Shown piece by piece: positions 1 through 60,060 of a DNA stretch of 60,060 nucleotides. Source of the DNA: Chloroflexota bacterium (lineage in GTDB: Bacteria > Chloroflexota > Anaerolineae > UBA1429); the NCBI GenBank assembly GCA_012719135.1, contig JAAYAW010000069.1, positions 1 through 60,060 of the forward strand, written 5' to 3'. Numbering within the stretch: the stretch's first letter is position 1; each line of letters opens with the position of its first letter. A program made the translations under genes and the position numbers. The notes under the pieces were generated by a model. The model had not been told where the DNA came from, did not search any database, and was given only the letters and a program-made list of their open reading frames with translations.

Positions 1-115
1 CTGCGAATGAGTTCTGAAGGCAGCAGCACACCATCACTATGGATCGTGTGAGAATGGAACTCTATGCGCCCTTGGCTGTTCATATGCGCCCAGTATATCG
101 ATCCCAGACACTATG
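1..115. other. window edge, no gene seen
   Basis: These bases lie downstream of the helicase stop codon. I see no open frame with a credible start and no convincing terminator hairpin. Confidence 0.4.
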
Positions 116-3100
116 TCAACGATCCGCCGCCGGGCGCCGCAGGCCATCCCATACCATGCCCGGTGTATCTCGTCGAAAACCAAGCTCTGCGAGGAGCGAT
201 CCAGCCTCGCCAACCAGCGGCGATTCGCCGTTCCAGGTGTTGGCCAGCACGCGGCGCGGGCGGTGCGCCAGTCCTCCTGGCCGAGTGAGGTGAGAGAGGA
301 CCAGAGACACACCTTCAGTCAGCAGCTCGACCGAGGCTCCCGCCTGTGCTCGCCAACGTCCGCCACCGTGCTCGTAGGCCAACAGCGGAACGCCATCGAC
401 GAGGACGACATAGTTGGTGGGAATTCTGGCCAGAGTCAGCAGGCCGTCCGGGGCGGTACCCTCCGCAGGTGCCTGCGCGGGGGTCACATCCAAGCTGTCC
501 CCGGAGGCATACACCAGTGCTGGATCCAGGGCATTCAGCAACACGATCAGGCCTTTCCCGGGAGCGTCTGCGCGTGCCCACTGCCGCAAACTGTCGAGCG
601 CATCCGGCAGGGCATACTGCAGACCGGTGCGGCCTTGCACAAAGTACCCCCGGCGTATCTCGCCCGAGAGTTCCATCCGATAGAGGTGAGGGTACACAGC
701 AGACCACGCCGGTAGCCCGGCCTGGCCGTCCAGGATATCGCGGCTGAGCAGGCCATAGCCCTGCAAGAGTTGCCGGGCCTGTAGCATGGCCGGGTCCGTG
801 CCCTCCGGCTGCTGGCCGAGAAGACCATACCGATGCACGATGGACCAGCGCCCCTCAACCGGCCGGTTCTCCAGCGATTTCTGTGCCACTCGCCTGCGCC
901 CGGCACTCATCTCCGCCCGGCTCGGGCGGCGCACCGTCGCGGGTCGGCGCGACTCGCGCCAGTCCGCCAGGGCAGCATCCAGCGAACTCCCGAGGCCCTC
1001 TCCCTTGCTGGCAGCGAACTGCCCGCCGACCAGTTCTCGAACCACGTCCAGACGGTCGTTGGTGACGAGACCGCGCAGCACCAGTTCGACGAGCGCGTGC
1101 TCCAGATCGAGCGACGCCATAGAGAGCGCGCTTGCCAGAGCCCGGGTGCTCAGGAAGGCTTCCCTCTGCAAAAAGGCGTACAAGCGCGCCGCGTCTCCGC
1201 TGAGGCCTGCCAACGCCTCTGGCTCCGGCCCGGAACCAATATACATGGCCCCCTCGCCCGCCCAGAGAAAGCGCAGCCGCGCATGCTGGCCATCCACACC
1301 CAGAACCTGCCAGAACACGCTTCCCTGCGAACAGAGCGTGTCCAGTTGCTCAGGGTTATAGTCTGGAACGCGTGCAGGAAAGACGTCCCGCTCCCACACC
1401 TCCGCCGGAAGCAGGAGCCCCGTCAGCTGTGTGATAGCCGACTCCAGGGCATCGACCTCGAGACGCTGTTCTGGATGAACGCCCTGCCAGCGCACCATAA
1501 AGTCCGCATAGTCCGGCAGCGTCACCGCTTGCACCTCGCGGCGCAGCAGCGAGAGCGTCTGTCTGTGCAACCGCTCAAGAACGGCCCGGTCACACCACTC
1601 CTCGGAGTCAGCCTCCGGGGTGAGCCGGCCGCGAAGCAGCACGGCCTGTTCCACCATGTAAGAGAGAGCGTGTTCGAGCCATTCAGGCGCCAGGGCATAC
1701 CGCGCCAGAACCATCTCGCGGGTGAAGGGTCCGTGCGTCCGAGCATACTGGCGCAAGATGGATCGACGAGCCGCCTCTGCTTCTGGAGGTTCATCGCCAC
1801 CGAGCCCGCCAGAGAGCCCCAGAGCATCGCGATAGCGTGGGTACAGATCCGTGGATACCCAACGGGTGCTGCCGTCGGCCGTGGAGAAACAAACCGCACG
1901 ACGTTCCCGTTCAAGCTGTTCAATCCAAACGGACGCATCACCGAGGCACCGCAACGCGATCTCTGCGTCCGAGAGATCGCCGAGTTCCCGGAGCAGCACG
2001 GCAAGCTCGTCAACCGTCCGCGCCTGGTACCCATTGGCCACATGCTGCAGCTCTTGCTCTACCCGATGGACCACCTCCGGACGAAGCAACTCGGCCAGGC
2101 TGCCATCGTCCAGTAGCTCTGCCAACAACTCGCGGTTGACGCTCAGCGCCTGAATCTGGCGCTCAAGTTTGGGTGCGTCGGTATCATAGAGGTGAATCCC
2201 GGCAAACTGCAGAAGCAGCCCCGCCGCCACCGGGGACGGAACCACCGTCTCAGCCTCAACCACCTGAATCCGCCCCGTAGAGATGTCATCAAGGACTTGG
2301 GATAGATGCTCCACGTCCAGCACGTCACGCAGGCAGTCGCGGTATGTCTCTGCGACGAGCGGGAAATCATCCCAACCCCTGGCGATCGCCAGCAGATCCT
2401 TAGCCCGGAGCCTCTGCAGCCAGAAAGGCGTGCGTCGCCCGCCACCCCGTACCCGGGGCAGAACGAGCGCCCGCGCGGCGTTCATCCGAAACTGGGCGCC
2501 GAACAGGGCCGAGTTGGGAAGTTCCTGCAGTACGCGCTCGCGAGCCTCTTCCGCTGTCATCGAACGTATCAGGTCCATGGGAGGCTCCCGATCTCCCTCA
2601 ATCAGCCGGAACAGTAACGCATCGTCGTTTACCTGCACCTCCACCGTGGTCCCCAACCGCTCGCGGAAGGCATGCGTCAGGGCAATAGCCCAGACGGAGT
2701 TCACCCGTGCGCCAAAGCAGGTGTGAATGACAAGCCTTTGATCGCCCAGCGCGTCCGCAAACCTCTCCACAACGACCGTCTGATCGCTGGATATGGCCCC
2801 TATACCCTGAATCTGCTGCCAGACGTAGGAGACGGCATTGCGCGCCGAGGCATCGTCCATCGCATACTCGCGGGCGAGCCAATCGAACAGAGGGGAGGCC
2901 TCAGCGGGCCAGGGGCCCTCGGGACTGTCGGGCGCCCACTCCAGCCTGGCAGTCCGCTCGGCGAGTTGCCGGCGAAACGCTCCGAGGCGTACACCCATGT
3001 GATAATCGCGCTTCGGTAACTCGCCATGCCAAAACGGCATGCGCGGCGTCGAGCCCGAAGCGTCCGCCACCACCATGCGATCCTCGTCGATGCTGAGGAC

Positions 3101-4846
3101 ACGCCAGGTGCTGCTTCCCAGAGTGAACACGTCTCCCACGTGGGTCTCGAACACGAACTCCTCGTCCAGCGTCCCGAGGTTGGTGCGGCCGTCAGGCAGG
3201 TAGACCTGAAAGTCCCCCCGATCGGGGATCGTTCCTCCATTGCGTATTGCCAGGAGCCTCGTCCCGGGCAGGGGCAACAGCCTGCCATTGGCGCGATCCC
3301 ACTCCAGGCAGGGACGCAAGCCAACATAGGCCTCACTACTATAGCCGCCGCTGATCATCTTGAGCACCGCGGTCAGCGCGCTGAGAGTGAGTTGCTCATA
3401 GCCATACGCCTGCCTCACAAGATCGAACAGCACGTCCACCGTCCATGGCTCTGAGGCGACCATGGCGACGATCTGCTGAGCGAGGATGTCCAGGCAGTTA
3501 CGTGGGGTGTGGGTCGGCTCGATATCGCCCTCGACCATCCCGTGAACCGTGGCGGCCGCATCAAGCAGGTCTTCGCGGTGGGTCACATAGATACGCCCGT
3601 AGCTTGTCTGGCCCACCATGTGGCCGGAGCGGCCGATCCGCTGCAAGCCGCGCGATATGCCCCTGGGGGACTGAATCTGCAGGACCGCATCCACGGCGCC
3701 GATATCGATGCCCAGTTCCAGCGAACTGGTGGCGATGAGCGCCGGCAGCTTGCCGGTCTTGAGTGAACGCTCCAGTTCCAGGCGCACGGCCCGCGAGACA
3801 CTGCCATGGTGCGCGCGAAAGGGCCCTCCGACTCGCCCGGTGCCCGTCCACCCCTCGCCCACGGGTACGCCGTTCACCAGCAGCGCCTCTGATGATCCTG
3901 GAGGCACCTGCTCCTCATACTCCTGAGCGTACTGCTCATTGAGGCGGTCGGCCGCGCGCTCCGCACCCCGGCGGCTGTTTGCGAACACCAGCGTGGTTCT
4001 GTGCCGCCGTATCTCATCGAGTACACGTGGGATCAGCGCGGGCCAGATGGATCCTCCAGGGAGACGGCGAAGATCCGGCACGGGCGTGATGATACGCAGA
4101 TCCATCGGCTTGAGCACCCCCGCGTCCACGATCGTCACGGGCCTGGGCGTCAGCACGCGCTCGCCATCGTCGGTCACTTGCCATATGTGGCCGCCAACGA
4201 AGCGTGCCACTTCCTCCAATGGGCGCTGCGTTGCCGAGAGACCGATCCGTTGAATGGGATGCCCGGCGAGTGCCTCCAGGCGCTCCAGGCTGAGCGCAAG
4301 GTGCACGCCTCGTTTGTTCCCGCAAAGCGTGTGCACTTCATCCACGATCACGGTCTCAACCGAAGCCAGGATCTCCCGGGCCTGAGGGCTGGTGAGAAGC
4401 AGGTACAGTGATTCAGGCGTGGTGATCAGGATATGAGGAGGGCGCTGGAGCATCTTCCGCCGCGCTGAGGCCAGCGTATCCCCTGTCCGCACGGCGGTAG
4501 CCACCTGCGGGAAGCTGTCCCCCGCCTGGATGGCTGTGTGGCGTATGCCGCGAAGTGGCTCCTCCAGGTTCCGGGCGATGTCGTTATTGAGCGCTTTGAG
4601 CGGAGACACATACAGCAAGAGGACGCCCTTCAGAGAGGCTTCTCTGGAGAGGGCGGCACAGATCCGATCGATCCCCCAAAGGAATGCCGCGAGCGTCTTG
4701 CCCGATCCAGTAGGAGACAAGATCAGGGTGTTCTCTCCCCTCTGTATGGGCGGCCAGCCCAGCCTCTGGGCCCGCGTGGGCGCGCCATACCGCTCATTGA
4801 ACCACAGGCGGGTAGCAGGCTGAAAGGCATCGAAAACCGTCTCCAT
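116..4846 (-). CDS. lhr: Lhr-type large ATP-dependent DNA helicase
   Basis: Full-length Lhr superfamily 2 helicase of 1576 aa, close to the roughly 1500 aa usual for bacterial Lhr. The motor domain is N-terminal: Walker A SPTGSGKT at about residues 44-51, a DEVH Walker B box, the LSATQRP motif III and the IGRSGHMVGQ motif VI. The long C-terminal half matches the winged-helix and Lhr-CTD part of the family. Lhr proteins move 3' to 5' on single-stranded DNA, unwind RNA:DNA hybrids and act in DNA repair. I chose ATG 4846 because GAGGTGA lies just upstream; a TTG at 4861 is possible. It is transcribed divergently from the HerA-like gene. The family call is firm; the repair role is from family knowledge. 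Confidence 0.93.
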   Translation of the reverse strand: METVFDAFQPATRLWFNERYGAPTRAQRLGWPPIQRGENTLILSPTGSGKTLAAFLWGIDRICAALSREASLKGVLLLYVSPLKALNNDIARNLEEPLRGIRHTAIQAGDSFPQVATAVRTGDTLASARRKMLQRPPHILITTPESLYLLLTSPQAREILASVETVIVDEVHTLCGNKRGVHLALSLERLEALAGHPIQRIGLSATQRPLEEVARFVGGHIWQVTDDGERVLTPRPVTIVDAGVLKPMDLRIITPVPDLRRLPGGSIWPALIPRVLDEIRRHRTTLVFANSRRGAERAADRLNEQYAQEYEEQVPPGSSEALLVNGVPVGEGWTGTGRVGGPFRAHHGSVSRAVRLELERSLKTGKLPALIATSSLELGIDIGAVDAVLQIQSPRGISRGLQRIGRSGHMVGQTSYGRIYVTHREDLLDAAATVHGMVEGDIEPTHTPRNCLDILAQQIVAMVASEPWTVDVLFDLVRQAYGYEQLTLSALTAVLKMISGGYSSEAYVGLRPCLEWDRANGRLLPLPGTRLLAIRNGGTIPDRGDFQVYLPDGRTNLGTLDEEFVFETHVGDVFTLGSSTWRVLSIDEDRMVVADASGSTPRMPFWHGELPKRDYHMGVRLGAFRRQLAERTARLEWAPDSPEGPWPAEASPLFDWLAREYAMDDASARNAVSYVWQQIQGIGAISSDQTVVVERFADALGDQRLVIHTCFGARVNSVWAIALTHAFRERLGTTVEVQVNDDALLFRLIEGDREPPMDLIRSMTAEEARERVLQELPNSALFGAQFRMNAARALVLPRVRGGGRRTPFWLQRLRAKDLLAIARGWDDFPLVAETYRDCLRDVLDVEHLSQVLDDISTGRIQVVEAETVVPSPVAAGLLLQFAGIHLYDTDAPKLERQIQALSVNRELLAELLDDGSLAELLRPEVVHRVEQELQHVANGYQARTVDELAVLLRELGDLSDAEIALRCLGDASVWIEQLERERRAVCFSTADGSTRWVSTDLYPRYRDALGLSGGLGGDEPPEAEAARRSILRQYARTHGPFTREMVLARYALAPEWLEHALSYMVEQAVLLRGRLTPEADSEEWCDRAVLERLHRQTLSLLRREVQAVTLPDYADFMVRWQGVHPEQRLEVDALESAITQLTGLLLPAEVWERDVFPARVPDYNPEQLDTLCSQGSVFWQVLGVDGQHARLRFLWAGEGAMYIGSGPEPEALAGLSGDAARLYAFLQREAFLSTRALASALSMASLDLEHALVELVLRGLVTNDRLDVVRELVGGQFAASKGEGLGSSLDAALADWRESRRPATVRRPSRAEMSAGRRRVAQKSLENRPVEGRWSIVHRYGLLGQQPEGTDPAMLQARQLLQGYGLLSRDILDGQAGLPAWSAVYPHLYRMELSGEIRRGYFVQGRTGLQYALPDALDSLRQWARADAPGKGLIVLLNALDPALVYASGDSLDVTPAQAPAEGTAPDGLLTLARIPTNYVVLVDGVPLLAYEHGGGRWRAQAGASVELLTEGVSLVLSHLTRPGGLAHRPRRVLANTWNGESPLVGEAGSLLAELGFRRDTPGMVWDGLRRPAADR

Positions 4847-4966
4847 GGCATCACCTCGCAAGCAAAGATAGCGCGGCCAGAGGCTATCCGCAAGGAGCCC
4901 GCCACGGCTTTACGAACGGCGCTCGAAGGAGTAGCATCAAGGCCATGGAAGGAAGGAGGCTTACTC

Positions 4967-7468
4967 ATGGCCATACAGAAAGACGGTGCGTTCTTCCTAG
5001 GCAAGCTGTTTGATCTTGCTCAGGGCAAGCTCCTGGACGAGCCCCTGACATACGACCCCGCCGACCTGACAACCCACGCCGTGGTCACTGGGATGACGGG
5101 CTCGGGCAAGACAGGCATGTGTGTGGGCTTGCTGGAGGAGGCGGCGATCGAGGGCATCCCCGCTATCATCATTGACCCCAAGGGCGATCTGACAAACCTG
5201 CTGCTCCACTTTCCCGAGTTTCTGCCGGAGCAGTTCAGACCCTGGGTCGATCCGGAGATGGCCCGGCGCGAAGGCAAGGACGTGGAGGTTGCCGCCGCGG
5301 AGGCAGCGGAAAGCTGGCGCAAGGGCCTTGCCGGCTGGGATCTCGGCGCTCAGGACATTGAACTGCTGAAGGACTCTGTGCGCTTTGGTCTCTTTACGCC
5401 TGGATCAACCGCCGGAACGCCGGTGAATATCCTATCCTCCTTCGCCGCGCCTGAAGTCGGCTGGGAGGAGCACCGTGAGATGCTGCGTGAAAAGATCTCG
5501 ACGATCGTCACCGCATTGCTCGGGCTCATCGGAATCGACGATATCGACCCTCTACGATCCCGTGAGCACATTCTGCTCTCGAATATCCTGGAACATGCGT
5601 GGAGCAGCGGTCAGTCGCTGACCTTGGTGGAGCTCATCCTGCAGACCCAGAATCCTCCCTTTGAGACGCTGGGAGCTTTCCCGGTTGATAGCTTCTTCCC
5701 CAGCAAAGATCGCTCCGACCTGGCCATGCAGTTGAACAGCTTCCTGGCTTCTCCTTCCTTTGAGGTGTGGCGAGAGGGCCAGTCCCTGGACGTCGGCGCG
5801 ATGCTCCATGGGCCCTCCGGCAAGCCCCGCCACAACATCTTCTACCTGGCGCATCTCAACGATAGCGAGCGGATGTTCTTTGTCACGCTATTGTTCGCCT
5901 CTATCGAGTCGTGGATGCGCGCGCAACGTGGCACGGGTAACCTCCGCATGCTGGTGTACTTTGACGAGATTGTGGGATATCTGCCCCCGGTAGCCAATCC
6001 CCCATCGCGCCCGATCATGCTCCGCATGCTCAAGCAGGCCCGGGCGTTTGGCGTCGGGTTGCTGCTCGCCACACAGAACCCGATCGATGTGGATTACCGC
6101 GGCCTCTCCAATGCGGGCACCTGGGTCATTGGGAGATTGCAGACCGACCAGGACAAGCAGCGGCTGCTCGACGGTCTGGATTCTGCCGGGGGCGGCCTGG
6201 ACCGCCAAGAGGTGGACAGGATCATCTCGGTGTTGCCCAAGCGGACGTTCTTTATTCACAACGTCCACGAGAAAGCGCCACGGATCTTTCAGACGCGTTT
6301 CGTACTCAACTACCTGGCCGGCCCGCTGATGCGCACCCAGATCCCCCAGCTCATGGCACTGGACGGGATAGAGCCTCTGCCATCCGCATCTCCAGCGCAG
6401 GAAGCTGCCGCGGCCCAAACGATGCCCGGCGCCGCCACGGCTCGGCCCACTGCCGCCCCCGCCGCCACGGGTGAGCTCCTGAGCGCCACAGCGCCAACGC
6501 CAGGCGGAGCGACAGAGGCGTATGTTCTTCCCGCCACGCAGAGCCTGGGCCAGGCGCTCGCTTCCGCGAACCTCGCCTCTGGCTCGACAATGACGCAGGG
6601 GGAGACCGTCTATCGGCCAGCACTGCTCGCTCAGGCCGAAGTCGCTTACTCGGTGCCAAAGCACGGGCTGAACATGACCAGGCAGATCGCGTCCTTGGCG
6701 GCCGAAGCCAGGGGGCGAACGGTGGTCTGGGAGGACTTTGCCCACGCTGGCTTTGAGCCATCGGTATTGCACCACCCGGCCCTGCCGGATGCGCGCTATG
6801 CGCAGCTCACGGGCTGGCTCTCGGACTCCAGGCAGCTGAACGCCCTCAAGAAGGACTTTGCGGAATGGGTATACCGGACGTCCACCGTTCAGGTCCGCAC
6901 GATCTCTGCCCTGGGCATATCGGTGGGGCCAGATGTCAGTCCGGGCGAGCTGGAATCGATGGTACAGAAAGCGGCACAGGAGTGGGCCAGCAAGGAACAG
7001 AGCACGGCAGAAGCCGCTCACAAGCGCAAGCTGGATGATCTGACAAGCAAGATTCGGCGTCAGGAGAGAGACCTGGAAAGCGAAGAAAGCGAGCTCAAGC
7101 AGCGGCGCGTTGAGGAGGTCGGGAAGGCTGGCGAAGTCATCCTCGGCTTGCTTGGAGTCGGTCGGAAGCGCGGCATCTCCTCTAGCCTGACCAAGAGGCG
7201 CCTGACATCTCAGGCCAAGCAGGACGTGGAGGAGGCCCAAGCCAGGCTGGAGGAACTGGTCAAGCAGCGCGACGAACTCGAGGCGCAGCTCAAGGAAACA
7301 GTCGCTGAGATCGAGGATCGCGCTCAGTCGCTTACCGCGGAGATCACCGAGGTACCCGTCACTCCGTACAAGAAGGACATCTTCGTGGAACTCTTTGGGA
7401 TCGCCTGGTGCCCGTACTATACCGTCATCGTGGATGGCCAGTCCCGAGAGATACCGGCCTTCTCCTAG
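4967..7468 (+). CDS. HerA/FtsK-like ATPase with C-terminal coiled coil (DUF853-like)
   Basis: Predicted 833-aa cytoplasmic P-loop ATPase. Walker A (GMTGSGKT) is at about residues 42-49 and Walker B (LVYFDEIVGYLPP) near 330. An Ala/Pro-rich linker falls near 460-530. A long charged Glu/Lys/Arg/Gln-rich coiled coil occupies about 680-790 and contains the basic patch GRKRG. Family members are hexameric ATPases that pump or remodel DNA, but the substrate of this bacterial branch is not established. ATG 4967 is set by AGGAGG at 4954-4959, eight bases upstream; the frame open further upstream only shadows lhr. The gene is followed on the same strand by a PAC2 gene and is divergent from lhr. Confidence 0.85.
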   Translation: MAIQKDGAFFLGKLFDLAQGKLLDEPLTYDPADLTTHAVVTGMTGSGKTGMCVGLLEEAAIEGIPAIIIDPKGDLTNLLLHFPEFLPEQFRPWVDPEMARREGKDVEVAAAEAAESWRKGLAGWDLGAQDIELLKDSVRFGLFTPGSTAGTPVNILSSFAAPEVGWEEHREMLREKISTIVTALLGLIGIDDIDPLRSREHILLSNILEHAWSSGQSLTLVELILQTQNPPFETLGAFPVDSFFPSKDRSDLAMQLNSFLASPSFEVWREGQSLDVGAMLHGPSGKPRHNIFYLAHLNDSERMFFVTLLFASIESWMRAQRGTGNLRMLVYFDEIVGYLPPVANPPSRPIMLRMLKQARAFGVGLLLATQNPIDVDYRGLSNAGTWVIGRLQTDQDKQRLLDGLDSAGGGLDRQEVDRIISVLPKRTFFIHNVHEKAPRIFQTRFVLNYLAGPLMRTQIPQLMALDGIEPLPSASPAQEAAAAQTMPGAATARPTAAPAATGELLSATAPTPGGATEAYVLPATQSLGQALASANLASGSTMTQGETVYRPALLAQAEVAYSVPKHGLNMTRQIASLAAEARGRTVVWEDFAHAGFEPSVLHHPALPDARYAQLTGWLSDSRQLNALKKDFAEWVYRTSTVQVRTISALGISVGPDVSPGELESMVQKAAQEWASKEQSTAEAAHKRKLDDLTSKIRRQERDLESEESELKQRRVEEVGKAGEVILGLLGVGRKRGISSSLTKRRLTSQAKQDVEEAQARLEELVKQRDELEAQLKETVAEIEDRAQSLTAEITEVPVTPYKKDIFVELFGIAWCPYYTVIVDGQSREIPAFS

Positions 7469-7527
7469 GGCGCGCCATGGGCGGGGTTCCTGCTGCTCCA
7501 AAGGTGGATGCGTCACCTGGGAACAGC

Positions 7528-7556
7528 TTGACCTCTCATCCCTTTCGGGGCAGAAT
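7528..7556 (+). promoter_or_regulatory. candidate sigma-70 promoter for the PAC2 gene
   Basis: TTGACC (7528-7533), a 17-base spacer and CAGAAT (7551-7556), about 75 bases before the PAC2 start. The -10 box matches consensus at four of six positions. It would let the PAC2 gene be transcribed apart from the upstream ATPase. Confidence 0.45.
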
Positions 7557-7630
7557 GAAGGCTATATATCGGCCAACCTACGCCCGGGCGTGTATTCGCC
7601 GCCCGAGAGCAAACAGATAGGGATTAACGC

Positions 7631-8557
7631 ATGCAAGACGCCGTGAGGATCTGGGAGACCCCAGAGACGAGTGACAACTACATGATCGCCGGTTTTGAGC
7701 AGTGGGCTGATGCGGGCGAGATATCCTCCGGGCTGCCGCGATATCTGATCACCCTCACCGGTGCCCAACGCATCGGCAAGATCACGCCCGATGGCTTTTA
7801 CTTTTTCCAGGTGCCGGGGACCCATCACCTGCTCCGCCCGCAGGTCAAGATGGTAGATGGCCATCGGGAACACATGTCAACCCATGAGAACAATCTCCAT
7901 TACGCAACGGTGGGCAATAAAGGCCTCCTCATCTTCACGGGCGAAGAGCCCCACCAGAACGAGGAGCGCTACGCCGAAGCCTTTCTGGACCTTGTGGAAG
8001 CTGCCAAGGTCAAACGCGTCATTCTTTTCGGCGGCGTATACGGCGCGGTCCCCTTTGATCGTGACAGGGACGTATCCTGCGTCTACAGCCTTCCGCGGAT
8101 GAAGAAGGAACTGGACCAGTACGCCCTGCGATTCTCCAACTACGAGGGTGGCACCACCATCGGCAGTTACCTTGCGCACCAGGCAGAGTTCCGTGGGATC
8201 GAGTTGGTCGTCCTTAACGGCTTTGCACCGGCCTACGAGTTCGGCCAGATGGGGCTCACCGTTCAGGCCATGCGGGTCGAAGAGGATTGGAAGGCCTGGC
8301 TCGATATCCTGAGACGCGTGACCTACATGCTGGACCTAGAGCTGGACCTCTCGGATCTGGAGAGGCGCAGCGCCAGCCTGATTGACGTCTGGCAGCGAAA
8401 GATCGCCGAGTTGGAGCAGAAGCATCCTGAGCTGGGGATTAAGGACTATCTCGAAGCCATCGCGAGAGACTTTGAGGAGCATTCGTTCATCCCTCTTGAT
8501 TCCGCATGGGACGTACTGGGAGACATCCTCGAGGATGAGGATCTGAACGAGCTGTAA
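7631..8557 (+). CDS. PAC2 family protein (proteasome-assembly-chaperone-like)
   Basis: A 308-aa cytoplasmic protein whose layout matches PAC2 (DUF75): an early FEQWADAGE segment, a central beta-alpha core with FGGVYGAVPFDRDR near residue 140, and GGTTIGSYLAHQA near 180, followed by helical charged C-terminal residues. Eukaryotic and archaeal relatives are linked to proteasome assembly; bacterial members, common in Actinobacteria and Chloroflexi, have no settled role. No signal peptide or membrane segment is visible. The start ATG follows an AGGG-containing site. The gene follows the HerA-like ATPase after 162 bases and probably has its own promoter. Confidence 0.8.
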   Translation: MQDAVRIWETPETSDNYMIAGFEQWADAGEISSGLPRYLITLTGAQRIGKITPDGFYFFQVPGTHHLLRPQVKMVDGHREHMSTHENNLHYATVGNKGLLIFTGEEPHQNEERYAEAFLDLVEAAKVKRVILFGGVYGAVPFDRDRDVSCVYSLPRMKKELDQYALRFSNYEGGTTIGSYLAHQAEFRGIELVVLNGFAPAYEFGQMGLTVQAMRVEEDWKAWLDILRRVTYMLDLELDLSDLERRSASLIDVWQRKIAELEQKHPELGIKDYLEAIARDFEEHSFIPLDSAWDVLGDILEDEDLNEL

Positions 8558-8564
8558 CGCGCCC

Positions 8565-10310
8565 TCAGCGAGGACGCGTCACGATCCCGAGCCTCCGCAG
8601 GACCCAGATGAGCAGGGGGATGGCAACTGCCATCGTCCCCAAGTACATCGCCACCGCCAGAACAGGGCTACTCGCCTCTTGCTCAGATAGAACCTCAAAG
8701 GCATCGATGGCGATCCGGCCGCCAGCGGCACCGGTCTCTGCCGGATCTGCCACGGTGATTCTGAGGGTGTGCCCACCAGGATCGCCATCCGCAACGAGCG
8801 GCAGGCGAGCGCTGCGGGTTTCCCCCTCACTGTGCAGGCTGATGTACGAGTTCCCGGCATCATCTCGCGGCAGACCAGGGACCGGTTGTCCATCCAGAGA
8901 GATCTGCGCGCGTCCGCCCTCCGGACCCACCTCCGTGATCAGGTCGACATGCTCACCATGGTAGGAGAACGTCAAGCTATCCCCGGGTGCCTCGGATACC
9001 AGCATCGCACCACCGTTCGCCTCCGGCTCAAACACCTGTGCCCAGTTGCCGTAGCGTCTGACGGCGGCGTTCATCTCTTGGTAAAGCCCCAGGCCAACCT
9101 CCTGCTGCGCTTTGGTGGCATCCTGCACCGCCAAGTGAACCTGCCTGGGCGTGAAATCCGGATCCACCATGCGAAAGTAGTACTCAGCGCTGTCGGGAGG
9201 GATGTTGCCCACCTGCCGAAAGTACCAGATCAAGAAAGCCCCGGCCCAGGGCCACTCTTCTCGTGCCAGGCGTATCCCCCGGAGGGTGTAGTCGGCCTGC
9301 TGCTGTTCGGTAACCCGTTGCCAAACCAACTCCCCTGCCGGCATGCTCGCGGGGGCAGCATTCCATCCGTACTCGTTGAACCAGACGGCCTTGCCCTCAT
9401 CTCCGTAGCGCTCCATGATCTCACGGTGTAGCAGCACCCGCTGAAAGTTCAGCACCGCCGGATCGGGTGGCTCCTCCGGGGGATACTGCATTCCGAACGC
9501 GTTGGCGCTGTAGATGTCAAAGTAGGCGGCTGCCCCCGCCCGGTACATGCCATCCAGATACTCCAAGTCGTTCATGGATCGCCACTCTCCGGCATCGGGA
9601 TGAGGCTCTCCCAGGGTGAAGGCCAACGGAGCACTCAACACGCGAACGTTGGGGTCTGCCTCCTTGGCCCTTGTGTAGGCGATCCGAAGCATCTCAACGT
9701 AGGCTTCAGGATTCACAGGACGGTTACCCCACTCGGGAAAGATGTTCGGCTCGTTCCAGATCTGGATGTACTGGATTCGCCCGCGGTAATGGGAAACAAA
9801 GGCATAGACAAAGTCCCCATAGTCGCGGAAATCGTCCGGTGGCGCCTGCTGAAACGTGTTATCATCCCGCGCCCAGGCGGGAGGGCGATCCAGGCGAGCA
9901 ACAATCTCCAGCCCGTACTGCTCGCAGGCAGCCACGATACGATCGTACCTGTCCCACGTGCTCTCCCGTGTCTGCGATGTCAGGTACTCCCCCTTGCGCT
10001 CCGGTTCGAGCTGCTCCCAGGGAAACTGCAGCTTGACCCATCCCAGCCCGGCCTCGGCGGCCATCTGCAGTGTCTTGTCGATCTTCCAGGGCTCGACCTC
10101 GCGCTGGAGGAACATGTTGGCCCCATACGGATTGATGTCGGTATCCGGCAAGAGGCGAGCCTCGGAGGGCGCTTCGTTCTCTAGGCGAATCGCGGCAGCC
10201 CGGTAGGCCATCCGTGCCAACTGGAGCCCGGCGAACGCCAGCAGCGCCACGAGCAAGAGCGCCGCTCCCCACCAGAGCCCCTTTATCCATCGCCAAGCCA
10301 CAGTGCCCAT
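8565..10310 (-). CDS. membrane-anchored clan-A glycoside hydrolase-like protein
   Basis: About 581 aa. One hydrophobic segment near the N-terminus (GAALLLVALLAFAGL) and another near the C-terminus (VLAVAMYLGTMAVAIPLLIW) flank a TIM-barrel-like domain. WNEPNIFPEW supplies the likely acid/base Glu and WFNEYGWNA the likely nucleophile, as in GH5/GH39-type cellulase-fold enzymes. A beta-rich segment precedes the last membrane helix. It should act on polysaccharide or glycoside outside the membrane; the substrate cannot be read. The first possible TTG (10367) lies inside the promoter -35 box, so I reject it. ATG 10310 is used, but GTG 10301 has the better distance from AAGGAG. Confidence 0.75.
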   Translation of the reverse strand: MGTVAWRWIKGLWWGAALLLVALLAFAGLQLARMAYRAAAIRLENEAPSEARLLPDTDINPYGANMFLQREVEPWKIDKTLQMAAEAGLGWVKLQFPWEQLEPERKGEYLTSQTRESTWDRYDRIVAACEQYGLEIVARLDRPPAWARDDNTFQQAPPDDFRDYGDFVYAFVSHYRGRIQYIQIWNEPNIFPEWGNRPVNPEAYVEMLRIAYTRAKEADPNVRVLSAPLAFTLGEPHPDAGEWRSMNDLEYLDGMYRAGAAAYFDIYSANAFGMQYPPEEPPDPAVLNFQRVLLHREIMERYGDEGKAVWFNEYGWNAAPASMPAGELVWQRVTEQQQADYTLRGIRLAREEWPWAGAFLIWYFRQVGNIPPDSAEYYFRMVDPDFTPRQVHLAVQDATKAQQEVGLGLYQEMNAAVRRYGNWAQVFEPEANGGAMLVSEAPGDSLTFSYHGEHVDLITEVGPEGGRAQISLDGQPVPGLPRDDAGNSYISLHSEGETRSARLPLVADGDPGGHTLRITVADPAETGAAGGRIAIDAFEVLSEQEASSPVLAVAMYLGTMAVAIPLLIWVLRRLGIVTRPR

Positions 10311-10337
10311 CTCCTTGCTGAGAAGAGGTGTTGGGCG

Positions 10338-10367
10338 AGTATAGCGTCCGCGCGGGTGGCTTGTCAA
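10338..10367 (-). promoter_or_regulatory. sigma-70 promoter for the glycoside hydrolase gene
   Basis: Minus-strand TTGACA (10362-10367), 18-base spacer, TATACT (10338-10343). It fires leftward and its -35 box overlaps that of the divergent promoter. Confidence 0.7.
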
Positions 10368-10389
10368 TAACGGGGCCGGGGCCTATACT
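10361..10389 (+). promoter_or_regulatory. sigma-70 promoter for the DHH-CBS-CCA gene
   Basis: Plus-strand TTGTCA (10361-10366), 17-base spacer, TATACT (10384-10389), 38 bases before the ATG. The -35 box is the same seven bases that form the opposing TTGACA. Confidence 0.65.
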
Positions 10390-10427
10390 CCGGGCGTCAT
10401 CCCCAGCCAACCGCGATCAGGCAGGCC

Positions 10428-13031
10428 ATGAATATCATCACCAGTCACGAGCGGGCCGATATGGATGCTCTCGCATCCATGTTCGCTGCCAGCCTACTCT
10501 ACCCGGGGTTCCACGCTGTACTTCCGCAGAACTTGAACCGGAATCTGCGCGATTTCATCGCCATGTACCGGGATGAGCTACCCTTTGTGGATCGCCGCGA
10601 GCTGGCAAAGGAACGCGTGCGCGAGGTGGTCCTAGTCGACACCCAGGCTATCGCCCCCATTCGTGGTATGGACGAGCAGACGCGCATCCACATCATAGAC
10701 CATCACGCCGCGCCGCAGGAGCTGCCAGAGAGAACCACAAGCGAGGGGGATCTCCTGGGTGCCACGACATCCTATCTGGTTGAGCAACTTGAGCAGCGCG
10801 GTGTTCAGCCCTCCAGGATCGGCGCCTCGCTGATGCTCATTGGCATATACGAGGATACCGGGGCTCTGTCGTACCTGACCACCACCGCGCGAGATGCGCA
10901 GGCGGCCGCATGGCTCCTCGAACACGGTGCGGATCTTGAGATCGCAGGGAGCTTCTTACGGCGCCCACTGACGGAGCTGCAGCGCCAGACCCTATCGCAG
11001 CTCGTGGCCTCTGCGGAAATGCACGCCGTGCTCGATCGTTCTGTGTGCATCGCCAGCGTTCAGCTCGAGCAGTATGTGGATGAGCTTTCTTCACTGATCC
11101 ACGAGCTGATGGATTTGTTCGATCCCGACGCATGCATGTTGCTTGCCGAGTATGACGGTAGCGTGCAGATCATCGCCCGCAGCTCCACCGATGCGGTGGA
11201 CGTTGCTCAAGTGCTAAGGCCCCTCGGCGGCGGCGGACACAGCAAGGCTGCCGCCGGTAGGACCGATATGCCGCTGCGGGAGTTGATCAGCCGGCTCCTG
11301 GAGGAGCTCACCGCCAGCATCCGACCTCCCGTGACGGTCCGGGAACTCATGTCGACCAATGTGCACACGCTATCCGCCGACATTACAGTGCAGGATGCCG
11401 CCAGCCTGATGCGCCGATACGGTCATGAGGGGTTCCCCGTCGTCCAGGGAGATCAGCTGATCGGCATCCTCACACGCAGCGATGTGGATCGCGCCATCCA
11501 CCATCAACGTGGCGACAGCTCCATCCGCAGTATCCTGTATACCGGAGCGCTATCGGTCTCTCCTGAGGCCTCGGTGGACCGTGTTCAGGAGATCATGCTC
11601 GAACATGGCCTCGGACAGGTTCCCGTTGTGGATGACGGGCGCTTTGTGGGAATTGTGACGCGGACAGACCTGATCAAGCTCTACGGCCCAGCGGGCGCTA
11701 TCGGCTCGCGCGCGGAGAAGATCCGCATGCTCATGGGAGAGAGCCTGCCACAAGGGCTCGCGGAGCTTCTCTTGCTCGCGCGTGACGCGGCCAACGACCT
11801 TGGCTACTCGCTCTATGTGGTCGGTGGCTTTGTTCGAGACCTACTTCTCGGGCACCCCACGCTGGATCTGGATCTGGTCGTGGAGGGGGATGCGTTGCGC
11901 ACGGCGCGTCGTCTGGCGGAAAAGACCGGCGGATACGTGCGCAGCCATGCCCGGTTTGGCACCGCCAAGGTGATCCTCTCGGGGGACCTCCCCCCAGGCG
12001 TGCCCCCTTCCCTGGACTTTGTCACGGCGCGAACCGAATTCTACGAAAGCCCTACGATGCTGCCCGAGGTCGAACGGAGCTCGATCAAGCAGGATCTTTA
12101 CCGCCGCGACTTTACGATCAACACCATGGCCATATGCCTGGATCGCGATCGCTACGGCGAGCTACTGGACCACTACGGCGGCCTGCGCGACCTGGAGGAA
12201 AAGCGCATACGCGTTCTGCACAACCTGAGTTTTGTCGAGGATCCCACGCGTATCCTGCGAGCCGTGCGGTTCGAGCAGCGCCTGGGCTTTTCCATCGAGT
12301 TGCGCACGCTTCGACTCATGGAGGATGCGACCGACCTGCTGGGACACGTCAGCGGGGAGAGGCTGAGGAATGAGCTATTTCTGATCCTCGGCGAGGAGAT
12401 CCCAGAGCGCAGCCTACAGCGGCTGGACCAGATGGGGGTCCTGGAGCGCATTCACAGCACGCTGCGCCTCACGGGGGATGCCGCCGAGCGGTTCGTCCGC
12501 CTCAGGCAGCAGCTTCGGGAGATCGCTCTCAACGGTTACCGGGACGAATCCGGCATGGAACGTCATTTGCCCGAGCTTCGCCAGTGTTACCTGGCGCTCC
12601 TCACCAGTCACCTCTCGGAGGCCGAGCTGGAATCGTTCGTGCGGCGGATGCGCCTAACCAATGATGACGGCCGTTTCCTGTCCGAGGTGGTGCAGCTGCG
12701 GGAGGTACGGGCGGCTCTCGATGCGGAATGCATGCTCCCCAGTACGATCTACGCGAGACTGCATCCCTTTTCGCCCGAGGCCCGGTTTGTTCTCTCTGTA
12801 CTCACGGATTCGCCGAGAGTACGTGAGCGTGTAGTGCGCTATGAGAGAGTGCTCGCTCGCGTTACCTCCACGATCTCCGGAGAGGATCTCAAGCGTATGG
12901 GAGTCCCACCTGGCCCGGTGTACCGGGTGATCCTGGATCGTGTGCGCGACGCCCTTCTGGACCAGCAACTCTCCACACCCGAACAGGAACAAGCCCTCGC
13001 CCGATCGCTGGTCTCTGTCCTCTGTGACTAG
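10428..13031 (+). CDS. DHH-DHHA1 / CBS pair / tRNA nucleotidyltransferase fusion
   Basis: An 867-aa three-part protein. Residues 1 to about 300 form a DHH phosphoesterase-like module (SHERADMDAL, IIDHHA near 88, GGGGHSKAAAG near 267). Two CBS domains, which usually bind adenine nucleotides, follow at about 305-430. From about 440 comes a class II poly(A) polymerase/CCA-adding head (VVGGFVRD near 464, then the DLDLVV metal-binding strand), followed by the helical neck and body. Related fusions in deep-branching bacteria act in tRNA 3'-end (C or A) addition; whether this one adds A only or full CCA is not readable. Its TAG stop shares a palindromic CTAG with the stop of the convergent gene. Confidence 0.9.
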   Translation: MNIITSHERADMDALASMFAASLLYPGFHAVLPQNLNRNLRDFIAMYRDELPFVDRRELAKERVREVVLVDTQAIAPIRGMDEQTRIHIIDHHAAPQELPERTTSEGDLLGATTSYLVEQLEQRGVQPSRIGASLMLIGIYEDTGALSYLTTTARDAQAAAWLLEHGADLEIAGSFLRRPLTELQRQTLSQLVASAEMHAVLDRSVCIASVQLEQYVDELSSLIHELMDLFDPDACMLLAEYDGSVQIIARSSTDAVDVAQVLRPLGGGGHSKAAAGRTDMPLRELISRLLEELTASIRPPVTVRELMSTNVHTLSADITVQDAASLMRRYGHEGFPVVQGDQLIGILTRSDVDRAIHHQRGDSSIRSILYTGALSVSPEASVDRVQEIMLEHGLGQVPVVDDGRFVGIVTRTDLIKLYGPAGAIGSRAEKIRMLMGESLPQGLAELLLLARDAANDLGYSLYVVGGFVRDLLLGHPTLDLDLVVEGDALRTARRLAEKTGGYVRSHARFGTAKVILSGDLPPGVPPSLDFVTARTEFYESPTMLPEVERSSIKQDLYRRDFTINTMAICLDRDRYGELLDHYGGLRDLEEKRIRVLHNLSFVEDPTRILRAVRFEQRLGFSIELRTLRLMEDATDLLGHVSGERLRNELFLILGEEIPERSLQRLDQMGVLERIHSTLRLTGDAAERFVRLRQQLREIALNGYRDESGMERHLPELRQCYLALLTSHLSEAELESFVRRMRLTNDDGRFLSEVVQLREVRAALDAECMLPSTIYARLHPFSPEARFVLSVLTDSPRVRERVVRYERVLARVTSTISGEDLKRMGVPPGPVYRVILDRVRDALLDQQLSTPEQEQALARSLVSVLCD

Positions 13032-14071
13032 AGGCCGGAGGCGAACACCCGGGTGATTTCGTCTGCGTCGTACCGTGGCAGCGGCCTGCGCCCCTTGTCG
13101 TCCATCATGGTGTAGCCCTCCTCCGGTGAGACCAGGTCGGCCACATGAGCACAGGGAATGCCTGCACGCTGGAATCTATCGAGAACGAACGCCATGCCCT
13201 CTGGATCGACGCTGATGAGCAGCGCACCCGACGCGATCAGGCCGAGAGGGTCCAGGCCGTAGAACTGGCATATCCGCTCTCCCTCAGTCAGGACGGGCAC
13301 CCGCTCACGGTACAAGATGAGCCCCGCTCCCGCGGCATGGCCAAGCTCATGCAGGCCGGTAGCCAGCCCTCCTTCGGTGGGATCGTGCATGGCATGGACA
13401 CCCGGACAATCCGCCGCCAGATGCGCCGCCTCGACCACGCTGATTCCTGGGTCGAACAGCAACTGGCGAGCACGTTCCAGCACCTCCGGCGCGAATCCGT
13501 GCTCGAGGAGCTCTTGCTGTCGCTCACGTGCGATGAGAGCCGTCCCCTCGATGGGAACGGACTTGGCCAGGAGAACGCAATCGCCCGGCCGTGCGTCCGC
13601 CGCCCTGTGAAGGCGGCTCCGCTCTACTTCGCCAATGAGGACACCGATCACCATCGGGCGCTCGATACCCCAGGTCACCTCGGTATGCCCGCCCGCCAGA
13701 GTGATGCCCAGATCTCGGCACGCCTCATGGATCTGATCAAAGATGGATTCCACCAGAGACGGCGTCGCTTGTTTCTCCGGGAGCAGTATGGTGTTCAGCA
13801 TCCACATAGGCCGCGCACCGCTGGTTGCGATGTCATTGGCGTTCACGTGCACGGCATACCAGCCGATCTGATCGGTTGCGAAAGTGATCGGATCGGTCTT
13901 GACCACCAAGCAACGGTCGCCCATGTCGATAACGGCCACATCCTGGCCCACTCCCGGGCCAACCACGAGGCGTCCATCGGCGTGGGCGTAACGAGAGAGG
14001 AGGCCATCCAGATACTCAAGGGGGAGCTTGCCGGGGCGGAAAGCGCGATCATCGTCCTTCACGTAAAGCAA
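13028..14071 (-). CDS. AIR synthase-related protein (HypE/PurM-like)
   Basis: A 347-aa ATP-dependent enzyme of the PurM/HypE/SelD fold. Visible features are the N-terminal GPGVGQDVAVID strand, AGGHTEVTWG near residue 125, and the MHDPTEGGLATGLHEL motif near 230 that is typical of HypE-like members. No other hyp or hydrogenase gene is in the window, so I do not assign hydrogenase maturation; many such stand-alone paralogues have unknown substrates. Third gene of the rpiA operon, 48 bases behind the diguanylate cyclase. The start is TTG 14071 or, with better spacing from AAGGT, GTG 14062. Confidence 0.8.
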   Translation of the reverse strand: MLYVKDDDRAFRPGKLPLEYLDGLLSRYAHADGRLVVGPGVGQDVAVIDMGDRCLVVKTDPITFATDQIGWYAVHVNANDIATSGARPMWMLNTILLPEKQATPSLVESIFDQIHEACRDLGITLAGGHTEVTWGIERPMVIGVLIGEVERSRLHRAADARPGDCVLLAKSVPIEGTALIARERQQELLEHGFAPEVLERARQLLFDPGISVVEAAHLAADCPGVHAMHDPTEGGLATGLHELGHAAGAGLILYRERVPVLTEGERICQFYGLDPLGLIASGALLISVDPEGMAFVLDRFQRAGIPCAHVADLVSPEEGYTMMDDKGRRPLPRYDADEITRVFASGL

Positions 14072-14119
14072 GACCTTAATCGGTCCCTGTCTGGCACATC
14101 AATCGCGCCAGTGGCCCCG

Positions 14120-15571
14120 CTACTCATCCAGCCACGCGGCCCGCACCCGGTCGCGGCCGCTCTCCTTCGCCTGATAGCATGCCTGATCTGCGCGGCCCAC
14201 CACGTCCTTGGCGGTAACCTCCTGGCCAGGATAGGACACAGCCACGCCGACGCTCGCCGTTAATGGGGTCTCCTCGCCAGCGACGTAGAACGGACGCTCA
14301 CGAATCCTGCGCCAGACTCGCGTAGCCAGCTGCAAAGCCTGCTCCTCGTTGATCTCCGGGGCCAACAGGACGAACTCGTCTCCGCCATACCGAGCCACGG
14401 AATCCGACTGGCGCAGGTTCAATCGGAGCCGATCGGCCACCTGGCACAGCAGAGCATCACCGGCCTGATGCCCATAGGTATCGTTGATAGCCTTGAGCCC
14501 CTTGTCCGGCTGCCTATCCAGATCGATCATGATGACCGCGAGCTTGCGGCCCGTCCGCTCGCTCCGAGAGAGTTCTGCGCCCAAGAGCTCATGGAAATGG
14601 CCATGATTATACAGCCCGGTAAGGCTATCTCGGGTAGCGAGATCGCGCATGCGCGCAAAGAGGTAGGTATTCACCAGAGCGATACCGCCCTGCGCGCCCA
14701 GAATCCTCAGAATGTCCAGTTCTTCGCCCTCAAAGCTGTTGCCGCCACTCCGGCCCACCAGGCAGAGACCCAGTTCGGTATCGCGGCTGCTCAGGGAAAC
14801 GGACTCCAGGATCGGCCATGGGCCTTCATCGGGCGCGGCACCCTCCGAGAGGGACGTGAATGCGATCTCGGGTTCACGATCGAGCCAGCGGCACTCGGAA
14901 CTCATCAACACGTCCTGGATAGCGCGTCGCCCTGCTTCGCCGAGAGGCAGGTGCGAGATCACAGCGGCTATCGGGCGATCGACCACGTCAGGGGAGCTGA
15001 CCAGTACGCCGCCGATATCGCACTCGATGAGGCTGGCCAGGGCCTGAGATAGCACGGTGGCGATGTCGGCCACGTCCAGGCCACCGGCCAGTGCGCGGCT
15101 GATATGCTGCACGGAATCGATGAGTTGCTGCCGCCGCCTCGCCAGTTGCCTGTTGGCCTCGGTGAGATCCTGAATCAGCTGTTCATTCGCTCGGGATAGC
15201 CGCTGCCGATCGAGCATCCGCCCCACAACAAGGGGGACTAGACCGAAATTGAACGATTCCTTCTGGAGGTAGTAGTAGGCACCGAGGCTCAGTGTGGTGG
15301 CGGCGGTTTCCAGTTCACCGTACCCCGTCAGGATGATCACGTCCGTATCCGGGTGATTCTGACGAATGTGGCGGAGAAGGCCTTCGCCCCCCATGCCGGG
15401 CATCACGAGATCGACAACGGCTACTGGGTAATGCTCCGCGGCGAGATACTTGACCGCCTCCTCACCGCTGGCTGCCTCCGTGATCAGATAGCCATCACGG
15501 CGACACATCCGGCTGAGCAGGTTTCGTATCTCGGGCGCATCATCGACGATCAGCAGCCGCTCGCCGGTCAT
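14120..15571 (-). CDS. response regulator diguanylate cyclase (REC-GAF-GGDEF)
   Basis: A 483-aa cytoplasmic signalling enzyme that would make cyclic di-GMP from GTP. An N-terminal receiver domain shows the acidic DDAPE pair, the phospho-acceptor Asp in VVDLVMPG near residue 54, and Lys in YYLQKES near 105. A short coiled coil leads to a GAF-like middle (about 165-310), then the cyclase domain with the intact active site YGGDEF. RQSD lies five residues before GGDEF, which fits the inhibitory I-site. The usual D-x-D-x-F-K-x-I-N-D strand carries about five extra residues (DLDRQPDKGLKAIND). ATGA overlaps the rpiA stop by four bases, so the two are translationally coupled. No partner histidine kinase is in the window. 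Confidence 0.92.
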   Translation of the reverse strand: MTGERLLIVDDAPEIRNLLSRMCRRDGYLITEAASGEEAVKYLAAEHYPVAVVDLVMPGMGGEGLLRHIRQNHPDTDVIILTGYGELETAATTLSLGAYYYLQKESFNFGLVPLVVGRMLDRQRLSRANEQLIQDLTEANRQLARRRQQLIDSVQHISRALAGGLDVADIATVLSQALASLIECDIGGVLVSSPDVVDRPIAAVISHLPLGEAGRRAIQDVLMSSECRWLDREPEIAFTSLSEGAAPDEGPWPILESVSLSSRDTELGLCLVGRSGGNSFEGEELDILRILGAQGGIALVNTYLFARMRDLATRDSLTGLYNHGHFHELLGAELSRSERTGRKLAVIMIDLDRQPDKGLKAINDTYGHQAGDALLCQVADRLRLNLRQSDSVARYGGDEFVLLAPEINEEQALQLATRVWRRIRERPFYVAGEETPLTASVGVAVSYPGQEVTAKDVVGRADQACYQAKESGRDRVRAAWLDE

Positions 15572-16254
15572 TTCCGCTCCAGAACTCGCACACCATTGGC
15601 GCCGGCTACAATCACTTGGTGCACCATCCCCAGAAACAAGCCGTGCTCCACGACACCTGGGATCTCTTTGATCTGGCGCCCGAGGACACCCGCATCGGGG
15701 ATCGAAGCATAGTGGCAGTCCAGTATCCAGTTGCCTTCATCGGTAACAAAAGGGGTATCTCCCTGCCGGCGCAGAACCGGGCGAGCACCCGTCTTTTCGA
15801 GGCCCCTAAGGGTATTCTGCCAGCCGAACTGGAGCACTTCCACAGGGATAGGGCTTCGCTGGCCAAGATGAGCGACGAGCTTGGACTCATCCACGACAAT
15901 GATCTCGAACCGGGTCGCATAGGCGACGACCTTTTCCCGCAGCAGACATCCCCCCAGTCCCTTGGTCACATCCCACTGCGGATCGACTTCGTCGGCTCCA
16001 TCGATGGTGAGATCAAGCGCCGGGTGCTCCTCCAGAGTGGTGAGCGGAATCCCGGCTTCACGACCCAAGCGCGCTGTATCCTCCGAAGTGGGCACGCCCA
16101 TCACGTTCTGAATAACGCCAGACCGCAGTCTCTCACCGATGCGCAGCGTCGCGTATCGCGCCGTGCTCCCGCTCCCAAGGCCAATTACGCTGTCACTTTT
16201 GACCATAGCAGCCGCATAGTCGCCAGCCTGCCGCTTAAAGACTTCAATCGTCAT
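15568..16254 (-). CDS. rpiA: ribose-5-phosphate isomerase A
   Basis: A 228-aa enzyme interconverting ribose 5-phosphate and ribulose 5-phosphate in the pentose phosphate pathway. Family motifs are intact: GLGSGSTARY, the catalytic IDGADEVD loop, KGLGGCLLREK, and a C-terminal VVEHGLFLGM segment. ATG 16254 has GGAG five bases upstream; an in-frame start ten codons earlier lacks support. First gene of the operon rpiA, diguanylate cyclase, AIR synthase-like. Pairing a central-carbon enzyme with a c-di-GMP enzyme through an overlapping stop/start is unusual. Confidence 0.95.
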   Translation of the reverse strand: MTIEVFKRQAGDYAAAMVKSDSVIGLGSGSTARYATLRIGERLRSGVIQNVMGVPTSEDTARLGREAGIPLTTLEEHPALDLTIDGADEVDPQWDVTKGLGGCLLREKVVAYATRFEIIVVDESKLVAHLGQRSPIPVEVLQFGWQNTLRGLEKTGARPVLRRQGDTPFVTDEGNWILDCHYASIPDAGVLGRQIKEIPGVVEHGLFLGMVHQVIVAGANGVRVLERK

Positions 16255-16301
16255 CACTGCTCCAATGATGGGTGCAATCGCCAACCGCCTCGTTGACCGC
16301 T

Positions 16302-16329
16302 ATTATAGATCCGAAGGGGCGAGATGCAA
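16302..16329 (-). promoter_or_regulatory. promoter for the rpiA operon
   Basis: Minus-strand TATAAT (16302-16307) is perfect. A weak -35, TTGCAT (16324-16329), lies 16 bases upstream. The leader to the rpiA ATG is about 40 bases. Confidence 0.5.
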
Positions 16330-16357
16330 GCGGCCGTCGCGCCGGGAGACGCCACGG

Positions 16358-16387
16358 TTGACGCTCGTTCCCCCGGCCCCCTATAAT
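16358..16387 (+). promoter_or_regulatory. strong sigma-70 promoter for the CHAT-AAA gene
   Basis: TTGACG (16358-16363), 18-base spacer, TATAAT (16382-16387). Transcription would start near 16394, leaving a leader of about 30 bases. Confidence 0.75.
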
Positions 16388-16424
16388 CCGGACATGTTCT
16401 ATAGCCTAGAGCCCAGAGTTGGTG

Positions 16425-18635
16425 ATGGATTACCTCAGCTTTGACTTGCGCATCGGTGAGTGGAGCTCCCAGACGCACAGGGGCGTCGTGGAAGTCCTGC
16501 ACTGCCCCTCAGGAGAGGGGCGGCGTTTCCCGTTCATCCTGGAAGTGGACGTTACTTCGGTTCTGCGCAGCCTGGCCGGTGATCCCACCCAGCCTCGTCG
16601 TTTCGGCCGCCTCCTCGCAAACGCGATCTTCCGACATGAAATCGCGCTCGCATGGTACGAGAGCTACCAGATCGCGCGGGAACGCCGCTGCGGCCTGCGT
16701 CTGCGGCTACACATCGAGTCCTGGGAGCTCTCTCGTCTGCCCTGGGAACTGCTATTCGACACGCGTGCCGATGAGTTCATGGCGTTTGACGAACGCGTTT
16801 CCATCACGCGCTACATCCGCCTGAGTAGCGCTCCTGCTGTCCTGCGGCGCTCCGGGACACTGCGGATCCTGGCCATCTCCGCCAGCCCCGTGGACGAAGC
16901 CCCACTGAGCTGGCAGAATGAGATCGCACTTCTGAGGGAAGCCGTGGATCCACTGGTCAAGCTCGGGCGCGTCCATCTGGACACGTGCGAGCACGCCACC
17001 AGGGAAAAGCTCCACGTCGCCCTTGTCGATAGCCATCCGGACGTCGTGCACTTTGTCGGCCACGGCGAGTATGACATGCTAGAGCAGCAGGGCTACCTGT
17101 TGATGGAGGATGACCGGCACCGATCGGTATACATGAACGCCGTCGAGGTTGCGCGGCTCCTCCGGCGCTACGGAACCAATGTGGTGATTCTCAACGCCTG
17201 TGAGACGGCCCGCGGGATCTGGGCGGGGCTCGCCCCCACGCTGGTCCGATCGGACATCCCCGCTGTGGTCGCCATGCAGTGGCCCATTGAGGATCGCGCA
17301 GCGGTGACCTTCTCCAAGGCATTCTACCGCACGCTGGCATCCGGCCGCACTGTGGATGAATGCGTATCAGAGGGTCGTGTAGCGATGGATGCAGCCATTC
17401 CTCACTCGCTCATGTGGGCCGCCCCCGTGCTTTTCATCCGCTCGATGAACGGCCAACTGTGGACGCCAGATCAGAGCTCTGAACCCCCTGCTGATCGTCG
17501 AGAAGAGGGCCCTTCTAGAGCATCGGGACGTCAACCAGCGTCGGCACCTGATGCCAAAGAGCGCATTTTTCGCACGCGGGGCCCGCTGCGAATGCCCGAG
17601 GATCGCGAGATCATCATGGATCGCCCAGAACTGGGCCGTGCACTCCAGATAGCGCGGCAGCCAGCCGTAAGCCAGTATCTCGCGATTCTGAGCGCCCGCC
17701 AGACGGGCAAGACGACGCTGTTGCTCCAGCTGATGGACGAACTGCGTGACCGTTACGCCTGCGCCTTTATCGATCTGTCCGTCCTGCGCGGGCAGGATTC
17801 CCGGGACTGCTTCCGGCTCGTCGGATCGCAGCTGGCCGGTGCCCTGGCGGATTGTGACTGTGACGTCGCTAGCCTGGGAGCAACGCCGGATAACCCGGTG
17901 GCGTTCCTGGATTACCTGCAGCGCCTCGCACAAGCGGTGCCTGTCCTTCGGATCGTGCTGATGATGGATGAAGTCGGCGCCCTTTCACCGCAGGTATCGG
18001 ACACTTTCTTCAACACGGTCCGCACGATTTTCACCCAGGGGCGCGGGCTCAGGAACGCATTGGCCAAATACCTGTTCGTGTTCAGCGGCGCCGTCGATCT
18101 GTATGGCCTGACCTTTGGCACCAACTCCCCACTCAACATCTGTGAAAAGATCTACCTGGAGGATCTGGCGCCGCAGCAGGTCGAGCGACTCGTATCCGCG
18201 TTCTCGCAACGGGATACCGCGGTCGCAGCGGATGTGGGAGCGGCGATCTACGCACTGACCTCGGGCCACCCCTATCTGAGCATGCGCCTCTGTTCGCTCA
18301 TGGAGGATGCTCAACCGGCTCGCATCACCGCCCAGACAGTCCAGCGTGCCGCAGCTCAGATCCTCGTGGAGGACGACAACCTCCGCCATCTCATCCAGGA
18401 GCTGGAGAGCCAGCCCGGCGCCCGGAGACATCTGCGGAGCATTGTCATAGAGGGACAGTCAGTTCCCTTCAGCCGGAACAACCCTATTCTGGCTGCGCTC
18501 GAGATGATGGGCGCCATCCGGCCAGGCCAACCGTGCAGCGTCAGGAACGCGCTCTATGAGCGCGCTCTGCGCGAGTACTACAGTCTGCCTGCGCACGCCG
18601 AGGGCTCAGGGCGGCCGTCCGCGAGCTCTGGATAG
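16425..18635 (+). CDS. CHAT protease domain fused to AAA-like (AAA_35) ATPase
   Basis: A 736-aa two-module protein. Residues to about 345 form a caspase-like CHAT domain with the expected dyad: His in HFVGHGEY (about 213) and Cys in ILNACETA (about 259). After a Pro/Ser-rich linker (about 350-380) comes an AAA_35-type NTPase: ISARQTGKTT-like P-loop (written LSARQTGKTT here, about 422-431), Walker B LMMDEVG near 515, then the helical region and winged-helix-like end usual for the family. Such proteins are inferred to switch protease activity by nucleotide state. No TPR, WD40 or other sensor repeats are present and no substrate gene is adjacent. Start ATG 16425 (GTG 16422 and TTG 16419 also possible); the ribosome site is weak. 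Confidence 0.85.
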   Translation: MDYLSFDLRIGEWSSQTHRGVVEVLHCPSGEGRRFPFILEVDVTSVLRSLAGDPTQPRRFGRLLANAIFRHEIALAWYESYQIARERRCGLRLRLHIESWELSRLPWELLFDTRADEFMAFDERVSITRYIRLSSAPAVLRRSGTLRILAISASPVDEAPLSWQNEIALLREAVDPLVKLGRVHLDTCEHATREKLHVALVDSHPDVVHFVGHGEYDMLEQQGYLLMEDDRHRSVYMNAVEVARLLRRYGTNVVILNACETARGIWAGLAPTLVRSDIPAVVAMQWPIEDRAAVTFSKAFYRTLASGRTVDECVSEGRVAMDAAIPHSLMWAAPVLFIRSMNGQLWTPDQSSEPPADRREEGPSRASGRQPASAPDAKERIFRTRGPLRMPEDREIIMDRPELGRALQIARQPAVSQYLAILSARQTGKTTLLLQLMDELRDRYACAFIDLSVLRGQDSRDCFRLVGSQLAGALADCDCDVASLGATPDNPVAFLDYLQRLAQAVPVLRIVLMMDEVGALSPQVSDTFFNTVRTIFTQGRGLRNALAKYLFVFSGAVDLYGLTFGTNSPLNICEKIYLEDLAPQQVERLVSAFSQRDTAVAADVGAAIYALTSGHPYLSMRLCSLMEDAQPARITAQTVQRAAAQILVEDDNLRHLIQELESQPGARRHLRSIVIEGQSVPFSRNNPILAALEMMGAIRPGQPCSVRNALYERALREYYSLPAHAEGSGRPSASSG

Positions 18636-18657
18636 ACGACTGCCGGACGAGACAGCC

Positions 18658-18686
18658 TTGACAGCCCCCTTTTGCGTCTCTATAAT
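18658..18686 (+). promoter_or_regulatory. consensus sigma-70 promoter
   Basis: TTGACA (18658-18663), exactly 17 bases, TATAAT (18681-18686): a perfect consensus promoter, 30 bases before the small membrane protein's ATG. Confidence 0.85.
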
Positions 18687-18716
18687 GGCCGTCAGCCTGA
18701 ACGGGGGGAGCGACTG

Positions 18717-19085
18717 ATGATCAGGAAACGACTACCGGCCAGCCTGTGGATTGTGGCTATCCTGCAGTTCGTTGCCCCGCTGCTGTTGCCGCCATCGTTC
18801 TACGCGGGCATCAGCCCCGCGCTGTGGATCGTCGTTGCGGTGGTGTTTGCCTTGCTCGGCATCAACCTCCTTCGCCTGAAGGACTGGGCCCGGGTGGCGA
18901 CGATCTTTGTCCAGGGCTTTAGCATTCTGGTTCGGCTCCTTACGGGAATCGGCAACGTGATACCCACGCAAGGGGCCCCGATGGACAGTGTCCTCTTGAT
19001 CTCGTCCATCTGCTCGATGTTGCTTTCCGGCCTCATTCTTTTCCACGTCGATCAGCCGGATATCCAGCTGCTCATGCAGCAGTGA
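18717..19085 (+). CDS. small four-helix membrane protein, unknown function
   Basis: A 122-aa integral membrane protein with about four hydrophobic helices (LWIVAILQFVAPLLL; LWIVVAVVFALLGINLL; a weaker third around FVQGFSILVRLL; LLISSICSMLLSGLILF). I do not recognise a named family beyond short DUF-type membrane proteins. The start is well set: ATG 18717 follows GGGGGGAG (18703-18710) by six bases; an in-frame start at 18672 would place the promoter -10 inside the gene. The perfect promoter suggests constitutively high transcription, which is striking for an orphan protein. Confidence 0.75.
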   Translation: MIRKRLPASLWIVAILQFVAPLLLPPSFYAGISPALWIVVAVVFALLGINLLRLKDWARVATIFVQGFSILVRLLTGIGNVIPTQGAPMDSVLLISSICSMLLSGLILFHVDQPDIQLLMQQ

Positions 19086-19277
19086 ATTGCATGTCCTGTG
19101 CTCCAGGGGACGCTGTATAGCCTTTTGGCGCGGTGAAACCGTGCTCGTACCCATTGCTTCACAGGGGACTAGGCTCTTCGGCTGGATTCGTCAGATCGCT
19201 CCGTCGGCTCGCGCTGCCGAGGGTCTGAATGACCGTGGTGCGGCAAGGCCATGTCGGCCACAGGAAGGGCAGGTTCC

Positions 19278-20900
19278 GTGACGCTGTTGCCCATAGTGCC
19301 CATCATCACGCCTCTGGCAGGCGCCCTTCTATGCGCAACTGTGCGATTCAGTGAGACTGGCGGGTTCACACGCCGTCTTGCCTATGCCACCTTCGTCGCC
19401 CTGACGGCCATCTCCGTAGCTGTCTTGAGAGGGTTCGGCCCGGACGCGACCGTGCAGCTGCCCCCCGCCAGCCATGTGGACTTGCCCGCAATGCCACTCT
19501 GGTCACCCCTGGCGTACTGGGCTGCCTCTCTGTTGCTGGGGGTGCTCTTTGTTGGTCAGTTGGCGGATCACGATCGGCCACTGAGCGCCGTTCGTGCCGC
19601 GCACTATCTGGTAGTCCTCGCCGCTACGATGGCCGTCATCTCGGCCGGCAACTCTGTCAGCCTCGTCATCGCCTGGTCGATCCCCTCCTGGTTGGTCCTG
19701 TATCTCAGAGTAGCGCACAGCGAGGGTTCGCAGCGCGTATCGCGGTGGGACACATGGGCTGGCTTTATCTCCACAGCGCTCGTGATCCTGGGGGCTACCG
19801 CCGGTTCCGCCGAACAGGAGGGATCTCTGTTCCTGATAGAGTTGGCACCGCGACTGGCCTTCTACGCCTTCGCGCTGGCAGCAGGAACCCGCCTCTTGCT
19901 CTGGCCCCTGGCGGGCGGCCGTGGCCGCTGGTGGCAACTCCATGCCATGTCTCTGGTCTCTGGCTTGTTCCTGTGGATTCGCATCGGAATCGCACTGGAT
20001 GCCACCGGACCGCTGGTGAGAGCTCCGTTCCTTGCCGCAATAGTCTTCATGGCGCTGGGTCTCGCGATCGGTCCTCGCGAAGGGCAATCGCGTGTCGTGC
20101 CATTCAGCTTTGGCTACTGGCTCGCCCTGATTGTGCTGGCCCCCTTGCTGGATCCGGAGCGCGGATTTGCCGTCAGCCTCCTGATCGGCACTCAGCTCCT
20201 TCTTTGTCTCGTTTTGTTGCGTGGGGAGATCGCGCCATCCTCGGGGCCGTGGCTTCCCAGGCTTCCTGGGCTCGTCGCCTTCGCGGCCTTGAGCGGACTG
20301 GTCATGACGAGCGGGTTTGCCGCACACTGGGTCTTTGGTCAGATTTGTTTCGATGTATCCGGCTACGGCCTTCTTGCAGTCGCTGCCGTGGCCTACCTGC
20401 TGGCCGCCGTGCCTCTCTGGCGGAGGCTGTCTTCTGCGGTAATGAGCCCCGCACGTGAGCCGGGCCACGTTGGCGCCGGTGCGAGCGCGTACATCCTCGC
20501 CGCTATCGCGGGAGGCCTGGTGTTGCTTGGTGTGTGGCCCGGGGTCCTCTTGCGGATTTGGCCGGACATTCGCGTTGGCTTGGAGTCCTTGGGCTATCGG
20601 GAACTCTGGGGCAACGATCTGGGCAACAGGTTGGGGCTCATCGCGGCCACCGTGCTCGCCCCTGCGAGCACCGGGTTATTCGGACAGCGGCTTCAGCCCG
20701 CCGTTGAGCAGTTCTATGGCCGAGTAGATCGCGCTGGTCAGAGCGCCCGTGGCGAGTGGTTGTACCTTGTGGCGCAACGGATCGCAGCGCGCGGGACGGG
20801 AGCGATGCGTGCTGCCCTCGAGGCGCTGGAGGAGTCGCTCCCCTTGGTTTGGTGCCTTGTTTGGTGTATCGCTCTCGTATACTACCTACTGCAGATGTGA
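19278..20900 (+). CDS. NuoL/M-like antiporter-family membrane protein, divergent
   Basis: About 540 aa with some 14 hydrophobic segments. It looks like the proton-conducting transporter family (NuoL/M/N, Mrp and hydrogenase-4 subunits), but is divergent. The helix that normally carries the pumping Glu (GWE in NuoL) reads VIAWSIPSWLVLYL, with Ser in its place. The stretch LHAMSLVSGLFLWIRIG corresponds to the HA...V/AG...L/AR helix of MrpA/NuoL, and its usual Lys is absent. First of three membrane genes in one run; no catalytic complex I or hydrogenase subunits are nearby. GTG 19278 follows a GGAAGGGCAGG stretch; ATG 19251 is the alternative start. Function unknown. Confidence 0.6.
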   Translation: MTLLPIVPIITPLAGALLCATVRFSETGGFTRRLAYATFVALTAISVAVLRGFGPDATVQLPPASHVDLPAMPLWSPLAYWAASLLLGVLFVGQLADHDRPLSAVRAAHYLVVLAATMAVISAGNSVSLVIAWSIPSWLVLYLRVAHSEGSQRVSRWDTWAGFISTALVILGATAGSAEQEGSLFLIELAPRLAFYAFALAAGTRLLLWPLAGGRGRWWQLHAMSLVSGLFLWIRIGIALDATGPLVRAPFLAAIVFMALGLAIGPREGQSRVVPFSFGYWLALIVLAPLLDPERGFAVSLLIGTQLLLCLVLLRGEIAPSSGPWLPRLPGLVAFAALSGLVMTSGFAAHWVFGQICFDVSGYGLLAVAAVAYLLAAVPLWRRLSSAVMSPAREPGHVGAGASAYILAAIAGGLVLLGVWPGVLLRIWPDIRVGLESLGYRELWGNDLGNRLGLIAATVLAPASTGLFGQRLQPAVEQFYGRVDRAGQSARGEWLYLVAQRIAARGTGAMRAALEALEESLPLVWCLVWCIALVYYLLQM

Positions 20901-20926
20901 GATGAGAGCACGCAGCACTTACGGGA

Positions 20927-21580
20927 ATGGATGTGATTGATTTACAGAACCTCGGTGCGCTGATCGACCAGGTGCTTGTGGCCCTATCGGTGATCACCGG
21001 CCTCTTTGCCCTGAACAGCAGGCGGTTGCTCATCGTCCCGCTGGCGCTGCAATACGTTCTAGCAGCCTCCCTGATCAGCTCATCAATCGGAGCCCCCTTG
21101 TACGCGATCCGGCTTACTCTCGGCCTGGCGACGTCGGCGATCATCTACATCACAGCCAGTCGGATGGCCAGCCTGCCGGGTCATTCCGCGCAGCTGAGGA
21201 CGGCCACACAAGGCGCAGACGCACGCGTCCCGCAGATGGGACCCGTGTACCGTCTGGTAGGGCTTGCACTGGCCGCACTGCTAGCCTATGGCCTGTGGAG
21301 CGGCGGCGCGATCCCTCAGGTAACGCCGGCCGTCTCGCTCACCGCGCTGTGGCTAGGGGCGATTGGAGCCTGCATGATCATAATGGGGACCGACCCCCTC
21401 CGCGCGGGGATCGGGCTGCTGGTTTGCGCCAGCGGCTTCTTGACACTGTATCTCTCAGTCGAGTCCAGCCTTCTGGTCGTAGCACTGGCCGGGCTGGTGG
21501 ACATCATCATCGCGCTCGCCGTCGCCTACATCAGTGAGATTTGGCTCGAGGCCGCCGCCCCGGAATCGACAGTCCTATGA
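20927..21580 (+). CDS. HyfE-like membrane protein
   Basis: A 217-aa membrane protein with about six hydrophobic helices in two triplets, separated by a polar loop at about 85-105. Size and layout recall hydrogenase-4 subunit E (HyfE) or a doubled NuoK/MrpC-type unit, but sequence support is weak. It begins 26 bases after the NuoL-like gene, and its stop overlaps the next start by four bases (ATGA), so the three genes are surely one operon. It probably sits between the two large antiporter-like proteins, as NuoK-type subunits do. Confidence 0.55.
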   Translation: MDVIDLQNLGALIDQVLVALSVITGLFALNSRRLLIVPLALQYVLAASLISSSIGAPLYAIRLTLGLATSAIIYITASRMASLPGHSAQLRTATQGADARVPQMGPVYRLVGLALAALLAYGLWSGGAIPQVTPAVSLTALWLGAIGACMIIMGTDPLRAGIGLLVCASGFLTLYLSVESSLLVVALAGLVDIIIALAVAYISEIWLEAAAPESTVL

Positions 21581-22929
21581 TCTATGGAATTCTGCTATTC
21601 CCCTTTGCGGCCGCGGCAATCGCGTTTGCTCTACGTCATCTGCGCTTTGCAGCGGCGACGTTCTCCGCCTTTGCATCGCTGGTGCTGGCTGCGCTGTTGG
21701 TGCTGCAGGCAAATGCCCCTGCGGCGACGCTGTTCGGGCGGACGTTGGCCCTGAGTGCTCCTGTGGGAGCCCACTTGGCCTTTTCGGTCGCTCTCCTGGC
21801 GATCGCATTCATCTCGACGTGGCCACTGCCCGAGAATGCCCTCTCGTGGATGCTGGCCTTTCTGGCGCTCGGGTTCTTGCTGTGGGCTGTGGCCATCGAG
21901 ATCACATCGCTCTCGGTGCTGTTCCTGATTGCCAGCACTGTCTTCATGGTGATGTGCGCCTCTGCCGACAGCACGCACCCCAGCATGTGGAGCATGCGGG
22001 CCCTGGTAACGTTGGTGACCGCCGGCTTTCTGATGCTGGCCGCCGCATGGATGGTAGAGCGACCCGTGATGGAAGGAATGACCACCCCCTCCCAGGCAGG
22101 GCCGATTCTGCTATTCCTGGGGTACTGGATCCTCTTGGCGGCCTTTCCCTTTAGCGTCTGGCAGTTCCCCGCCTTTCGCGTGAATGCCTCCATTCCGCGG
22201 GTTCTGTTCGGCGTAATCCTGCCTCACACGCTACTGATTCAGCTCATGATACAGCTCCAGGGTGCCCTTGCTCCGCTGGGCTCTCTGGTCCCGGCCCTGC
22301 TCTTTTACTCGGGCATGGCAACACTCATCATGGGGGGAGTCGGGACTGCAGCTCAGACGACTCTGGGAGGGATGCTGGCGTACCTGGCTTCTGCCGAAAT
22401 GGGGGCGGTCCTCATGGCTCTCGGCTCCGGCGCCTCAAGCAGCAGCGCTCTCGGGGTGACCGGGCTGGTCCATCGGGGGATTGGCCTTGTGGCGATGGGC
22501 ATCGGAATCCGAACACTGAGCCTGAGCCTGGGTAACGACGGGCTGGAGACGATGCGAGGTGCCTTCCGCCGCGCGCCGGTCACTGTGACGGGAACGCTGC
22601 TGGCCGGGCTATCACTATCAGGGTTCCCTCCGCTGGCGGGTTTTGCCACGCGCTTCTCGCTGTACCGCATGGTGGCATCGGAGCATCTGCCCTGGGCCGT
22701 GGCGATGGTTATCACGGGCCTGTTGCCGGCCGCTGCGCTGGCCCGGTTCGCCCTGAGAGCCTTCCAGGTGGTTCCCGTCCCGAGAAGCCGCAGAGAGAGG
22801 CTCTGGCCGGCTGTTCTGGTGCTCGCTCTGGGGTCCTTGCTGCTCTTCATCGGCATCTGGCCCCAGGCCTTGAGCAGCCTCTTTGAGCGCTGGAGAGACG
22901 TATTGCTGTTCCTGACCATACCGGACTAG
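21577..22929 (+). CDS. NuoN/M-like antiporter-family membrane protein, divergent
   Basis: A 450-aa membrane protein with about 13 helices. The segment TTLGGMLAYLASAEMG lines up with the family signature DLKRLLAYSSISHLG, and LVHRGIGLVAMGIGI with the HAxxKALLFLxAG helix. In both, the conserved Lys is replaced by Gly. AAFPFSVWQFPAFRVN stands where AxxPFHxWLPDA normally lies. The fold therefore looks conserved while proton-path charges are lost. The start ATG 21577 overlaps the preceding stop. It may be a structural or regulatory membrane partner rather than a pump. The family call is moderate and the function unknown. Confidence 0.6.
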   Translation: MIYGILLFPFAAAAIAFALRHLRFAAATFSAFASLVLAALLVLQANAPAATLFGRTLALSAPVGAHLAFSVALLAIAFISTWPLPENALSWMLAFLALGFLLWAVAIEITSLSVLFLIASTVFMVMCASADSTHPSMWSMRALVTLVTAGFLMLAAAWMVERPVMEGMTTPSQAGPILLFLGYWILLAAFPFSVWQFPAFRVNASIPRVLFGVILPHTLLIQLMIQLQGALAPLGSLVPALLFYSGMATLIMGGVGTAAQTTLGGMLAYLASAEMGAVLMALGSGASSSSALGVTGLVHRGIGLVAMGIGIRTLSLSLGNDGLETMRGAFRRAPVTVTGTLLAGLSLSGFPPLAGFATRFSLYRMVASEHLPWAVAMVITGLLPAAALARFALRAFQVVPVPRSRRERLWPAVLVLALGSLLLFIGIWPQALSSLFERWRDVLLFLTIPD

Positions 22930-22953
22930 GATCCACCGCGGAACCGGAGACAG

Positions 22954-23532
22954 TCAGCTTCCGAGCGATCGCAGAGCCGCGAGTATGCGCTCATCCAGGG
23001 CCGTGACCTCTTCCGGAACCGAAGATGCGGCCTCGCGCGCTTCGGCCACGCTGTATCCGAGGGCCGTCAACGCGTTGATGACGTCCGAATCGCCTTCTTG
23101 CAGGGGCACCCCGCCCCAGGCCGCGACACCTGAACCTCCCAGCCTGTCCCGCAGGTCCAGAACCATACGTTCAGCGGTCTTGCGACCTATGCCCGGTATC
23201 CGCGTGAGGATGCCGATATCTCCCTTGGAGAGAGCGCTCGTGAGCGTCTCCGGGGAGAATGTAGATAGGACCGCCAGCGCGGTCCTGGGACCCACCCCAC
23301 TTACACCCAGAAGCAAAAGGAAGATCTCCCTCTCGGATTGAGAGCCAAAGCCATAGAGAGTGAGCTCGTTCTCGCGAACGTGCAGGTGGGTGAACAGATC
23401 CACAGCGCGGCCGAGATGCGCGGAGGAGCGGACGGTCTCGGGCACATGGACTCGGAGGCCCAAGCCGCCGAGGGCTACCACAAGCGCGCCCTCCCCGATG
23501 CTCTGTACGGTTCCATGGAGCGTGGCGATCAT
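22954..23532 (-). CDS. ruvA: Holliday junction branch migration protein RuvA
   Basis: A 192-aa RuvA of normal length. It has the N-terminal OB fold (MIATLHGTV...), twin helix-hairpin-helix motifs (LLGVSGVGPRTAL and LTRIPGIGRKTAERM, about 73-125) and the flexible C-terminal domain that contacts RuvB. RuvA tetramers hold Holliday junctions for the RuvB motor. Last gene of yebC-ruvC-ruvA, 54 bases after ruvC. ruvB is not in the window. Confidence 0.96.
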   Translation of the reverse strand: MIATLHGTVQSIGEGALVVALGGLGLRVHVPETVRSSAHLGRAVDLFTHLHVRENELTLYGFGSQSEREIFLLLLGVSGVGPRTALAVLSTFSPETLTSALSKGDIGILTRIPGIGRKTAERMVLDLRDRLGGSGVAAWGGVPLQEGDSDVINALTALGYSVAEAREAASSVPEEVTALDERILAALRSLGS

Positions 23533-23586
23533 GGCAGCACCTCACAGCGGGCCAAGGATAACGCCGGAGAGGAAGAAACGGGCAGG

Positions 23587-24078
23587 CTAGCGGTCCAGCA
23601 GGGCGGCCATGCCAGCAGAATGATGATGGCATATGGACACCGCCAGCGCATCGGCAGCATCGTCGGGCTCGGGGAGGGCTTCCAGCCCCAACAAGAGCCG
23701 CACCATGTGCTGCATCTGGTGCTTGTCGGCACCGCCATAGCCCGTGATGGCCTGCTTCACCTGCATCGGTGTGTACTCGTGAACGGCCAAACCGGCCTGG
23801 GCAAGCGTCAGAAGCAGAACGCCTCGCGCCTCTCCCACCACCATAGCCGTGCGCGCATTGGTGCTAAAGAACAGCTCTTCCACGGCGGCGACCTTGGGCT
23901 CCCAGCGAACCATCAAGGCTGTCAGCTCGTCGTGAAGCCTGACCAGCCGATCGGATAGCCGGAGATCGGCCGCCGTGCGAATGACGCCATAGGACACCAT
24001 CTCAAGGTGCTGACCGTCGCTCTCTACCAGACCGTAGCCTGTAATGGCCAGTCCGGGGTCGAGCCCAAGGACCAGCAT
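23587..24078 (-). CDS. ruvC: Holliday junction resolvase RuvC
   Basis: A 163-aa RNase H-fold endonuclease that cuts Holliday junctions symmetrically. The acidic active site is visible: Asp in LGLDPGLAITG (residue 7), Glu in VAAVEELFF (near 67), and the C-terminal pair in DAADALAV (near 140). ATG 24078 lies two bases after the yebC stop, so the two genes are tightly coupled. The yebC-ruvC-ruvA order is common in bacteria. Confidence 0.96.
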   Translation of the reverse strand: MLVLGLDPGLAITGYGLVESDGQHLEMVSYGVIRTAADLRLSDRLVRLHDELTALMVRWEPKVAAVEELFFSTNARTAMVVGEARGVLLLTLAQAGLAVHEYTPMQVKQAITGYGGADKHQMQHMVRLLLGLEALPEPDDAADALAVSICHHHSAGMAALLDR

Positions 24079-24080
24079 AC

Positions 24081-24845
24081 TCAGGCGGCTTCGTTCTCGA
24101 ACTTGGCCAGAAGCTCGTCGCTGATATCCAGGTTTGAGAATACCTCCTGGACATCATCCAGCTCTTCAAGCGCGTCCATCAGCTTTAACGTGGTCATCGC
24201 TTCACGCTCGTCGAGCGTCATCTGGCTCTGAGGAATCCACGAGAGTTGGGCATCGGTAACCGCATAGCCCGAGCCCGTGAGCGCCTCCTGGACGGCCTTA
24301 AAGTCGCTCATCTCCGTATAGACGGTCACGACGCCCTCGGCTGTCTCCACGTCTGCTGCACCGGCGTCAATTGCCACGAGCGCAATCTCGTCAGACGCAT
24401 CATCGTCTTCTGCCGAGATCGTGACCACCCCCTGCCGAGAGAACATCCAAGCCACGCTTCCGTCTGACCCAAGGTTGCCGCCATATCGAGAGAAAGCATG
24501 GCGCACCTCAGATACGGTCCTGTTACGATTATCTGTTACTACCTGAACGATCATGGCGGTCCCGTGCGGACCATAGCCCTCGTAGGTATGCTCCTCCATC
24601 TGCGCGCCATCGGAGCCTTCCCCGGACCCGCGCTTTATCGCGCGATCGATGTTGTCCTTTGGCATATTCGCCTGTTTGGCCTTATCGAGCACCAGGCGTA
24701 ACCGGAAGTTCATCTCCGGATCGGGCCCACCTTCTCTCGCAGCTACGGCAATTTCGCGGCCCAGCTTGGTAAAGAGCTGACCGCGGCGGGAATCATTGAC
24801 ACCCTTCTGCCGTTTGATCGACGCCCATTTGCTATGTCCAGACAT
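24081..24845 (-). CDS. yebC: YebC/PmpR family regulator (TACO1 family)
   Basis: A 254-aa protein with the diagnostic start MSGHSKWASIKRQKG and the LGREIAVAAREGG and PKDNIDRAIKRG blocks. Family members are described as transcriptional regulators and, more recently, as translation factors easing ribosome stalling. Two ATGs are adjacent; I take 24845 because it begins the conserved MSGHSKW and lies six bases from GGAGG. Its own strong promoter (24890-24918) drives yebC-ruvC-ruvA apart from ftsK. Confidence 0.93.
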   Translation of the reverse strand: MSGHSKWASIKRQKGVNDSRRGQLFTKLGREIAVAAREGGPDPEMNFRLRLVLDKAKQANMPKDNIDRAIKRGSGEGSDGAQMEEHTYEGYGPHGTAMIVQVVTDNRNRTVSEVRHAFSRYGGNLGSDGSVAWMFSRQGVVTISAEDDDASDEIALVAIDAGAADVETAEGVVTVYTEMSDFKAVQEALTGSGYAVTDAQLSWIPQSQMTLDEREAMTTLKLMDALEELDDVQEVFSNLDISDELLAKFENEAA

Positions 24846-24889
24846 CATACACCTCCCGGATAGGCGACGGAGGATCCTTCGCGCTGCGG

Positions 24890-24918
24890 ATTATAGCATC
24901 AGGTTTCCGGCTCACCAA
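24890..24918 (-). promoter_or_regulatory. promoter for yebC-ruvC-ruvA
   Basis: Minus-strand TTGGTG (24913-24918), 17-base spacer, TATAAT (24890-24895), about 45 bases before yebC. Confidence 0.7.
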
Positions 24919-24978
24919 CCAGGGGCCTGCAATCCGGCGGACGCTTCACCCGCCGACCCCTGCGAGTCGCGGAGATCA

Positions 24979-27156
24979 TCAGGACTCGTTTTCTGAGCCT
25001 GATGCATCGTCGCTCTCGGAGATCACGGCGCGCGCGCGGCCGCCCTCGCGAATCGGCCCCACGATGCCCCGCTCCTCCAGCTCATCCATCAGTCGAGCCG
25101 CTCTGGGATACCCGATGCGCATCTGCCGTTGAAGGAAGGACGCTGAGGCGTTACTGCGGCCACGCACCAGCTCGGCTGCCTGCTCCAGCAAGTCATCATC
25201 GGGGCCCGGGTCGTCGGCCATGCCTTCCCACGGCGGCGTATCTTCCTCGTCTGGCTCGCCCTGCGGACTGGATGGACCAGGACGGGTCTCATACCAGGAC
25301 ATCAAGGCGTCGATCTCTCGATCCGACACAAAGCTCCCCTGAATACGCTGCAGTTTCGGTGAATCTGGGGCCATGTAGAGCATGTCCCCCTGGCCCAGGA
25401 GCTTCTCGGCGCCCGGCGTATCCAGAATGACGCGCGAGTCGATCTGAGAGGTCACCGCGAAGCTCGCCCGAGCTGGGAAGTTGGCCTTGATGAGGCCCGT
25501 CACCACATCCACGGAGGGGCGCTGCGTCGCGATCACCAGGTGGATTCCCGTGGCCCGCGCCATCTGCGCGAGACGGCAGATCGTGCGCTCGACATCCTCC
25601 GGGGCGGCGAGCATCAGATCAGCCAGTTCGTCGATCACCATCACGATCAGCGGCAGGGGGTCCTCTCGGCGCTTGCGTGCCCCCCGGTTATAGTCCGTCA
25701 GGTTTCGTGCCCCCGCCTGGGCAAACAGCTTGTAGCGTGATTCCATCTCGCCGGTCAGCCAGCGAAGCGCGGCCACCGTCTTCTTGGCATCCACAACAAC
25801 AGGCGCGACAAGATGAGGGAGTCCGTTGTACTTGGTCAACTCGACTCGCTTGGGGTCAACAAGCAAGAGCTTGAGAGTCTCGTGTGAGTGCTGGTAGAGA
25901 AGCGATACGATGATGGCATTCAGGCAGACGCTTTTGCCCGAGCCCGTCGCGCCAGCCAGCAGAAGGTGCGGCATCTTGGCCAGATCAGCCACCACGGCGG
26001 CTCCGGACACGTCGCGACCGAGGCCTATCTTGAGCTGCGAGCGCATCCTGGAGTACCCCTCGGATTCCAGAATGCTTCGAAGTCCCACCACGCTCTTGAG
26101 CGAGTTGGGGACCTCGATACCCACCACGGCCCGACCAGGCACCGGCGCCTCTACCCGAATAGGAGCCGCGGCGAGCGCCAGCGCGAGGTCGTTCTGCAGG
26201 GATAGTATCTTGCTTACCCGCACCTTGTAGCGCCGGTCGTTCTTCTCGACGTATCCCGGTTCGACGCCGAACTGAGTCACCGCCGGGCCCCTGTTCCACT
26301 CGACTACTTCGGCGGGGATCCCAAAGGCAGAGAGGGTCTCCTCAATAACCTGGGCCTGGTGCCGGATTCCAGCATCATCGCCCGATACCGGCGAATCGGG
26401 GATCAGGATATCGATCGGAGGCAGATCGCCCGCTGAGGGTTCCGGCCGGTCCTTTTCCTTGCTCTGCCGTGACACTCTGCGCCCGGGTGGTGCCGCCGGC
26501 TCGGGAATCATATCGGGCTCCGCGACCTCTGCGGCCGCTGCAATGCGCCGCACTCTGCGCGCGGCGATCCCCCGCCTCACACGCGTTCCGATCTGGGCCC
26601 ACATCCACTGAGCGCGCCACCAGGCCATACGCCACGTGAGGCCGGCCGCTACGCCCACAGCAACCGCCAGCAGCACGGCAAGCAAGACCCCGCTCAGTGC
26701 GTGCCCCAGCCACGGCACCGTGATTTGCCAGAGCGCCCAGCCGACGAACCCACCGGCCTCACCTGATCGGGCGGACTCCAATGGATTGCTGGCAAAAGAG
26801 AGATGAACAAGCCCGAGAAGGAGTACAAAGGCGGCCTCCACCCCCACGACGCTCTGCCAGCGAATCTGGAACGTGCATCCGAGGGCGGCGTAGAACAGCA
26901 GGAAGAGCCCGCCGAGGAATACCAGGGTGGCGACAGGATACACACCGACCCCAAACACCTGGCTCAGAAGGGATGTCCAGGCACCGCTCACGCGCCCTTG
27001 ATCCGCTGAGAGCAGGCTGACCAGCGTTATGGCACCGATCGCTGCGATGATAACGCCCATCACCTCTCGGCGCATCAGCCACGCACCGATCATCCGCCAT
27101 GGAATTCGTGCCGTGGGACTCTTTGAGGTGCGTGTACGACTCGCGCGTCTGGTCAT
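24979..27156 (-). CDS. ftsK: FtsK/SpoIIIE-type DNA translocase
   Basis: A 725-aa membrane-anchored motor that pumps chromosome ends through the division septum. The N-terminus has a basic tail then about four membrane helices (to about residue 170), a short Pro/Glu-rich linker, the alpha/beta RecA-like motor (Walker A LAGATGSGKSVCLN, Walker B VMVIDELADLM), and a C-terminal winged-helix gamma domain (SASFLQRQMRIGYPRAARLMDEL) that reads polar DNA signals. The linker is short, as in SpoIIIE. ATG 27156 has GAGGAGG upstream. It follows the S1-domain gene after 43 bases and probably shares its transcript. Confidence 0.93.
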   Translation of the reverse strand: MTRRASRTRTSKSPTARIPWRMIGAWLMRREVMGVIIAAIGAITLVSLLSADQGRVSGAWTSLLSQVFGVGVYPVATLVFLGGLFLLFYAALGCTFQIRWQSVVGVEAAFVLLLGLVHLSFASNPLESARSGEAGGFVGWALWQITVPWLGHALSGVLLAVLLAVAVGVAAGLTWRMAWWRAQWMWAQIGTRVRRGIAARRVRRIAAAAEVAEPDMIPEPAAPPGRRVSRQSKEKDRPEPSAGDLPPIDILIPDSPVSGDDAGIRHQAQVIEETLSAFGIPAEVVEWNRGPAVTQFGVEPGYVEKNDRRYKVRVSKILSLQNDLALALAAAPIRVEAPVPGRAVVGIEVPNSLKSVVGLRSILESEGYSRMRSQLKIGLGRDVSGAAVVADLAKMPHLLLAGATGSGKSVCLNAIIVSLLYQHSHETLKLLLVDPKRVELTKYNGLPHLVAPVVVDAKKTVAALRWLTGEMESRYKLFAQAGARNLTDYNRGARKRREDPLPLIVMVIDELADLMLAAPEDVERTICRLAQMARATGIHLVIATQRPSVDVVTGLIKANFPARASFAVTSQIDSRVILDTPGAEKLLGQGDMLYMAPDSPKLQRIQGSFVSDREIDALMSWYETRPGPSSPQGEPDEEDTPPWEGMADDPGPDDDLLEQAAELVRGRSNASASFLQRQMRIGYPRAARLMDELEERGIVGPIREGGRARAVISESDDASGSENES

Positions 27157-27199
27157 ATCCTCCTCTGTCCTGCGGCGCTGCTGCCCGTCTGTCCTCTGG

Positions 27200-28213
27200 T
27201 CACGAGCGAGCGTCCGGCAACTCCTCGTTGAGTCGGGCCTCGCCATCGCCGCCATCAGTCTCGGGCGAGTCAACCTGCTTCAGACTGAGGCTAAGCCGAT
27301 GCTGATCCTTCTCGACCCGAAGGACTCGCAGCTTGACTCGCTGTCCCACACCCACAATCTCGCTGGGATGCGTCACATGTTGGTCAGAGAGCTCTGAAAT
27401 GTGTACCAGACCCTCCAGGCCCTGCTCCAGCTGCACAAAGGCGCCAAAATCGACGAGATTGGTGACCTCGGCCTCGACCACATCGCCTATGCCGTAGCGC
27501 ACATCGGCCATCGCCCAAGGATTCTGTTTGAGCCGCTTGATCGAGAGACCGATATGGTTGCGCTCTCGATCGATGGTCAGGACCAGCACGCGGACTGACT
27601 CACCGATGCTCAGATGCGCCGATGGATGCGAGACGCGTCCCCAGGAGATCTCACTGATATGAACAAGCCCATCGATGCCGCCCAGATCTACAAAGGCCCC
27701 GAAATCGCAGACATTGCTGACAATACCCTCGCGCACGTCGCCCACCGCTAGCTCAGCCAGGAGATGCTCTCCCTGCCGGGGACCCCAGGCCGCGGCACGC
27801 TCGGAGAACACCAGCCGATTTCGCCCAGCGTTCAGCTCGAGAACCTTCACTGTGAGATCCTGGCCCACCCATCGAGAGAGCAACTCGTCACGGCTGTCGT
27901 CATCCTGCAACACCGGCACGTCGCGCAACTGCGAAGCGGGAACAAAACCTTGCAGCTCCTCCCATCGCACGAGCAGACCACCACGGTTCCAACCCGTGAC
28001 CGAGGCGATCACGGGCTCACCCGCTTCCTTGATGCGCTCAAGAGTCTCCCAGAGCAGGCGTCGGGATTGGCTGATCTCACTGATCTCCGGCTCGGGCGCT
28101 GGTGCGGGTGCTGCGGCCGAACGGCCGATCACCTGGGCGCCTCGACCCAGGCCATAACGCTGGCGGGCACGCTGCAAAAAGACGGCGAGAGAGTCCAGGC
28201 TGTAGGTATACAT
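27200..28213 (-). CDS. S1 RNA-binding domain protein (three repeats)
   Basis: A 337-aa protein with a Pro/Ala/Glu-rich N-terminal stretch (about 30-45), then three S1 repeats: a diverged one (about 60-140) and two good ones (CDFGAFVDLGGIDGLVHISEISW near 165, and VDFGAFVQLEQGLEGLVHISELS near 245). It resembles short ribosomal protein S1 homologues (RpsA-like), which bind mRNA. It is too short to be a six-repeat S1, so I leave the symbol blank. It is upstream of ftsK on the same strand. A palindrome overlies its promoter. Confidence 0.85.
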   Translation of the reverse strand: MYTYSLDSLAVFLQRARQRYGLGRGAQVIGRSAAAPAPAPEPEISEISQSRRLLWETLERIKEAGEPVIASVTGWNRGGLLVRWEELQGFVPASQLRDVPVLQDDDSRDELLSRWVGQDLTVKVLELNAGRNRLVFSERAAAWGPRQGEHLLAELAVGDVREGIVSNVCDFGAFVDLGGIDGLVHISEISWGRVSHPSAHLSIGESVRVLVLTIDRERNHIGLSIKRLKQNPWAMADVRYGIGDVVEAEVTNLVDFGAFVQLEQGLEGLVHISELSDQHVTHPSEIVGVGQRVKLRVLRVEKDQHRLSLSLKQVDSPETDGGDGEARLNEELPDARS

Positions 28214-28300
28214 GATGCACGACGTCCTCTATGTGGCTAACGAGGTGGCTCTACCGGATCGGGACCATAGCGGCGTGTTGCAGTGGCACAGCAATGCCAT

Positions 28301-28335
28301 TAGACTAGTCTATACGGGAGCCAGGGCGACGTCAA
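28301..28335 (-). promoter_or_regulatory. promoter of the S1-domain gene with overlapping palindrome
   Basis: Minus-strand TTGACG (28330-28335), 17-base spacer, TAGACT (28307-28312). The perfect 12-base palindrome TAGACTAGTCTA (28301-28312) covers the -10 box and could be an operator. Confidence 0.5.
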
Positions 28336-28368
28336 GCCCCTCTGGCCAGATTCGTCGTGGAAGGGGCC

Positions 28369-28548
28369 ATGCGGATGGCACGGTGGAGACAGCCTCTCAT
28401 CGATACCAGGGGAGGGCAGCTGTTCCAGTGGATTGGGGTGACTCTTCTCCTCTCGCTGGCCTTTCTGGCCCTGCTGCAGGTCGCGGGGCCCGGGCTCCGG
28501 GCAATCGTCGAGACTGTCCGGAGCGCGGTCACATCCATGGTCCGCTAG
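28369..28548 (+). CDS. small single-helix membrane protein (Flp-pilin-like)
   Basis: A 59-aa protein with a basic N-terminus, the turn DTRGGQ, one strong hydrophobic helix (WIGVTLLLSLAFLALLQVAG) and a C-terminal amphipathic segment. The pattern (GQ followed by a long hydrophobic helix) resembles type IVb Flp/TadE-like pilins, but no pilin-assembly genes are nearby and the peptidase site is not clear. GGAAGGGG lies just before ATG 28369. Codon use looks like the neighbours. Real gene likely, function unproven. Confidence 0.5.
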   Translation: MRMARWRQPLIDTRGGQLFQWIGVTLLLSLAFLALLQVAGPGLRAIVETVRSAVTSMVR

Positions 28549-28565
28549 TCCAAGCCAGCCGATCT

Positions 28566-28593
28566 TTGACGGCGCAGGGGATTGCGCTATACT
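28566..28593 (+). promoter_or_regulatory. promoter for tRNA-Pro and tRNA-Gly
   Basis: TTGACG (28566-28571), 16-base spacer, TATACT (28588-28593), with the first tRNA base eight bases downstream. Confidence 0.65.
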
Positions 28594-28601
28594 CGATGAT
28601 A

Positions 28602-28678
28602 CGGGGTGTGGCGCAGTCTGGTAGCGCGCAGCGTTTGGGACGCTGAAGTCAGAGGTTCAAGTCCTCTCACCCCGACCA
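28602..28678 (+). tRNA. tRNA-Pro (UGG)
   Basis: Full cloverleaf: acceptor CGGGGTG pairs with CACCCCG. The anticodon stem CAGCG/CGCTG encloses TTTGGGA, giving anticodon TGG. The T arm contains GGTTCAAGTCC. CCA is genomically encoded. Confidence 0.95.
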
Positions 28679-28692
28679 GTTCGAGGATTCAT

Positions 28693-28764
28693 GCGGGCGT
28701 AGCTCAGTGGTAGAGCTCCTGCCTTCCAAGCAGGTTGTCGCGCGTTCAAATCGCGTCGCCCGCT
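28693..28764 (+). tRNA. tRNA-Gly (UCC)
   Basis: Acceptor GCGGGCG pairs with CGCCCGC. The anticodon stem CCTGC/GCAGG encloses CTTCCAA, giving anticodon TCC. The D arm is GCTCAGTGGTAGAGC. CCA is not encoded. It lies 14 bases after tRNA-Pro and is probably co-transcribed with it. Confidence 0.95.
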
Positions 28765-29093
28765 CTTTGCTGCCAGAAGTAGTCGATCCCTTGGCATCTA
28801 CAGGCTGCGGCCCTCGCGGAACACCCGTCAAGCAGCGTAAGGTTGTCCACCCCCCTTGTGGTGCTCTGTCTGACACCACTAGATAGCGTAACAAGAGGCG
28901 CGTCGGGTGTGTTGCACCCGGCGCGCTTATACACAGTCTGCGTACTCGGGTGTGCACACGCATCGGCCAGGTCCCAGGCGTCTCCAGCGCCGCCGGGGCC
29001 ATCTCATACCGCGGTCATGGCACACCCCCGGCTTGATCTACAGTCACCCGATCCCTGCCTTGGTGCTCACACACCGGCTCCCGGCAGGCAACG
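28765..29093. other. intergenic region with one long hairpin
   Basis: No credible gene. The only clear structure is a 12-pair inverted repeat (one G-T pair): arms 28898-28909 and 28915-28926 around a five-base loop. It lacks a T run, so it is not a classic terminator. Confidence 0.5.
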
Positions 29094-29840
29094 TCATGCA
29101 GACCCGGTCCTTTTAGAGCAAACGTCTCTCATCTCACACTGCAAGCATGCCGGGGCCAAAGCAGAGCACCACGTTCGACCGATGTGCCATAGCGCGCCGT
29201 CTAGCTCACCTGGGTACTCGGGATGCAGGGCCCTGGCCGCTGAGAGAGCATCGGCCTCGGTTGGTGCCTCTGCCACTCCCAGCCGGTAGAGAACACGCAC
29301 GGTATGGACGTCAGGCTTGATGTCCATGCGAGGGTGATCCAGATCTGAGAACCTTACGCCAAAGCCCTTCTCGATCAATAGCACAGCCATGCTGGCGATG
29401 CCGGGTCCCACGCCATACACGCCCTCAAAAGTGCGCTGTACCTGCCAGGCCGGCGTGTCCTGCCAAATGAGCTCTGCCTTTCCGCCGAACTGACGCGCTA
29501 CGATGACCGATATCTCGTGGATGGTACGCGGCGCGGCATTATAGTAGCGTGGTCGCTTCGGCAAACGAGATACTACATCGCCCAGTTGCTCCAGCGACAT
29601 GCGGGCGATGAGGTTCGGATCAAGATGGCCAAGATCCTGTCTGATCCAGTAGGGGATTGTCCAGATGATCTCCGCCTTAGTGCCGCGGTCGAGACAGGCC
29701 GCCAGGCAGAAGGCAAAGGGATCCGTCTGGACAAAATCGGTGGCGGCAGGGAAGAGAGCCGGAAGCAGCACGCCATGCTCGATCCTCCTGTTGAGGTCAA
29801 GCAATCTGGCCACGATGGCTTTGTGAGTGGTCTCCACCAC
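29094..29840 (-). CDS. endonuclease III-like DNA glycosylase with 4Fe-4S cluster
   Basis: A 248-aa HhH-GPD superfamily protein for base-excision repair. The helix-hairpin-helix reads GVYGVGPGIAS (about 141-150), with the conserved catalytic Asp in KPDVHTVR (about 177). The C-terminus has the cluster spacing C-x6-C-x2-C-x5-C (219-236). The Lys that makes Nth a bifunctional lyase (GVGRKT) is Pro-Gly here, so a monofunctional glycosylase is more likely; I therefore do not call it nth. GTG 29840 (or GTG 29837) follows GGAGGGG. Confidence 0.82.
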   Translation of the reverse strand: MVETTHKAIVARLLDLNRRIEHGVLLPALFPAATDFVQTDPFAFCLAACLDRGTKAEIIWTIPYWIRQDLGHLDPNLIARMSLEQLGDVVSRLPKRPRYYNAAPRTIHEISVIVARQFGGKAELIWQDTPAWQVQRTFEGVYGVGPGIASMAVLLIEKGFGVRFSDLDHPRMDIKPDVHTVRVLYRLGVAEAPTEADALSAARALHPEYPGELDGALWHIGRTWCSALAPACLQCEMRDVCSKRTGSA

Positions 29841-29881
29841 GACCCCTCCGGGAACCCAAGCTGTATCGAATGCGCTTTACC

Positions 29882-29911
29882 ATTCTAGCCCAATTCCCCT
29901 GTGGGTGTCCA
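29882..29911 (-). promoter_or_regulatory. promoter for the glycosylase gene
   Basis: Minus-strand TGGACA (29906-29911), 18-base spacer, TAGAAT (29882-29887), about 40 bases before the start. Confidence 0.5.
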
Positions 29912-30018
29912 GCTATCCGGGTTTCCCCGCATTTCACGTCGTATGCCACCGGGCAGCCCCTCAGCTTGGTTCGCTGGCCGAGGACCTTGGCGGAGGGCTG
30001 CTACGGCGCCCGTCGCGA

Positions 30019-31347
30019 TCAGCGGGTGATCTCCACCGTCGTTACCGACTTCTCGGGTATCGTCGATGAGGCCTGCCGGCCTTGCCAGGCCAGAGTGCAG
30101 GGCTGCGGAGTATCCGTCTGGTTGATGGCAATCACCACGATCTCGCCGCCATGGCTTTGAAAAGCAGCGTAGGTCAGCGTCCCGGGCGTACCCGCCTCGC
30201 AGTCAATGCGCGCGGCGCCTGCCTGCACAGAGCGCGATCTGACCCAGGAGCCAGTACTCGGGGATGTACGTGACTGCGTTAGGGTCAGGCCTCTGCACAG
30301 TGACGAACGTCGGGCTGGAGGGATGCGTGCCCGGTTTGGGCTGCTGCGCCTCATCCAGACAGGTGACCCAGGCCTTGTACGAACGCGAGCCGTCGCGCAG
30401 GTACTGCAGCACCCGCTCCATCCCCCCCGTACCCCAGGTAGAATGCTCAGTCAGGAACACCGGCCCTTCCGGGTATCTGGACCAGAGGTAGCCCATCTCG
30501 TCTGGCTGCCCGTCATGCTCGTGGAATGCCTCGCCATCGGCAGCCGCACATCCGCCTGGATCGACGAGGATAGGCTCGGAAAAGGCGCTCGCATCGGCAA
30601 AGTTGTGATCAAAGATCCAGATTTCGGTATCGAGGTCGTGCCGGTCGAACTCCTCGCGCGCCAGAAGGAGGAGTCGCAACTGCTGCTCCCATGTCATATA
30701 GCAGGTTGGGTAGCGCCGATCGGCGTGCAGGGGCTCGTTCTGCAGCGTAATAGCAGCGATTGGAATGCCCAGCTCCCCGTAAGCCTCCACGGCCATACGG
30801 TAGTAGCGTGCCACAACGGCCTCGCACCCGGGAAGCAGCGAGCCTCCGCACAAGCTGCCGCTGGACTTTGTCCAGCCCGGAGCGCTCCAGGGGGAGGCAA
30901 ACAGTCTCAGGTCGGGATTCAGCGAGAGGGCCTCGCATGTGACGGCAGGGATATGCAGGTCGATATCGCGCTGGATAGAAAAGTGCCCCAGATCGGGGTC
31001 TTTCTGGCCCGGCGGCAGATCGTCGTACCAGTACCACGGCGAAGAGGTAAAGTCGGATGTGCCGAGACAGATGCGCATCAAGTTCCAGCCGATACCCTCG
31101 GTAGGATGCACCAGATCGCGCAGGACCCGATGCCGCACTTCGGGATCCATGCGCACAAGATGGTAGACGCTGGCCTCGCCAAGGACGATCCCATCCCCAG
31201 GATGGTCTGATGGCGTCGTTCGGGGTCCAATCGCACCGTGATCGGCGCGCCAGGCGTTTCCTGGGTCACCGCCAGATCGGCCTGCCGGCTGAGGCGATAC
31301 TCGCGAGCATCTTCTGACGTGAACCACACCTTCGCCCTCGCACGCAT
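30019..31347 (-). pseudogene. GH30 glycoside hydrolase, two frameshifts
   Basis: Joined across three frames the product is a roughly 440-aa GH30 (glucosylceramidase-like) enzyme. Frame one starts at ATG 31347 behind AGGAGGG and runs to RRHQTILGMGSSL. Near 31176-31185 it must shift to continue as GEASVYHLVRMDP. The long middle frame carries WSAPGWTK, the acid/base in ITLQNEP and the nucleophile region VFLTEHSTWG. Near 30228-30236 a second shift is needed to enter the C-terminal beta domain (VQAGAARIDCE to the stop at 30019). No signal peptide is evident. The gene is decayed, or the sequence has two single-base errors. Confidence 0.75.
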
Positions 31348-31760
31348 GGCACGCCCTCCTCTTCTTGATCTCCGCGCAGGCCGTCTCACCCAGCCCGGTC
31401 AGGGGGCAGCGAACCGACGGTCATAGTGTAGCGCCTGTTCGGGTTCGATACCACGGTCAACCGTATCGACGTGGCGGCAGAACGGCCCCATAGCGCCGGC
31501 CAACATACACCGGCTCCGGGTGCCCCCTAATCATTGGATGGCTACGGGGAGGAGCCTTCAGACGCTAATGCGCAAACGTGGCCGCTCTGGGATCTCTGCC
31601 ATCTCCGCTTGAGTGACGTTCCACGGCCTGCAGCCCGGCGTTCGAGGCCCCTCTGGCCGGCCAAACGCAAGAGACGAAAAGAGCTGTTGATCGCGAGCGC
31701 GCCACCCTGTATACTGGGATAACCGTAGAATGGTCGCTGTTATAGCACAGGAGGGCTGCG
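31348..31760. other. intergenic region, no gene seen
   Basis: Upstream region of two divergent genes. Apart from the plus-strand promoter near 31687-31715 and a short inverted pair ACGGT/ACCGT near 31461-31472, I see no gene or structured element. Confidence 0.5.
31687..31715 (+). promoter_or_regulatory. promoter for the coiled-coil protein gene
   Basis: TTGATC (31687-31692), 17-base spacer, TATACT (31710-31715), 45 bases before the ATG. Confidence 0.65.
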
Positions 31761-32222
31761 ATGAAGCTTTGGGGATCCGTCAAACAACAGGCCAACAAGC
31801 TGGCTTTTGACGCCGAGAAAGCGCTCAGGCTTAAGCGCCAGGAGGGCGTGATCTCCGGATTGCGCGACAAAGTCGAAGCGCAGTTTACAGAGATGGGGAA
31901 AACCGCGTACTCGCTTATGGACGAGGGCGCGATTGCACACCCCCACCTGGCGTCGTTCGCGAACACAGTCGCTGGTCTTCAGGAGCAGATCAAGCAAGAG
32001 GCTCAGAAGCTTGCAGAGATCCAGGCCGAAGACTTTGAGACCGAAGAGCCGGCCGCGGCAAGCGCGCCGCCACCTGCGGCTGCCGTGCCGCCCGAGCCGA
32101 CGTCCGCCAATGTCCCGCCGCCGATGCCGGCTTCCCCGAGCGTGGCCCCGCCGGAGCCCGCCGCCAGCAGCGGAGGAGCAGACGAGCCGGCCGCTCCCCC
32201 GCCTCCTCCCGCGGAGGAGTAG
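31761..32222 (+). CDS. coiled-coil protein with Pro/Ala-rich tail, unknown function
   Basis: A 153-aa cytoplasmic protein. Residues 1-95 are charged and helical with coiled-coil heptads (VKQQANKLAFDAEKALRLKR, then LQEQIKQEAQKLAEIQ). The remainder is low-complexity Pro, Ala and Glu. Similar Chloroflexi proteins often end in a zinc ribbon; none is present here. A good ribosome site (AGGAGGG) precedes ATG 31761, with its own promoter and terminator, so it is a single-gene unit. No function can be assigned. Confidence 0.7.
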   Translation: MKLWGSVKQQANKLAFDAEKALRLKRQEGVISGLRDKVEAQFTEMGKTAYSLMDEGAIAHPHLASFANTVAGLQEQIKQEAQKLAEIQAEDFETEEPAAASAPPPAAAVPPEPTSANVPPPMPASPSVAPPEPAASSGGADEPAAPPPPPAEE

Positions 32223-32271
32223 CGCCCCATTGCGTCCGGACGGACGACCTCGATACACCTCCATGCAGACC

Positions 32272-32300
32272 AGGGGTCGCACACCTAGCGACCCCTTTCT
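32272..32300 (+). terminator. rho-independent terminator
   Basis: AGGGGTCGC (32272-32280) and GCGACCCCT (32288-32296) form a nine-pair stem with a seven-base loop, followed by TTTCT. It lies 50 bases after the coiled-coil gene. Confidence 0.8.
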
Positions 32301-32363
32301 GTTCTCTGACTAGAGTGAGCGAACAGGAGCTGCCTCTCGGTTCCTGCGGCACAGGGTGGACGC

Positions 32364-32392
32364 TTGTCACGGGTGTGCGCTGCGCCTAGAAT
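32364..32392 (+). promoter_or_regulatory. promoter for the MFS transporter gene
   Basis: TTGTCA (32364-32369), 17-base spacer, TAGAAT (32387-32392). The leader before the transporter start is just over 100 bases. Confidence 0.5.
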
Positions 32393-32507
32393 GGGCGTGA
32401 TCCCCGACAACGTTGTCAGAATAGGCCCGGTCATCGCGCCGCCGAGCGGCAGAGCCGGGCATGTTTGCGCGAACCGCGGGTAGCCCAGTTGCCCCGGACC
32501 AGAACAC

Positions 32508-33758
32508 GTGATGGAGATAGAGCGTCGCCCTATGGTCAACTGGAAGAGAAACCTCGCTGTACTGTGCTTTGTCCAGCTCGTGACGATGATTGGCTTCTCT
32601 GGCTTTTTCCCCTTTGTCGCCTACCACCTAATGGATCTCGGGATCACCGATACCGATCAGGCGGCCACATACCTGGCGATCTTTAACAGCGGGAACGCGG
32701 CAGCCATGATGATCGCAGCGCCGATATGGGGAGCCATCGCAGACAAGCACGGCCGGCGCATGATGCTCATCCGTGCCACGGCAGCGGGATGCATTTTCAC
32801 CTTCCTGATGGGAGCCGCGCAATCTCCTCAGCAACTGATCATCGCTCGCATCATTCAGGGGGCTTTCTCGGGCACCGTAGCGGCTGCGGTTACGCTGGTG
32901 TCCACAGAGACACCGGAGCAGTACCTTGCCCGCAGCCTGGGCATCGTCCAGACGGCCCAGTTCATTGGCCAGACGGTCGGCCCACTGTTGGGAGGCTACG
33001 CCGCTGACTCCTTTGGCTACAAGAATGTCTTCTATCTCTCCTCCGCCCTGATACTCCTCTCGGTATTCGCGACTATCGCCTTTGTGCGAGAGACCAAGCG
33101 AGCCAAGGTCGCTCCCGAGCCGCGGCGACGCCGCAGTCTGAAAGAGGCCATCGCGGCCCTGGGCAATCGAAACACGGTGATCCTGGTGATCACGCTGGCA
33201 GGCAACAGCTTTGCCATTGCTGTGCTCAGCCCGGTGCTCTCGCTGTACATCAAGGCCCTCATTGGTAACGTTCCCAACCTTGCCACGATAGCGGGCTGGG
33301 TGATGTCGGTAGCGGCGTTCTCCTCAAGCCTTTCGGCCGTCTTGCTCGGCAGGCTGGCCGACAAGCTCGGCCAGAAGAAGATCCTGGTCGCCTGCGTTCT
33401 GGGTATCGCGCTGATCCATATTCCTCAGGCTATGGTGAGCACGCCGGGGCAGCTTGTTTTTCTGCGCGCGGTGCAAGGCCTGTTCATGGGCGGCATCATG
33501 CCGACGGCGAACGCTCTCCTGGCTCGCTCCACGGCTTCGTCACATCGCGGGGCCGTGTTCGGCTTTGCACATAGCGCTCAGGCCGGTGGACGTTCTCTGG
33601 GCCCCATCCTTGGCGCGGGCGTGGCCAACGCTTGGGGCATGCCCAGCGCCTTCCTGGTGACGGCCACCGTCTTTGGAATCATGAGCTTGCTGGTGACGCT
33701 GTTCGTCCACACGAGCGAAGCCGCTGCAGAGGAGGTTCCGCCGGCTCAGGCCGCTTGA
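32508..33758 (+). CDS. MFS drug-efflux-type transporter
   Basis: A 416-aa protein with twelve predicted membrane helices. Motif A between helices 2 and 3 reads GAIADKHGRRMM, repeated in the second half as GRLADKLGQKKI. GTVAAAVTLVSTETP at about helix 5 matches the proton-antiporter MFS type (TetA/MdtG-like). The substrate is unknown. The start is uncertain: ATG 32508 lacks a good ribosome site, and ATG 32532 would give MVNWKRN. It is transcribed alone. Confidence 0.85.
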   Translation: MMEIERRPMVNWKRNLAVLCFVQLVTMIGFSGFFPFVAYHLMDLGITDTDQAATYLAIFNSGNAAAMMIAAPIWGAIADKHGRRMMLIRATAAGCIFTFLMGAAQSPQQLIIARIIQGAFSGTVAAAVTLVSTETPEQYLARSLGIVQTAQFIGQTVGPLLGGYAADSFGYKNVFYLSSALILLSVFATIAFVRETKRAKVAPEPRRRRSLKEAIAALGNRNTVILVITLAGNSFAIAVLSPVLSLYIKALIGNVPNLATIAGWVMSVAAFSSSLSAVLLGRLADKLGQKKILVACVLGIALIHIPQAMVSTPGQLVFLRAVQGLFMGGIMPTANALLARSTASSHRGAVFGFAHSAQAGGRSLGPILGAGVANAWGMPSAFLVTATVFGIMSLLVTLFVHTSEAAAEEVPPAQAA

Positions 33759-34079
33759 CACGGGCGTTTGACGGCCGAGTCGTAGCGCCAGCGCCTCTTT
33801 GGAGTGCCAGAACCGGATAGGATCGCACCGTGTCTGCCTGAACAGCCTGCGGCCGAGCTCGGCGATGATGACGTCTCGGCGCGTGGGCCGATCGACCGGT
33901 GCGAGGGAGATCGGATGGTGGCACTCGTTCGATGCTACGAAACCCATGGCTCAAGACGTGCCGCCGCGCCATGCACATCGCCAGCTTTAGCGGGGCGCTG
34001 GAACGACACCCGGCTTGCAAAGAAAACCGGCTCGCGTAGCGCGAGCCGGTTTCTGCTCCGAAGGGAGCCTGTTCCGGAA
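33759..34079. other. convergent intergenic region with terminator
   Basis: No gene seen. The only clear element is the symmetric terminator at 34024-34052, placed to stop transcripts arriving from both sides. Confidence 0.6.
34024..34052. terminator. bidirectional terminator
   Basis: AAACCGGCTCGCG (34024-34036) pairs with CGCGAGCCGGTTT (34040-34052), a 13-pair stem with A and T runs on both sides. It separates the MFS gene from the convergent secreted-protein gene. Confidence 0.85.
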
Positions 34080-34793
34080 TTAGGCGAGAGAACAGTGCAC
34101 CTGCACCTTGATGGATGTCGCCACCAGGGCGCCCTCCTCGTCAACATAGCCGTGCACCATGACCACCGATTCTGGGCACTCGCTCAGGTAGATCTCCAGC
34201 GTGTCCCAATCGATGATCTCTGCCAGTCGCTCGGAATCGGGATACACAGCCTTGATCACGGCATCTTCCGTCACGAGCTCCGCCGGGTCTGACAGCGCGA
34301 ACTCCCGTGCCCAGCGATTGCCCGATTCGAGCTCGAGCACGAGCTCACCATCGATCACAGCAGCCATTCCGGACATGCTAAAGGGCGTCACGCGCAGCAG
34401 ACGCTCCTGCAAAAAGGCCGGCGTTCGCTGCCTCAGCCAGGACTGAATGCGGGCCAGCGGCCCCGCCAACTCGAGGCCACAGTCCTCTTCACACACCTGC
34501 AAGCGCAGGCGCACGGTCTCCCCCGCCTGTGCGCCGTCCTGCTCGCGCGTGCGCGTCAGATCGCATTCTGCACTCTCGCTGCACGTCTGCTCCTGGGTGC
34601 GCATCTGCATCGGATCCGGCACAACCGGCGAGCCGTTCGGCCCCTGAGGTGCCGATGTTGGCGCGCCGCTCCCGCCGCCAACGCCTTCGCCGCGCCCCCC
34701 CTGGCCTGAAGCGCCTCCGCCTTGCGCCAACGAGGTCAGCGGGGCAACCAGCATCGCGGCAAGCAACAACACAGGGATCAAAGCCTTGCGCAT
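34080..34793 (-). CDS. secreted protein of the ECF sigma regulon, unknown function
   Basis: A 237-aa protein with a clear Sec signal peptide (MRKALIPVLLLAAMLVAPLTSLAQ), then a Gly/Ser/Pro-rich stretch (about 25-65) and a mixed domain with six or more Cys residues (QTCSESAEC, QVCEEDCG, SECPES, VHCS). The last 60 residues (VVMVHGYVDEEGALVATSIKV) resemble small beta domains of the DUF5666 kind. No catalytic motif is recognised. ATG 34793 follows GGAGGT. The gene has its own ECF-type promoter, so it is likely an output of the adjacent sigma factor; it may sit at the outer face of the membrane. Confidence 0.7.
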   Translation of the reverse strand: MRKALIPVLLLAAMLVAPLTSLAQGGGASGQGGRGEGVGGGSGAPTSAPQGPNGSPVVPDPMQMRTQEQTCSESAECDLTRTREQDGAQAGETVRLRLQVCEEDCGLELAGPLARIQSWLRQRTPAFLQERLLRVTPFSMSGMAAVIDGELVLELESGNRWAREFALSDPAELVTEDAVIKAVYPDSERLAEIIDWDTLEIYLSECPESVVMVHGYVDEEGALVATSIKVQVHCSLA

Positions 34794-34838
34794 CACAACA
34801 TACCTCCAGCAGCCTACAGATCTACGTCTCCACACAGT

Positions 34839-34865
34839 GTAACGAATGTGCCCTCGGAAGGTTAC
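34839..34865 (-). promoter_or_regulatory. ECF-type promoter of the secreted-protein gene
   Basis: Minus-strand GTAACC (34860-34865), 15-base spacer, CGTTAC (34839-34844). Eight bases at the -35 side (GTAACCTT) and ten at the -10 side (TTCGTTACAC) match the promoter before the sigma gene. Confidence 0.75.
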
Positions 34866-34889
34866 AGCGGTCGCGCGGCCCCGAAGGGC

Positions 34890-35858
34890 TCAGTGCCCCT
34901 CTCCTTGGCCAGCACCATCGCCCGATGGGCCATGCTGCGCCTGTCCCGGTCCGGGCGCGACCGTCGCTCCCGTGCCGCTCTGCGACGGCGTAGCCGAGGT
35001 ACCCCTCGAAGGGCCATCGGGACCGGGCGTCACCGTGTCGTTCGGTGCCATTGGGCCACCCGCCGCCGGGGACCCGGTCGCCGCGCCTGGCGTTCCAACG
35101 CGCGGCTCATTCGCCGGCACGGCCTCTGTGGCAGCCGGCAGGCTACGGCTCCGTTCAGGAGTGCCGGTTTCGACCGCACCGACCGGTACATCGCGACCAC
35201 CATCCACGCCGACGACGTCGACAGAGTGTGCCCATGCCCGCCCCGCTGAGATCTCGATCCTCATCCGCACCCTGGTACCGGGCTCAGGCTGGCCGGCCGC
35301 CCGTAGCGTCTCCGATACGGCCACCTGAAGGCCAGAGACTGTCCACTCACCCCCATCGATGCTGACCAGCTCGCCCGAGATCGTCATCTCCTGCGAGCGT
35401 CCCCTTTCCATGAGCGCCCGTGCTTCGTTCACTCGACGCTGCTCGGAGCGGACGTCGAACTCTGTCCGTTTTACCGCATCCATGGTGAGCGCCCTCTGCA
35501 GGGCCTCGACACCCAGCTTGACCGGATAGAGCGCCTCACCCGGCAGCGCCGAACCGGAGGCCGCCACGGCGCGCCCGCACAGGGCCAGCAGCAGCACCAG
35601 TGTGAGAGCGAACACAGGGGCACCGCGCAGAGCTCGTCCAGCCCTGGCGGGCGTCGCTCGATCCAGCAGGTGCGCGCAGCTTGACTGCGATGTCAGCGGC
35701 GTGAGGGCGGCCAGGGCGGCATCCTGTCGCTCATAGGCCGCCAACCGCGCCGAGCATTCGGGACACGTCCGAGCATGCTCGAGCACGACTGCACGATCAG
35801 CTCCGGGTAGCTCGCGCAGAGTGGCTAGATTCGCGAGGAACTCGCGATCATGCTTCAT
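34890..35858 (-). CDS. membrane anti-sigma factor with zinc-finger motif
   Basis: A 322-aa protein. The cytoplasmic N-terminus has the anti-sigma zinc motif H-x3-C-x2-C (HARTCPEC, about 28-35). One membrane helix follows (PVFALTLVLLLALCG, about 80-95), then an outer segment starting SALPGEALYPVKLGVE, which resembles DUF5667, and a beta-type part (ISGELVSIDGGEWTVSG). The last 100 residues are Pro/Gly/Ser/Thr-rich, as in cell-wall-spanning tails. It should hold the adjacent sigma factor inactive until an envelope signal arrives. Its ATG overlaps the end of the sigma gene by 11 bases. I infer the role from domain order and position. Confidence 0.8.
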   Translation of the reverse strand: MKHDREFLANLATLRELPGADRAVVLEHARTCPECSARLAAYERQDAALAALTPLTSQSSCAHLLDRATPARAGRALRGAPVFALTLVLLLALCGRAVAASGSALPGEALYPVKLGVEALQRALTMDAVKRTEFDVRSEQRRVNEARALMERGRSQEMTISGELVSIDGGEWTVSGLQVAVSETLRAAGQPEPGTRVRMRIEISAGRAWAHSVDVVGVDGGRDVPVGAVETGTPERSRSLPAATEAVPANEPRVGTPGAATGSPAAGGPMAPNDTVTPGPDGPSRGTSATPSQSGTGATVAPGPGQAQHGPSGDGAGQGEGH

Positions 35859-36357
35859 GGTCGTACGCCTTTCGAAAGAGCTCCCTGGCCCTCGATAGCC
35901 GCGTCTTGACTGCGCCTTCAGAGATCCCGAGCATCTGGGCGATTTCGCGCACCGTGTGGCCCTGTACGCTGAACAGCACCAGCGGCGAGCGGTAGGTTGT
36001 AGGAAGCTTCATGAGCGCCTCTTGCACCAGCTCATGCTGGATCACCTGCTCCGGCCTGACGCTGCTGCTATCGTCCACATCCGTCTCCCGCAGGCTCAGC
36101 CACTGCAGAAGCCTCTGGCGGCGGAGAGCATCGTAAGCCGCGTTGGTGGCGATCCGGTAGAGCCAGGCGCGGTAGTTGGCCGCATCGGGAAGCTTTGGCA
36201 GCGCCCGGAACGCCCGGAGGAACACCTCCTGAGCGAGATCCTCGGCACGCGCGGCATCGCCCACCATGCGGTACAGGTAGTTGAGGATGGCGCGATGATG
36301 CTCACTGTAGAGCACTTCCATGAGCATCTTGTGGCTATCCGCAGGCCGGCCGGTCAT
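35848..36357 (-). CDS. ECF-type RNA polymerase sigma factor
   Basis: A 169-aa sigma factor with only regions 2 and 4. Region 2 shows ILNYLYRMVGDAARAEDLAQEVFLRAFRAL and WLYRIATNAAYDALRR. Region 4 shows LPTTYRSPLVLFSVQGHTVREIAQMLGISEGAVKTRLSRAR, ending in a normal HTH. ATG 36357 is preferred because the ECF-type promoter at 36395-36422 lies inside the longer frame (up to 36444), so translation must begin downstream of it; the ribosome site is weak. First gene of the sigma/anti-sigma pair and probably autoregulated. Confidence 0.9.
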   Translation of the reverse strand: MTGRPADSHKMLMEVLYSEHHRAILNYLYRMVGDAARAEDLAQEVFLRAFRALPKLPDAANYRAWLYRIATNAAYDALRRQRLLQWLSLRETDVDDSSSVRPEQVIQHELVQEALMKLPTTYRSPLVLFSVQGHTVREIAQMLGISEGAVKTRLSRARELFRKAYDHEA

Positions 36358-36644
36358 GCAGGAACATCCACAGTCTGTGTTGACCTCACCATGTGTAACG
36401 AAGAGGGCGTCGTAAAGGTTACGCCAATACGCCGGACCGCACATACGGCAGCAGGATACGGCCCGTCACCCCTATGGCAGGACGCGCGTCGCACGCTCTG
36501 CGCCCTGTACCAGTGTAGCATGGCCCGGTCAGTCCGGCTGCGCAGGATCCGCGCAAAGAGCGCGATGAGCAGCGCCCGGAACGCCCACTAACCAGACAAG
36601 GCCGATCCGGTCGACGATGGCGCCGGGGGCAGGAGGCCAGCGTC
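36358..36644. other. upstream region of the ECF sigma gene and the 57-aa gene
   Basis: Holds the ECF promoter on the minus strand and the AGGAGG ribosome site (36631-36636) for the 57-aa gene on the plus strand. No sigma-70 promoter for that gene is obvious. Confidence 0.45.
36395..36422 (-). promoter_or_regulatory. ECF-type promoter of the sigma gene
   Basis: Minus-strand GTAACC (36417-36422), 16-base spacer, CGTTAC (36395-36400). The sequence closely copies the promoter before the secreted-protein gene, which supports autoregulation. Confidence 0.75.
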
Positions 36645-36818
36645 ATGCGCAGGGCATTCCTGGTTACCACGGCCGTGTATGCCGCCATGTCCACCCTGGT
36701 AGTCTTCTACGTGCGCGTCGACGACGGGCCTATAGAGGAGGAACCCGCCGCATCTCCCCTGATAGGGAACGATCGGGCCGGCCCACCTTTGCGTTGGGCC
36801 GGCCCGATCGTCACATGA
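36645..36818 (+). CDS. 57-aa single-helix membrane protein
   Basis: AGGAGG (36631-36636) lies eight bases before ATG 36645, an excellent ribosome site. The product starts MRRAFLVTTAVYAAMSTLVVFY, a short basic N-terminus followed by one hydrophobic helix, then a polar acidic and Pro-rich tail. No family recognised. The last third of the frame is also a 17-base perfect inverted repeat (36769-36785 and 36795-36811), so the coding end doubles as a strong RNA hairpin. Confidence 0.5.
   Translation: MRRAFLVTTAVYAAMSTLVVFYVRVDDGPIEEEPAASPLIGNDRAGPPLRWAGPIVT
36769..36811. repeat. 17-base perfect inverted repeat
   Basis: Arms 36769-36785 and 36795-36811 with a nine-base loop, lying between two convergent genes. 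There is no T run on either side, so termination would be atypical. It may limit read-through or protect the mRNA end. Confidence 0.7.
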
Positions 36819-36873
36819 CCAGCAATCGTGATCCCAGGCTGCAGGTAGCCTGCCTCCAGCGATCCCGTGCCGC

Positions 36874-38097
36874 CTACCCCATTTCGATCAACTGCGGCTT
36901 GCGCGCCCGCACCAGCAGGTATACGCCAATCACCAGCGCGCCCTGCACCCCCACAACCCAGGGCACGCCCACCATGTCCGCGATCGCCCCCGCCGGTATG
37001 GTCCCCAGAGGCATCAGCCCGAAGGCGAACATGGAGAGGCTCACCACACGGCCACGGAAGGCCGGATCAGTGTGGGTCAGAATCAGCGTGCTGCTGAGCA
37101 CCATGTACAGATTGATCATGCCGCCGATCGCGGCCAGTGCCGCATAAATCCCCAGGAGCCAGGGGAACGTCACATACAGGATCAGGGCGGCCCCAAGAAC
37201 GATGCTGGACAAGATCATCAGGCGCCCTTTCCGGCGCAGCGTGCCCATCTGGCTGGCGATCAGGCTGGCCACCAGGCCACCGACGCCGACGGCCGACTGC
37301 ATGAGGCCAAGACCGGAAGCGCCCAGCCCCAGATTCTGGTCCGCGAACGCGGGCATCAGCGAGACATACGGCATCGCCACCAGAACCCGCACGATCTCCA
37401 GCCCCAGGATGAGCGTGATCGTCGGCTGGCTCTTCAGGTAGGCTAGGCCCTCCTTGAGATCGGCCCATATTGCGGTGCCTGAGGCTGCATTGGGCTCGAC
37501 ATGCGGCAGATGCAGGGCCGCGAACAGCGAGAGCACATAGAGTCCAGCCATCATGTAGTAGACCGACTGAGCCCCAACGGTGTCGATGAGCCTGCCGGCC
37601 AGGGAGGCACCCACGATGCCCATCAGGCCCATGCCCACGGCATCCATGGAAATCGCACTCATCAGCGTATCGGGCTCGACAAGATCGGAGATGATGGACT
37701 GCTGAGCCGGCATCAGAAAGGCCGAGATCGCTCCATTCAGAAAAGCAGCGCCCGCCAGATGCCATATACGAATCGCATCGAAAGCCACAAGCAGGCCGAT
37801 GGCCAACGTGCTCATCATCATGGCCAGACGCGTCCACAGAATCAGGTTCCGTTTGTCCACCCGGTCACAAATCGCACCACCGTACAGCCCGAGGACCAGA
37901 GAGGAGACACTCCAGCCTGCGCCCACCCAACCCAGGGCAAAAGCCGAGTTCGTCAGCTGAAAGACAAGCCATCCTTGTACCACGTTGCCCATCTGCATCG
38001 TGCCCGAGGTCGCCAGGCGTCCCAGCCACAGCCACCGGTAGTTGCGATTTGCCAGCGCTCTGAAAGTGCTGTTCATCGTGCGGTCGGCAGTCGCCAC
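36874..38097 (-). CDS. MFS transporter (EntS-like)
   Basis: A 407-aa twelve-helix transporter. FRALANRNYRWLWLGRLATSGT at the start, GLYGGAICDRVDKRNLI between helices 2 and 3, and LRRKGRLMILSS in the second half fit the EntS/MFS_3 branch, which exports siderophores or other small molecules. The substrate is unknown. GTG 38097 (MATADRT...) has GGGAGG five bases upstream and is preferred to the ORF's first start. Confidence 0.82.
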   Translation of the reverse strand: MATADRTMNSTFRALANRNYRWLWLGRLATSGTMQMGNVVQGWLVFQLTNSAFALGWVGAGWSVSSLVLGLYGGAICDRVDKRNLILWTRLAMMMSTLAIGLLVAFDAIRIWHLAGAAFLNGAISAFLMPAQQSIISDLVEPDTLMSAISMDAVGMGLMGIVGASLAGRLIDTVGAQSVYYMMAGLYVLSLFAALHLPHVEPNAASGTAIWADLKEGLAYLKSQPTITLILGLEIVRVLVAMPYVSLMPAFADQNLGLGASGLGLMQSAVGVGGLVASLIASQMGTLRRKGRLMILSSIVLGAALILYVTFPWLLGIYAALAAIGGMINLYMVLSSTLILTHTDPAFRGRVVSLSMFAFGLMPLGTIPAGAIADMVGVPWVVGVQGALVIGVYLLVRARKPQLIEMG

Positions 38098-38692
38098 ATT
38101 ATCCTCCCTCAATCCCAATGTTTCTGCATCACTCGGGCGCCCATCGTGCCACGCCCATCATCGACCTGTCGTGCCTGTCCTACCCGACCAGTCTACGGTC
38201 GGCCTCCTGAGCGCGAGCGCTTCCTGTTGCGCCTGGCGGTCAGCACGGGCCGGCCGAGACCCGCTCCGGTCCGGGCCTCACCTGCGTCTCGCCTTCCGTC
38301 GCATCAGCGGCTGAGAGCCCGATCTCCGAAGAGGCCCGCATTTCCCAGAGCTTGCCCCAGAAGCCTGTGAGAGAGGAAGGCTATCCTCTGGCTCACGAGG
38401 CTCGGCCCATGCCGAGAAGCACAGTCAGAGCGCCATCCCGTCGTTTGATGGGACGCTAGCAAGTTGGCACACGCCACCACTGGGGCAGGCCTCGCCACGC
38501 GTCCGGCTCTGGCTCGATCCAACAGCTGACAAGTCCGGCCAGCATCGCAGGCCCACTTTGGCACGGCAAACCATAGAGAACAATGGTCGAGTCCGGTAGA
38601 ACGTGAATCAACCCTCGTCCGGGAGGAGCGAGGGTTGTCTCTGGAGTCGGGCCAACAGGAAGGCTGCGCTAGCGCTAGCCCCCCAGAAACAC
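38098..38692. other. long intergenic region with clustered hairpins
   Basis: Almost 600 bases with no credible gene on either strand. Three consecutive inverted repeats (38363-38401, 38401-38416, 38430-38456) suggest a structured RNA, and a terminator-like hairpin lies at 38609-38637. No known RNA family (RNase P, tmRNA, SRP, riboswitch) was recognised. Confidence 0.5.
38609..38637 (-). terminator. probable terminator after the alcohol dehydrogenase
   Basis: CAACCCTCG (38609-38617) pairs with CGAGGGTTG (38629-38637), a nine-pair stem with an 11-base loop, 56 bases after the dehydrogenase stop. The following T run is poor on both strands. Confidence 0.5.
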
Positions 38693-39841
38693 TCACATCG
38701 CCTGCCGGTAGATCATGTCTATGTCTTGAGCCGTGGTGGGACGCGGATTCATGCGAACGCCTGCGCTCTTCATCGCATCCGCGACCATACTGGGGATGGC
38801 GTCCTCAGTGACGCCACAGGAGGCCAAGCCGTCCGGGATACCAACGATGGTATTCAGTTCGCGAACCCGCTCTACTGAGGCCTCGGCTGCCTGAGACCGG
38901 GTGATTGCCCGCGTATCTACACCGAGTGCCTCCGCGACCCGCGCGAACCCCTCTACATCATGCGCCACATTATAGGCCATTACGTGTGGGAGCAGAATTG
39001 CGTTCGCGACACCGTGCGCCGTCCCGCACCACCCACTGACAGGGTGAGACATCGAGTGCACAATCGTGAGCTTGGACTGGTTAAAGGCTATACCGCCTTC
39101 CAGGCAAGCCATCATCATGCGCTCGCGAGCTTGCCGGTTGCTGCCATCGGCAACAGCCTCCGGTAGCCATTCGCCAATCAGTCGCACGGCGTCCACGGCG
39201 AGCGAACGCGTCAGGTCATAGGCTCCCTTGCTGGTAACCGACTCGATGGCGTGCGTCAGGGCGTCCATGCCCGTTGCAGCCGTCATGCCCCGAGGCAGGG
39301 TCAGCGTCATGTCCGGATCCACCAGCGCGCGAGTTGCAGCGCAGTTCGGGCTGGACAGGCCGAACTTGAACCGACTGCCCGGATCGGTGAACACGATGTT
39401 GTTGGTCACCTCGCTCGAGGTGCCCGCGGTCGTGGGGATACAGATGCTCGGAAGCGGCGCCAACGGTACGTCCCGCCCGAAATAGTCCAGGAGGCGCCCT
39501 CCATTGGTGGCCAGAAACGCCACGCCTTTGGCCGTATCCATGGGGCTACCGCCACCCACAGCGACGACGCCGCCGGCGCCAGATGCCTTGAGGAGCGCCA
39601 ACGCCTCATCCACCATGGTCGTCTCCGGGTTGGTGCCCACACCGTCATAGATCTCCGCAGAGATCCCGGCGCTCGCCAGCGAAGCGATCACACCATCCAC
39701 GAGGCCCGCAGCACGCACCCCACGATCCGTCACAATCAAGACGCGTTCCAGGCCCAGTGAGCGGGCCTCTTCCCCGACGAGTTGTGCCACACCAGCCCCA
39801 TAGCCTACAAAGGACGGTTGGCGAAAGAGAAACCTATCCAT
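38693..39841 (-). CDS. iron-containing alcohol dehydrogenase
   Basis: A 382-aa group III (iron-activated) NAD(P)-dependent alcohol dehydrogenase. The nucleotide-binding GGGSPMDTAKG loop is near residue 90. The metal ligands sit in GMDALTHAIE (Asp and His), HSMSHPVSG (His) and CGTAHGVANA (His), spaced as in FucO/AdhE-type enzymes. It should interconvert an aldehyde or ketone with an alcohol; the substrate cannot be told. ATG 39841 is supported by GGAGG nine bases before; the longer frame to 39877 lacks a site. It stands alone. Confidence 0.9.
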   Translation of the reverse strand: MDRFLFRQPSFVGYGAGVAQLVGEEARSLGLERVLIVTDRGVRAAGLVDGVIASLASAGISAEIYDGVGTNPETTMVDEALALLKASGAGGVVAVGGGSPMDTAKGVAFLATNGGRLLDYFGRDVPLAPLPSICIPTTAGTSSEVTNNIVFTDPGSRFKFGLSSPNCAATRALVDPDMTLTLPRGMTAATGMDALTHAIESVTSKGAYDLTRSLAVDAVRLIGEWLPEAVADGSNRQARERMMMACLEGGIAFNQSKLTIVHSMSHPVSGWCGTAHGVANAILLPHVMAYNVAHDVEGFARVAEALGVDTRAITRSQAAEASVERVRELNTIVGIPDGLASCGVTEDAIPSMVADAMKSAGVRMNPRPTTAQDIDMIYRQAM

Positions 39842-39892
39842 TGCCCACAGCCTCCATCCATCGCTTTCGAACCCCATACAGGAACCAACTGC

Positions 39893-39923
39893 AGTATACC
39901 AAATGCGAGGCGCTGTCGCTCAA
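39893..39923 (-). promoter_or_regulatory. weak promoter candidate for the dehydrogenase
   Basis: Minus-strand TTGAGC (39918-39923), long 19-base spacer, TATACT (39893-39898). Confidence 0.35.
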
Positions 39924-39957
39924 CGTCTGTCGTCGATCGTCCGGGACCCCTCCGGAC

Positions 39958-39985
39958 TTGCATCCATAGCGCTGTGTGGTATACT
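39958..39985 (+). promoter_or_regulatory. promoter for tRNA-Val
   Basis: TTGCAT (39958-39963), 16-base spacer, TATACT (39980-39985), 12 bases before the first tRNA base. Confidence 0.6.
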
Positions 39986-39997
39986 GAGCGCGCAATC

Positions 39998-40071
<74 letters not shown>

Positions 40072-40073
40072 TG

Positions 40074-40100
40074 AAAGCCTCCTGGCGACAGGGGGCTTTT
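40074..40100 (+). terminator. terminator after tRNA-Val
   Basis: AAAGCCTCCT (40074-40083) pairs with AGGGGGCTTT (40090-40099) around GGCGAC, ending in TTTT. It starts two bases after the tRNA. Confidence 0.75.
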
Positions 40101-40131
40101 CGCTTCTGTGAACACCTGGCGTTGGTGGCTC

Positions 40132-40160
40132 TGGTCACCGAGGCCACAAGGTGCTATGCT
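40132..40160 (+). promoter_or_regulatory. candidate promoter for the M23/glycosidase gene
   Basis: TGGTCA (40132-40137), 17-base spacer, TATGCT (40155-40160), 85 bases before the ATG. Confidence 0.4.
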
Positions 40161-40245
40161 AGGCGCGTCGATCCGGCAGCACGGCGGGCAGCCCCTGGGA
40201 CATCCACCTTCGCCGCCAAGTCTGAGCCACCCGAGGTTGCGCAGC

Positions 40246-41931
40246 ATGAGATTGGCCCGGCCCATCAAGAGCTATGTCCGCATTACCCAGAGGTTCAGTC
40301 CACCGGGGCACAAGGGACTGGATCTGAGCGCCTACGTTGGAACGCCAGTGTACGCCATGGCCGACGGAATCGCGTACGGCCTGTACCAGGAGGGCGGATT
40401 CGGCCGCTACGTTCGCATCGAGACGCCCGAGGCCAAGCTGTACACCGCGCATCTAGACACGATCGTCGTGGGCTATGGTCAGCCGGTCAAGCGCGGAGCG
40501 ATCGTGGGCTACAGTGGCAACACCGGCAACTCCACCGGCCCGCACTTGCACGTGGAAGTGCGCAGAAACGCCGGCTCGGCGTACACCTACGGCGCAGTCG
40601 ATCCCTGGCCGCTCATCGATTGGGATGGCCCGAGGGCTGGCCGCCGCATATCCGGCGTGCACCTGGGTGCAGGCTGTGCCTTCTCCGCCCTGGATCGCCG
40701 CGTGATCTCCATGCTGCATCCAGGAAGTGTAGTGCTTCGGCCCAACTATGCCCTGGATGCCCAGCCCGTGACCTCCGATGACGTCGCCTGGATTCTCTCC
40801 GTGGTGCCGGATTGCCACGTCATCCTGAGCCCCTTCGCTTCAGCCAGCCAGACGAGCACAGATGCAGGCTGCCGAGCCTATGTCGACGCCGTGCTAAACG
40901 CTCTCTCGGCTTGGGTGAAAGTGGTACCTGGCGGCCAGCTGCATCTTGAGCTCTGGAGTGAGCCCAACGTGCCCGCCTACGCAGGGGGCAACGGCTTTGG
41001 CGATACCGAAGCCGATATGGTCCGCATGAACAGCCAGTTCTCCGAGGCGTACCAGCGCATCAAGGCGCGGTATCCGGGTGCCATTATCGGGTTTCCGCCG
41101 CTGGCTATGGGCCATCGCGATACCTGGTTCGCTGGCAACCCCGCCGGCCGGTACTACCTGCACGGGACATCGGGCTGCAGAGGCGCGGAGACCATGACCG
41201 CCGCGGACTGGGAACAGGCAAGAATCAACGGTCCCTGCTATCAAGCCCTCTCTCTGGCCGATGAGGTCCATGCAGACGTCTACGTGCACGATCGAGACGG
41301 GATCGTCTCCTGCTGGAACCATGCAGCCTACGGGCGTCGGTTTGAGAGCCTCCGTTACTGGTGGCCTGACAAGCCCATGTGGATCACCCGGTACGGCTTC
41401 CCAAACAAGGCTGCGCTCAACGGGACAGGTGCTTCGCAGGCGCTGCTTTCTCATGTGCGCTACATGGTCGATCAGGCTCCCTTTGTAGGCGCTGCCGCCC
41501 TCTACACGCTGGGCAATAGCGCCGCCTGGGGGGGGGAGATGTTCGTCACGGACGGTCGCCCATCATCCACTATCCGTGAGCTCACCGCGCTTCAGGGCGG
41601 GGACGTACCCGCACCGCCACCGGAGGTTCCTCTGATGTCCGAACAGCAGGTTGGTTCCTGGGTATCTGACTTTATGCAGGATTACGTGTTACCTCTCAAC
41701 GCCGACGCCGCGCTATACAAGGCTGCCAAGCTCCGCAATCCGCGGCTGACACCGGCCAGCGACGAGCGGCGACCGGCAGAGCTCCTACCGGTCTTGCCCG
41801 ATGCCCTTCCCGGCGACATCGTGTGCCAGGTATTCCGCGACCCACTCGATGATGGCTGGCAGGAGATCGCGTGGACGCGCGTCGGCGAGTGGGCGCCTTC
41901 GCAGATCCGCTGGATACGCCGCAAGAACTAG
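40246..41931 (+). CDS. M23 peptidase fused to a glycosidase-like domain
   Basis: A 561-aa protein with two parts. Residues 1 to about 125 form a LytM/M23 zinc metallopeptidase with HKGLDLS (first His and Asp) and STGPHLHVEV (second His pair), which would cut peptidoglycan peptides. From about 140 comes a TIM-barrel-like domain with LHLELWSEPNVP, similar to the acid/base site of cellulase-fold hydrolases, and PMWITRYGF later. There is no signal peptide or membrane helix, unusual for a host wall enzyme and more like phage lysins or tail-tip enzymes. ATG 40246 follows GAGG by nine bases; the frame open upstream to 40108 lacks a site. It sits directly behind tRNA-Val. Confidence 0.7.
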   Translation: MRLARPIKSYVRITQRFSPPGHKGLDLSAYVGTPVYAMADGIAYGLYQEGGFGRYVRIETPEAKLYTAHLDTIVVGYGQPVKRGAIVGYSGNTGNSTGPHLHVEVRRNAGSAYTYGAVDPWPLIDWDGPRAGRRISGVHLGAGCAFSALDRRVISMLHPGSVVLRPNYALDAQPVTSDDVAWILSVVPDCHVILSPFASASQTSTDAGCRAYVDAVLNALSAWVKVVPGGQLHLELWSEPNVPAYAGGNGFGDTEADMVRMNSQFSEAYQRIKARYPGAIIGFPPLAMGHRDTWFAGNPAGRYYLHGTSGCRGAETMTAADWEQARINGPCYQALSLADEVHADVYVHDRDGIVSCWNHAAYGRRFESLRYWWPDKPMWITRYGFPNKAALNGTGASQALLSHVRYMVDQAPFVGAAALYTLGNSAAWGGEMFVTDGRPSSTIRELTALQGGDVPAPPPEVPLMSEQQVGSWVSDFMQDYVLPLNADAALYKAAKLRNPRLTPASDERRPAELLPVLPDALPGDIVCQVFRDPLDDGWQEIAWTRVGEWAPSQIRWIRRKN

Positions 41932-41964
41932 GCTATCGGGGTGCGGCAGCACCTCAACACGCAA

Positions 41965-41994
41965 AAGGCCGGCCAGAGTGTCTCCGACCGGCCT
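41965..41994 (-). terminator. terminator after glnA
   Basis: Reading the minus strand, AAGGCCGG pairs with CCGGCCTT around a 14-base loop, followed by TT. It ends the nitrogen cluster and may also stop the converging M23 gene. Confidence 0.7.
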
Positions 41995-42010
41995 TATGCG
42001 TAGGACTGGG

Positions 42011-43342
42011 CTACAGGGTGGGCAGATACCTTGAGAGTTCCCAGGGAGTGACATCCAGGCGGTAGTCATCCCACTCTCGCAGCTTGGCATCGCGAAAGCG
42101 CTGGTAGATGTGCGGGCCGAGAGCGTCTCGGACCACTTCGTCCTTGTCAAGCTCGTCGATCGCCTCCTTCAGCGTGCCAGGAAGTGTCTGGAGCTTGCTG
42201 CGCGCCTCAACGGATTCGAACAGATCCTCCTCGCTGGCGGCACAGAGCTCAAGCTCCCGCTTGACCCCATCCAGCCCGCACTTGAGCATCACTGAGAAGG
42301 CCAGGTACGGGTTACAGCTGGGATCCGGGCAGCGTAGCTCGAGCCGGGTGGCGGCCGGAGCTGCGGCCCGGGGAATCCGGATGAGCGCCGAACGATTCAC
42401 CCGCGCCCAGGAGATATAGACAGGGGCCTCATAACCGGGCACGAGTCTCTTGTAGGAGTTGACCAAGGGCGCCAGTACGGCGGCCATTCCCCGTGCGTGG
42501 GCGAGCTGCCCTGCGATAAAGTGCTTGGCCAGTTTGGACAGGCCGTACTTGTCATCCCCGTCGTAGAACAGGTTGGTCCCTGTCTCCGTGTCCGCCAGGC
42601 TCTGATGCACGTGCATTCCCGATCCGTTGATGCCCCGTATGGGCTTGGGCATAAAGGTCGCATACACCCCATGCTGCTTGGCGATCGCCTTCAATACATA
42701 CTTGAAGGTTACCGCAGCGTCAGCCGTCGTGAGGGCATGCCCGTAGCGAAAGTCGATTTCGTGCTGGCCGTTGGCCACCTCGTGGTGCCCCGCCTCCACA
42801 TCGATACCGAATGGCTCAAGCGCGTTGATCATATCATCGCGCACGAGCGAGCCTCGGTCAGCGGTCAGGTCAAAGTAGCCCGCATCATCGTGGGCCGCCC
42901 CCGGAATGGGCGTTCCGGCATCGTTGGTCTCAAAGAGAAAGAACTCGAGTTCCGGGCCCACCCGGTATTCATACCCCATCGATGCCGCCTCGGCCATGGC
43001 GGAGGCAAGGATGGTCCGCGGAGCGCCCACAAAGGGCACGCCATCGGGCGTGAACACGTCACACACAAAGCGCGCCGTGCCATGGGTGCTGTTCAGCCAG
43101 GGGATGATCGCGAACGTGTTCAGGTCCGGGCGCAGAAACATGTCGCTCTCGCTGATGCGGACAAAGCCCTGGATCGATGATCCATCGAACCAGATGCCGT
43201 TCTGCATCACATTCTCGAGCTGGCTGACAGGCACGGTGATGGTCTTGACGGTGCCCATGATGTCCGTGAACTGCAGACTGATGAAGCGGACCCCGTTGTC
43301 CCGAACCGCCTTGATGATCGACTCCTGACTTGTGGCAACCAT
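42011..43342 (-). CDS. glnA: glutamine synthetase type I
   Basis: A 443-aa GSI enzyme joining ammonia to glutamate with ATP. The beta-grasp DGSSIQGF box, GPELEFFLF metal site, GHHEVANGQHEIDF, MPKPIRGINGSGMHVHQS and the LVNSYKRLVPGYEAPVYISW loop are all present. The Tyr-containing adenylylation loop (NLYDLP) of proteobacterial GSI-beta is absent, so control by adenylylation is unlikely; the length fits GSI-alpha. ATG 43342 follows AGGAGG. It lies 63 bases after pucR, with a small hairpin (43386-43401) between. Confidence 0.95.
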   Translation of the reverse strand: MVATSQESIIKAVRDNGVRFISLQFTDIMGTVKTITVPVSQLENVMQNGIWFDGSSIQGFVRISESDMFLRPDLNTFAIIPWLNSTHGTARFVCDVFTPDGVPFVGAPRTILASAMAEAASMGYEYRVGPELEFFLFETNDAGTPIPGAAHDDAGYFDLTADRGSLVRDDMINALEPFGIDVEAGHHEVANGQHEIDFRYGHALTTADAAVTFKYVLKAIAKQHGVYATFMPKPIRGINGSGMHVHQSLADTETGTNLFYDGDDKYGLSKLAKHFIAGQLAHARGMAAVLAPLVNSYKRLVPGYEAPVYISWARVNRSALIRIPRAAAPAATRLELRCPDPSCNPYLAFSVMLKCGLDGVKRELELCAASEEDLFESVEARSKLQTLPGTLKEAIDELDKDEVVRDALGPHIYQRFRDAKLREWDDYRLDVTPWELSRYLPTL

Positions 43343-43385
43343 ACAACCTCCTGACATGCTGAAACTCGAAAGAATAGTAGCCCGG

Positions 43386-43401
43386 TGCCCTGGTTAGGGC
43401 A
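43386..43401 (-). other. short hairpin between pucR and glnA
   Basis: TGCCCT and AGGGCA form a six-pair stem with a four-base loop just before the glnA leader. It could be a processing or partial-termination point. Confidence 0.35.
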
Positions 43402-43405
43402 TCGT

Positions 43406-44986
43406 TCAAGGATACCGAGGAATGCCCGCGCCATCCTGTGCACATTGCACAACGAACCCGCCTGAACCCATCAGAGAGTGAATTCTCAGCGCGACCTGAA
43501 GGGCCAGGCGCGTGTCCGCACTATCGAGGTCCAGCCCGACGATCTCGGAAATGCGCTGCATCCGGTAGTTGAGGGTGTTGCGGTGAATGAACAGCCGGCG
43601 TGCCGTCTCGCTGGCGTTTGTGTTCTGCTCAAAGAAGGCGGCCAGCGTTCCCACGAGATCGGTGTTGTGGTCACCGTCATAGGCCACCAGGGGCCCGAGG
43701 GTATCGCTGTAGAACCGTTGCACTTCGGATTGATCGCGCAGGCCGAGAAGAAGGCGATAGAGGCCGAGATCGGCATAGTACAGCGGACCGGACCAATCCC
43801 GCATACGTCTGCCCATCGCCTCGCAGGCCAGGGCCTGCTGCACCGCTTGAGGCAAGGCCGTCGCACCAGATACGGCACGGCTGACGGCCACTCGACACTC
43901 TCGCGAAGCAAGAGGGCCCGCGGCCTGCGCAGTCCACGACCGGACTCTCTGATCGCTCACCTCAGCGGGGAAAGAGACGAGGCAAAGACGCGTGTCCTGA
44001 TAGCCCAGCAGCAAGGTGCACACGCCTTCGCGCCTTGCCGCAAAGCGCAGATCGCTCTCCAGGCCGGCGGCTATCGAATCTAGCGCGGACGCCCGCTTGG
44101 CGGTGACTCCCAGGGCAATTGCCACATGCCTGCGCCCGGGAGAGACATCATACCCCTGGCGCGTGAGCCGTCCGAGCACCCCCTCCACGTCCGAGTGCGA
44201 GGATACCAGATCCGTCACCAGTTCCGCACCGAGTTGGTCCTCCGCCTCCTGGCGAATACAGGCCTGGATCATCTCGAGCGCGCACACTTCGGCCGCCTGT
44301 CTGGCCGCGATCGGTAGCAGAGAGGAGGCCTGCTCCAGTCCGAGAACGCGGATACAGCCGAGTTCCCTTCCGGCGACCATCACGGGGTAGTCCGCCATGC
44401 GCTTCCCCAAGTGTCCGCCGTCCCCGTCCTTTCCGGCGCACTGCAGCGTGTTATCCGCCGTATCACGCAACTCGACCTCTATGTCAAACTCTTCGGCAAG
44501 GCGCTGAACCACGGCGCCAGCACCACGGGCCGATAGCAGCTCGTGGTAGCTCTGCCTCCACTCCTCTGCCCTCCGAGCCTCCTGTCCCTCGCGATCCAGC
44601 ACCGCACGCAGGGTCTCCCTTTCCAGCTGCCGCAAGTCGGACGAAGGAGGAACTCGGAACAGAGGCAGGCCCAGCTCATTGGCCAGATCCACGGCGTCCT
44701 GCGAAGGCGTCTCATCGATCACCAGAGCCGCCGCCTGGGCCCGAGCCAGCTCGTTGATGAGATAGCTCAGAGACAGCTGGGCATCGATGCGGCGGGCCAC
44801 CTCAGGGCTGCCGATCGCCAGGTGTCCGGCATCCAGATCCGGAAAGAGCGGGTACGTGGCGCGCAGTCCGGTGACCCAGAGGACCTCGCGATCGAGCCCC
44901 TGCGCACCAGCGACCATCTCAGCCGCGGTCCCCAGGGCCAGATCGCGGACTTCCCGCACGGTCGTGTGCCTATTCCTTGCGACCAT
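43406..44986 (-). CDS. PucR/CdaR-family transcriptional regulator
   Basis: A 526-aa regulator. The N-terminal half (from [20 protein letters not shown]) matches the PucR domain. The centre carries a GGDEF-like/CdaR fold, and the C-terminus is the PucR-type HTH_30: [29 protein letters not shown]. Family members sense purine or sugar-acid status; the ligand here is unknown. Its start ATG 44986 overlaps the carB stop by 17 bases, and it lies directly before glnA, so it is well placed to control nitrogen genes. Confidence 0.88.
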
Positions 44987-47900
44987 GCCCATACTCCTGC
45001 AGACTATGCACCGATAGCTGCCCCGCCTTGATGGAGGAGATTGCCGAGGCAGCTGCTTTAGCAGCCGATAGAGTGGTGATAACCGGCACACGATGTGCGA
45101 TAGCAGCCTGGCGCAGACGGTGCTCATCAGTCACGGAACGGCTCCCCAGCGGTGTATTGATCATCAAGTCAATCTCGCCGTTGATGATCAAATCCTCGCC
45201 GTTTGGGCGCCCCTCGCTCACCTTGTTCACCGTTTCCACGGCAAGGCCTCGCCCCCTCAGGTGCTCCGCTGTACCCCGTGTCCCCAGAAGGCGAAAGCCC
45301 AGGCCGCTGAGGGTGGTGGCCACGGCGACGAGAGCATCCTTGTCTCCATCTGCGATGCTGAGAAAGGCGGTGCCGGACGTTGGGAGCGAGTTACCCGCGG
45401 CCATCTGTGCCTTGGCGTAGGCGAACCCAAACTCCGCATCCATACCCATCACCTCGCCTGTCGATCGCATCTCCGGGCCGAGGATCACGGGCTCGCGAGG
45501 GAACCGGTCAAAGGGGAGCACAACCTCCTTAACAAAGTAGCCTTCCAGGGTGGGCTCCGCGGGCACACCCATGGCGTCAAGCGACTCGCCCGCGAGCACG
45601 CGACAGGCCACCCGCACCCAGGGCACACCGGTAGCCTTGCTGACGTATGGGAGCGTCCGCGACGCACGCGGGTTGGCTTCGAGGATGTAGACGGTATCTC
45701 CCAAAACAGCATACTGAATGTTCAGGCAGCCCACGGTGCCTAGAGCCAGCGCCAGCTTTCGGGTGTAGTCACGGATGGTGCGGAGCGTCCGCTCCGGAAC
45801 GGCGACCGTAGGGATAACACACGCACTATCTCCAGAGTGCACACCGGCCAGCTCGATCTGCTCCATGATCGCCGCGATGCGAACGGCTACACCGTCGCAG
45901 ACGCAGTCGACATCGAGCTCGATCGCGCCCTCAAGATAGCGATCGATCAGAAGGGGGCCATCCTCGGAGACCTGAACGGCCGAGCGCGCATAGCGCAAAA
46001 GCTCCTCAGAAGAGTACACGATCGCCATGGCGCGGCCGCCGAGCACATACGAAGGCCGCACGATCACGGGGTAGCCGATCCGATCGGCGACGGCCGCGGC
46101 CTCCGGCAATGAGCGCGCTACCCCATGGGCCGGCATCGGCAGCCCGATATCGCGCATCAGCGCCCCAAAGCGCTCGCGGTCTTCGGCCAGATCCATCGCG
46201 TCGGCTCCGGTGCCCAGGATGGGCACACCGGCTCCGGCCAGTCGTTTCACCAGTTTCAGGGGCGTCTGCCCGCCGAACTGGACGATCACGCCCTCCGGCC
46301 GCTCCAGATCAATGATGTTCAGGATGTGTTCCAACGTGAGGGGCTCAAAGTAGAGGCGATCGCTCGTGTCATAGTCGGTGGACACCGTTTCCGGGTTGCA
46401 GTTCACCATGATCGTCTCGTAACCGAGTTCCCGGAAAGCGAATGAGGCCTGCGTACAGCAATAGTCGAACTCGATGCCCTGGCCGATCCGATTGGGGCCG
46501 CTTCCCACCACCAGAAGCTTCCGCCTGTCCGTTGGCTCCGCCTCGCAGATCGACTCGTAGGTGCTGTACAGATAGGGCGTATGGGCCGGGAACTCTGCTG
46601 CGCAGGTGTCCACGCGGCTGTATACCGGGCGAATCTCGAGAGCCAGTCGTCTCTGCCGCACCTCCGCCTCCGTGTGCGCAGGCCTGAGAAGGCGGCCGAT
46701 CAGCGCGTCGGAGAAGCCGTTCTGCTTGGCCTCTCTCAGTAGCCCCGCCGTCAGGCTCTTGAGAGACCGTCCGACGATCCGGTCTCTCAAGCGGCGGAGG
46801 CCATCGATCTCGTCCACGAACCAGGGATCGAACGCCGACAAAGCAGAGATCTCGGCCACGGTCAGACCGGCCTCCAGCGCCGGCACCAGGGCAAAGATCC
46901 GCTCCGCCGTTGGCGTACGCAGGCTTGCGCGCAACTCGTCCAGATCCATGCTCGTGGGGACGCGCTCAAAGAGCCCGTCGTGACCATCCTCGCGAGAACA
47001 CAGAGCCTTGTTCAGGGCCTCTCCAAACGTGCGCCCAATGGCCATGACCTCGCCAACGGACTTCATCTGCGTGCCCAGTGTGGGATCAGCGCTCGGGAAC
47101 TTGTCCAGGTTCCAACGCGGCGCCTTGACCACAACGTAATCCAACGCGGGCTCAAAGGACGCAGGCGTCACCCTGGTGATATCGTTGGCCAACTCGTGCA
47201 ACCGGTAACCCACGGCCAACTTGGCGGCGATCTTGGCGATCGGAAAGCCAGTGGCCTTGGAGGCCAGCGCTGAGGAGCGAGAGACTCGGGGGTTCATCTC
47301 GATGGTCAGAACCCGCCCGTCGGATGGATTCACCGCGAACTGGACGTTCGATCCGCCGGTCTCTACGCCCACCCTCTGCATCACCAGCCGAGCCATGTCC
47401 CTGAGCCGCTGATACTCCTTGTCCGTGAGGGTCTGTGCCGGCGCCACGGTGATACTGTCGCCGGTGTGAACGCCCATTGCGTCCAGGTTCTCGATCGAGC
47501 AAATCACCACGAACCCATCATCGGCGTCGCGCATGACCTCGAGTTCGAACTCTTTCCACCCGATCACCGATTCCTCGACCAGGACCTGGTTGACCGGGCT
47601 CTGTTCGAGTCCGCGAACGACCATGCTCTCAAAGTCGGCCCTGTTGTACGCGATGCCGCTTCCTGTGCCGCCCAGCGTGTAGGAGGGACGGATGATGGCC
47701 GGCAGACCCGTTTCTGCCAGAGCCACGCGAGCCTCTGATAGCGAGGTCACAGCCTGGCTGCGTGGAACGGCCAGTCCGATCTCGGACATCGCGGCCCTAA
47801 AAAGATCGCGATCCTCGGCCAGGGCGATGGCCTCCGCCGAAGCGCCGATCAGGCTCACACCGAATCGCTGCAGTACGCCGGACGAGTGCAGATCCATGGC

Positions 47901-48194
47901 TAGGTTCAGAGCGGTCTGCCCTCCCATGGTGGGTAACAGCGCGTCCGGCCGCTCCCGCTCGATGATGCGCTCCAGAACCGGCAGCGTGAGCGGTTCGATA
48001 TACGTAGCGTCCGCCGTCAGCGGATCGGTCATGATCGTCGCGGGGTTCGAGTTGACCAGAAGCGTCTGGTAGCCTTCTTCGCGTAGAGCCTTGCAGGCCT
48101 GGGTACCGGAATAGTCAAACTCGCAGGCCTGGCCAATAACGATCGGCCCCGATCCGATCAGCATGATCTTGTGCAGATCAGTCCGTGGAGGCAT
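44970..48194 (-). CDS. carB: carbamoyl-phosphate synthase large subunit
   Basis: A 1074-aa enzyme of normal length that makes carbamoyl phosphate from bicarbonate, ammonia (from CarA) and two ATP, for pyrimidine and arginine synthesis. Both duplicated ATP-grasp halves are complete: [19 protein letters not shown] at the start, its partner [19 protein letters not shown] near 560, two [17 protein letters not shown]-type sites and the C-terminal MGS-like allosteric domain (about 935-1060). ATG 48194 follows GGGAGAAG and overlaps the end of carA by 17 bases. Confidence 0.97.
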
Positions 48195-49425
48195 GGTCTT
48201 CTCCCTTTGGAGCAAGCCAGCTGACGAAATCATCGAGCAGATCCAGGCTATCGTGAGGTCCCGGGGACGACTCTGGATGGAACTGGACACTGGCGATCGG
48301 CAGCGTCCGATGGCGAATGCCCTCAATAGTGTGATCGAACAGGTTCAGGTGCGTCACGCTATAGGGCAGGCCAGCGAGGCTCTCAGGATCTATGGCATAG
48401 TTGTGGTTCTGACTCGTGATGGCCACGCGCCCCGTTCTCGTATCCTGCACAGGGTGATTGCTCCCGTGATGTCCAAAAGGCAGCTTGTAGGTGCGGCCTC
48501 CTGCGGCCAGGCAGATGATCTGGTGTCCCAGGCAGATGCCATAGAGGGGCACGCGCCCCATCAGTGCTCGAGCGGTATTGATAGTCGAGATGGCCTGCTC
48601 GGGATCGCCCGGGCCATTGGATATGAGCACGCCGTCTGGATGCAGCGCCAGTACCTCCTCAGCCGTGGTGGCGGCCGTAACGACGGTTACGGCAACGCCC
48701 AGGCCCACAAGCAGGCGCAGGATGTTCTCCTTCACGCCGCAGTCGATCACCACCACGCGTCGCCCCGACGCCGCTGACGTCGAGCGATCCCGCCCGCGCC
48801 AGCCTTCGGGCACGGCATGATCCCACTCGCATCGTTCGGATAGCGTGACCTCCTCAACAGGAGCCAGCGTGCTCATGTCCGGAGCACTCCGTGCCATCTG
48901 TTCCAACCGCGAGGCATCCAGGTACAACGTGGAGAGCGCGCCGCGCATTACGCCCGATTGCCGCAACAGCAGCGTCAGGCGCCGCGTGTCCACCATATCC
49001 ACCGCAGGCACGCCTCGCTCTCGCAACACATCGAGCAGGGATCGCTGGGAGCGCCAACTGCTCGGCCGGTGCGTGATACGTCTGGCCAGTACGGCCCGTA
49101 CGTGTGGCCCACGAGACTCCCCATCTTCGTCGTTTACACCGACGTTCCCGATATGCGGGCAGGTGAACACCACCATCTGCCCCCAATACGAGGGGTCGGT
49201 GATCGTCTCCTGGTACCCTGACATGCTGGTGACAAAGACCACCTCGCCAACCCACTCTCCCTCGGCAGCCAACGAACGACCCTCAAAGATGCTCCCATCT
49301 TCCATGACCAGCATCGCTGGGCGGCCGCCACCCTCCATCGCCTTGATCGAAGGACGCTGAACTTCCGCAAGCGCCTCGTCACCTCGTGCAACGGGTGGCA
49401 CCTTGAATTGTCCCATTACAGCCAT
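48178..49425 (-). CDS. carA: carbamoyl-phosphate synthase small subunit
   Basis: A 415-aa glutaminase subunit, about 35 residues longer at the N-terminus than usual. The CPSase small-chain domain begins near [15 protein letters not shown]. The class I amidotransferase triad is intact: Cys in YGICLGHQ, His and Glu in [13 protein letters not shown]. It feeds ammonia to CarB. The start is uncertain: ATG 49425 or the third codon onward at ATG 49416 (MGQFKVPP), with only weak ribosome sites. It follows gltB3 by 12 bases. Confidence 0.95.
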
Positions 49426-49437
49426 CGCCCTACTCGG

Positions 49438-50235
49438 TCAGTAGGCATAGAGGCGGCCGTACGGCCGACGCGTGCGTGGATACAGCTTGGCATAGCTCCC
49501 CCGCAAAAGAGGCTCTGGATCCTCGTCAAAATACCGGGCATAGGCGAACACGTACTGCCGCACCGTAGCCCAATCGTCGTCATCCAACGGCGCCACGCCG
49601 ACCTCTTTGCCGAGAAAGCGCTCATCAAACTTGCCCCGGAGGTAGATGACGCCGCCATGCATGCCCGTTCCGATATATCGAGAGGGATGGATGTCGCCAG
49701 TCTCGAGGGAACGCCCCAGCACAAGGATGACGCCACCGGCCATATACTCACCCAGAAAGTGCTGTGCCGTGCCGCCGATGACGATGGCCGGGCACCGCTC
49801 GCCGTACTCTTTCATGTGGATCCCGACACGATATCCCGCGTTATCTCGAACGAGAATCGTGCCTCCCCGCATAGAGTGCCCTGCGATGTCTCCCACCGAT
49901 CCATGAACGGCGATCAGGCCGCTGTTCATCGTGTTCCCGCAGCCATCCTGTGCGTCGCCCATCACCTCTATCTGCGGGCCGTCCATAAAGGCCCCCAGAT
50001 CGTTCCCGGGCACGCCATCGATCGCGACTCGGACGGGCGCCATCAGGTTCGTGCCGAGGTAGCGCTGTCCGGATACCGCAAGCACCCTGAGCCGGCTGGC
50101 TCCCTGGCGTACCAGCTCTGCCAGGCGTTCGTTCAGGGTTCGATAGGGCAGCCTTCTGGCATCCACCTCGATCTCTTCTTCTGAGCTCTCCGATCGAACC
50201 AGATCCAACGAGGTCAGCCATCTCAGATCAACCAT
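49438..50235 (-). CDS. glutamate synthase GXGXG-domain subunit (GltB3-like)
   Basis: A 265-aa stand-alone version of the C-terminal domain of glutamate synthase large subunit. The right-handed beta helix shows the Gly repeats: GVPGNDLGAFMDGP, GDAQDGCGNTMNSG, GSVGDIAGHSMRGG, MAGGVILVLG, GTGMHGGVIYLRG. In split, archaeal-type synthases this is one of three separate chains. ATG 50235 overlaps the gltB1 stop by eight bases. Confidence 0.9.
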   Translation of the reverse strand: MVDLRWLTSLDLVRSESSEEEIEVDARRLPYRTLNERLAELVRQGASRLRVLAVSGQRYLGTNLMAPVRVAIDGVPGNDLGAFMDGPQIEVMGDAQDGCGNTMNSGLIAVHGSVGDIAGHSMRGGTILVRDNAGYRVGIHMKEYGERCPAIVIGGTAQHFLGEYMAGGVILVLGRSLETGDIHPSRYIGTGMHGGVIYLRGKFDERFLGKEVGVAPLDDDDWATVRQYVFAYARYFDEDPEPLLRGSYAKLYPRTRRPYGRLYAY

Positions 50236-51388
50236 ACGTCGGCTCCTCGATGATGCGCGCGACCCTCTTTGGAACCGCGCGAGGGCACTCCGGAACCTCG
50301 CCCAGTCGCCCGATCACAGGCTCACCTCCGAAGGGCGTCCACACAGCCTCCACCTGCCTCTCTATCAGATGAACAGCTGCGATCTCTGAAGACACATAAA
50401 GCATCGGGCCAGCGATCGCCGCGGTCAGCGGCCTCAGCCGGATGCGGTCCCCCAGACCGATTAGTTCGCCGGAGCGAGCGATGATGACCGTGAAGGGACC
50501 ATTCATCAACAGAGGACCGTAGGTTTGGCGGATCGTCTGGCAGGTGCGCTGTTCCTCCTCCGGCAACACCTCGATCTCGTTCCAAAGCGGGCTCGCCATC
50601 ACCAGGGCAGCCTGTTTCGGAGTCAATCCGTGCCGGCGCATCAGCAGGTCCGCTGCATAGGCCATGACCTCCGTATCTGTTCGCATGGTGCAGTGGTAGC
50701 CCTTTGTCTCAAGGTACCTGCGGTTGGTGCCGTACGAGGAGATCTCGCCATTGTGCACCACGGACCAGTCCAGCAGACCAAAGGGATGCGCCCCGCCCCA
50801 CCAGCCCGGTGTGTTCGTCGGAAACCGGTTGTGGGCCGTCCAGAGATAGCCCGCATAGTCCGCTACCCGGAAGTATTCGGCGATCTCCTCCGGATGGCCT
50901 ACTCCCTTGAACATTCCCAGGTTCTTACCGCTGGAGTACACATACGCCCCCTCCATGCGAGTGTTTGCCGTCATTACAGCGCGCACCACGTACTCATCGG
51001 CATCCTTATCGCCGTCATCGGCCTGCCTCGGCACGCAAAAGAACCGCCAGATCAGCGGCGCGTCCACTACCCCAGCGCTACTGTGGACCGGCAGAGGCTC
51101 CTGATGCACAATCTCAAAAGCGCCCGCGAGATAGCGCGCCATCTCATTCCGGTCGTCCTCCGTACGGCACATCACGTGCAGAGCATACGCTTCCGCCAGT
51201 TGAGGATAGCAGCCGTACACGGCATAGCCCGCTCCCAGCCCGTTACCGCGTTCTTTCATGCTCGTCAGGGCAGAGATCGCCGCCTGCCCATCGTGCCGCT
51301 CGCCCGTTGTATCGATAAACCCAAACAGACCGCACGCGCTGGAGACGCGGTCGTCGCCATAGCGATTCTCCAGGTCAGACCAGGACAT
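50228..51388 (-). CDS. glutamate synthase amidotransferase subunit (GltB1-like)
   Basis: A 386-aa class II (Ntn) glutamine amidotransferase module. The mature N-terminal nucleophile is probably Cys19 in SSACGLFGFID, so an 18-residue propeptide would be removed. The domain continues with TAHNRFPTNTPGWWGGAHPFG and HNGEISSYGTNRRYLE, which bind glutamine. It releases ammonia from glutamine for the GltB2 chain. ATG 51388 lies five bases after GGGGG. Confidence 0.9.
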   Translation of the reverse strand: MSWSDLENRYGDDRVSSACGLFGFIDTTGERHDGQAAISALTSMKERGNGLGAGYAVYGCYPQLAEAYALHVMCRTEDDRNEMARYLAGAFEIVHQEPLPVHSSAGVVDAPLIWRFFCVPRQADDGDKDADEYVVRAVMTANTRMEGAYVYSSGKNLGMFKGVGHPEEIAEYFRVADYAGYLWTAHNRFPTNTPGWWGGAHPFGLLDWSVVHNGEISSYGTNRRYLETKGYHCTMRTDTEVMAYAADLLMRRHGLTPKQAALVMASPLWNEIEVLPEEEQRTCQTIRQTYGPLLMNGPFTVIIARSGELIGLGDRIRLRPLTAAIAGPMLYVSSEIAAVHLIERQVEAVWTPFGGEPVIGRLGEVPECPRAVPKRVARIIEEPTYG

Positions 51389-51397
51389 TGTCACCCC

Positions 51398-52675
51398 CTA
51401 CACCTCGATGCCCGCGCCACGGACCACGTGTTTGCGATACTGCTCTGGAGTTGACAGCAGACTCATGTGCCCGTCCAGCAGCCGCTGCCGCTGCTGCCCA
51501 ACGTCGATTCGGTTTCGGATCAGGCCGGTATAGATGCCGGCCCGATCGATCTCCCCCACGAGTATCGCGCCAACAAGACGCCCCTCCCGGAGGACCAGCC
51601 GCCTGTAGACATTGGCGCTCTCGTCCAGCCGCACGAGCACGTCATGCCCCTCTTCCGGTGCATTACCGTTGCCGATCGACATCGCCGGAACGCCCATGAC
51701 CTCGACAGTGTTCATCGCCACGCCGCCCGGATCCGGGCGCTCGATGCCAACCATGTGAGCTCCGGCGATCGCGCCCTGCCGGTAGGCATTCGGCCAGATC
51801 GCCACGGTTCGATTCATGTCCACCACGAGATCATAGGCTTCAGCAACATCGCCGGCGGCATAGATGTGCGGGTTGGAGCTCCGCATGAACTCATCAACAC
51901 AGATCCCACGGTTGACCTTGAGTCCCGCGGCATTTGCGAGCCCGCTGTTGGGTCGCACGCCAATGCCAAAGACCACGACGTCGCACTCAACAGTGCTCGC
52001 GTCCTTGAGCGTTGCATAGCGGACGCGGCCATCCTCTCCGTGGATCTCTGTGACGGTGTTCTCCGTCCGGACGTCTACGCCGTTCTCTCGCAGCAGACGA
52101 CATACCATCTCCGAGGCCGGGCCATCGAGCGCGGCCGCGAGGATCATCGGGGCCAGTTCGACCATCGTGACATGGGCACCACGCTTCCACAGTGAGTCCG
52201 TGGCCTTTATGCCGATCATGCCTCCGCCCACCACCAGCGCGCGGGGCGAGTTCACACCCTCCAGAAACCGCGACAGTTGGGTCGCGTCTCCTTGCCGGGT
52301 GAAGGTAAAAACGCCATCCAGATCCAGCCCCGGCAGGGGGGGGACGATTGGCTGGCCGCCGGTCGCGATCAGCAGGCGATCATACCCGATTACCCTCCCC
52401 GAGTTGGTCTCCACGGAGTGTCCAACCGGATCGATCGATACGACCGCATCGTCGGCGATCACGGCCACGTTGTGCCGCGTCCAAAAGTCGGAAGGCCGGT
52501 AGGCCAGCCGCGCACGGTCGATCTCTCCCGCCAGGTAGTGCGACAGCATCGGCCGGGAGTAGATCATTGGCCCTTCGTCCGAGATGACTGTGATCTCGGC
52601 ACTCTGGTCGTGCTCGCGGATGGATTCGATGGCCCCAACGGCCGTCGCCGAGTTGCCGATGATGACGATCCTCAT
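51398..52675 (-). CDS. FAD/NAD(P)-dependent oxidoreductase of glutamate synthase
   Basis: A 425-aa two-dinucleotide-binding flavoprotein. FAD binds at IIGNSATAVGA (residue 5 on), NAD(P) at VVGGGMIGIKA near 148, with ATGGQP and the late FAD contact YAAGDVAEAYD near 275. The last 90 residues form a dimerisation-like domain. It likely passes electrons from NAD(P)H to the iron-sulfur protein and GltB2. The stop of the ferredoxin gene overlaps its ATG by four bases, which ties it to this complex. Confidence 0.88.
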   Translation of the reverse strand: MRIVIIGNSATAVGAIESIREHDQSAEITVISDEGPMIYSRPMLSHYLAGEIDRARLAYRPSDFWTRHNVAVIADDAVVSIDPVGHSVETNSGRVIGYDRLLIATGGQPIVPPLPGLDLDGVFTFTRQGDATQLSRFLEGVNSPRALVVGGGMIGIKATDSLWKRGAHVTMVELAPMILAAALDGPASEMVCRLLRENGVDVRTENTVTEIHGEDGRVRYATLKDASTVECDVVVFGIGVRPNSGLANAAGLKVNRGICVDEFMRSSNPHIYAAGDVAEAYDLVVDMNRTVAIWPNAYRQGAIAGAHMVGIERPDPGGVAMNTVEVMGVPAMSIGNGNAPEEGHDVLVRLDESANVYRRLVLREGRLVGAILVGEIDRAGIYTGLIRNRIDVGQQRQRLLDGHMSLLSTPEQYRKHVVRGAGIEV

Positions 52676-53136
52676 GCCGCGCCTTCCTCCTGATCCGGTA
52701 TATCCTCATAGGTCAGGGCTCCGTTGGGGCAGTTGGCCACACAGGCCGGCTCTTCCGCGCCGTAACAGAGATCGCATTTGCTGGCGATATGCGTGCCGAG
52801 AAGGTTCTGTCGTATGGCGCCAGCGGGGCACACCATGATGCACATCCAGCAGCCGACACACCGAGATTCGTCACACACCACCGCGCCGGTCCGCTCATCA
52901 CGGTGCATCGCCCCGGAGATGCAGGCCTCGAGACAGCTGGGCTCGTCGCACTGGCGGCACTGTAGAGCGAAGGATAGCGGGCCGCTCTCCTCCACGATCA
53001 GCCGGGGCATAATCAAAGCCCGTTCTCGTCTGTAGGCCTTGATGACATCGCGCGACGACGAGTGCTGTACCAGACAGTGAACCTCGCAGAGTCGGCAGCC
53101 GATGCAGTGCTCCTCATGGATGACGATTCGCTTCAC
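52672..53136 (-). CDS. four-cluster ferredoxin-like iron-sulfur protein
   Basis: A 154-aa protein with 16 Cys in four sets: CIGCRLCEVHC, CRQCDEPSCLEAC, CVGCWMCIMVCP and CDLCYGAEEPACVANCP. This is the fold of HycB/DmsB-type electron carriers with up to four 4Fe-4S clusters, larger than the simple ferredoxin of many split glutamate synthases. It most likely carries electrons between the FAD oxidoreductase and the GltB2 synthase chain, its immediate neighbours. Confidence 0.9.
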   Translation of the reverse strand: MKRIVIHEEHCIGCRLCEVHCLVQHSSSRDVIKAYRRERALIMPRLIVEESGPLSFALQCRQCDEPSCLEACISGAMHRDERTGAVVCDESRCVGCWMCIMVCPAGAIRQNLLGTHIASKCDLCYGAEEPACVANCPNGALTYEDIPDQEEGAA

Positions 53137-53145
53137 GGCTACCCC

Positions 53146-54648
53146 CTATTGGCCGGCCGCGCGGATGCCCAGGGTATCCAGCTCGACCTGATTCAGCCCC
53201 ACACCCCGCAGATGGTCCCGGTGTCCGCGCAGGCTTTCGATTGCGTTCAAGCCCATCCCCCCCATCATCTCCTTGATCTCCAGGCTCCAGGCTCTGAGCA
53301 GATTCGTCAGGCGTTGTGCGCCCAGGTCCGAATTCAACCTCTTGGTAAGGTACGGATCCTGAGTCGCGATTCCCCAATTGCACTTGCCCGTATAGCAGTT
53401 CTGACAGAGATGGCAGCCCATGGCGACAAGAGCAGAAGTGGCTACATAGACGGCATCGGCCCCCAGCGCGATCGCCTTGATGACATCCGCGCTGCTGCGG
53501 ATGCTCCCGGCAACCACCAGCGATGCGCGATGGCGGATCCCCTCGTCTCTCAGGCGCTGGTCCACCGCGGCCAGGGCCAGTTCGATGGGGATACCCACGT
53601 TGTTGCGCACCTGCGTGGGAGCGGCTCCAGTTCCTCCGCGCAGCCCATCGATCGCTACAATATCCGCGCCCGCGCGGACGATGCCGCTGGCGATCGGCGC
53701 GATGTTGTGCACGGCCGCCACCTTGACGCTCACCGGCTTGGCGTAACCCGTAGCTTCTTTAAGCGCATAGATGAGCTGGCGCAGATCTTCGATCGAGTAG
53801 ATGTCGTGATGGGGCGCCGGAGATAGCGCATCCGTGCCCACGGGAATCATCCGAGTGGCTGAGATGTCCGGCGTTACCTTTTCTCCGGGTAGATGTCCGC
53901 CGATCCCCGGCTTGGCTCCCTGACCGATCTTTATCTCCAGCGCGGCAACGGCATTCAGATACTCTAGATGGACTCCGAATCGGCCCGATGCCACCTGAGC
54001 AATGGTGTTTGCCCCGTACTGGTACAGGGCAGGGTGCAGTCCGCCCTCACCTGTGTTGTAGAAGGTGCCGGCCTCGCGGGAGGCGCGCGCCAGCGATTCA
54101 CAAGCGTTAAAACTGATCGATCCGTAGGACATAGCGGAGAACATGATCGGAACGTCCAGGCGGAGCTGCGGAGCCACCTCGGTCTCAACCCGCCCGTCGG
54201 AGAAGGCTACGCGTTCGGGCTTGGCCCCGAGGTAGGTGGTGAGCTCCATCGGCTCCCGCATCGGGTCAATCGACGGGTTGGTCACCTGGCTGGCGTTCAA
54301 CAGCATGTGATCCCAATAGATGCGGTAGGGCTGGTCGCAGCCCATCCCGGTGAGCAGCATTCCGCCACTTTCCGCCTGGCGGTAGATGTTGCGAAGCGCC
54401 TGATCGGACCAGTTCGCATGTGCGCGGAACGCGAGAGGATTCCGCTGAACGCTCAAGGCGTGCGTAGGGCACAGCGTGACACAGCGATGGCATCCAACGC
54501 ACTGGGCATCCTGGCTGTGCACGCAGTCATCCTCGATATCGTAGACGTGCACATCGTTGGCACACTGCCGTACACAGACCTGGCAGGAGATGCACCGGCT
54601 CAGGTCACGCTCGATGACGAACGCGGGCATGGTATAGGAAAGAACCAC
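53146..54648 (-). CDS. glutamate synthase FMN subunit with ferredoxin domain (GltB2-like)
   Basis: A 500-aa protein that would form glutamate from 2-oxoglutarate and ammonia. The N-terminus has two 4Fe-4S motifs (CISCQVCVRQC and CVGCHRCVTLCP). The FMN-binding TIM barrel follows (about 130-440) with SAMSYGSIS, FYNTGEGGLHP, IGQGAKPGIGGHLPG and DGLRGGTGAAP, then the iron-sulfur motif GCHLCQNCYTGKCNWGIATQ. GTG 54648 is chosen because GAGG lies six bases before it; ATG 54630 has none. First gene of the nitrogen cluster. Confidence 0.92.
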   Translation of the reverse strand: MVLSYTMPAFVIERDLSRCISCQVCVRQCANDVHVYDIEDDCVHSQDAQCVGCHRCVTLCPTHALSVQRNPLAFRAHANWSDQALRNIYRQAESGGMLLTGMGCDQPYRIYWDHMLLNASQVTNPSIDPMREPMELTTYLGAKPERVAFSDGRVETEVAPQLRLDVPIMFSAMSYGSISFNACESLARASREAGTFYNTGEGGLHPALYQYGANTIAQVASGRFGVHLEYLNAVAALEIKIGQGAKPGIGGHLPGEKVTPDISATRMIPVGTDALSPAPHHDIYSIEDLRQLIYALKEATGYAKPVSVKVAAVHNIAPIASGIVRAGADIVAIDGLRGGTGAAPTQVRNNVGIPIELALAAVDQRLRDEGIRHRASLVVAGSIRSSADVIKAIALGADAVYVATSALVAMGCHLCQNCYTGKCNWGIATQDPYLTKRLNSDLGAQRLTNLLRAWSLEIKEMMGGMGLNAIESLRGHRDHLRGVGLNQVELDTLGIRAAGQ

Positions 54649-54667
54649 GGCGAACCTCGTGTGGGGG

Positions 54668-54692
54668 TATGAAAAAGCCGCTTCCCGAGGGG
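54668..54692 (-). terminator. terminator after the ABC operon / in the gltB2 leader
   Basis: Reading the minus strand, GCCGCT and AGCGGC form a stem with extra inner pairs, followed by TTTTT. It lies about 145 bases after the ABC ATPase stop and only about 20 bases before gltB2. It could end the ABC operon, act as an attenuator of the nitrogen cluster, or both. Confidence 0.75.
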
Positions 54693-54749
54693 AGCGGCAA
54701 CGCTGCACGGGTGGTCATTCACCTGCAACGCCAGCATACGCGACCGGAA

Positions 54750-54800
54750 TGGAGGTCACATCGACCGGGTGGAGGATTTGGCCAAAGCCAGATGGAGGAT
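54750..54800. repeat. TGGAGG direct repeats around a palindrome
   Basis: TGGAGG occurs at 54750, 54770 and 54793; the last two extend to TGGAGGAT. The 10-base palindrome TTTGGCCAAA (54777-54786) lies between them. The spacing is about two helical turns, suggesting a regulator-binding region upstream of gltB2. Confidence 0.5.
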
Positions 54801-54835
54801 CTCTCAGACAGAACGAGCGGGGGACAAAGGCCGCT

Positions 54836-56365
54836 CTAGGCGTTCAAAGGAGCGCGAACGCCTGCCATGAGCAGGCCCAACTGTTCACGGGTGGCCTGGG
54901 AGGCCTCGACGGTGGCGATGATCTCGCCCTCGTACAGCACGGCTATCCGGTCCGAGAGGGTGAGGATTTCGTCCAGTTCAGCAGAGACAAGCAAAACAGC
55001 GATGCCCCGGTCCCGCTGGGCCACGATCTGCCGGTGGATGAACTCGATGGATCCGACGTCCACTCCACGGGTCGGCTGGCTAGCAACGAGGAGGGACACC
55101 TCGCGTCCCAACTCCCTCGCCACCACGAGTTTCTGCTGGTTTCCCCCCGAGAGCGATCCGGCGGCCGTATCCACCGTTGGCGTGCGGATATCAAAGGCCT
55201 GCACCAGTTGCTCCGCGTGATCCCGTATGGCGGCATCGTCACGTACGCCACGCCTGGAGTAGGGCTCAAGGTGATAGGTGTTCAGTACGAGGTTCTCTGC
55301 CACGCTGTAGGAGCCCACCATCCCGAAGCGGTGCCGGTCCTCCGGGATATACGCCATGCCCATCGATGACCTCTGTCGCGGGGACCAGGCCGTCACGTTG
55401 GATCCATTCATCGAGATGGCCCCGCTCTGAACGTGCCGCAGCCCGGTGATCGCCTCGACGAGCTCGGTTTGGCCATTCCCCTGGACTCCGGCCACGCCCA
55501 GGATCTCGCCGGCGTGTACCTCCAGGCTCACGTCCTTCAGGGCCACTCCGCCTCTGGTCGCGGACATGCTCAAATCCCGCACCTCGAGCACGACCTGATC
55601 GGCATGGGCCGGCCCCTTGGGAACCTGCAGGATCACCTTTCGGCCCACCATCATCTCCGCCAGAGTCGCCTGCGTCGACGACTCGGGCAGCGACTCTCCC
55701 ACCACGCGGCCCTGGCGCATCGCCACAATCCGATGAGCGACCTCCAGGACCTCACGCAGCTTGTGTGTGATAAAGATGATCGAGTGGCCGCCCCTGGCGA
55801 GTTCGCGCATCACACGGAATAGATCCTGTATTTCCTGAGGAGTGAGCACCGCCGTAGGCTCGTCCAGGATGAGTATCCTGGCCTGGCGATACAACGCCTT
55901 TAGGATCTCCACGCGTTGCTGTACGCCCACCGGAATGTGCTCAATCACGTCATCCGGGTTCACCGATAGCCCGTAGCGCACAGAGAGCTCGCGAACACGC
56001 TGCCGCCCCGCCTCGAAATCCAGAAAAGGCGTACGTCCCAGGGTTATCTCCGAGCCCAGGAGGATGTTCTCCGTGACCGTCATGGGCTGAACCAGTTGAA
56101 AGTGCTGGTGGACCATGCCGATGCCCAGACGGATTGCGTCGCGCGGAGAAGAAAGCTGGACCGGCTCGCCTTCGATCAGAATCTCTCCCTGATCTGCGCG
56201 ATACAGGCCGTACACGACGTTCATCAGCGTGCTCTTGCCGGCACCGTTCTCCCCCAAGAGAGCGAGGATCTCGCCGCGGTGGAGGGACAGACTGACATCG
56301 TCGTTAGCGACGACCCCCGGAAAGGCCTTGGTAATATGACGAGCCTCGAGCACGATGTCCGTCAT
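54836..56365 (-). CDS. nucleoside ABC transporter ATP-binding protein
   Basis: A 509-aa double ATPase of the BMP/NupO (YufO) and sugar-import type. The first half has Walker A LLGENGAGKSTLMN, a signature-like VGVQQRVEILKAL and Walker B ILILDEPTAVL. The second half has a degenerate P-loop (GVAGVQGNGQTELVE), LSGGNQQKLVVARE and a Walker B-like LLVASQPTRGVD in which Ser-Gln replaces Asp-Glu. One ATP site is therefore probably non-hydrolytic, usual for this class. Last gene of the operon, three bases after the second permease. Confidence 0.93.
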   Translation of the reverse strand: MTDIVLEARHITKAFPGVVANDDVSLSLHRGEILALLGENGAGKSTLMNVVYGLYRADQGEILIEGEPVQLSSPRDAIRLGIGMVHQHFQLVQPMTVTENILLGSEITLGRTPFLDFEAGRQRVRELSVRYGLSVNPDDVIEHIPVGVQQRVEILKALYRQARILILDEPTAVLTPQEIQDLFRVMRELARGGHSIIFITHKLREVLEVAHRIVAMRQGRVVGESLPESSTQATLAEMMVGRKVILQVPKGPAHADQVVLEVRDLSMSATRGGVALKDVSLEVHAGEILGVAGVQGNGQTELVEAITGLRHVQSGAISMNGSNVTAWSPRQRSSMGMAYIPEDRHRFGMVGSYSVAENLVLNTYHLEPYSRRGVRDDAAIRDHAEQLVQAFDIRTPTVDTAAGSLSGGNQQKLVVARELGREVSLLVASQPTRGVDVGSIEFIHRQIVAQRDRGIAVLLVSAELDEILTLSDRIAVLYEGEIIATVEASQATREQLGLLMAGVRAPLNA

Positions 56366-56368
56366 CGC

Positions 56369-57430
56369 CTACTCCGTCTCGTACACTTCGCCCTCGGCAG
56401 CGGGTGCGCGAGTTCGCCCAACCACGCTCGCAAGCACGACGATCGTCGTGACATAGGGCAACATGCTGATAAAGAAGCGAGGCACCCGGGTTATTCCGGA
56501 GAGCAGCAACTGATTCTGCAATGCCTGCGTGTAGCCGAACAGCGTCGAGGCGCCCAGCGCTCCCAGAGGTGACCAGTTCCCAAAGATCATCGCCGCCAGC
56601 GAGATAAAGCCCCGTCCGGCGGTCATGCTCTCCTTGAACTGGCCGACGGCCTCAAGCACGAGAAAGGCGCCGCCCAGTGCCGCAACCGCTCCCCCGATGG
56701 TCGTGTTGATGTAGCGCCACCGGTTCACATTCACACCCATCGTATCCGCGGCCCTTGGGTGCTCTCCGATCGCGCGGGTGCGCAATCCCCAACGGCTGCG
56801 AAACAGCAGGAAATGGAGAGCGATCGCCATCGCCAGCGCCAGGTAGGTGAGCAGGCCGTTGGTGAAGAGAACCTCTCCGATCACCGGGATCCGCGCGAGG
56901 ACCGGGATGGCGATATCGGAGAACTTGCCGCGGCTGAGCCAATCGGGATCAAACAAGTAGGTGCTGAGCCCTGTGGCCAGCACGATTATCGCTGTGCCAC
57001 TGATGATCTGGTTCATGCGGAAGCGGATGCTGAGCAAGGCATGCAGATAGCCCATCGCGGAGCCCATGGCGCAGGCGCTCAGCGTGGATAGCGCCAGGCT
57101 GAGCGGCAGAGGGAGTTGCCCCGTGTGCGACTTGACCGCAAAGGCGCCAAAGGCGCCCGCCAGCATCATCCCCTCAATCCCGATGTTGATGATGCCCGAA
57201 CGCTCACACAGGATGCCGGATAGCGCCCCAAAGATGAGCGGGACCGCAGCGCGTAGCGTAAAACGAAGCACGCCGATGCCGAACAGAATGCCGAGCGGAC
57301 CATCCCCAAGGGATGTTCGATCCACCAGTATGACGATCGCCAGCAACAAGAGGGTCAGCCCGGCCGTGATCCAGCGCCTGCGCAACACGCCAGCGCTTGC
57401 GCGGCGAGCGGTCGTCTCTACGGGGGCCAT
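56369..57430 (-). CDS. nucleoside ABC transporter permease (NupQ-like)
   Basis: A 353-aa inner-membrane permease with about nine helices. The FRLRAAVPLIFGALSGILCERSGIINIGIEGMMLAGAF-type core (written here with ISM-type variation) is the hallmark of the BPD_transp_2 family, and GFISLAAMIFGNWSPLGALGAS lies near the C-terminus. GTG/ATG choice is clear: ATG 57430 follows GGAGG, one base beyond the first permease stop. It forms the channel with the NupP-like partner. Confidence 0.92.
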   Translation of the reverse strand: MAPVETTARRASAGVLRRRWITAGLTLLLLAIVILVDRTSLGDGPLGILFGIGVLRFTLRAAVPLIFGALSGILCERSGIINIGIEGMMLAGAFGAFAVKSHTGQLPLPLSLALSTLSACAMGSAMGYLHALLSIRFRMNQIISGTAIIVLATGLSTYLFDPDWLSRGKFSDIAIPVLARIPVIGEVLFTNGLLTYLALAMAIALHFLLFRSRWGLRTRAIGEHPRAADTMGVNVNRWRYINTTIGGAVAALGGAFLVLEAVGQFKESMTAGRGFISLAAMIFGNWSPLGALGASTLFGYTQALQNQLLLSGITRVPRFFISMLPYVTTIVVLASVVGRTRAPAAEGEVYETE

Positions 57431-57431
57431 G

Positions 57432-58595
57432 CTAACCTCCCCATCCGGTCGCAAGCTTGGACTCGGCGGTATCCTCCTCTGAGCGTCGCGCTCGCATTCT
57501 GTACACAACGCGCACGAGTTCGGGCGCCGCCACCATCACCAGGACGAGCGCCTGTACAACCTGGATGATCTCGCTCCGCACGCCGGATTCGAACTGCATC
57601 TTGGCCGCTCCGCCGTACAGACCACCCATAAAGACCGCAGAGAGAAGTACGCCCACGGGCTCGGTCCGGCCCAGAAGGGCGACGGTGATCCCCTCAAAAC
57701 CCGCGGAGCCTGTGAACTCTGGAGCGAACCTCCCATGAAGCCCCAGACACTCCACCGTCCCAGCCAGGCCCGCAAGCCCCCCTGCGATGGCCATGGAGAG
57801 GACAATCGTCCAGTTGACGCGCATACCCGCGTACCGCGCGGCCGACATGTTCTCGCCAACGGTCCGCACCTCAAAACCGAATGTGCTGCGCTTGAGGATC
57901 CACCAGATGACGGGCACCGCGACAAGGGCGATCACCAGCCCCCAGTGCACACGGGTGAGCACGTCGGGAAGAAGTTCGGGGAGCTTTGCCGTTGGCAGGA
58001 TCGTACCCGTCTGCGAGATGCCCTGGGCGGCGGCCGCAGGGTCGGACAGAGGCCCGGGCTGTTGTCCTTGCGTGCCTCCGGCATATACGAGCCAACTGGT
58101 AAAGAGCGAGGCGATATAGTTCAGCATGATCGTGGTGATCACCTCATGCGCGCCACGCCAGACCTTGAGTACTCCAGGGATGGCGCCCCACAGGGCTCCT
58201 CCAGCAAATCCAGCGAGGAGCGCCAGGGGAAGGTGAATGAACGCCGGCACGCCCTTCACAAGCACGCCCACAGCAACTGATGCCGCCGTACCCATCAGGA
58301 ACTGGCCCGAGGCTCCGATGTTAAAGAGCCCAGCCTTGAAGGCAAAGGCCACCGAGAGGCCAGTGAGGATGTAGGGGGTTGCGGTACGCAGCGTGCGGGA
58401 TAGTGCATCCAGCCCGCCAAATGCGCCTTGAAGGAGCCCCCAGTACGCCGTCAGCGGATTGTCTCCCGATAGGAGCATGGTCACCGCTCCGACGGCAAAG
58501 GCGGTAACGAGAGCCAGCGCGGGCGACACGAGCGGGTGGGCCAGGCGCACAAGCCACCGGGAGAAGCGAGTCCTCTGGTCGAGCGGGTCAGCCAT
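57432..58595 (-). CDS. nucleoside ABC transporter permease (NupP-like)
   Basis: A 387-aa inner-membrane permease of the same family, with about ten helices. Visible landmarks are TPYILTGLSVAFAFKAGLFNIGASGQF near residue 85, the GALWGAIPGVLKVWRGAHEVITTIMLN cytoplasmic loop that contacts the ATPase, and a C-terminal basic tail. ATG 58595 has AGGAG seven bases upstream. It lies 98 bases after the binding-protein gene. Confidence 0.92.
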   Translation of the reverse strand: MADPLDQRTRFSRWLVRLAHPLVSPALALVTAFAVGAVTMLLSGDNPLTAYWGLLQGAFGGLDALSRTLRTATPYILTGLSVAFAFKAGLFNIGASGQFLMGTAASVAVGVLVKGVPAFIHLPLALLAGFAGGALWGAIPGVLKVWRGAHEVITTIMLNYIASLFTSWLVYAGGTQGQQPGPLSDPAAAAQGISQTGTILPTAKLPELLPDVLTRVHWGLVIALVAVPVIWWILKRSTFGFEVRTVGENMSAARYAGMRVNWTIVLSMAIAGGLAGLAGTVECLGLHGRFAPEFTGSAGFEGITVALLGRTEPVGVLLSAVFMGGLYGGAAKMQFESGVRSEIIQVVQALVLVMVAAPELVRVVYRMRARRSEEDTAESKLATGWGG

Positions 58596-58693
58596 GTCGA
58601 CTCCTGTGCGTGGAGCGCCCAGCCGCATGCCTTATCGTCACAGGTGAAAAGCTCCGAGGGAAGGCAATCGCCTCCCCTCGGAATCGCGTGCTG

Positions 58694-59701
58694 CTATTGT
58701 CCGTAACCGGTACTGAGCGAGCCGTCCACCAGGCCCTGGGCGATCTCCGCCAGCTTGGTCTTGAGCTCTTCGGGCAACTTGTCGGCAAAGTCGTGAAAGT
58801 CCGATAGCCCGGCCTCGCCGTACACCTGGCCCCCTTCGAAGGTGCCATCGGCCACGCTCATAATGAGCTCGTAGACACCCTTGCGCACCGTCTTGACGGC
58901 GCTGGCAACGAGGCAGGGATGCGCCCCGGGCAGGGTGTCCCACTGGTCGGTGTCGACACCGATGCAGTAAAAGCCCTCATGCGTAGCCGTCTCCTCCAGG
59001 GCGCCGTTTCCGGTCTGGCCGCCGGCGGCAAAGATTACGTCCGCTCCGCCATCGATCGCCTGAGCGGCCGTCGCCGCGCCCCACTCTGGATCTGTAAAGG
59101 CTTGGGCGATCTCGCCCGGATGGTACGCAGAGATGATGTTGATGTCGGGCTTGACGGACTTGGCCCCGAGCTCATATCCCTCACGGAAGGCCACCACCGC
59201 CGGAATCAGGTCGGTACCAAAGACGCCGCCGATGGTATCGGTCTGTGTCAGGCTGGCAGCCAGCACGCCGGCGAGGTAACCGGCCTGGTCCTCGCGGAAG
59301 ACAAGGCCCGCCACATTCGCGACGGTTTCAGCCTGGAACTGGTCGACACCGATGAACATCGTCTCTGGGTACTCGGCCGCCATCTCCAGGGTGGCCTCGC
59401 CGAGCGCGTACCCGACCGTGACGATGACGTCATAGTCCTCTTCCGCAAACTGCCGGATGTTGTCCAGATAGTCCGTCGCCGCCTTGGTCTCGATGTACTT
59501 GGCCTCCACGCCAAGCTCTGCGGCCGCGTCCTGCACTCCCTCCCAGGCAGATTGGTTGAACGTGCGGTCGTTCACACGGCCCACATCGGTGACAAGGCCG
59601 ATCTTGAGGCCTTCTTTTGCGGTGCCGCCGCCTGCGCAGCCGGTGACCAGCATCGCAGCGACCAGCAACACAGCCAATATGGATGCGATCGATCTGTGCA
59701 T
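58694..59701 (-). CDS. BMP-family nucleoside-binding lipoprotein
   Basis: A 335-aa solute-binding lipoprotein. The signal peptide MHRSIASILAVLLVAAMLVTGC ends in the lipobox (LVTG-C), so the mature protein would be anchored by Cys22. The BMP/PnrA fold follows: KIGLVTDVGRVNDRTFNQSAWEG, then GYALGEATLEMA, AAGGQTGNGALEEA-type and IGVDTDQWD. Relatives bind purine nucleosides. ATG 59701 follows GGAG. First gene of the operon binding protein, two permeases, ATPase; the ATPase is unusually last. Confidence 0.94.
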   Translation of the reverse strand: MHRSIASILAVLLVAAMLVTGCAGGGTAKEGLKIGLVTDVGRVNDRTFNQSAWEGVQDAAAELGVEAKYIETKAATDYLDNIRQFAEEDYDVIVTVGYALGEATLEMAAEYPETMFIGVDQFQAETVANVAGLVFREDQAGYLAGVLAASLTQTDTIGGVFGTDLIPAVVAFREGYELGAKSVKPDINIISAYHPGEIAQAFTDPEWGAATAAQAIDGGADVIFAAGGQTGNGALEETATHEGFYCIGVDTDQWDTLPGAHPCLVASAVKTVRKGVYELIMSVADGTFEGGQVYGEAGLSDFHDFADKLPEELKTKLAEIAQGLVDGSLSTGYGQ

Positions 59702-59892
59702 TGTGATCTCCTCTCTGGCCTGAACTCCCATGTCCCGCGAGCGCGCGCCGTGATTGCCCCCCTGTTGACACGCGCCCCCTGAGGCAGAGGTTATCACTGG
59801 ACGAGAGGATGCGCAAGCGACACACTCTGTGGGACGATGAGCGGCCCCTGGAATGTGGCCACCCGTAGATGCCCCATCCAGCACTTGAGCAC

Positions 59893-59922
59893 AAAAAGCC
59901 GCCAGCTGAATCGCTGGCGGCT
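59893..59922 (-). terminator. terminator after the tRNA-like sequence
   Basis: GCCGCCAGC and GCTGGCGGC form a nine-pair stem around a six-base loop. On the minus strand it is followed by TTTTT. It begins about 20 bases after the tRNA-like T arm. Confidence 0.85.
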
Positions 59923-59941
59923 CTTCGAACATCGAAATATG

Positions 59942-60023
59942 CCCCTGACTGGACTCGAACCAGTGGCTGACGCACAACCAGCCGCAATCAGAAAAACGGC
60001 TTGCACCACTCGCGAGGCCCCCA
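59942..60023 (-). tRNA. degenerate tRNA-like sequence
   Basis: The minus strand has a good T arm (ACTGG, TTCGAGT, CCAGT), a D-arm-like GCGAGTGGTGCAAGC and a possible anticodon stem AGCCG/CGGCT, but its loop is 12 bases. The 3' acceptor strand CAGGGGC cannot pair with the 5' end GGGGGCC. It may be a decayed tRNA, a tRNA-derived RNA, or the 3' end of a longer RNA that starts beyond the window. No anticodon is assigned. Confidence 0.3.
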
Positions 60024-60060
60024 CGCAACGATGTGCCCGTCCCTGTACTCGACACGCCGA

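Follow-up and report, generated by a model that had tools for sequence, protein, structure and literature searches.

In one Anaerolineae family, a stably inherited gene with a single copy per genome joins a CHAT protease module to a predicted STAND-type ATPase

Analysis of a 60,060-nucleotide stretch of Chloroflexota DNA (the window) indicates that a gene joining a CHAT module to an AAA_35 ATPase is inherited stably and in single copy within one Anaerolineae family, unlike a mobile defense gene. Conservation of the chain and of its active-site residues extends across the family, and 10 of 13 orthologues have a near-consensus promoter, which places the feature beyond chance. The predicted anatomy is a separase- or TPR-CHAT-like protease followed by a STAND-like ATPase. 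In animals, the two halves of the apoptosome, a caspase-like protease and a STAND switch (CED-3 and CED-4), are usually separate proteins. Here, both predicted halves lie in one chain of 736 residues that is free of sensor repeats and is inherited like a housekeeping gene.

Gene and domain organization

The open reading frame was confirmed on the forward strand from the ATG at 16,425 to the stop codon ending at 18,635, encoding a protein of 736 amino acids (P0001) with conserved orthologues and two Pfam matches above the curated cut-offs. CHAT (PF12770) was matched over residues 88–336 (E value, 1.5e-31; 110.4 bits against a cut-off of 24), and AAA_35 (PF14516) over residues 418–713 (E value, 5.3e-16; 58.8 bits against a cut-off of 27). 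From the structure model and the invariant dyad, the complete CHAT protease module, with an N-terminal half and a catalytic half, was assigned to residues 1–347 (16,425–17,465). It carries the motifs HFVGHG with His213 (codon 17,061–17,063) and LNACE with Cys259 (codon 17,199–17,201). A disordered and fast-evolving linker, delimited by pLDDT and dN/dS, follows at about residues 348–379 (17,466–17,561), and the predicted STAND-like ATPase, placed by structural matches and conserved motifs, occupies residues 380–726 (17,562–18,602). The ATPase motifs are the P-loop at 421–433 (ARQTGKTT, with G428-K429-T430; GKTT spans 428–431), the Walker B motif at 509–516 (IVLMMDE with Asp515), and GHPYL at 614–618.

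His213, Cys259, the P-loop, and Asp515 all stand where the original prediction of a CHAT dyad and an AAA NTPase in one chain had placed them. Its statement that sensor repeats are absent was also borne out, as Pfam found no repeat domain in the 736-residue chain: there is no C-terminal LRR, WD, or TPR sensor, and the ATPase ends the chain. C-terminal repeat sensors are common in the STAND class and not universal, so their absence does not exclude the protein from this class. The genome of the window (2.64 Mb, 99% complete) contains a single CHAT gene and a single AAA_35 gene.

Predicted structure

The AlphaFold2 model of the protein (pLDDT, 89.9; pTM, 0.60) consists of two separate parts, with residues 1–347 modelled at a pLDDT of about 90 and the linker falling below 50 at residues 352–376. 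The protease part (residues 2–347) aligned with TPR-CHAT (Csx29) at Z 19–21 and with separase at Z 17–20 (VIA-align). The ATPase part (residues 380–726) aligned with the archaeal ATPase 2qen at Z 22.9, with CED-4 at 17.9, and with plant NLR resistosomes at 16–19. The STAND arrangement of an ORC/CDC6-like core with C-terminal helical and winged-helix parts was recovered over approximately 300 residues (Z 16–23), which is evidence of fold only. GHPYL, a GxP-like motif, is invariant in the 11 complete orthologues, and its GHP is retained in AAA_35 relatives. A sequence-profile search of the PDB with the ATPase part returned no STAND structure and nothing useful. The AAA part is thus predicted to be a STAND-type switch solely by its fold and GxP-like motif, and a defined class of control mechanism may therefore apply to it. 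The placement of the two parts relative to each other has low confidence in the model, as the pTM indicates, so autoinhibition cannot be read from it.

Distribution and inheritance

The surveys covered sampled genomes, mostly fragmentary metagenome-assembled genomes. The CHAT–AAA_35 chain was present in 13 of the 15 genomes of the family, with at most one gene per genome; one orthologue is split over two contigs (G007), and another is cut at a contig end (G013). The two family genomes with no match are 82% and 94% complete, and true absence from them is thus unproven. Surveys of the class (298 genomes) and the phylum (301 genomes), in which the best candidates of each genome were scored, gave no full-length match beyond the family. 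The histidine and cysteine, whose loss from close homologues had been named beforehand as evidence against the prediction, are intact in the window protein and in 12 of 12 other orthologues; the P-loop is present in all orthologues that cover that region, and Asp515 is likewise conserved. A degenerate protease was ruled out by the same 13 intact dyads.

The tree of the CHAT–AAA_35 protein and that of the tRNA-nucleotidyltransferase agree on all groups supported in both, namely, G000 with G001, G004 with G014, the union of these two pairs, and G002 with G010; neither tree resolves most of the deeper branches. Compared with the window sequences, near relatives show similar identities for this protein and for the housekeeping protein (70% and 73%, respectively, in G001; 65% and 71% in G004), and with greater distance the identity of the CHAT–AAA_35 protein becomes the lower of the two, the gap being widest in G006 (40% and 61%). 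For G004/G014, the closest pair that could be used, dN/dS was 0.046 for CHAT, 0.112 for AAA, 0.41 for the linker, and 0.33 for a C-terminal domain described below; the whole gene gave 0.148 and the tRNA-nucleotidyltransferase 0.068. These results demonstrate that the CHAT module is under strong purifying selection.

A third domain lost from the genus of the window

About 170 additional C-terminal residues are present in 7 of the 11 orthologues with a complete 3′ end, and the split gene of G007 provides an eighth case. A model built from the eight sequences (pLDDT, 84.8) has its elements in the order of a PD-(D/E)XK-type fold, and its best structural matches, all of moderate Z, were the R.BspD6I small subunit (8.4), FokI (7.1), HindIII (6.6), and Shedu (6.5); Foldseek alone gave no match to this model with an E value below 0.001. 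On the third strand, L-x-R/C or similar residues stand in place of the expected E-x-K pair, and the aspartate occurs in some rows only, so that the domain appears to be a PD-(D/E)XK nuclease fold that is inactive.

The two-module form described originally is not the basic type of this protein in the family. The genus of the window groups with G004 and G014, both of which bear the third domain, and the two-domain form is therefore best explained by domain loss in this genus. The higher dN/dS of the third domain agrees with its being dispensable. There is no room for a remnant of it downstream in the window, where the next promoter starts 22 bp past the stop codon.

Promoter

The promoter of the gene, TTGACG-18-TATAAT at 16,358–16,387 on the forward strand, agrees with the consensus at 11 of 12 positions, and only four sites with at least 11 of 12 occur across the 60-kb window. 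Despite differing gene neighborhoods, the ten orthologues mentioned above have a near-consensus TTGAC–TATAAT promoter, mostly with TTGACG or TTGACC and most commonly with an 18-base spacer, which upholds the strong promoter originally described for the window. CHAT–AAA_35 is a single-gene unit with signals for constant expression. A near-consensus promoter argues for control after transcription and thereby favors the earlier suggestion that activity is held in check at that stage.

Gene neighborhood

Immediately downstream lies a neighbor that we place outside the system, a four-helix membrane gene (P0002; open reading frame, 18,717–19,085; 18,658–19,085 with its promoter, forward strand). Its promoter, TTGACA-17-TATAAT at 18,658–18,686, matches all 12 consensus positions and is as perfect as had been claimed. 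By profile search, the four-helix protein occurs once in every family genome (15 of 15), even in the two that have no CHAT–AAA_35 match, and it matched no Pfam family above the cut-off. The membrane gene adjoins the CHAT gene in five genomes (G000, G001, G004, G014, and G006) and lies elsewhere in ten; in G009, it heads a block of an antiporter-like trio, RuvA, RuvC, and YebC, and the CHAT gene is not there. It is thus an independent, conserved orphan core gene. The earlier proposal of a partner or target, in which the two genes would form a protease–target or protease–effector pair, draws on the five adjacencies; against these stand the copies in all 15 genomes, the ten separate locations, the G009 block, and the separate promoters of the two genes in the window, and we consider such a pair scarcely credible.

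The neighbors checked in the window were AIR-synthase-like, GGDEF response regulator, antiporter-like, YebC, and FtsK genes, and RpiA, RuvA, and RuvC near the CHAT gene were named from their sequences. The 3′ side of the gene carries antiporter-like genes linked to RuvA/RuvC in the group of the window, TruD-like genes in G012 and G009, and M55 DppA-like genes in G003, G002, and G010; the TruD- and DppA-like genes were identified by their N-terminal sequences. As downstream genes vary by group, no conserved neighbor offers itself as a candidate substrate. The original prediction had listed this lack of a conserved neighbor as evidence against itself; it argues for a monocistronic gene and not against a real one. 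No defense genes were recognized beside the CHAT gene with the libraries used.

Separately, the AIR-synthase-like gene and RpiA are separated in the window by a response regulator–GGDEF gene (14,120–15,571, reverse strand); in the sister genome G001 (L032, 7,224–8,994), the two adjoin without it.

Relatives and known systems

Homologues with the same two-domain order, which the original prediction had proposed to seek, were found among the family orthologues and on a cyanobacterial plasmid. The Tolypothrix sp. PCC 7910 protein WP_167727962.1 (709 amino acids) has the same two domains in the same order, likewise without repeats, and shares 27% identity with the window protein across nearly the full chain. 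Its gene differs in lying on the mobilizable plasmid NZ_CP050444.1, where a gene for another AAA_35 protein, this one bearing TPR and GUN4, follows 12 bp downstream; the two genes (L156, 4,997–9,652, forward strand) may form a two-ATPase system.

Outside the family, the closest relatives of the ATPase module are proteins in which AAA_35 is followed by a TIR-like domain (L043, 8,485–10,137, reverse strand, with PF10137 above the cut-off; also L089). The AAA part is far nearer to these Anaerolineae proteins (E value, 1e-99) than to the Tolypothrix AAA (E value, 1e-10), which suggests that the CHAT–AAA_35 fusion may have arisen twice. Other combinations include AAA_35 followed by CHAT in one chain, the reverse order (L049, 9,233–11,533, reverse strand), and AAA_35 with hydrophobic C-terminal tails (L044–L046). 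Such varied effectors on related AAA_35 modules are expected of a shared switch. CHAT was also found with WD40 (L047) and with a SIR2-like domain (L050, 8,398–10,440, reverse strand).

Among characterized proteases, the whole CHAT module and its His–Cys dyad resemble TPR-CHAT (Csx29) of the type III-E CRISPR Craspase, at the Z scores given above. In Csx29, however, the TPRs and the CRISPR RNA complex are the sensor and there is no ATPase. Membership in Craspase was ruled out, with no TPR found by Pfam and no type III-E CRISPR locus among the checked neighbors. The closest PDB sequence match was the filament-forming SAVED-CHAT protease 8tl0 (profile E value, 1.1e-13; His and Cys aligned), which differs in using a SAVED domain as sensor and in lacking an ATPase. 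Pfam found no SAVED domain in the window protein, and the PADLOC SAVED_CHAT model matched residues 180–354 only. HetF (NF045509) was rejected at 82 bits against an equivalog cut-off of 1200, with the CHAT part alone aligned.

The ATPase resembles CED-4, plant NLR resistosomes, and the archaeal STAND ATPases 2qen and 2fna in its fold (Z 16–23) and in the GHP conserved at the GxP place. In CED-4 and the NLRs, by contrast, a caspase-type protease is not in the same chain, and the window protein has no LRR or CARD. Fusions of caspase-superfamily peptidases with STAND NTPases have been described in conflict systems, e.g., EACC1 (PMC7159879, PMC8195603). EACC1-type systems are multi-gene and diversified, whereas ours is a lone stable gene with no recognized partner. 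Peptidase–STAND fusions are thus already known; the present one is unusual in that it is inherited as a stable core gene, has kept its promoter, and has lost an accessory domain. Searching the literature for the name AAA_35 brought up unrelated text only.

A record labelled "Bacteriophage sp." (MT836801.1; 8.7 kb, unannotated) contains at 977–2,065 a CHAT module 34% identical to that of the window protein. Spread by phage was rejected, as this was the only such match and covered the CHAT part only.

Proposed mechanism and alternative readings

STAND NTPases are NTP-dependent assembly switches (PMC8195603), and in Craspase, the residues of the CHAT dyad stay separated as long as the complex has not sensed target RNA, so that activation is allosteric (PMC9729208). 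From these two precedents, we infer that nucleotide exchange and ATPase oligomerization would release the protease. The reading that we prefer, which on the combined analyses we hold at about even chances, is that of a nucleotide-switched protease in one chain, active upon STAND assembly and serving as a chromosomal, vertically inherited regulator of stress or cell death rather than as a mobile phage-defense module. In this "apoptosome-like" switch, the caspase/separase-type CHAT module (1–347) would be tethered by the flexible linker to the STAND-class ATPase (380–726), which as an ADP-bound monomer would hold the protease inactive. An internal signal, such as a ligand, a protein partner, or the nucleotide level, would swap the nucleotide, and the ATPase would oligomerize. 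Adjacent CHAT domains would thereby be brought together or relaxed to the active form, which would cleave a single host protein or a small number of them. As the gene would always be transcribed from its sigma-A type promoter, control would rest with the nucleotide state. A single purified protein could test nucleotide exchange alone as the on-switch of a CHAT protease.

Besides the low-confidence placement of the two parts and the fold-based STAND assignment given above, two points speak against this switch. STAND proteins usually carry a sensor, and here none was recognized and the third domain, which might serve as one, is gone from the genus of the window; moreover, a protease toxic to its own cell would not usually be expressed from so strong a promoter. 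A fuller version, in which the gene would encode a complete one-chain apoptosome and act as a constitutive, family-wide core gene for a cell-fate switch, with the STAND part as sensor and the dispensable pseudo-nuclease as an optional input, appears doubtful to us.

Anti-phage abortive infection, in which the STAND part would sense a phage component directly and CHAT would kill or arrest the cell, is suggested by the PADLOC SAVED_CHAT and BovA models that match the CHAT part, by the TIR-like effector that related AAA_35 proteins bear above the Pfam cut-off, by the mobilizable plasmid of the cyanobacterial CHAT–AAA_35 gene, and by the discussion of similar fusions as conflict systems (PMC8195603, PMC7159879). 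The gene of this family, however, is present in 13 of 15 genomes with at most one copy in each and shows no tree conflict, its divergence in close pairs resembles that of housekeeping genes, and defense genes were not recognized beside it. Defense genes are usually patchy and mobile. We therefore regard the defense setting, which was first brought up for such fusions in general, as unlikely for this gene, and CHAT–NTPase fusions should not all be classed as mobile phage defense.

Core-gene inheritance and the conserved strong promoter would also suit a housekeeping regulatory protease like separase or cyanobacterial HetF, which would not kill the cell but cleave a specific protein involved in dividing, in forming filaments, or in adapting to stress; the module is a structural match to separase, and HetF was the sole NCBIfam model matched. 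That match, however, stays at 82 against 1200 and within the CHAT part, a division or development gene is never a constant neighbor, and two family genomes have no match, although one of them is only 82% complete. A role of this kind seems to us rather improbable. Since an AAA-type ATPase and a peptidase share one chain, energy-dependent degradation was also considered, with an AAA ring unfolding substrates and feeding them to CHAT, as in Lon or FtsH. The ATPase model, however, matches STAND/ORC-type ATPases and not unfoldases, the linker is disordered, and one orthologue without the Walker B glutamate has kept its protease dyad, which makes this mode of action very improbable.

The orthologue in question, from G006 (L042, 796–3,075, reverse strand), is fast evolving and has Asp-Gln in its Walker B motif. 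It is a candidate for a naturally hydrolysis-impaired form, and this change combined with an intact dyad is easier to reconcile with a binding switch than with a motor.
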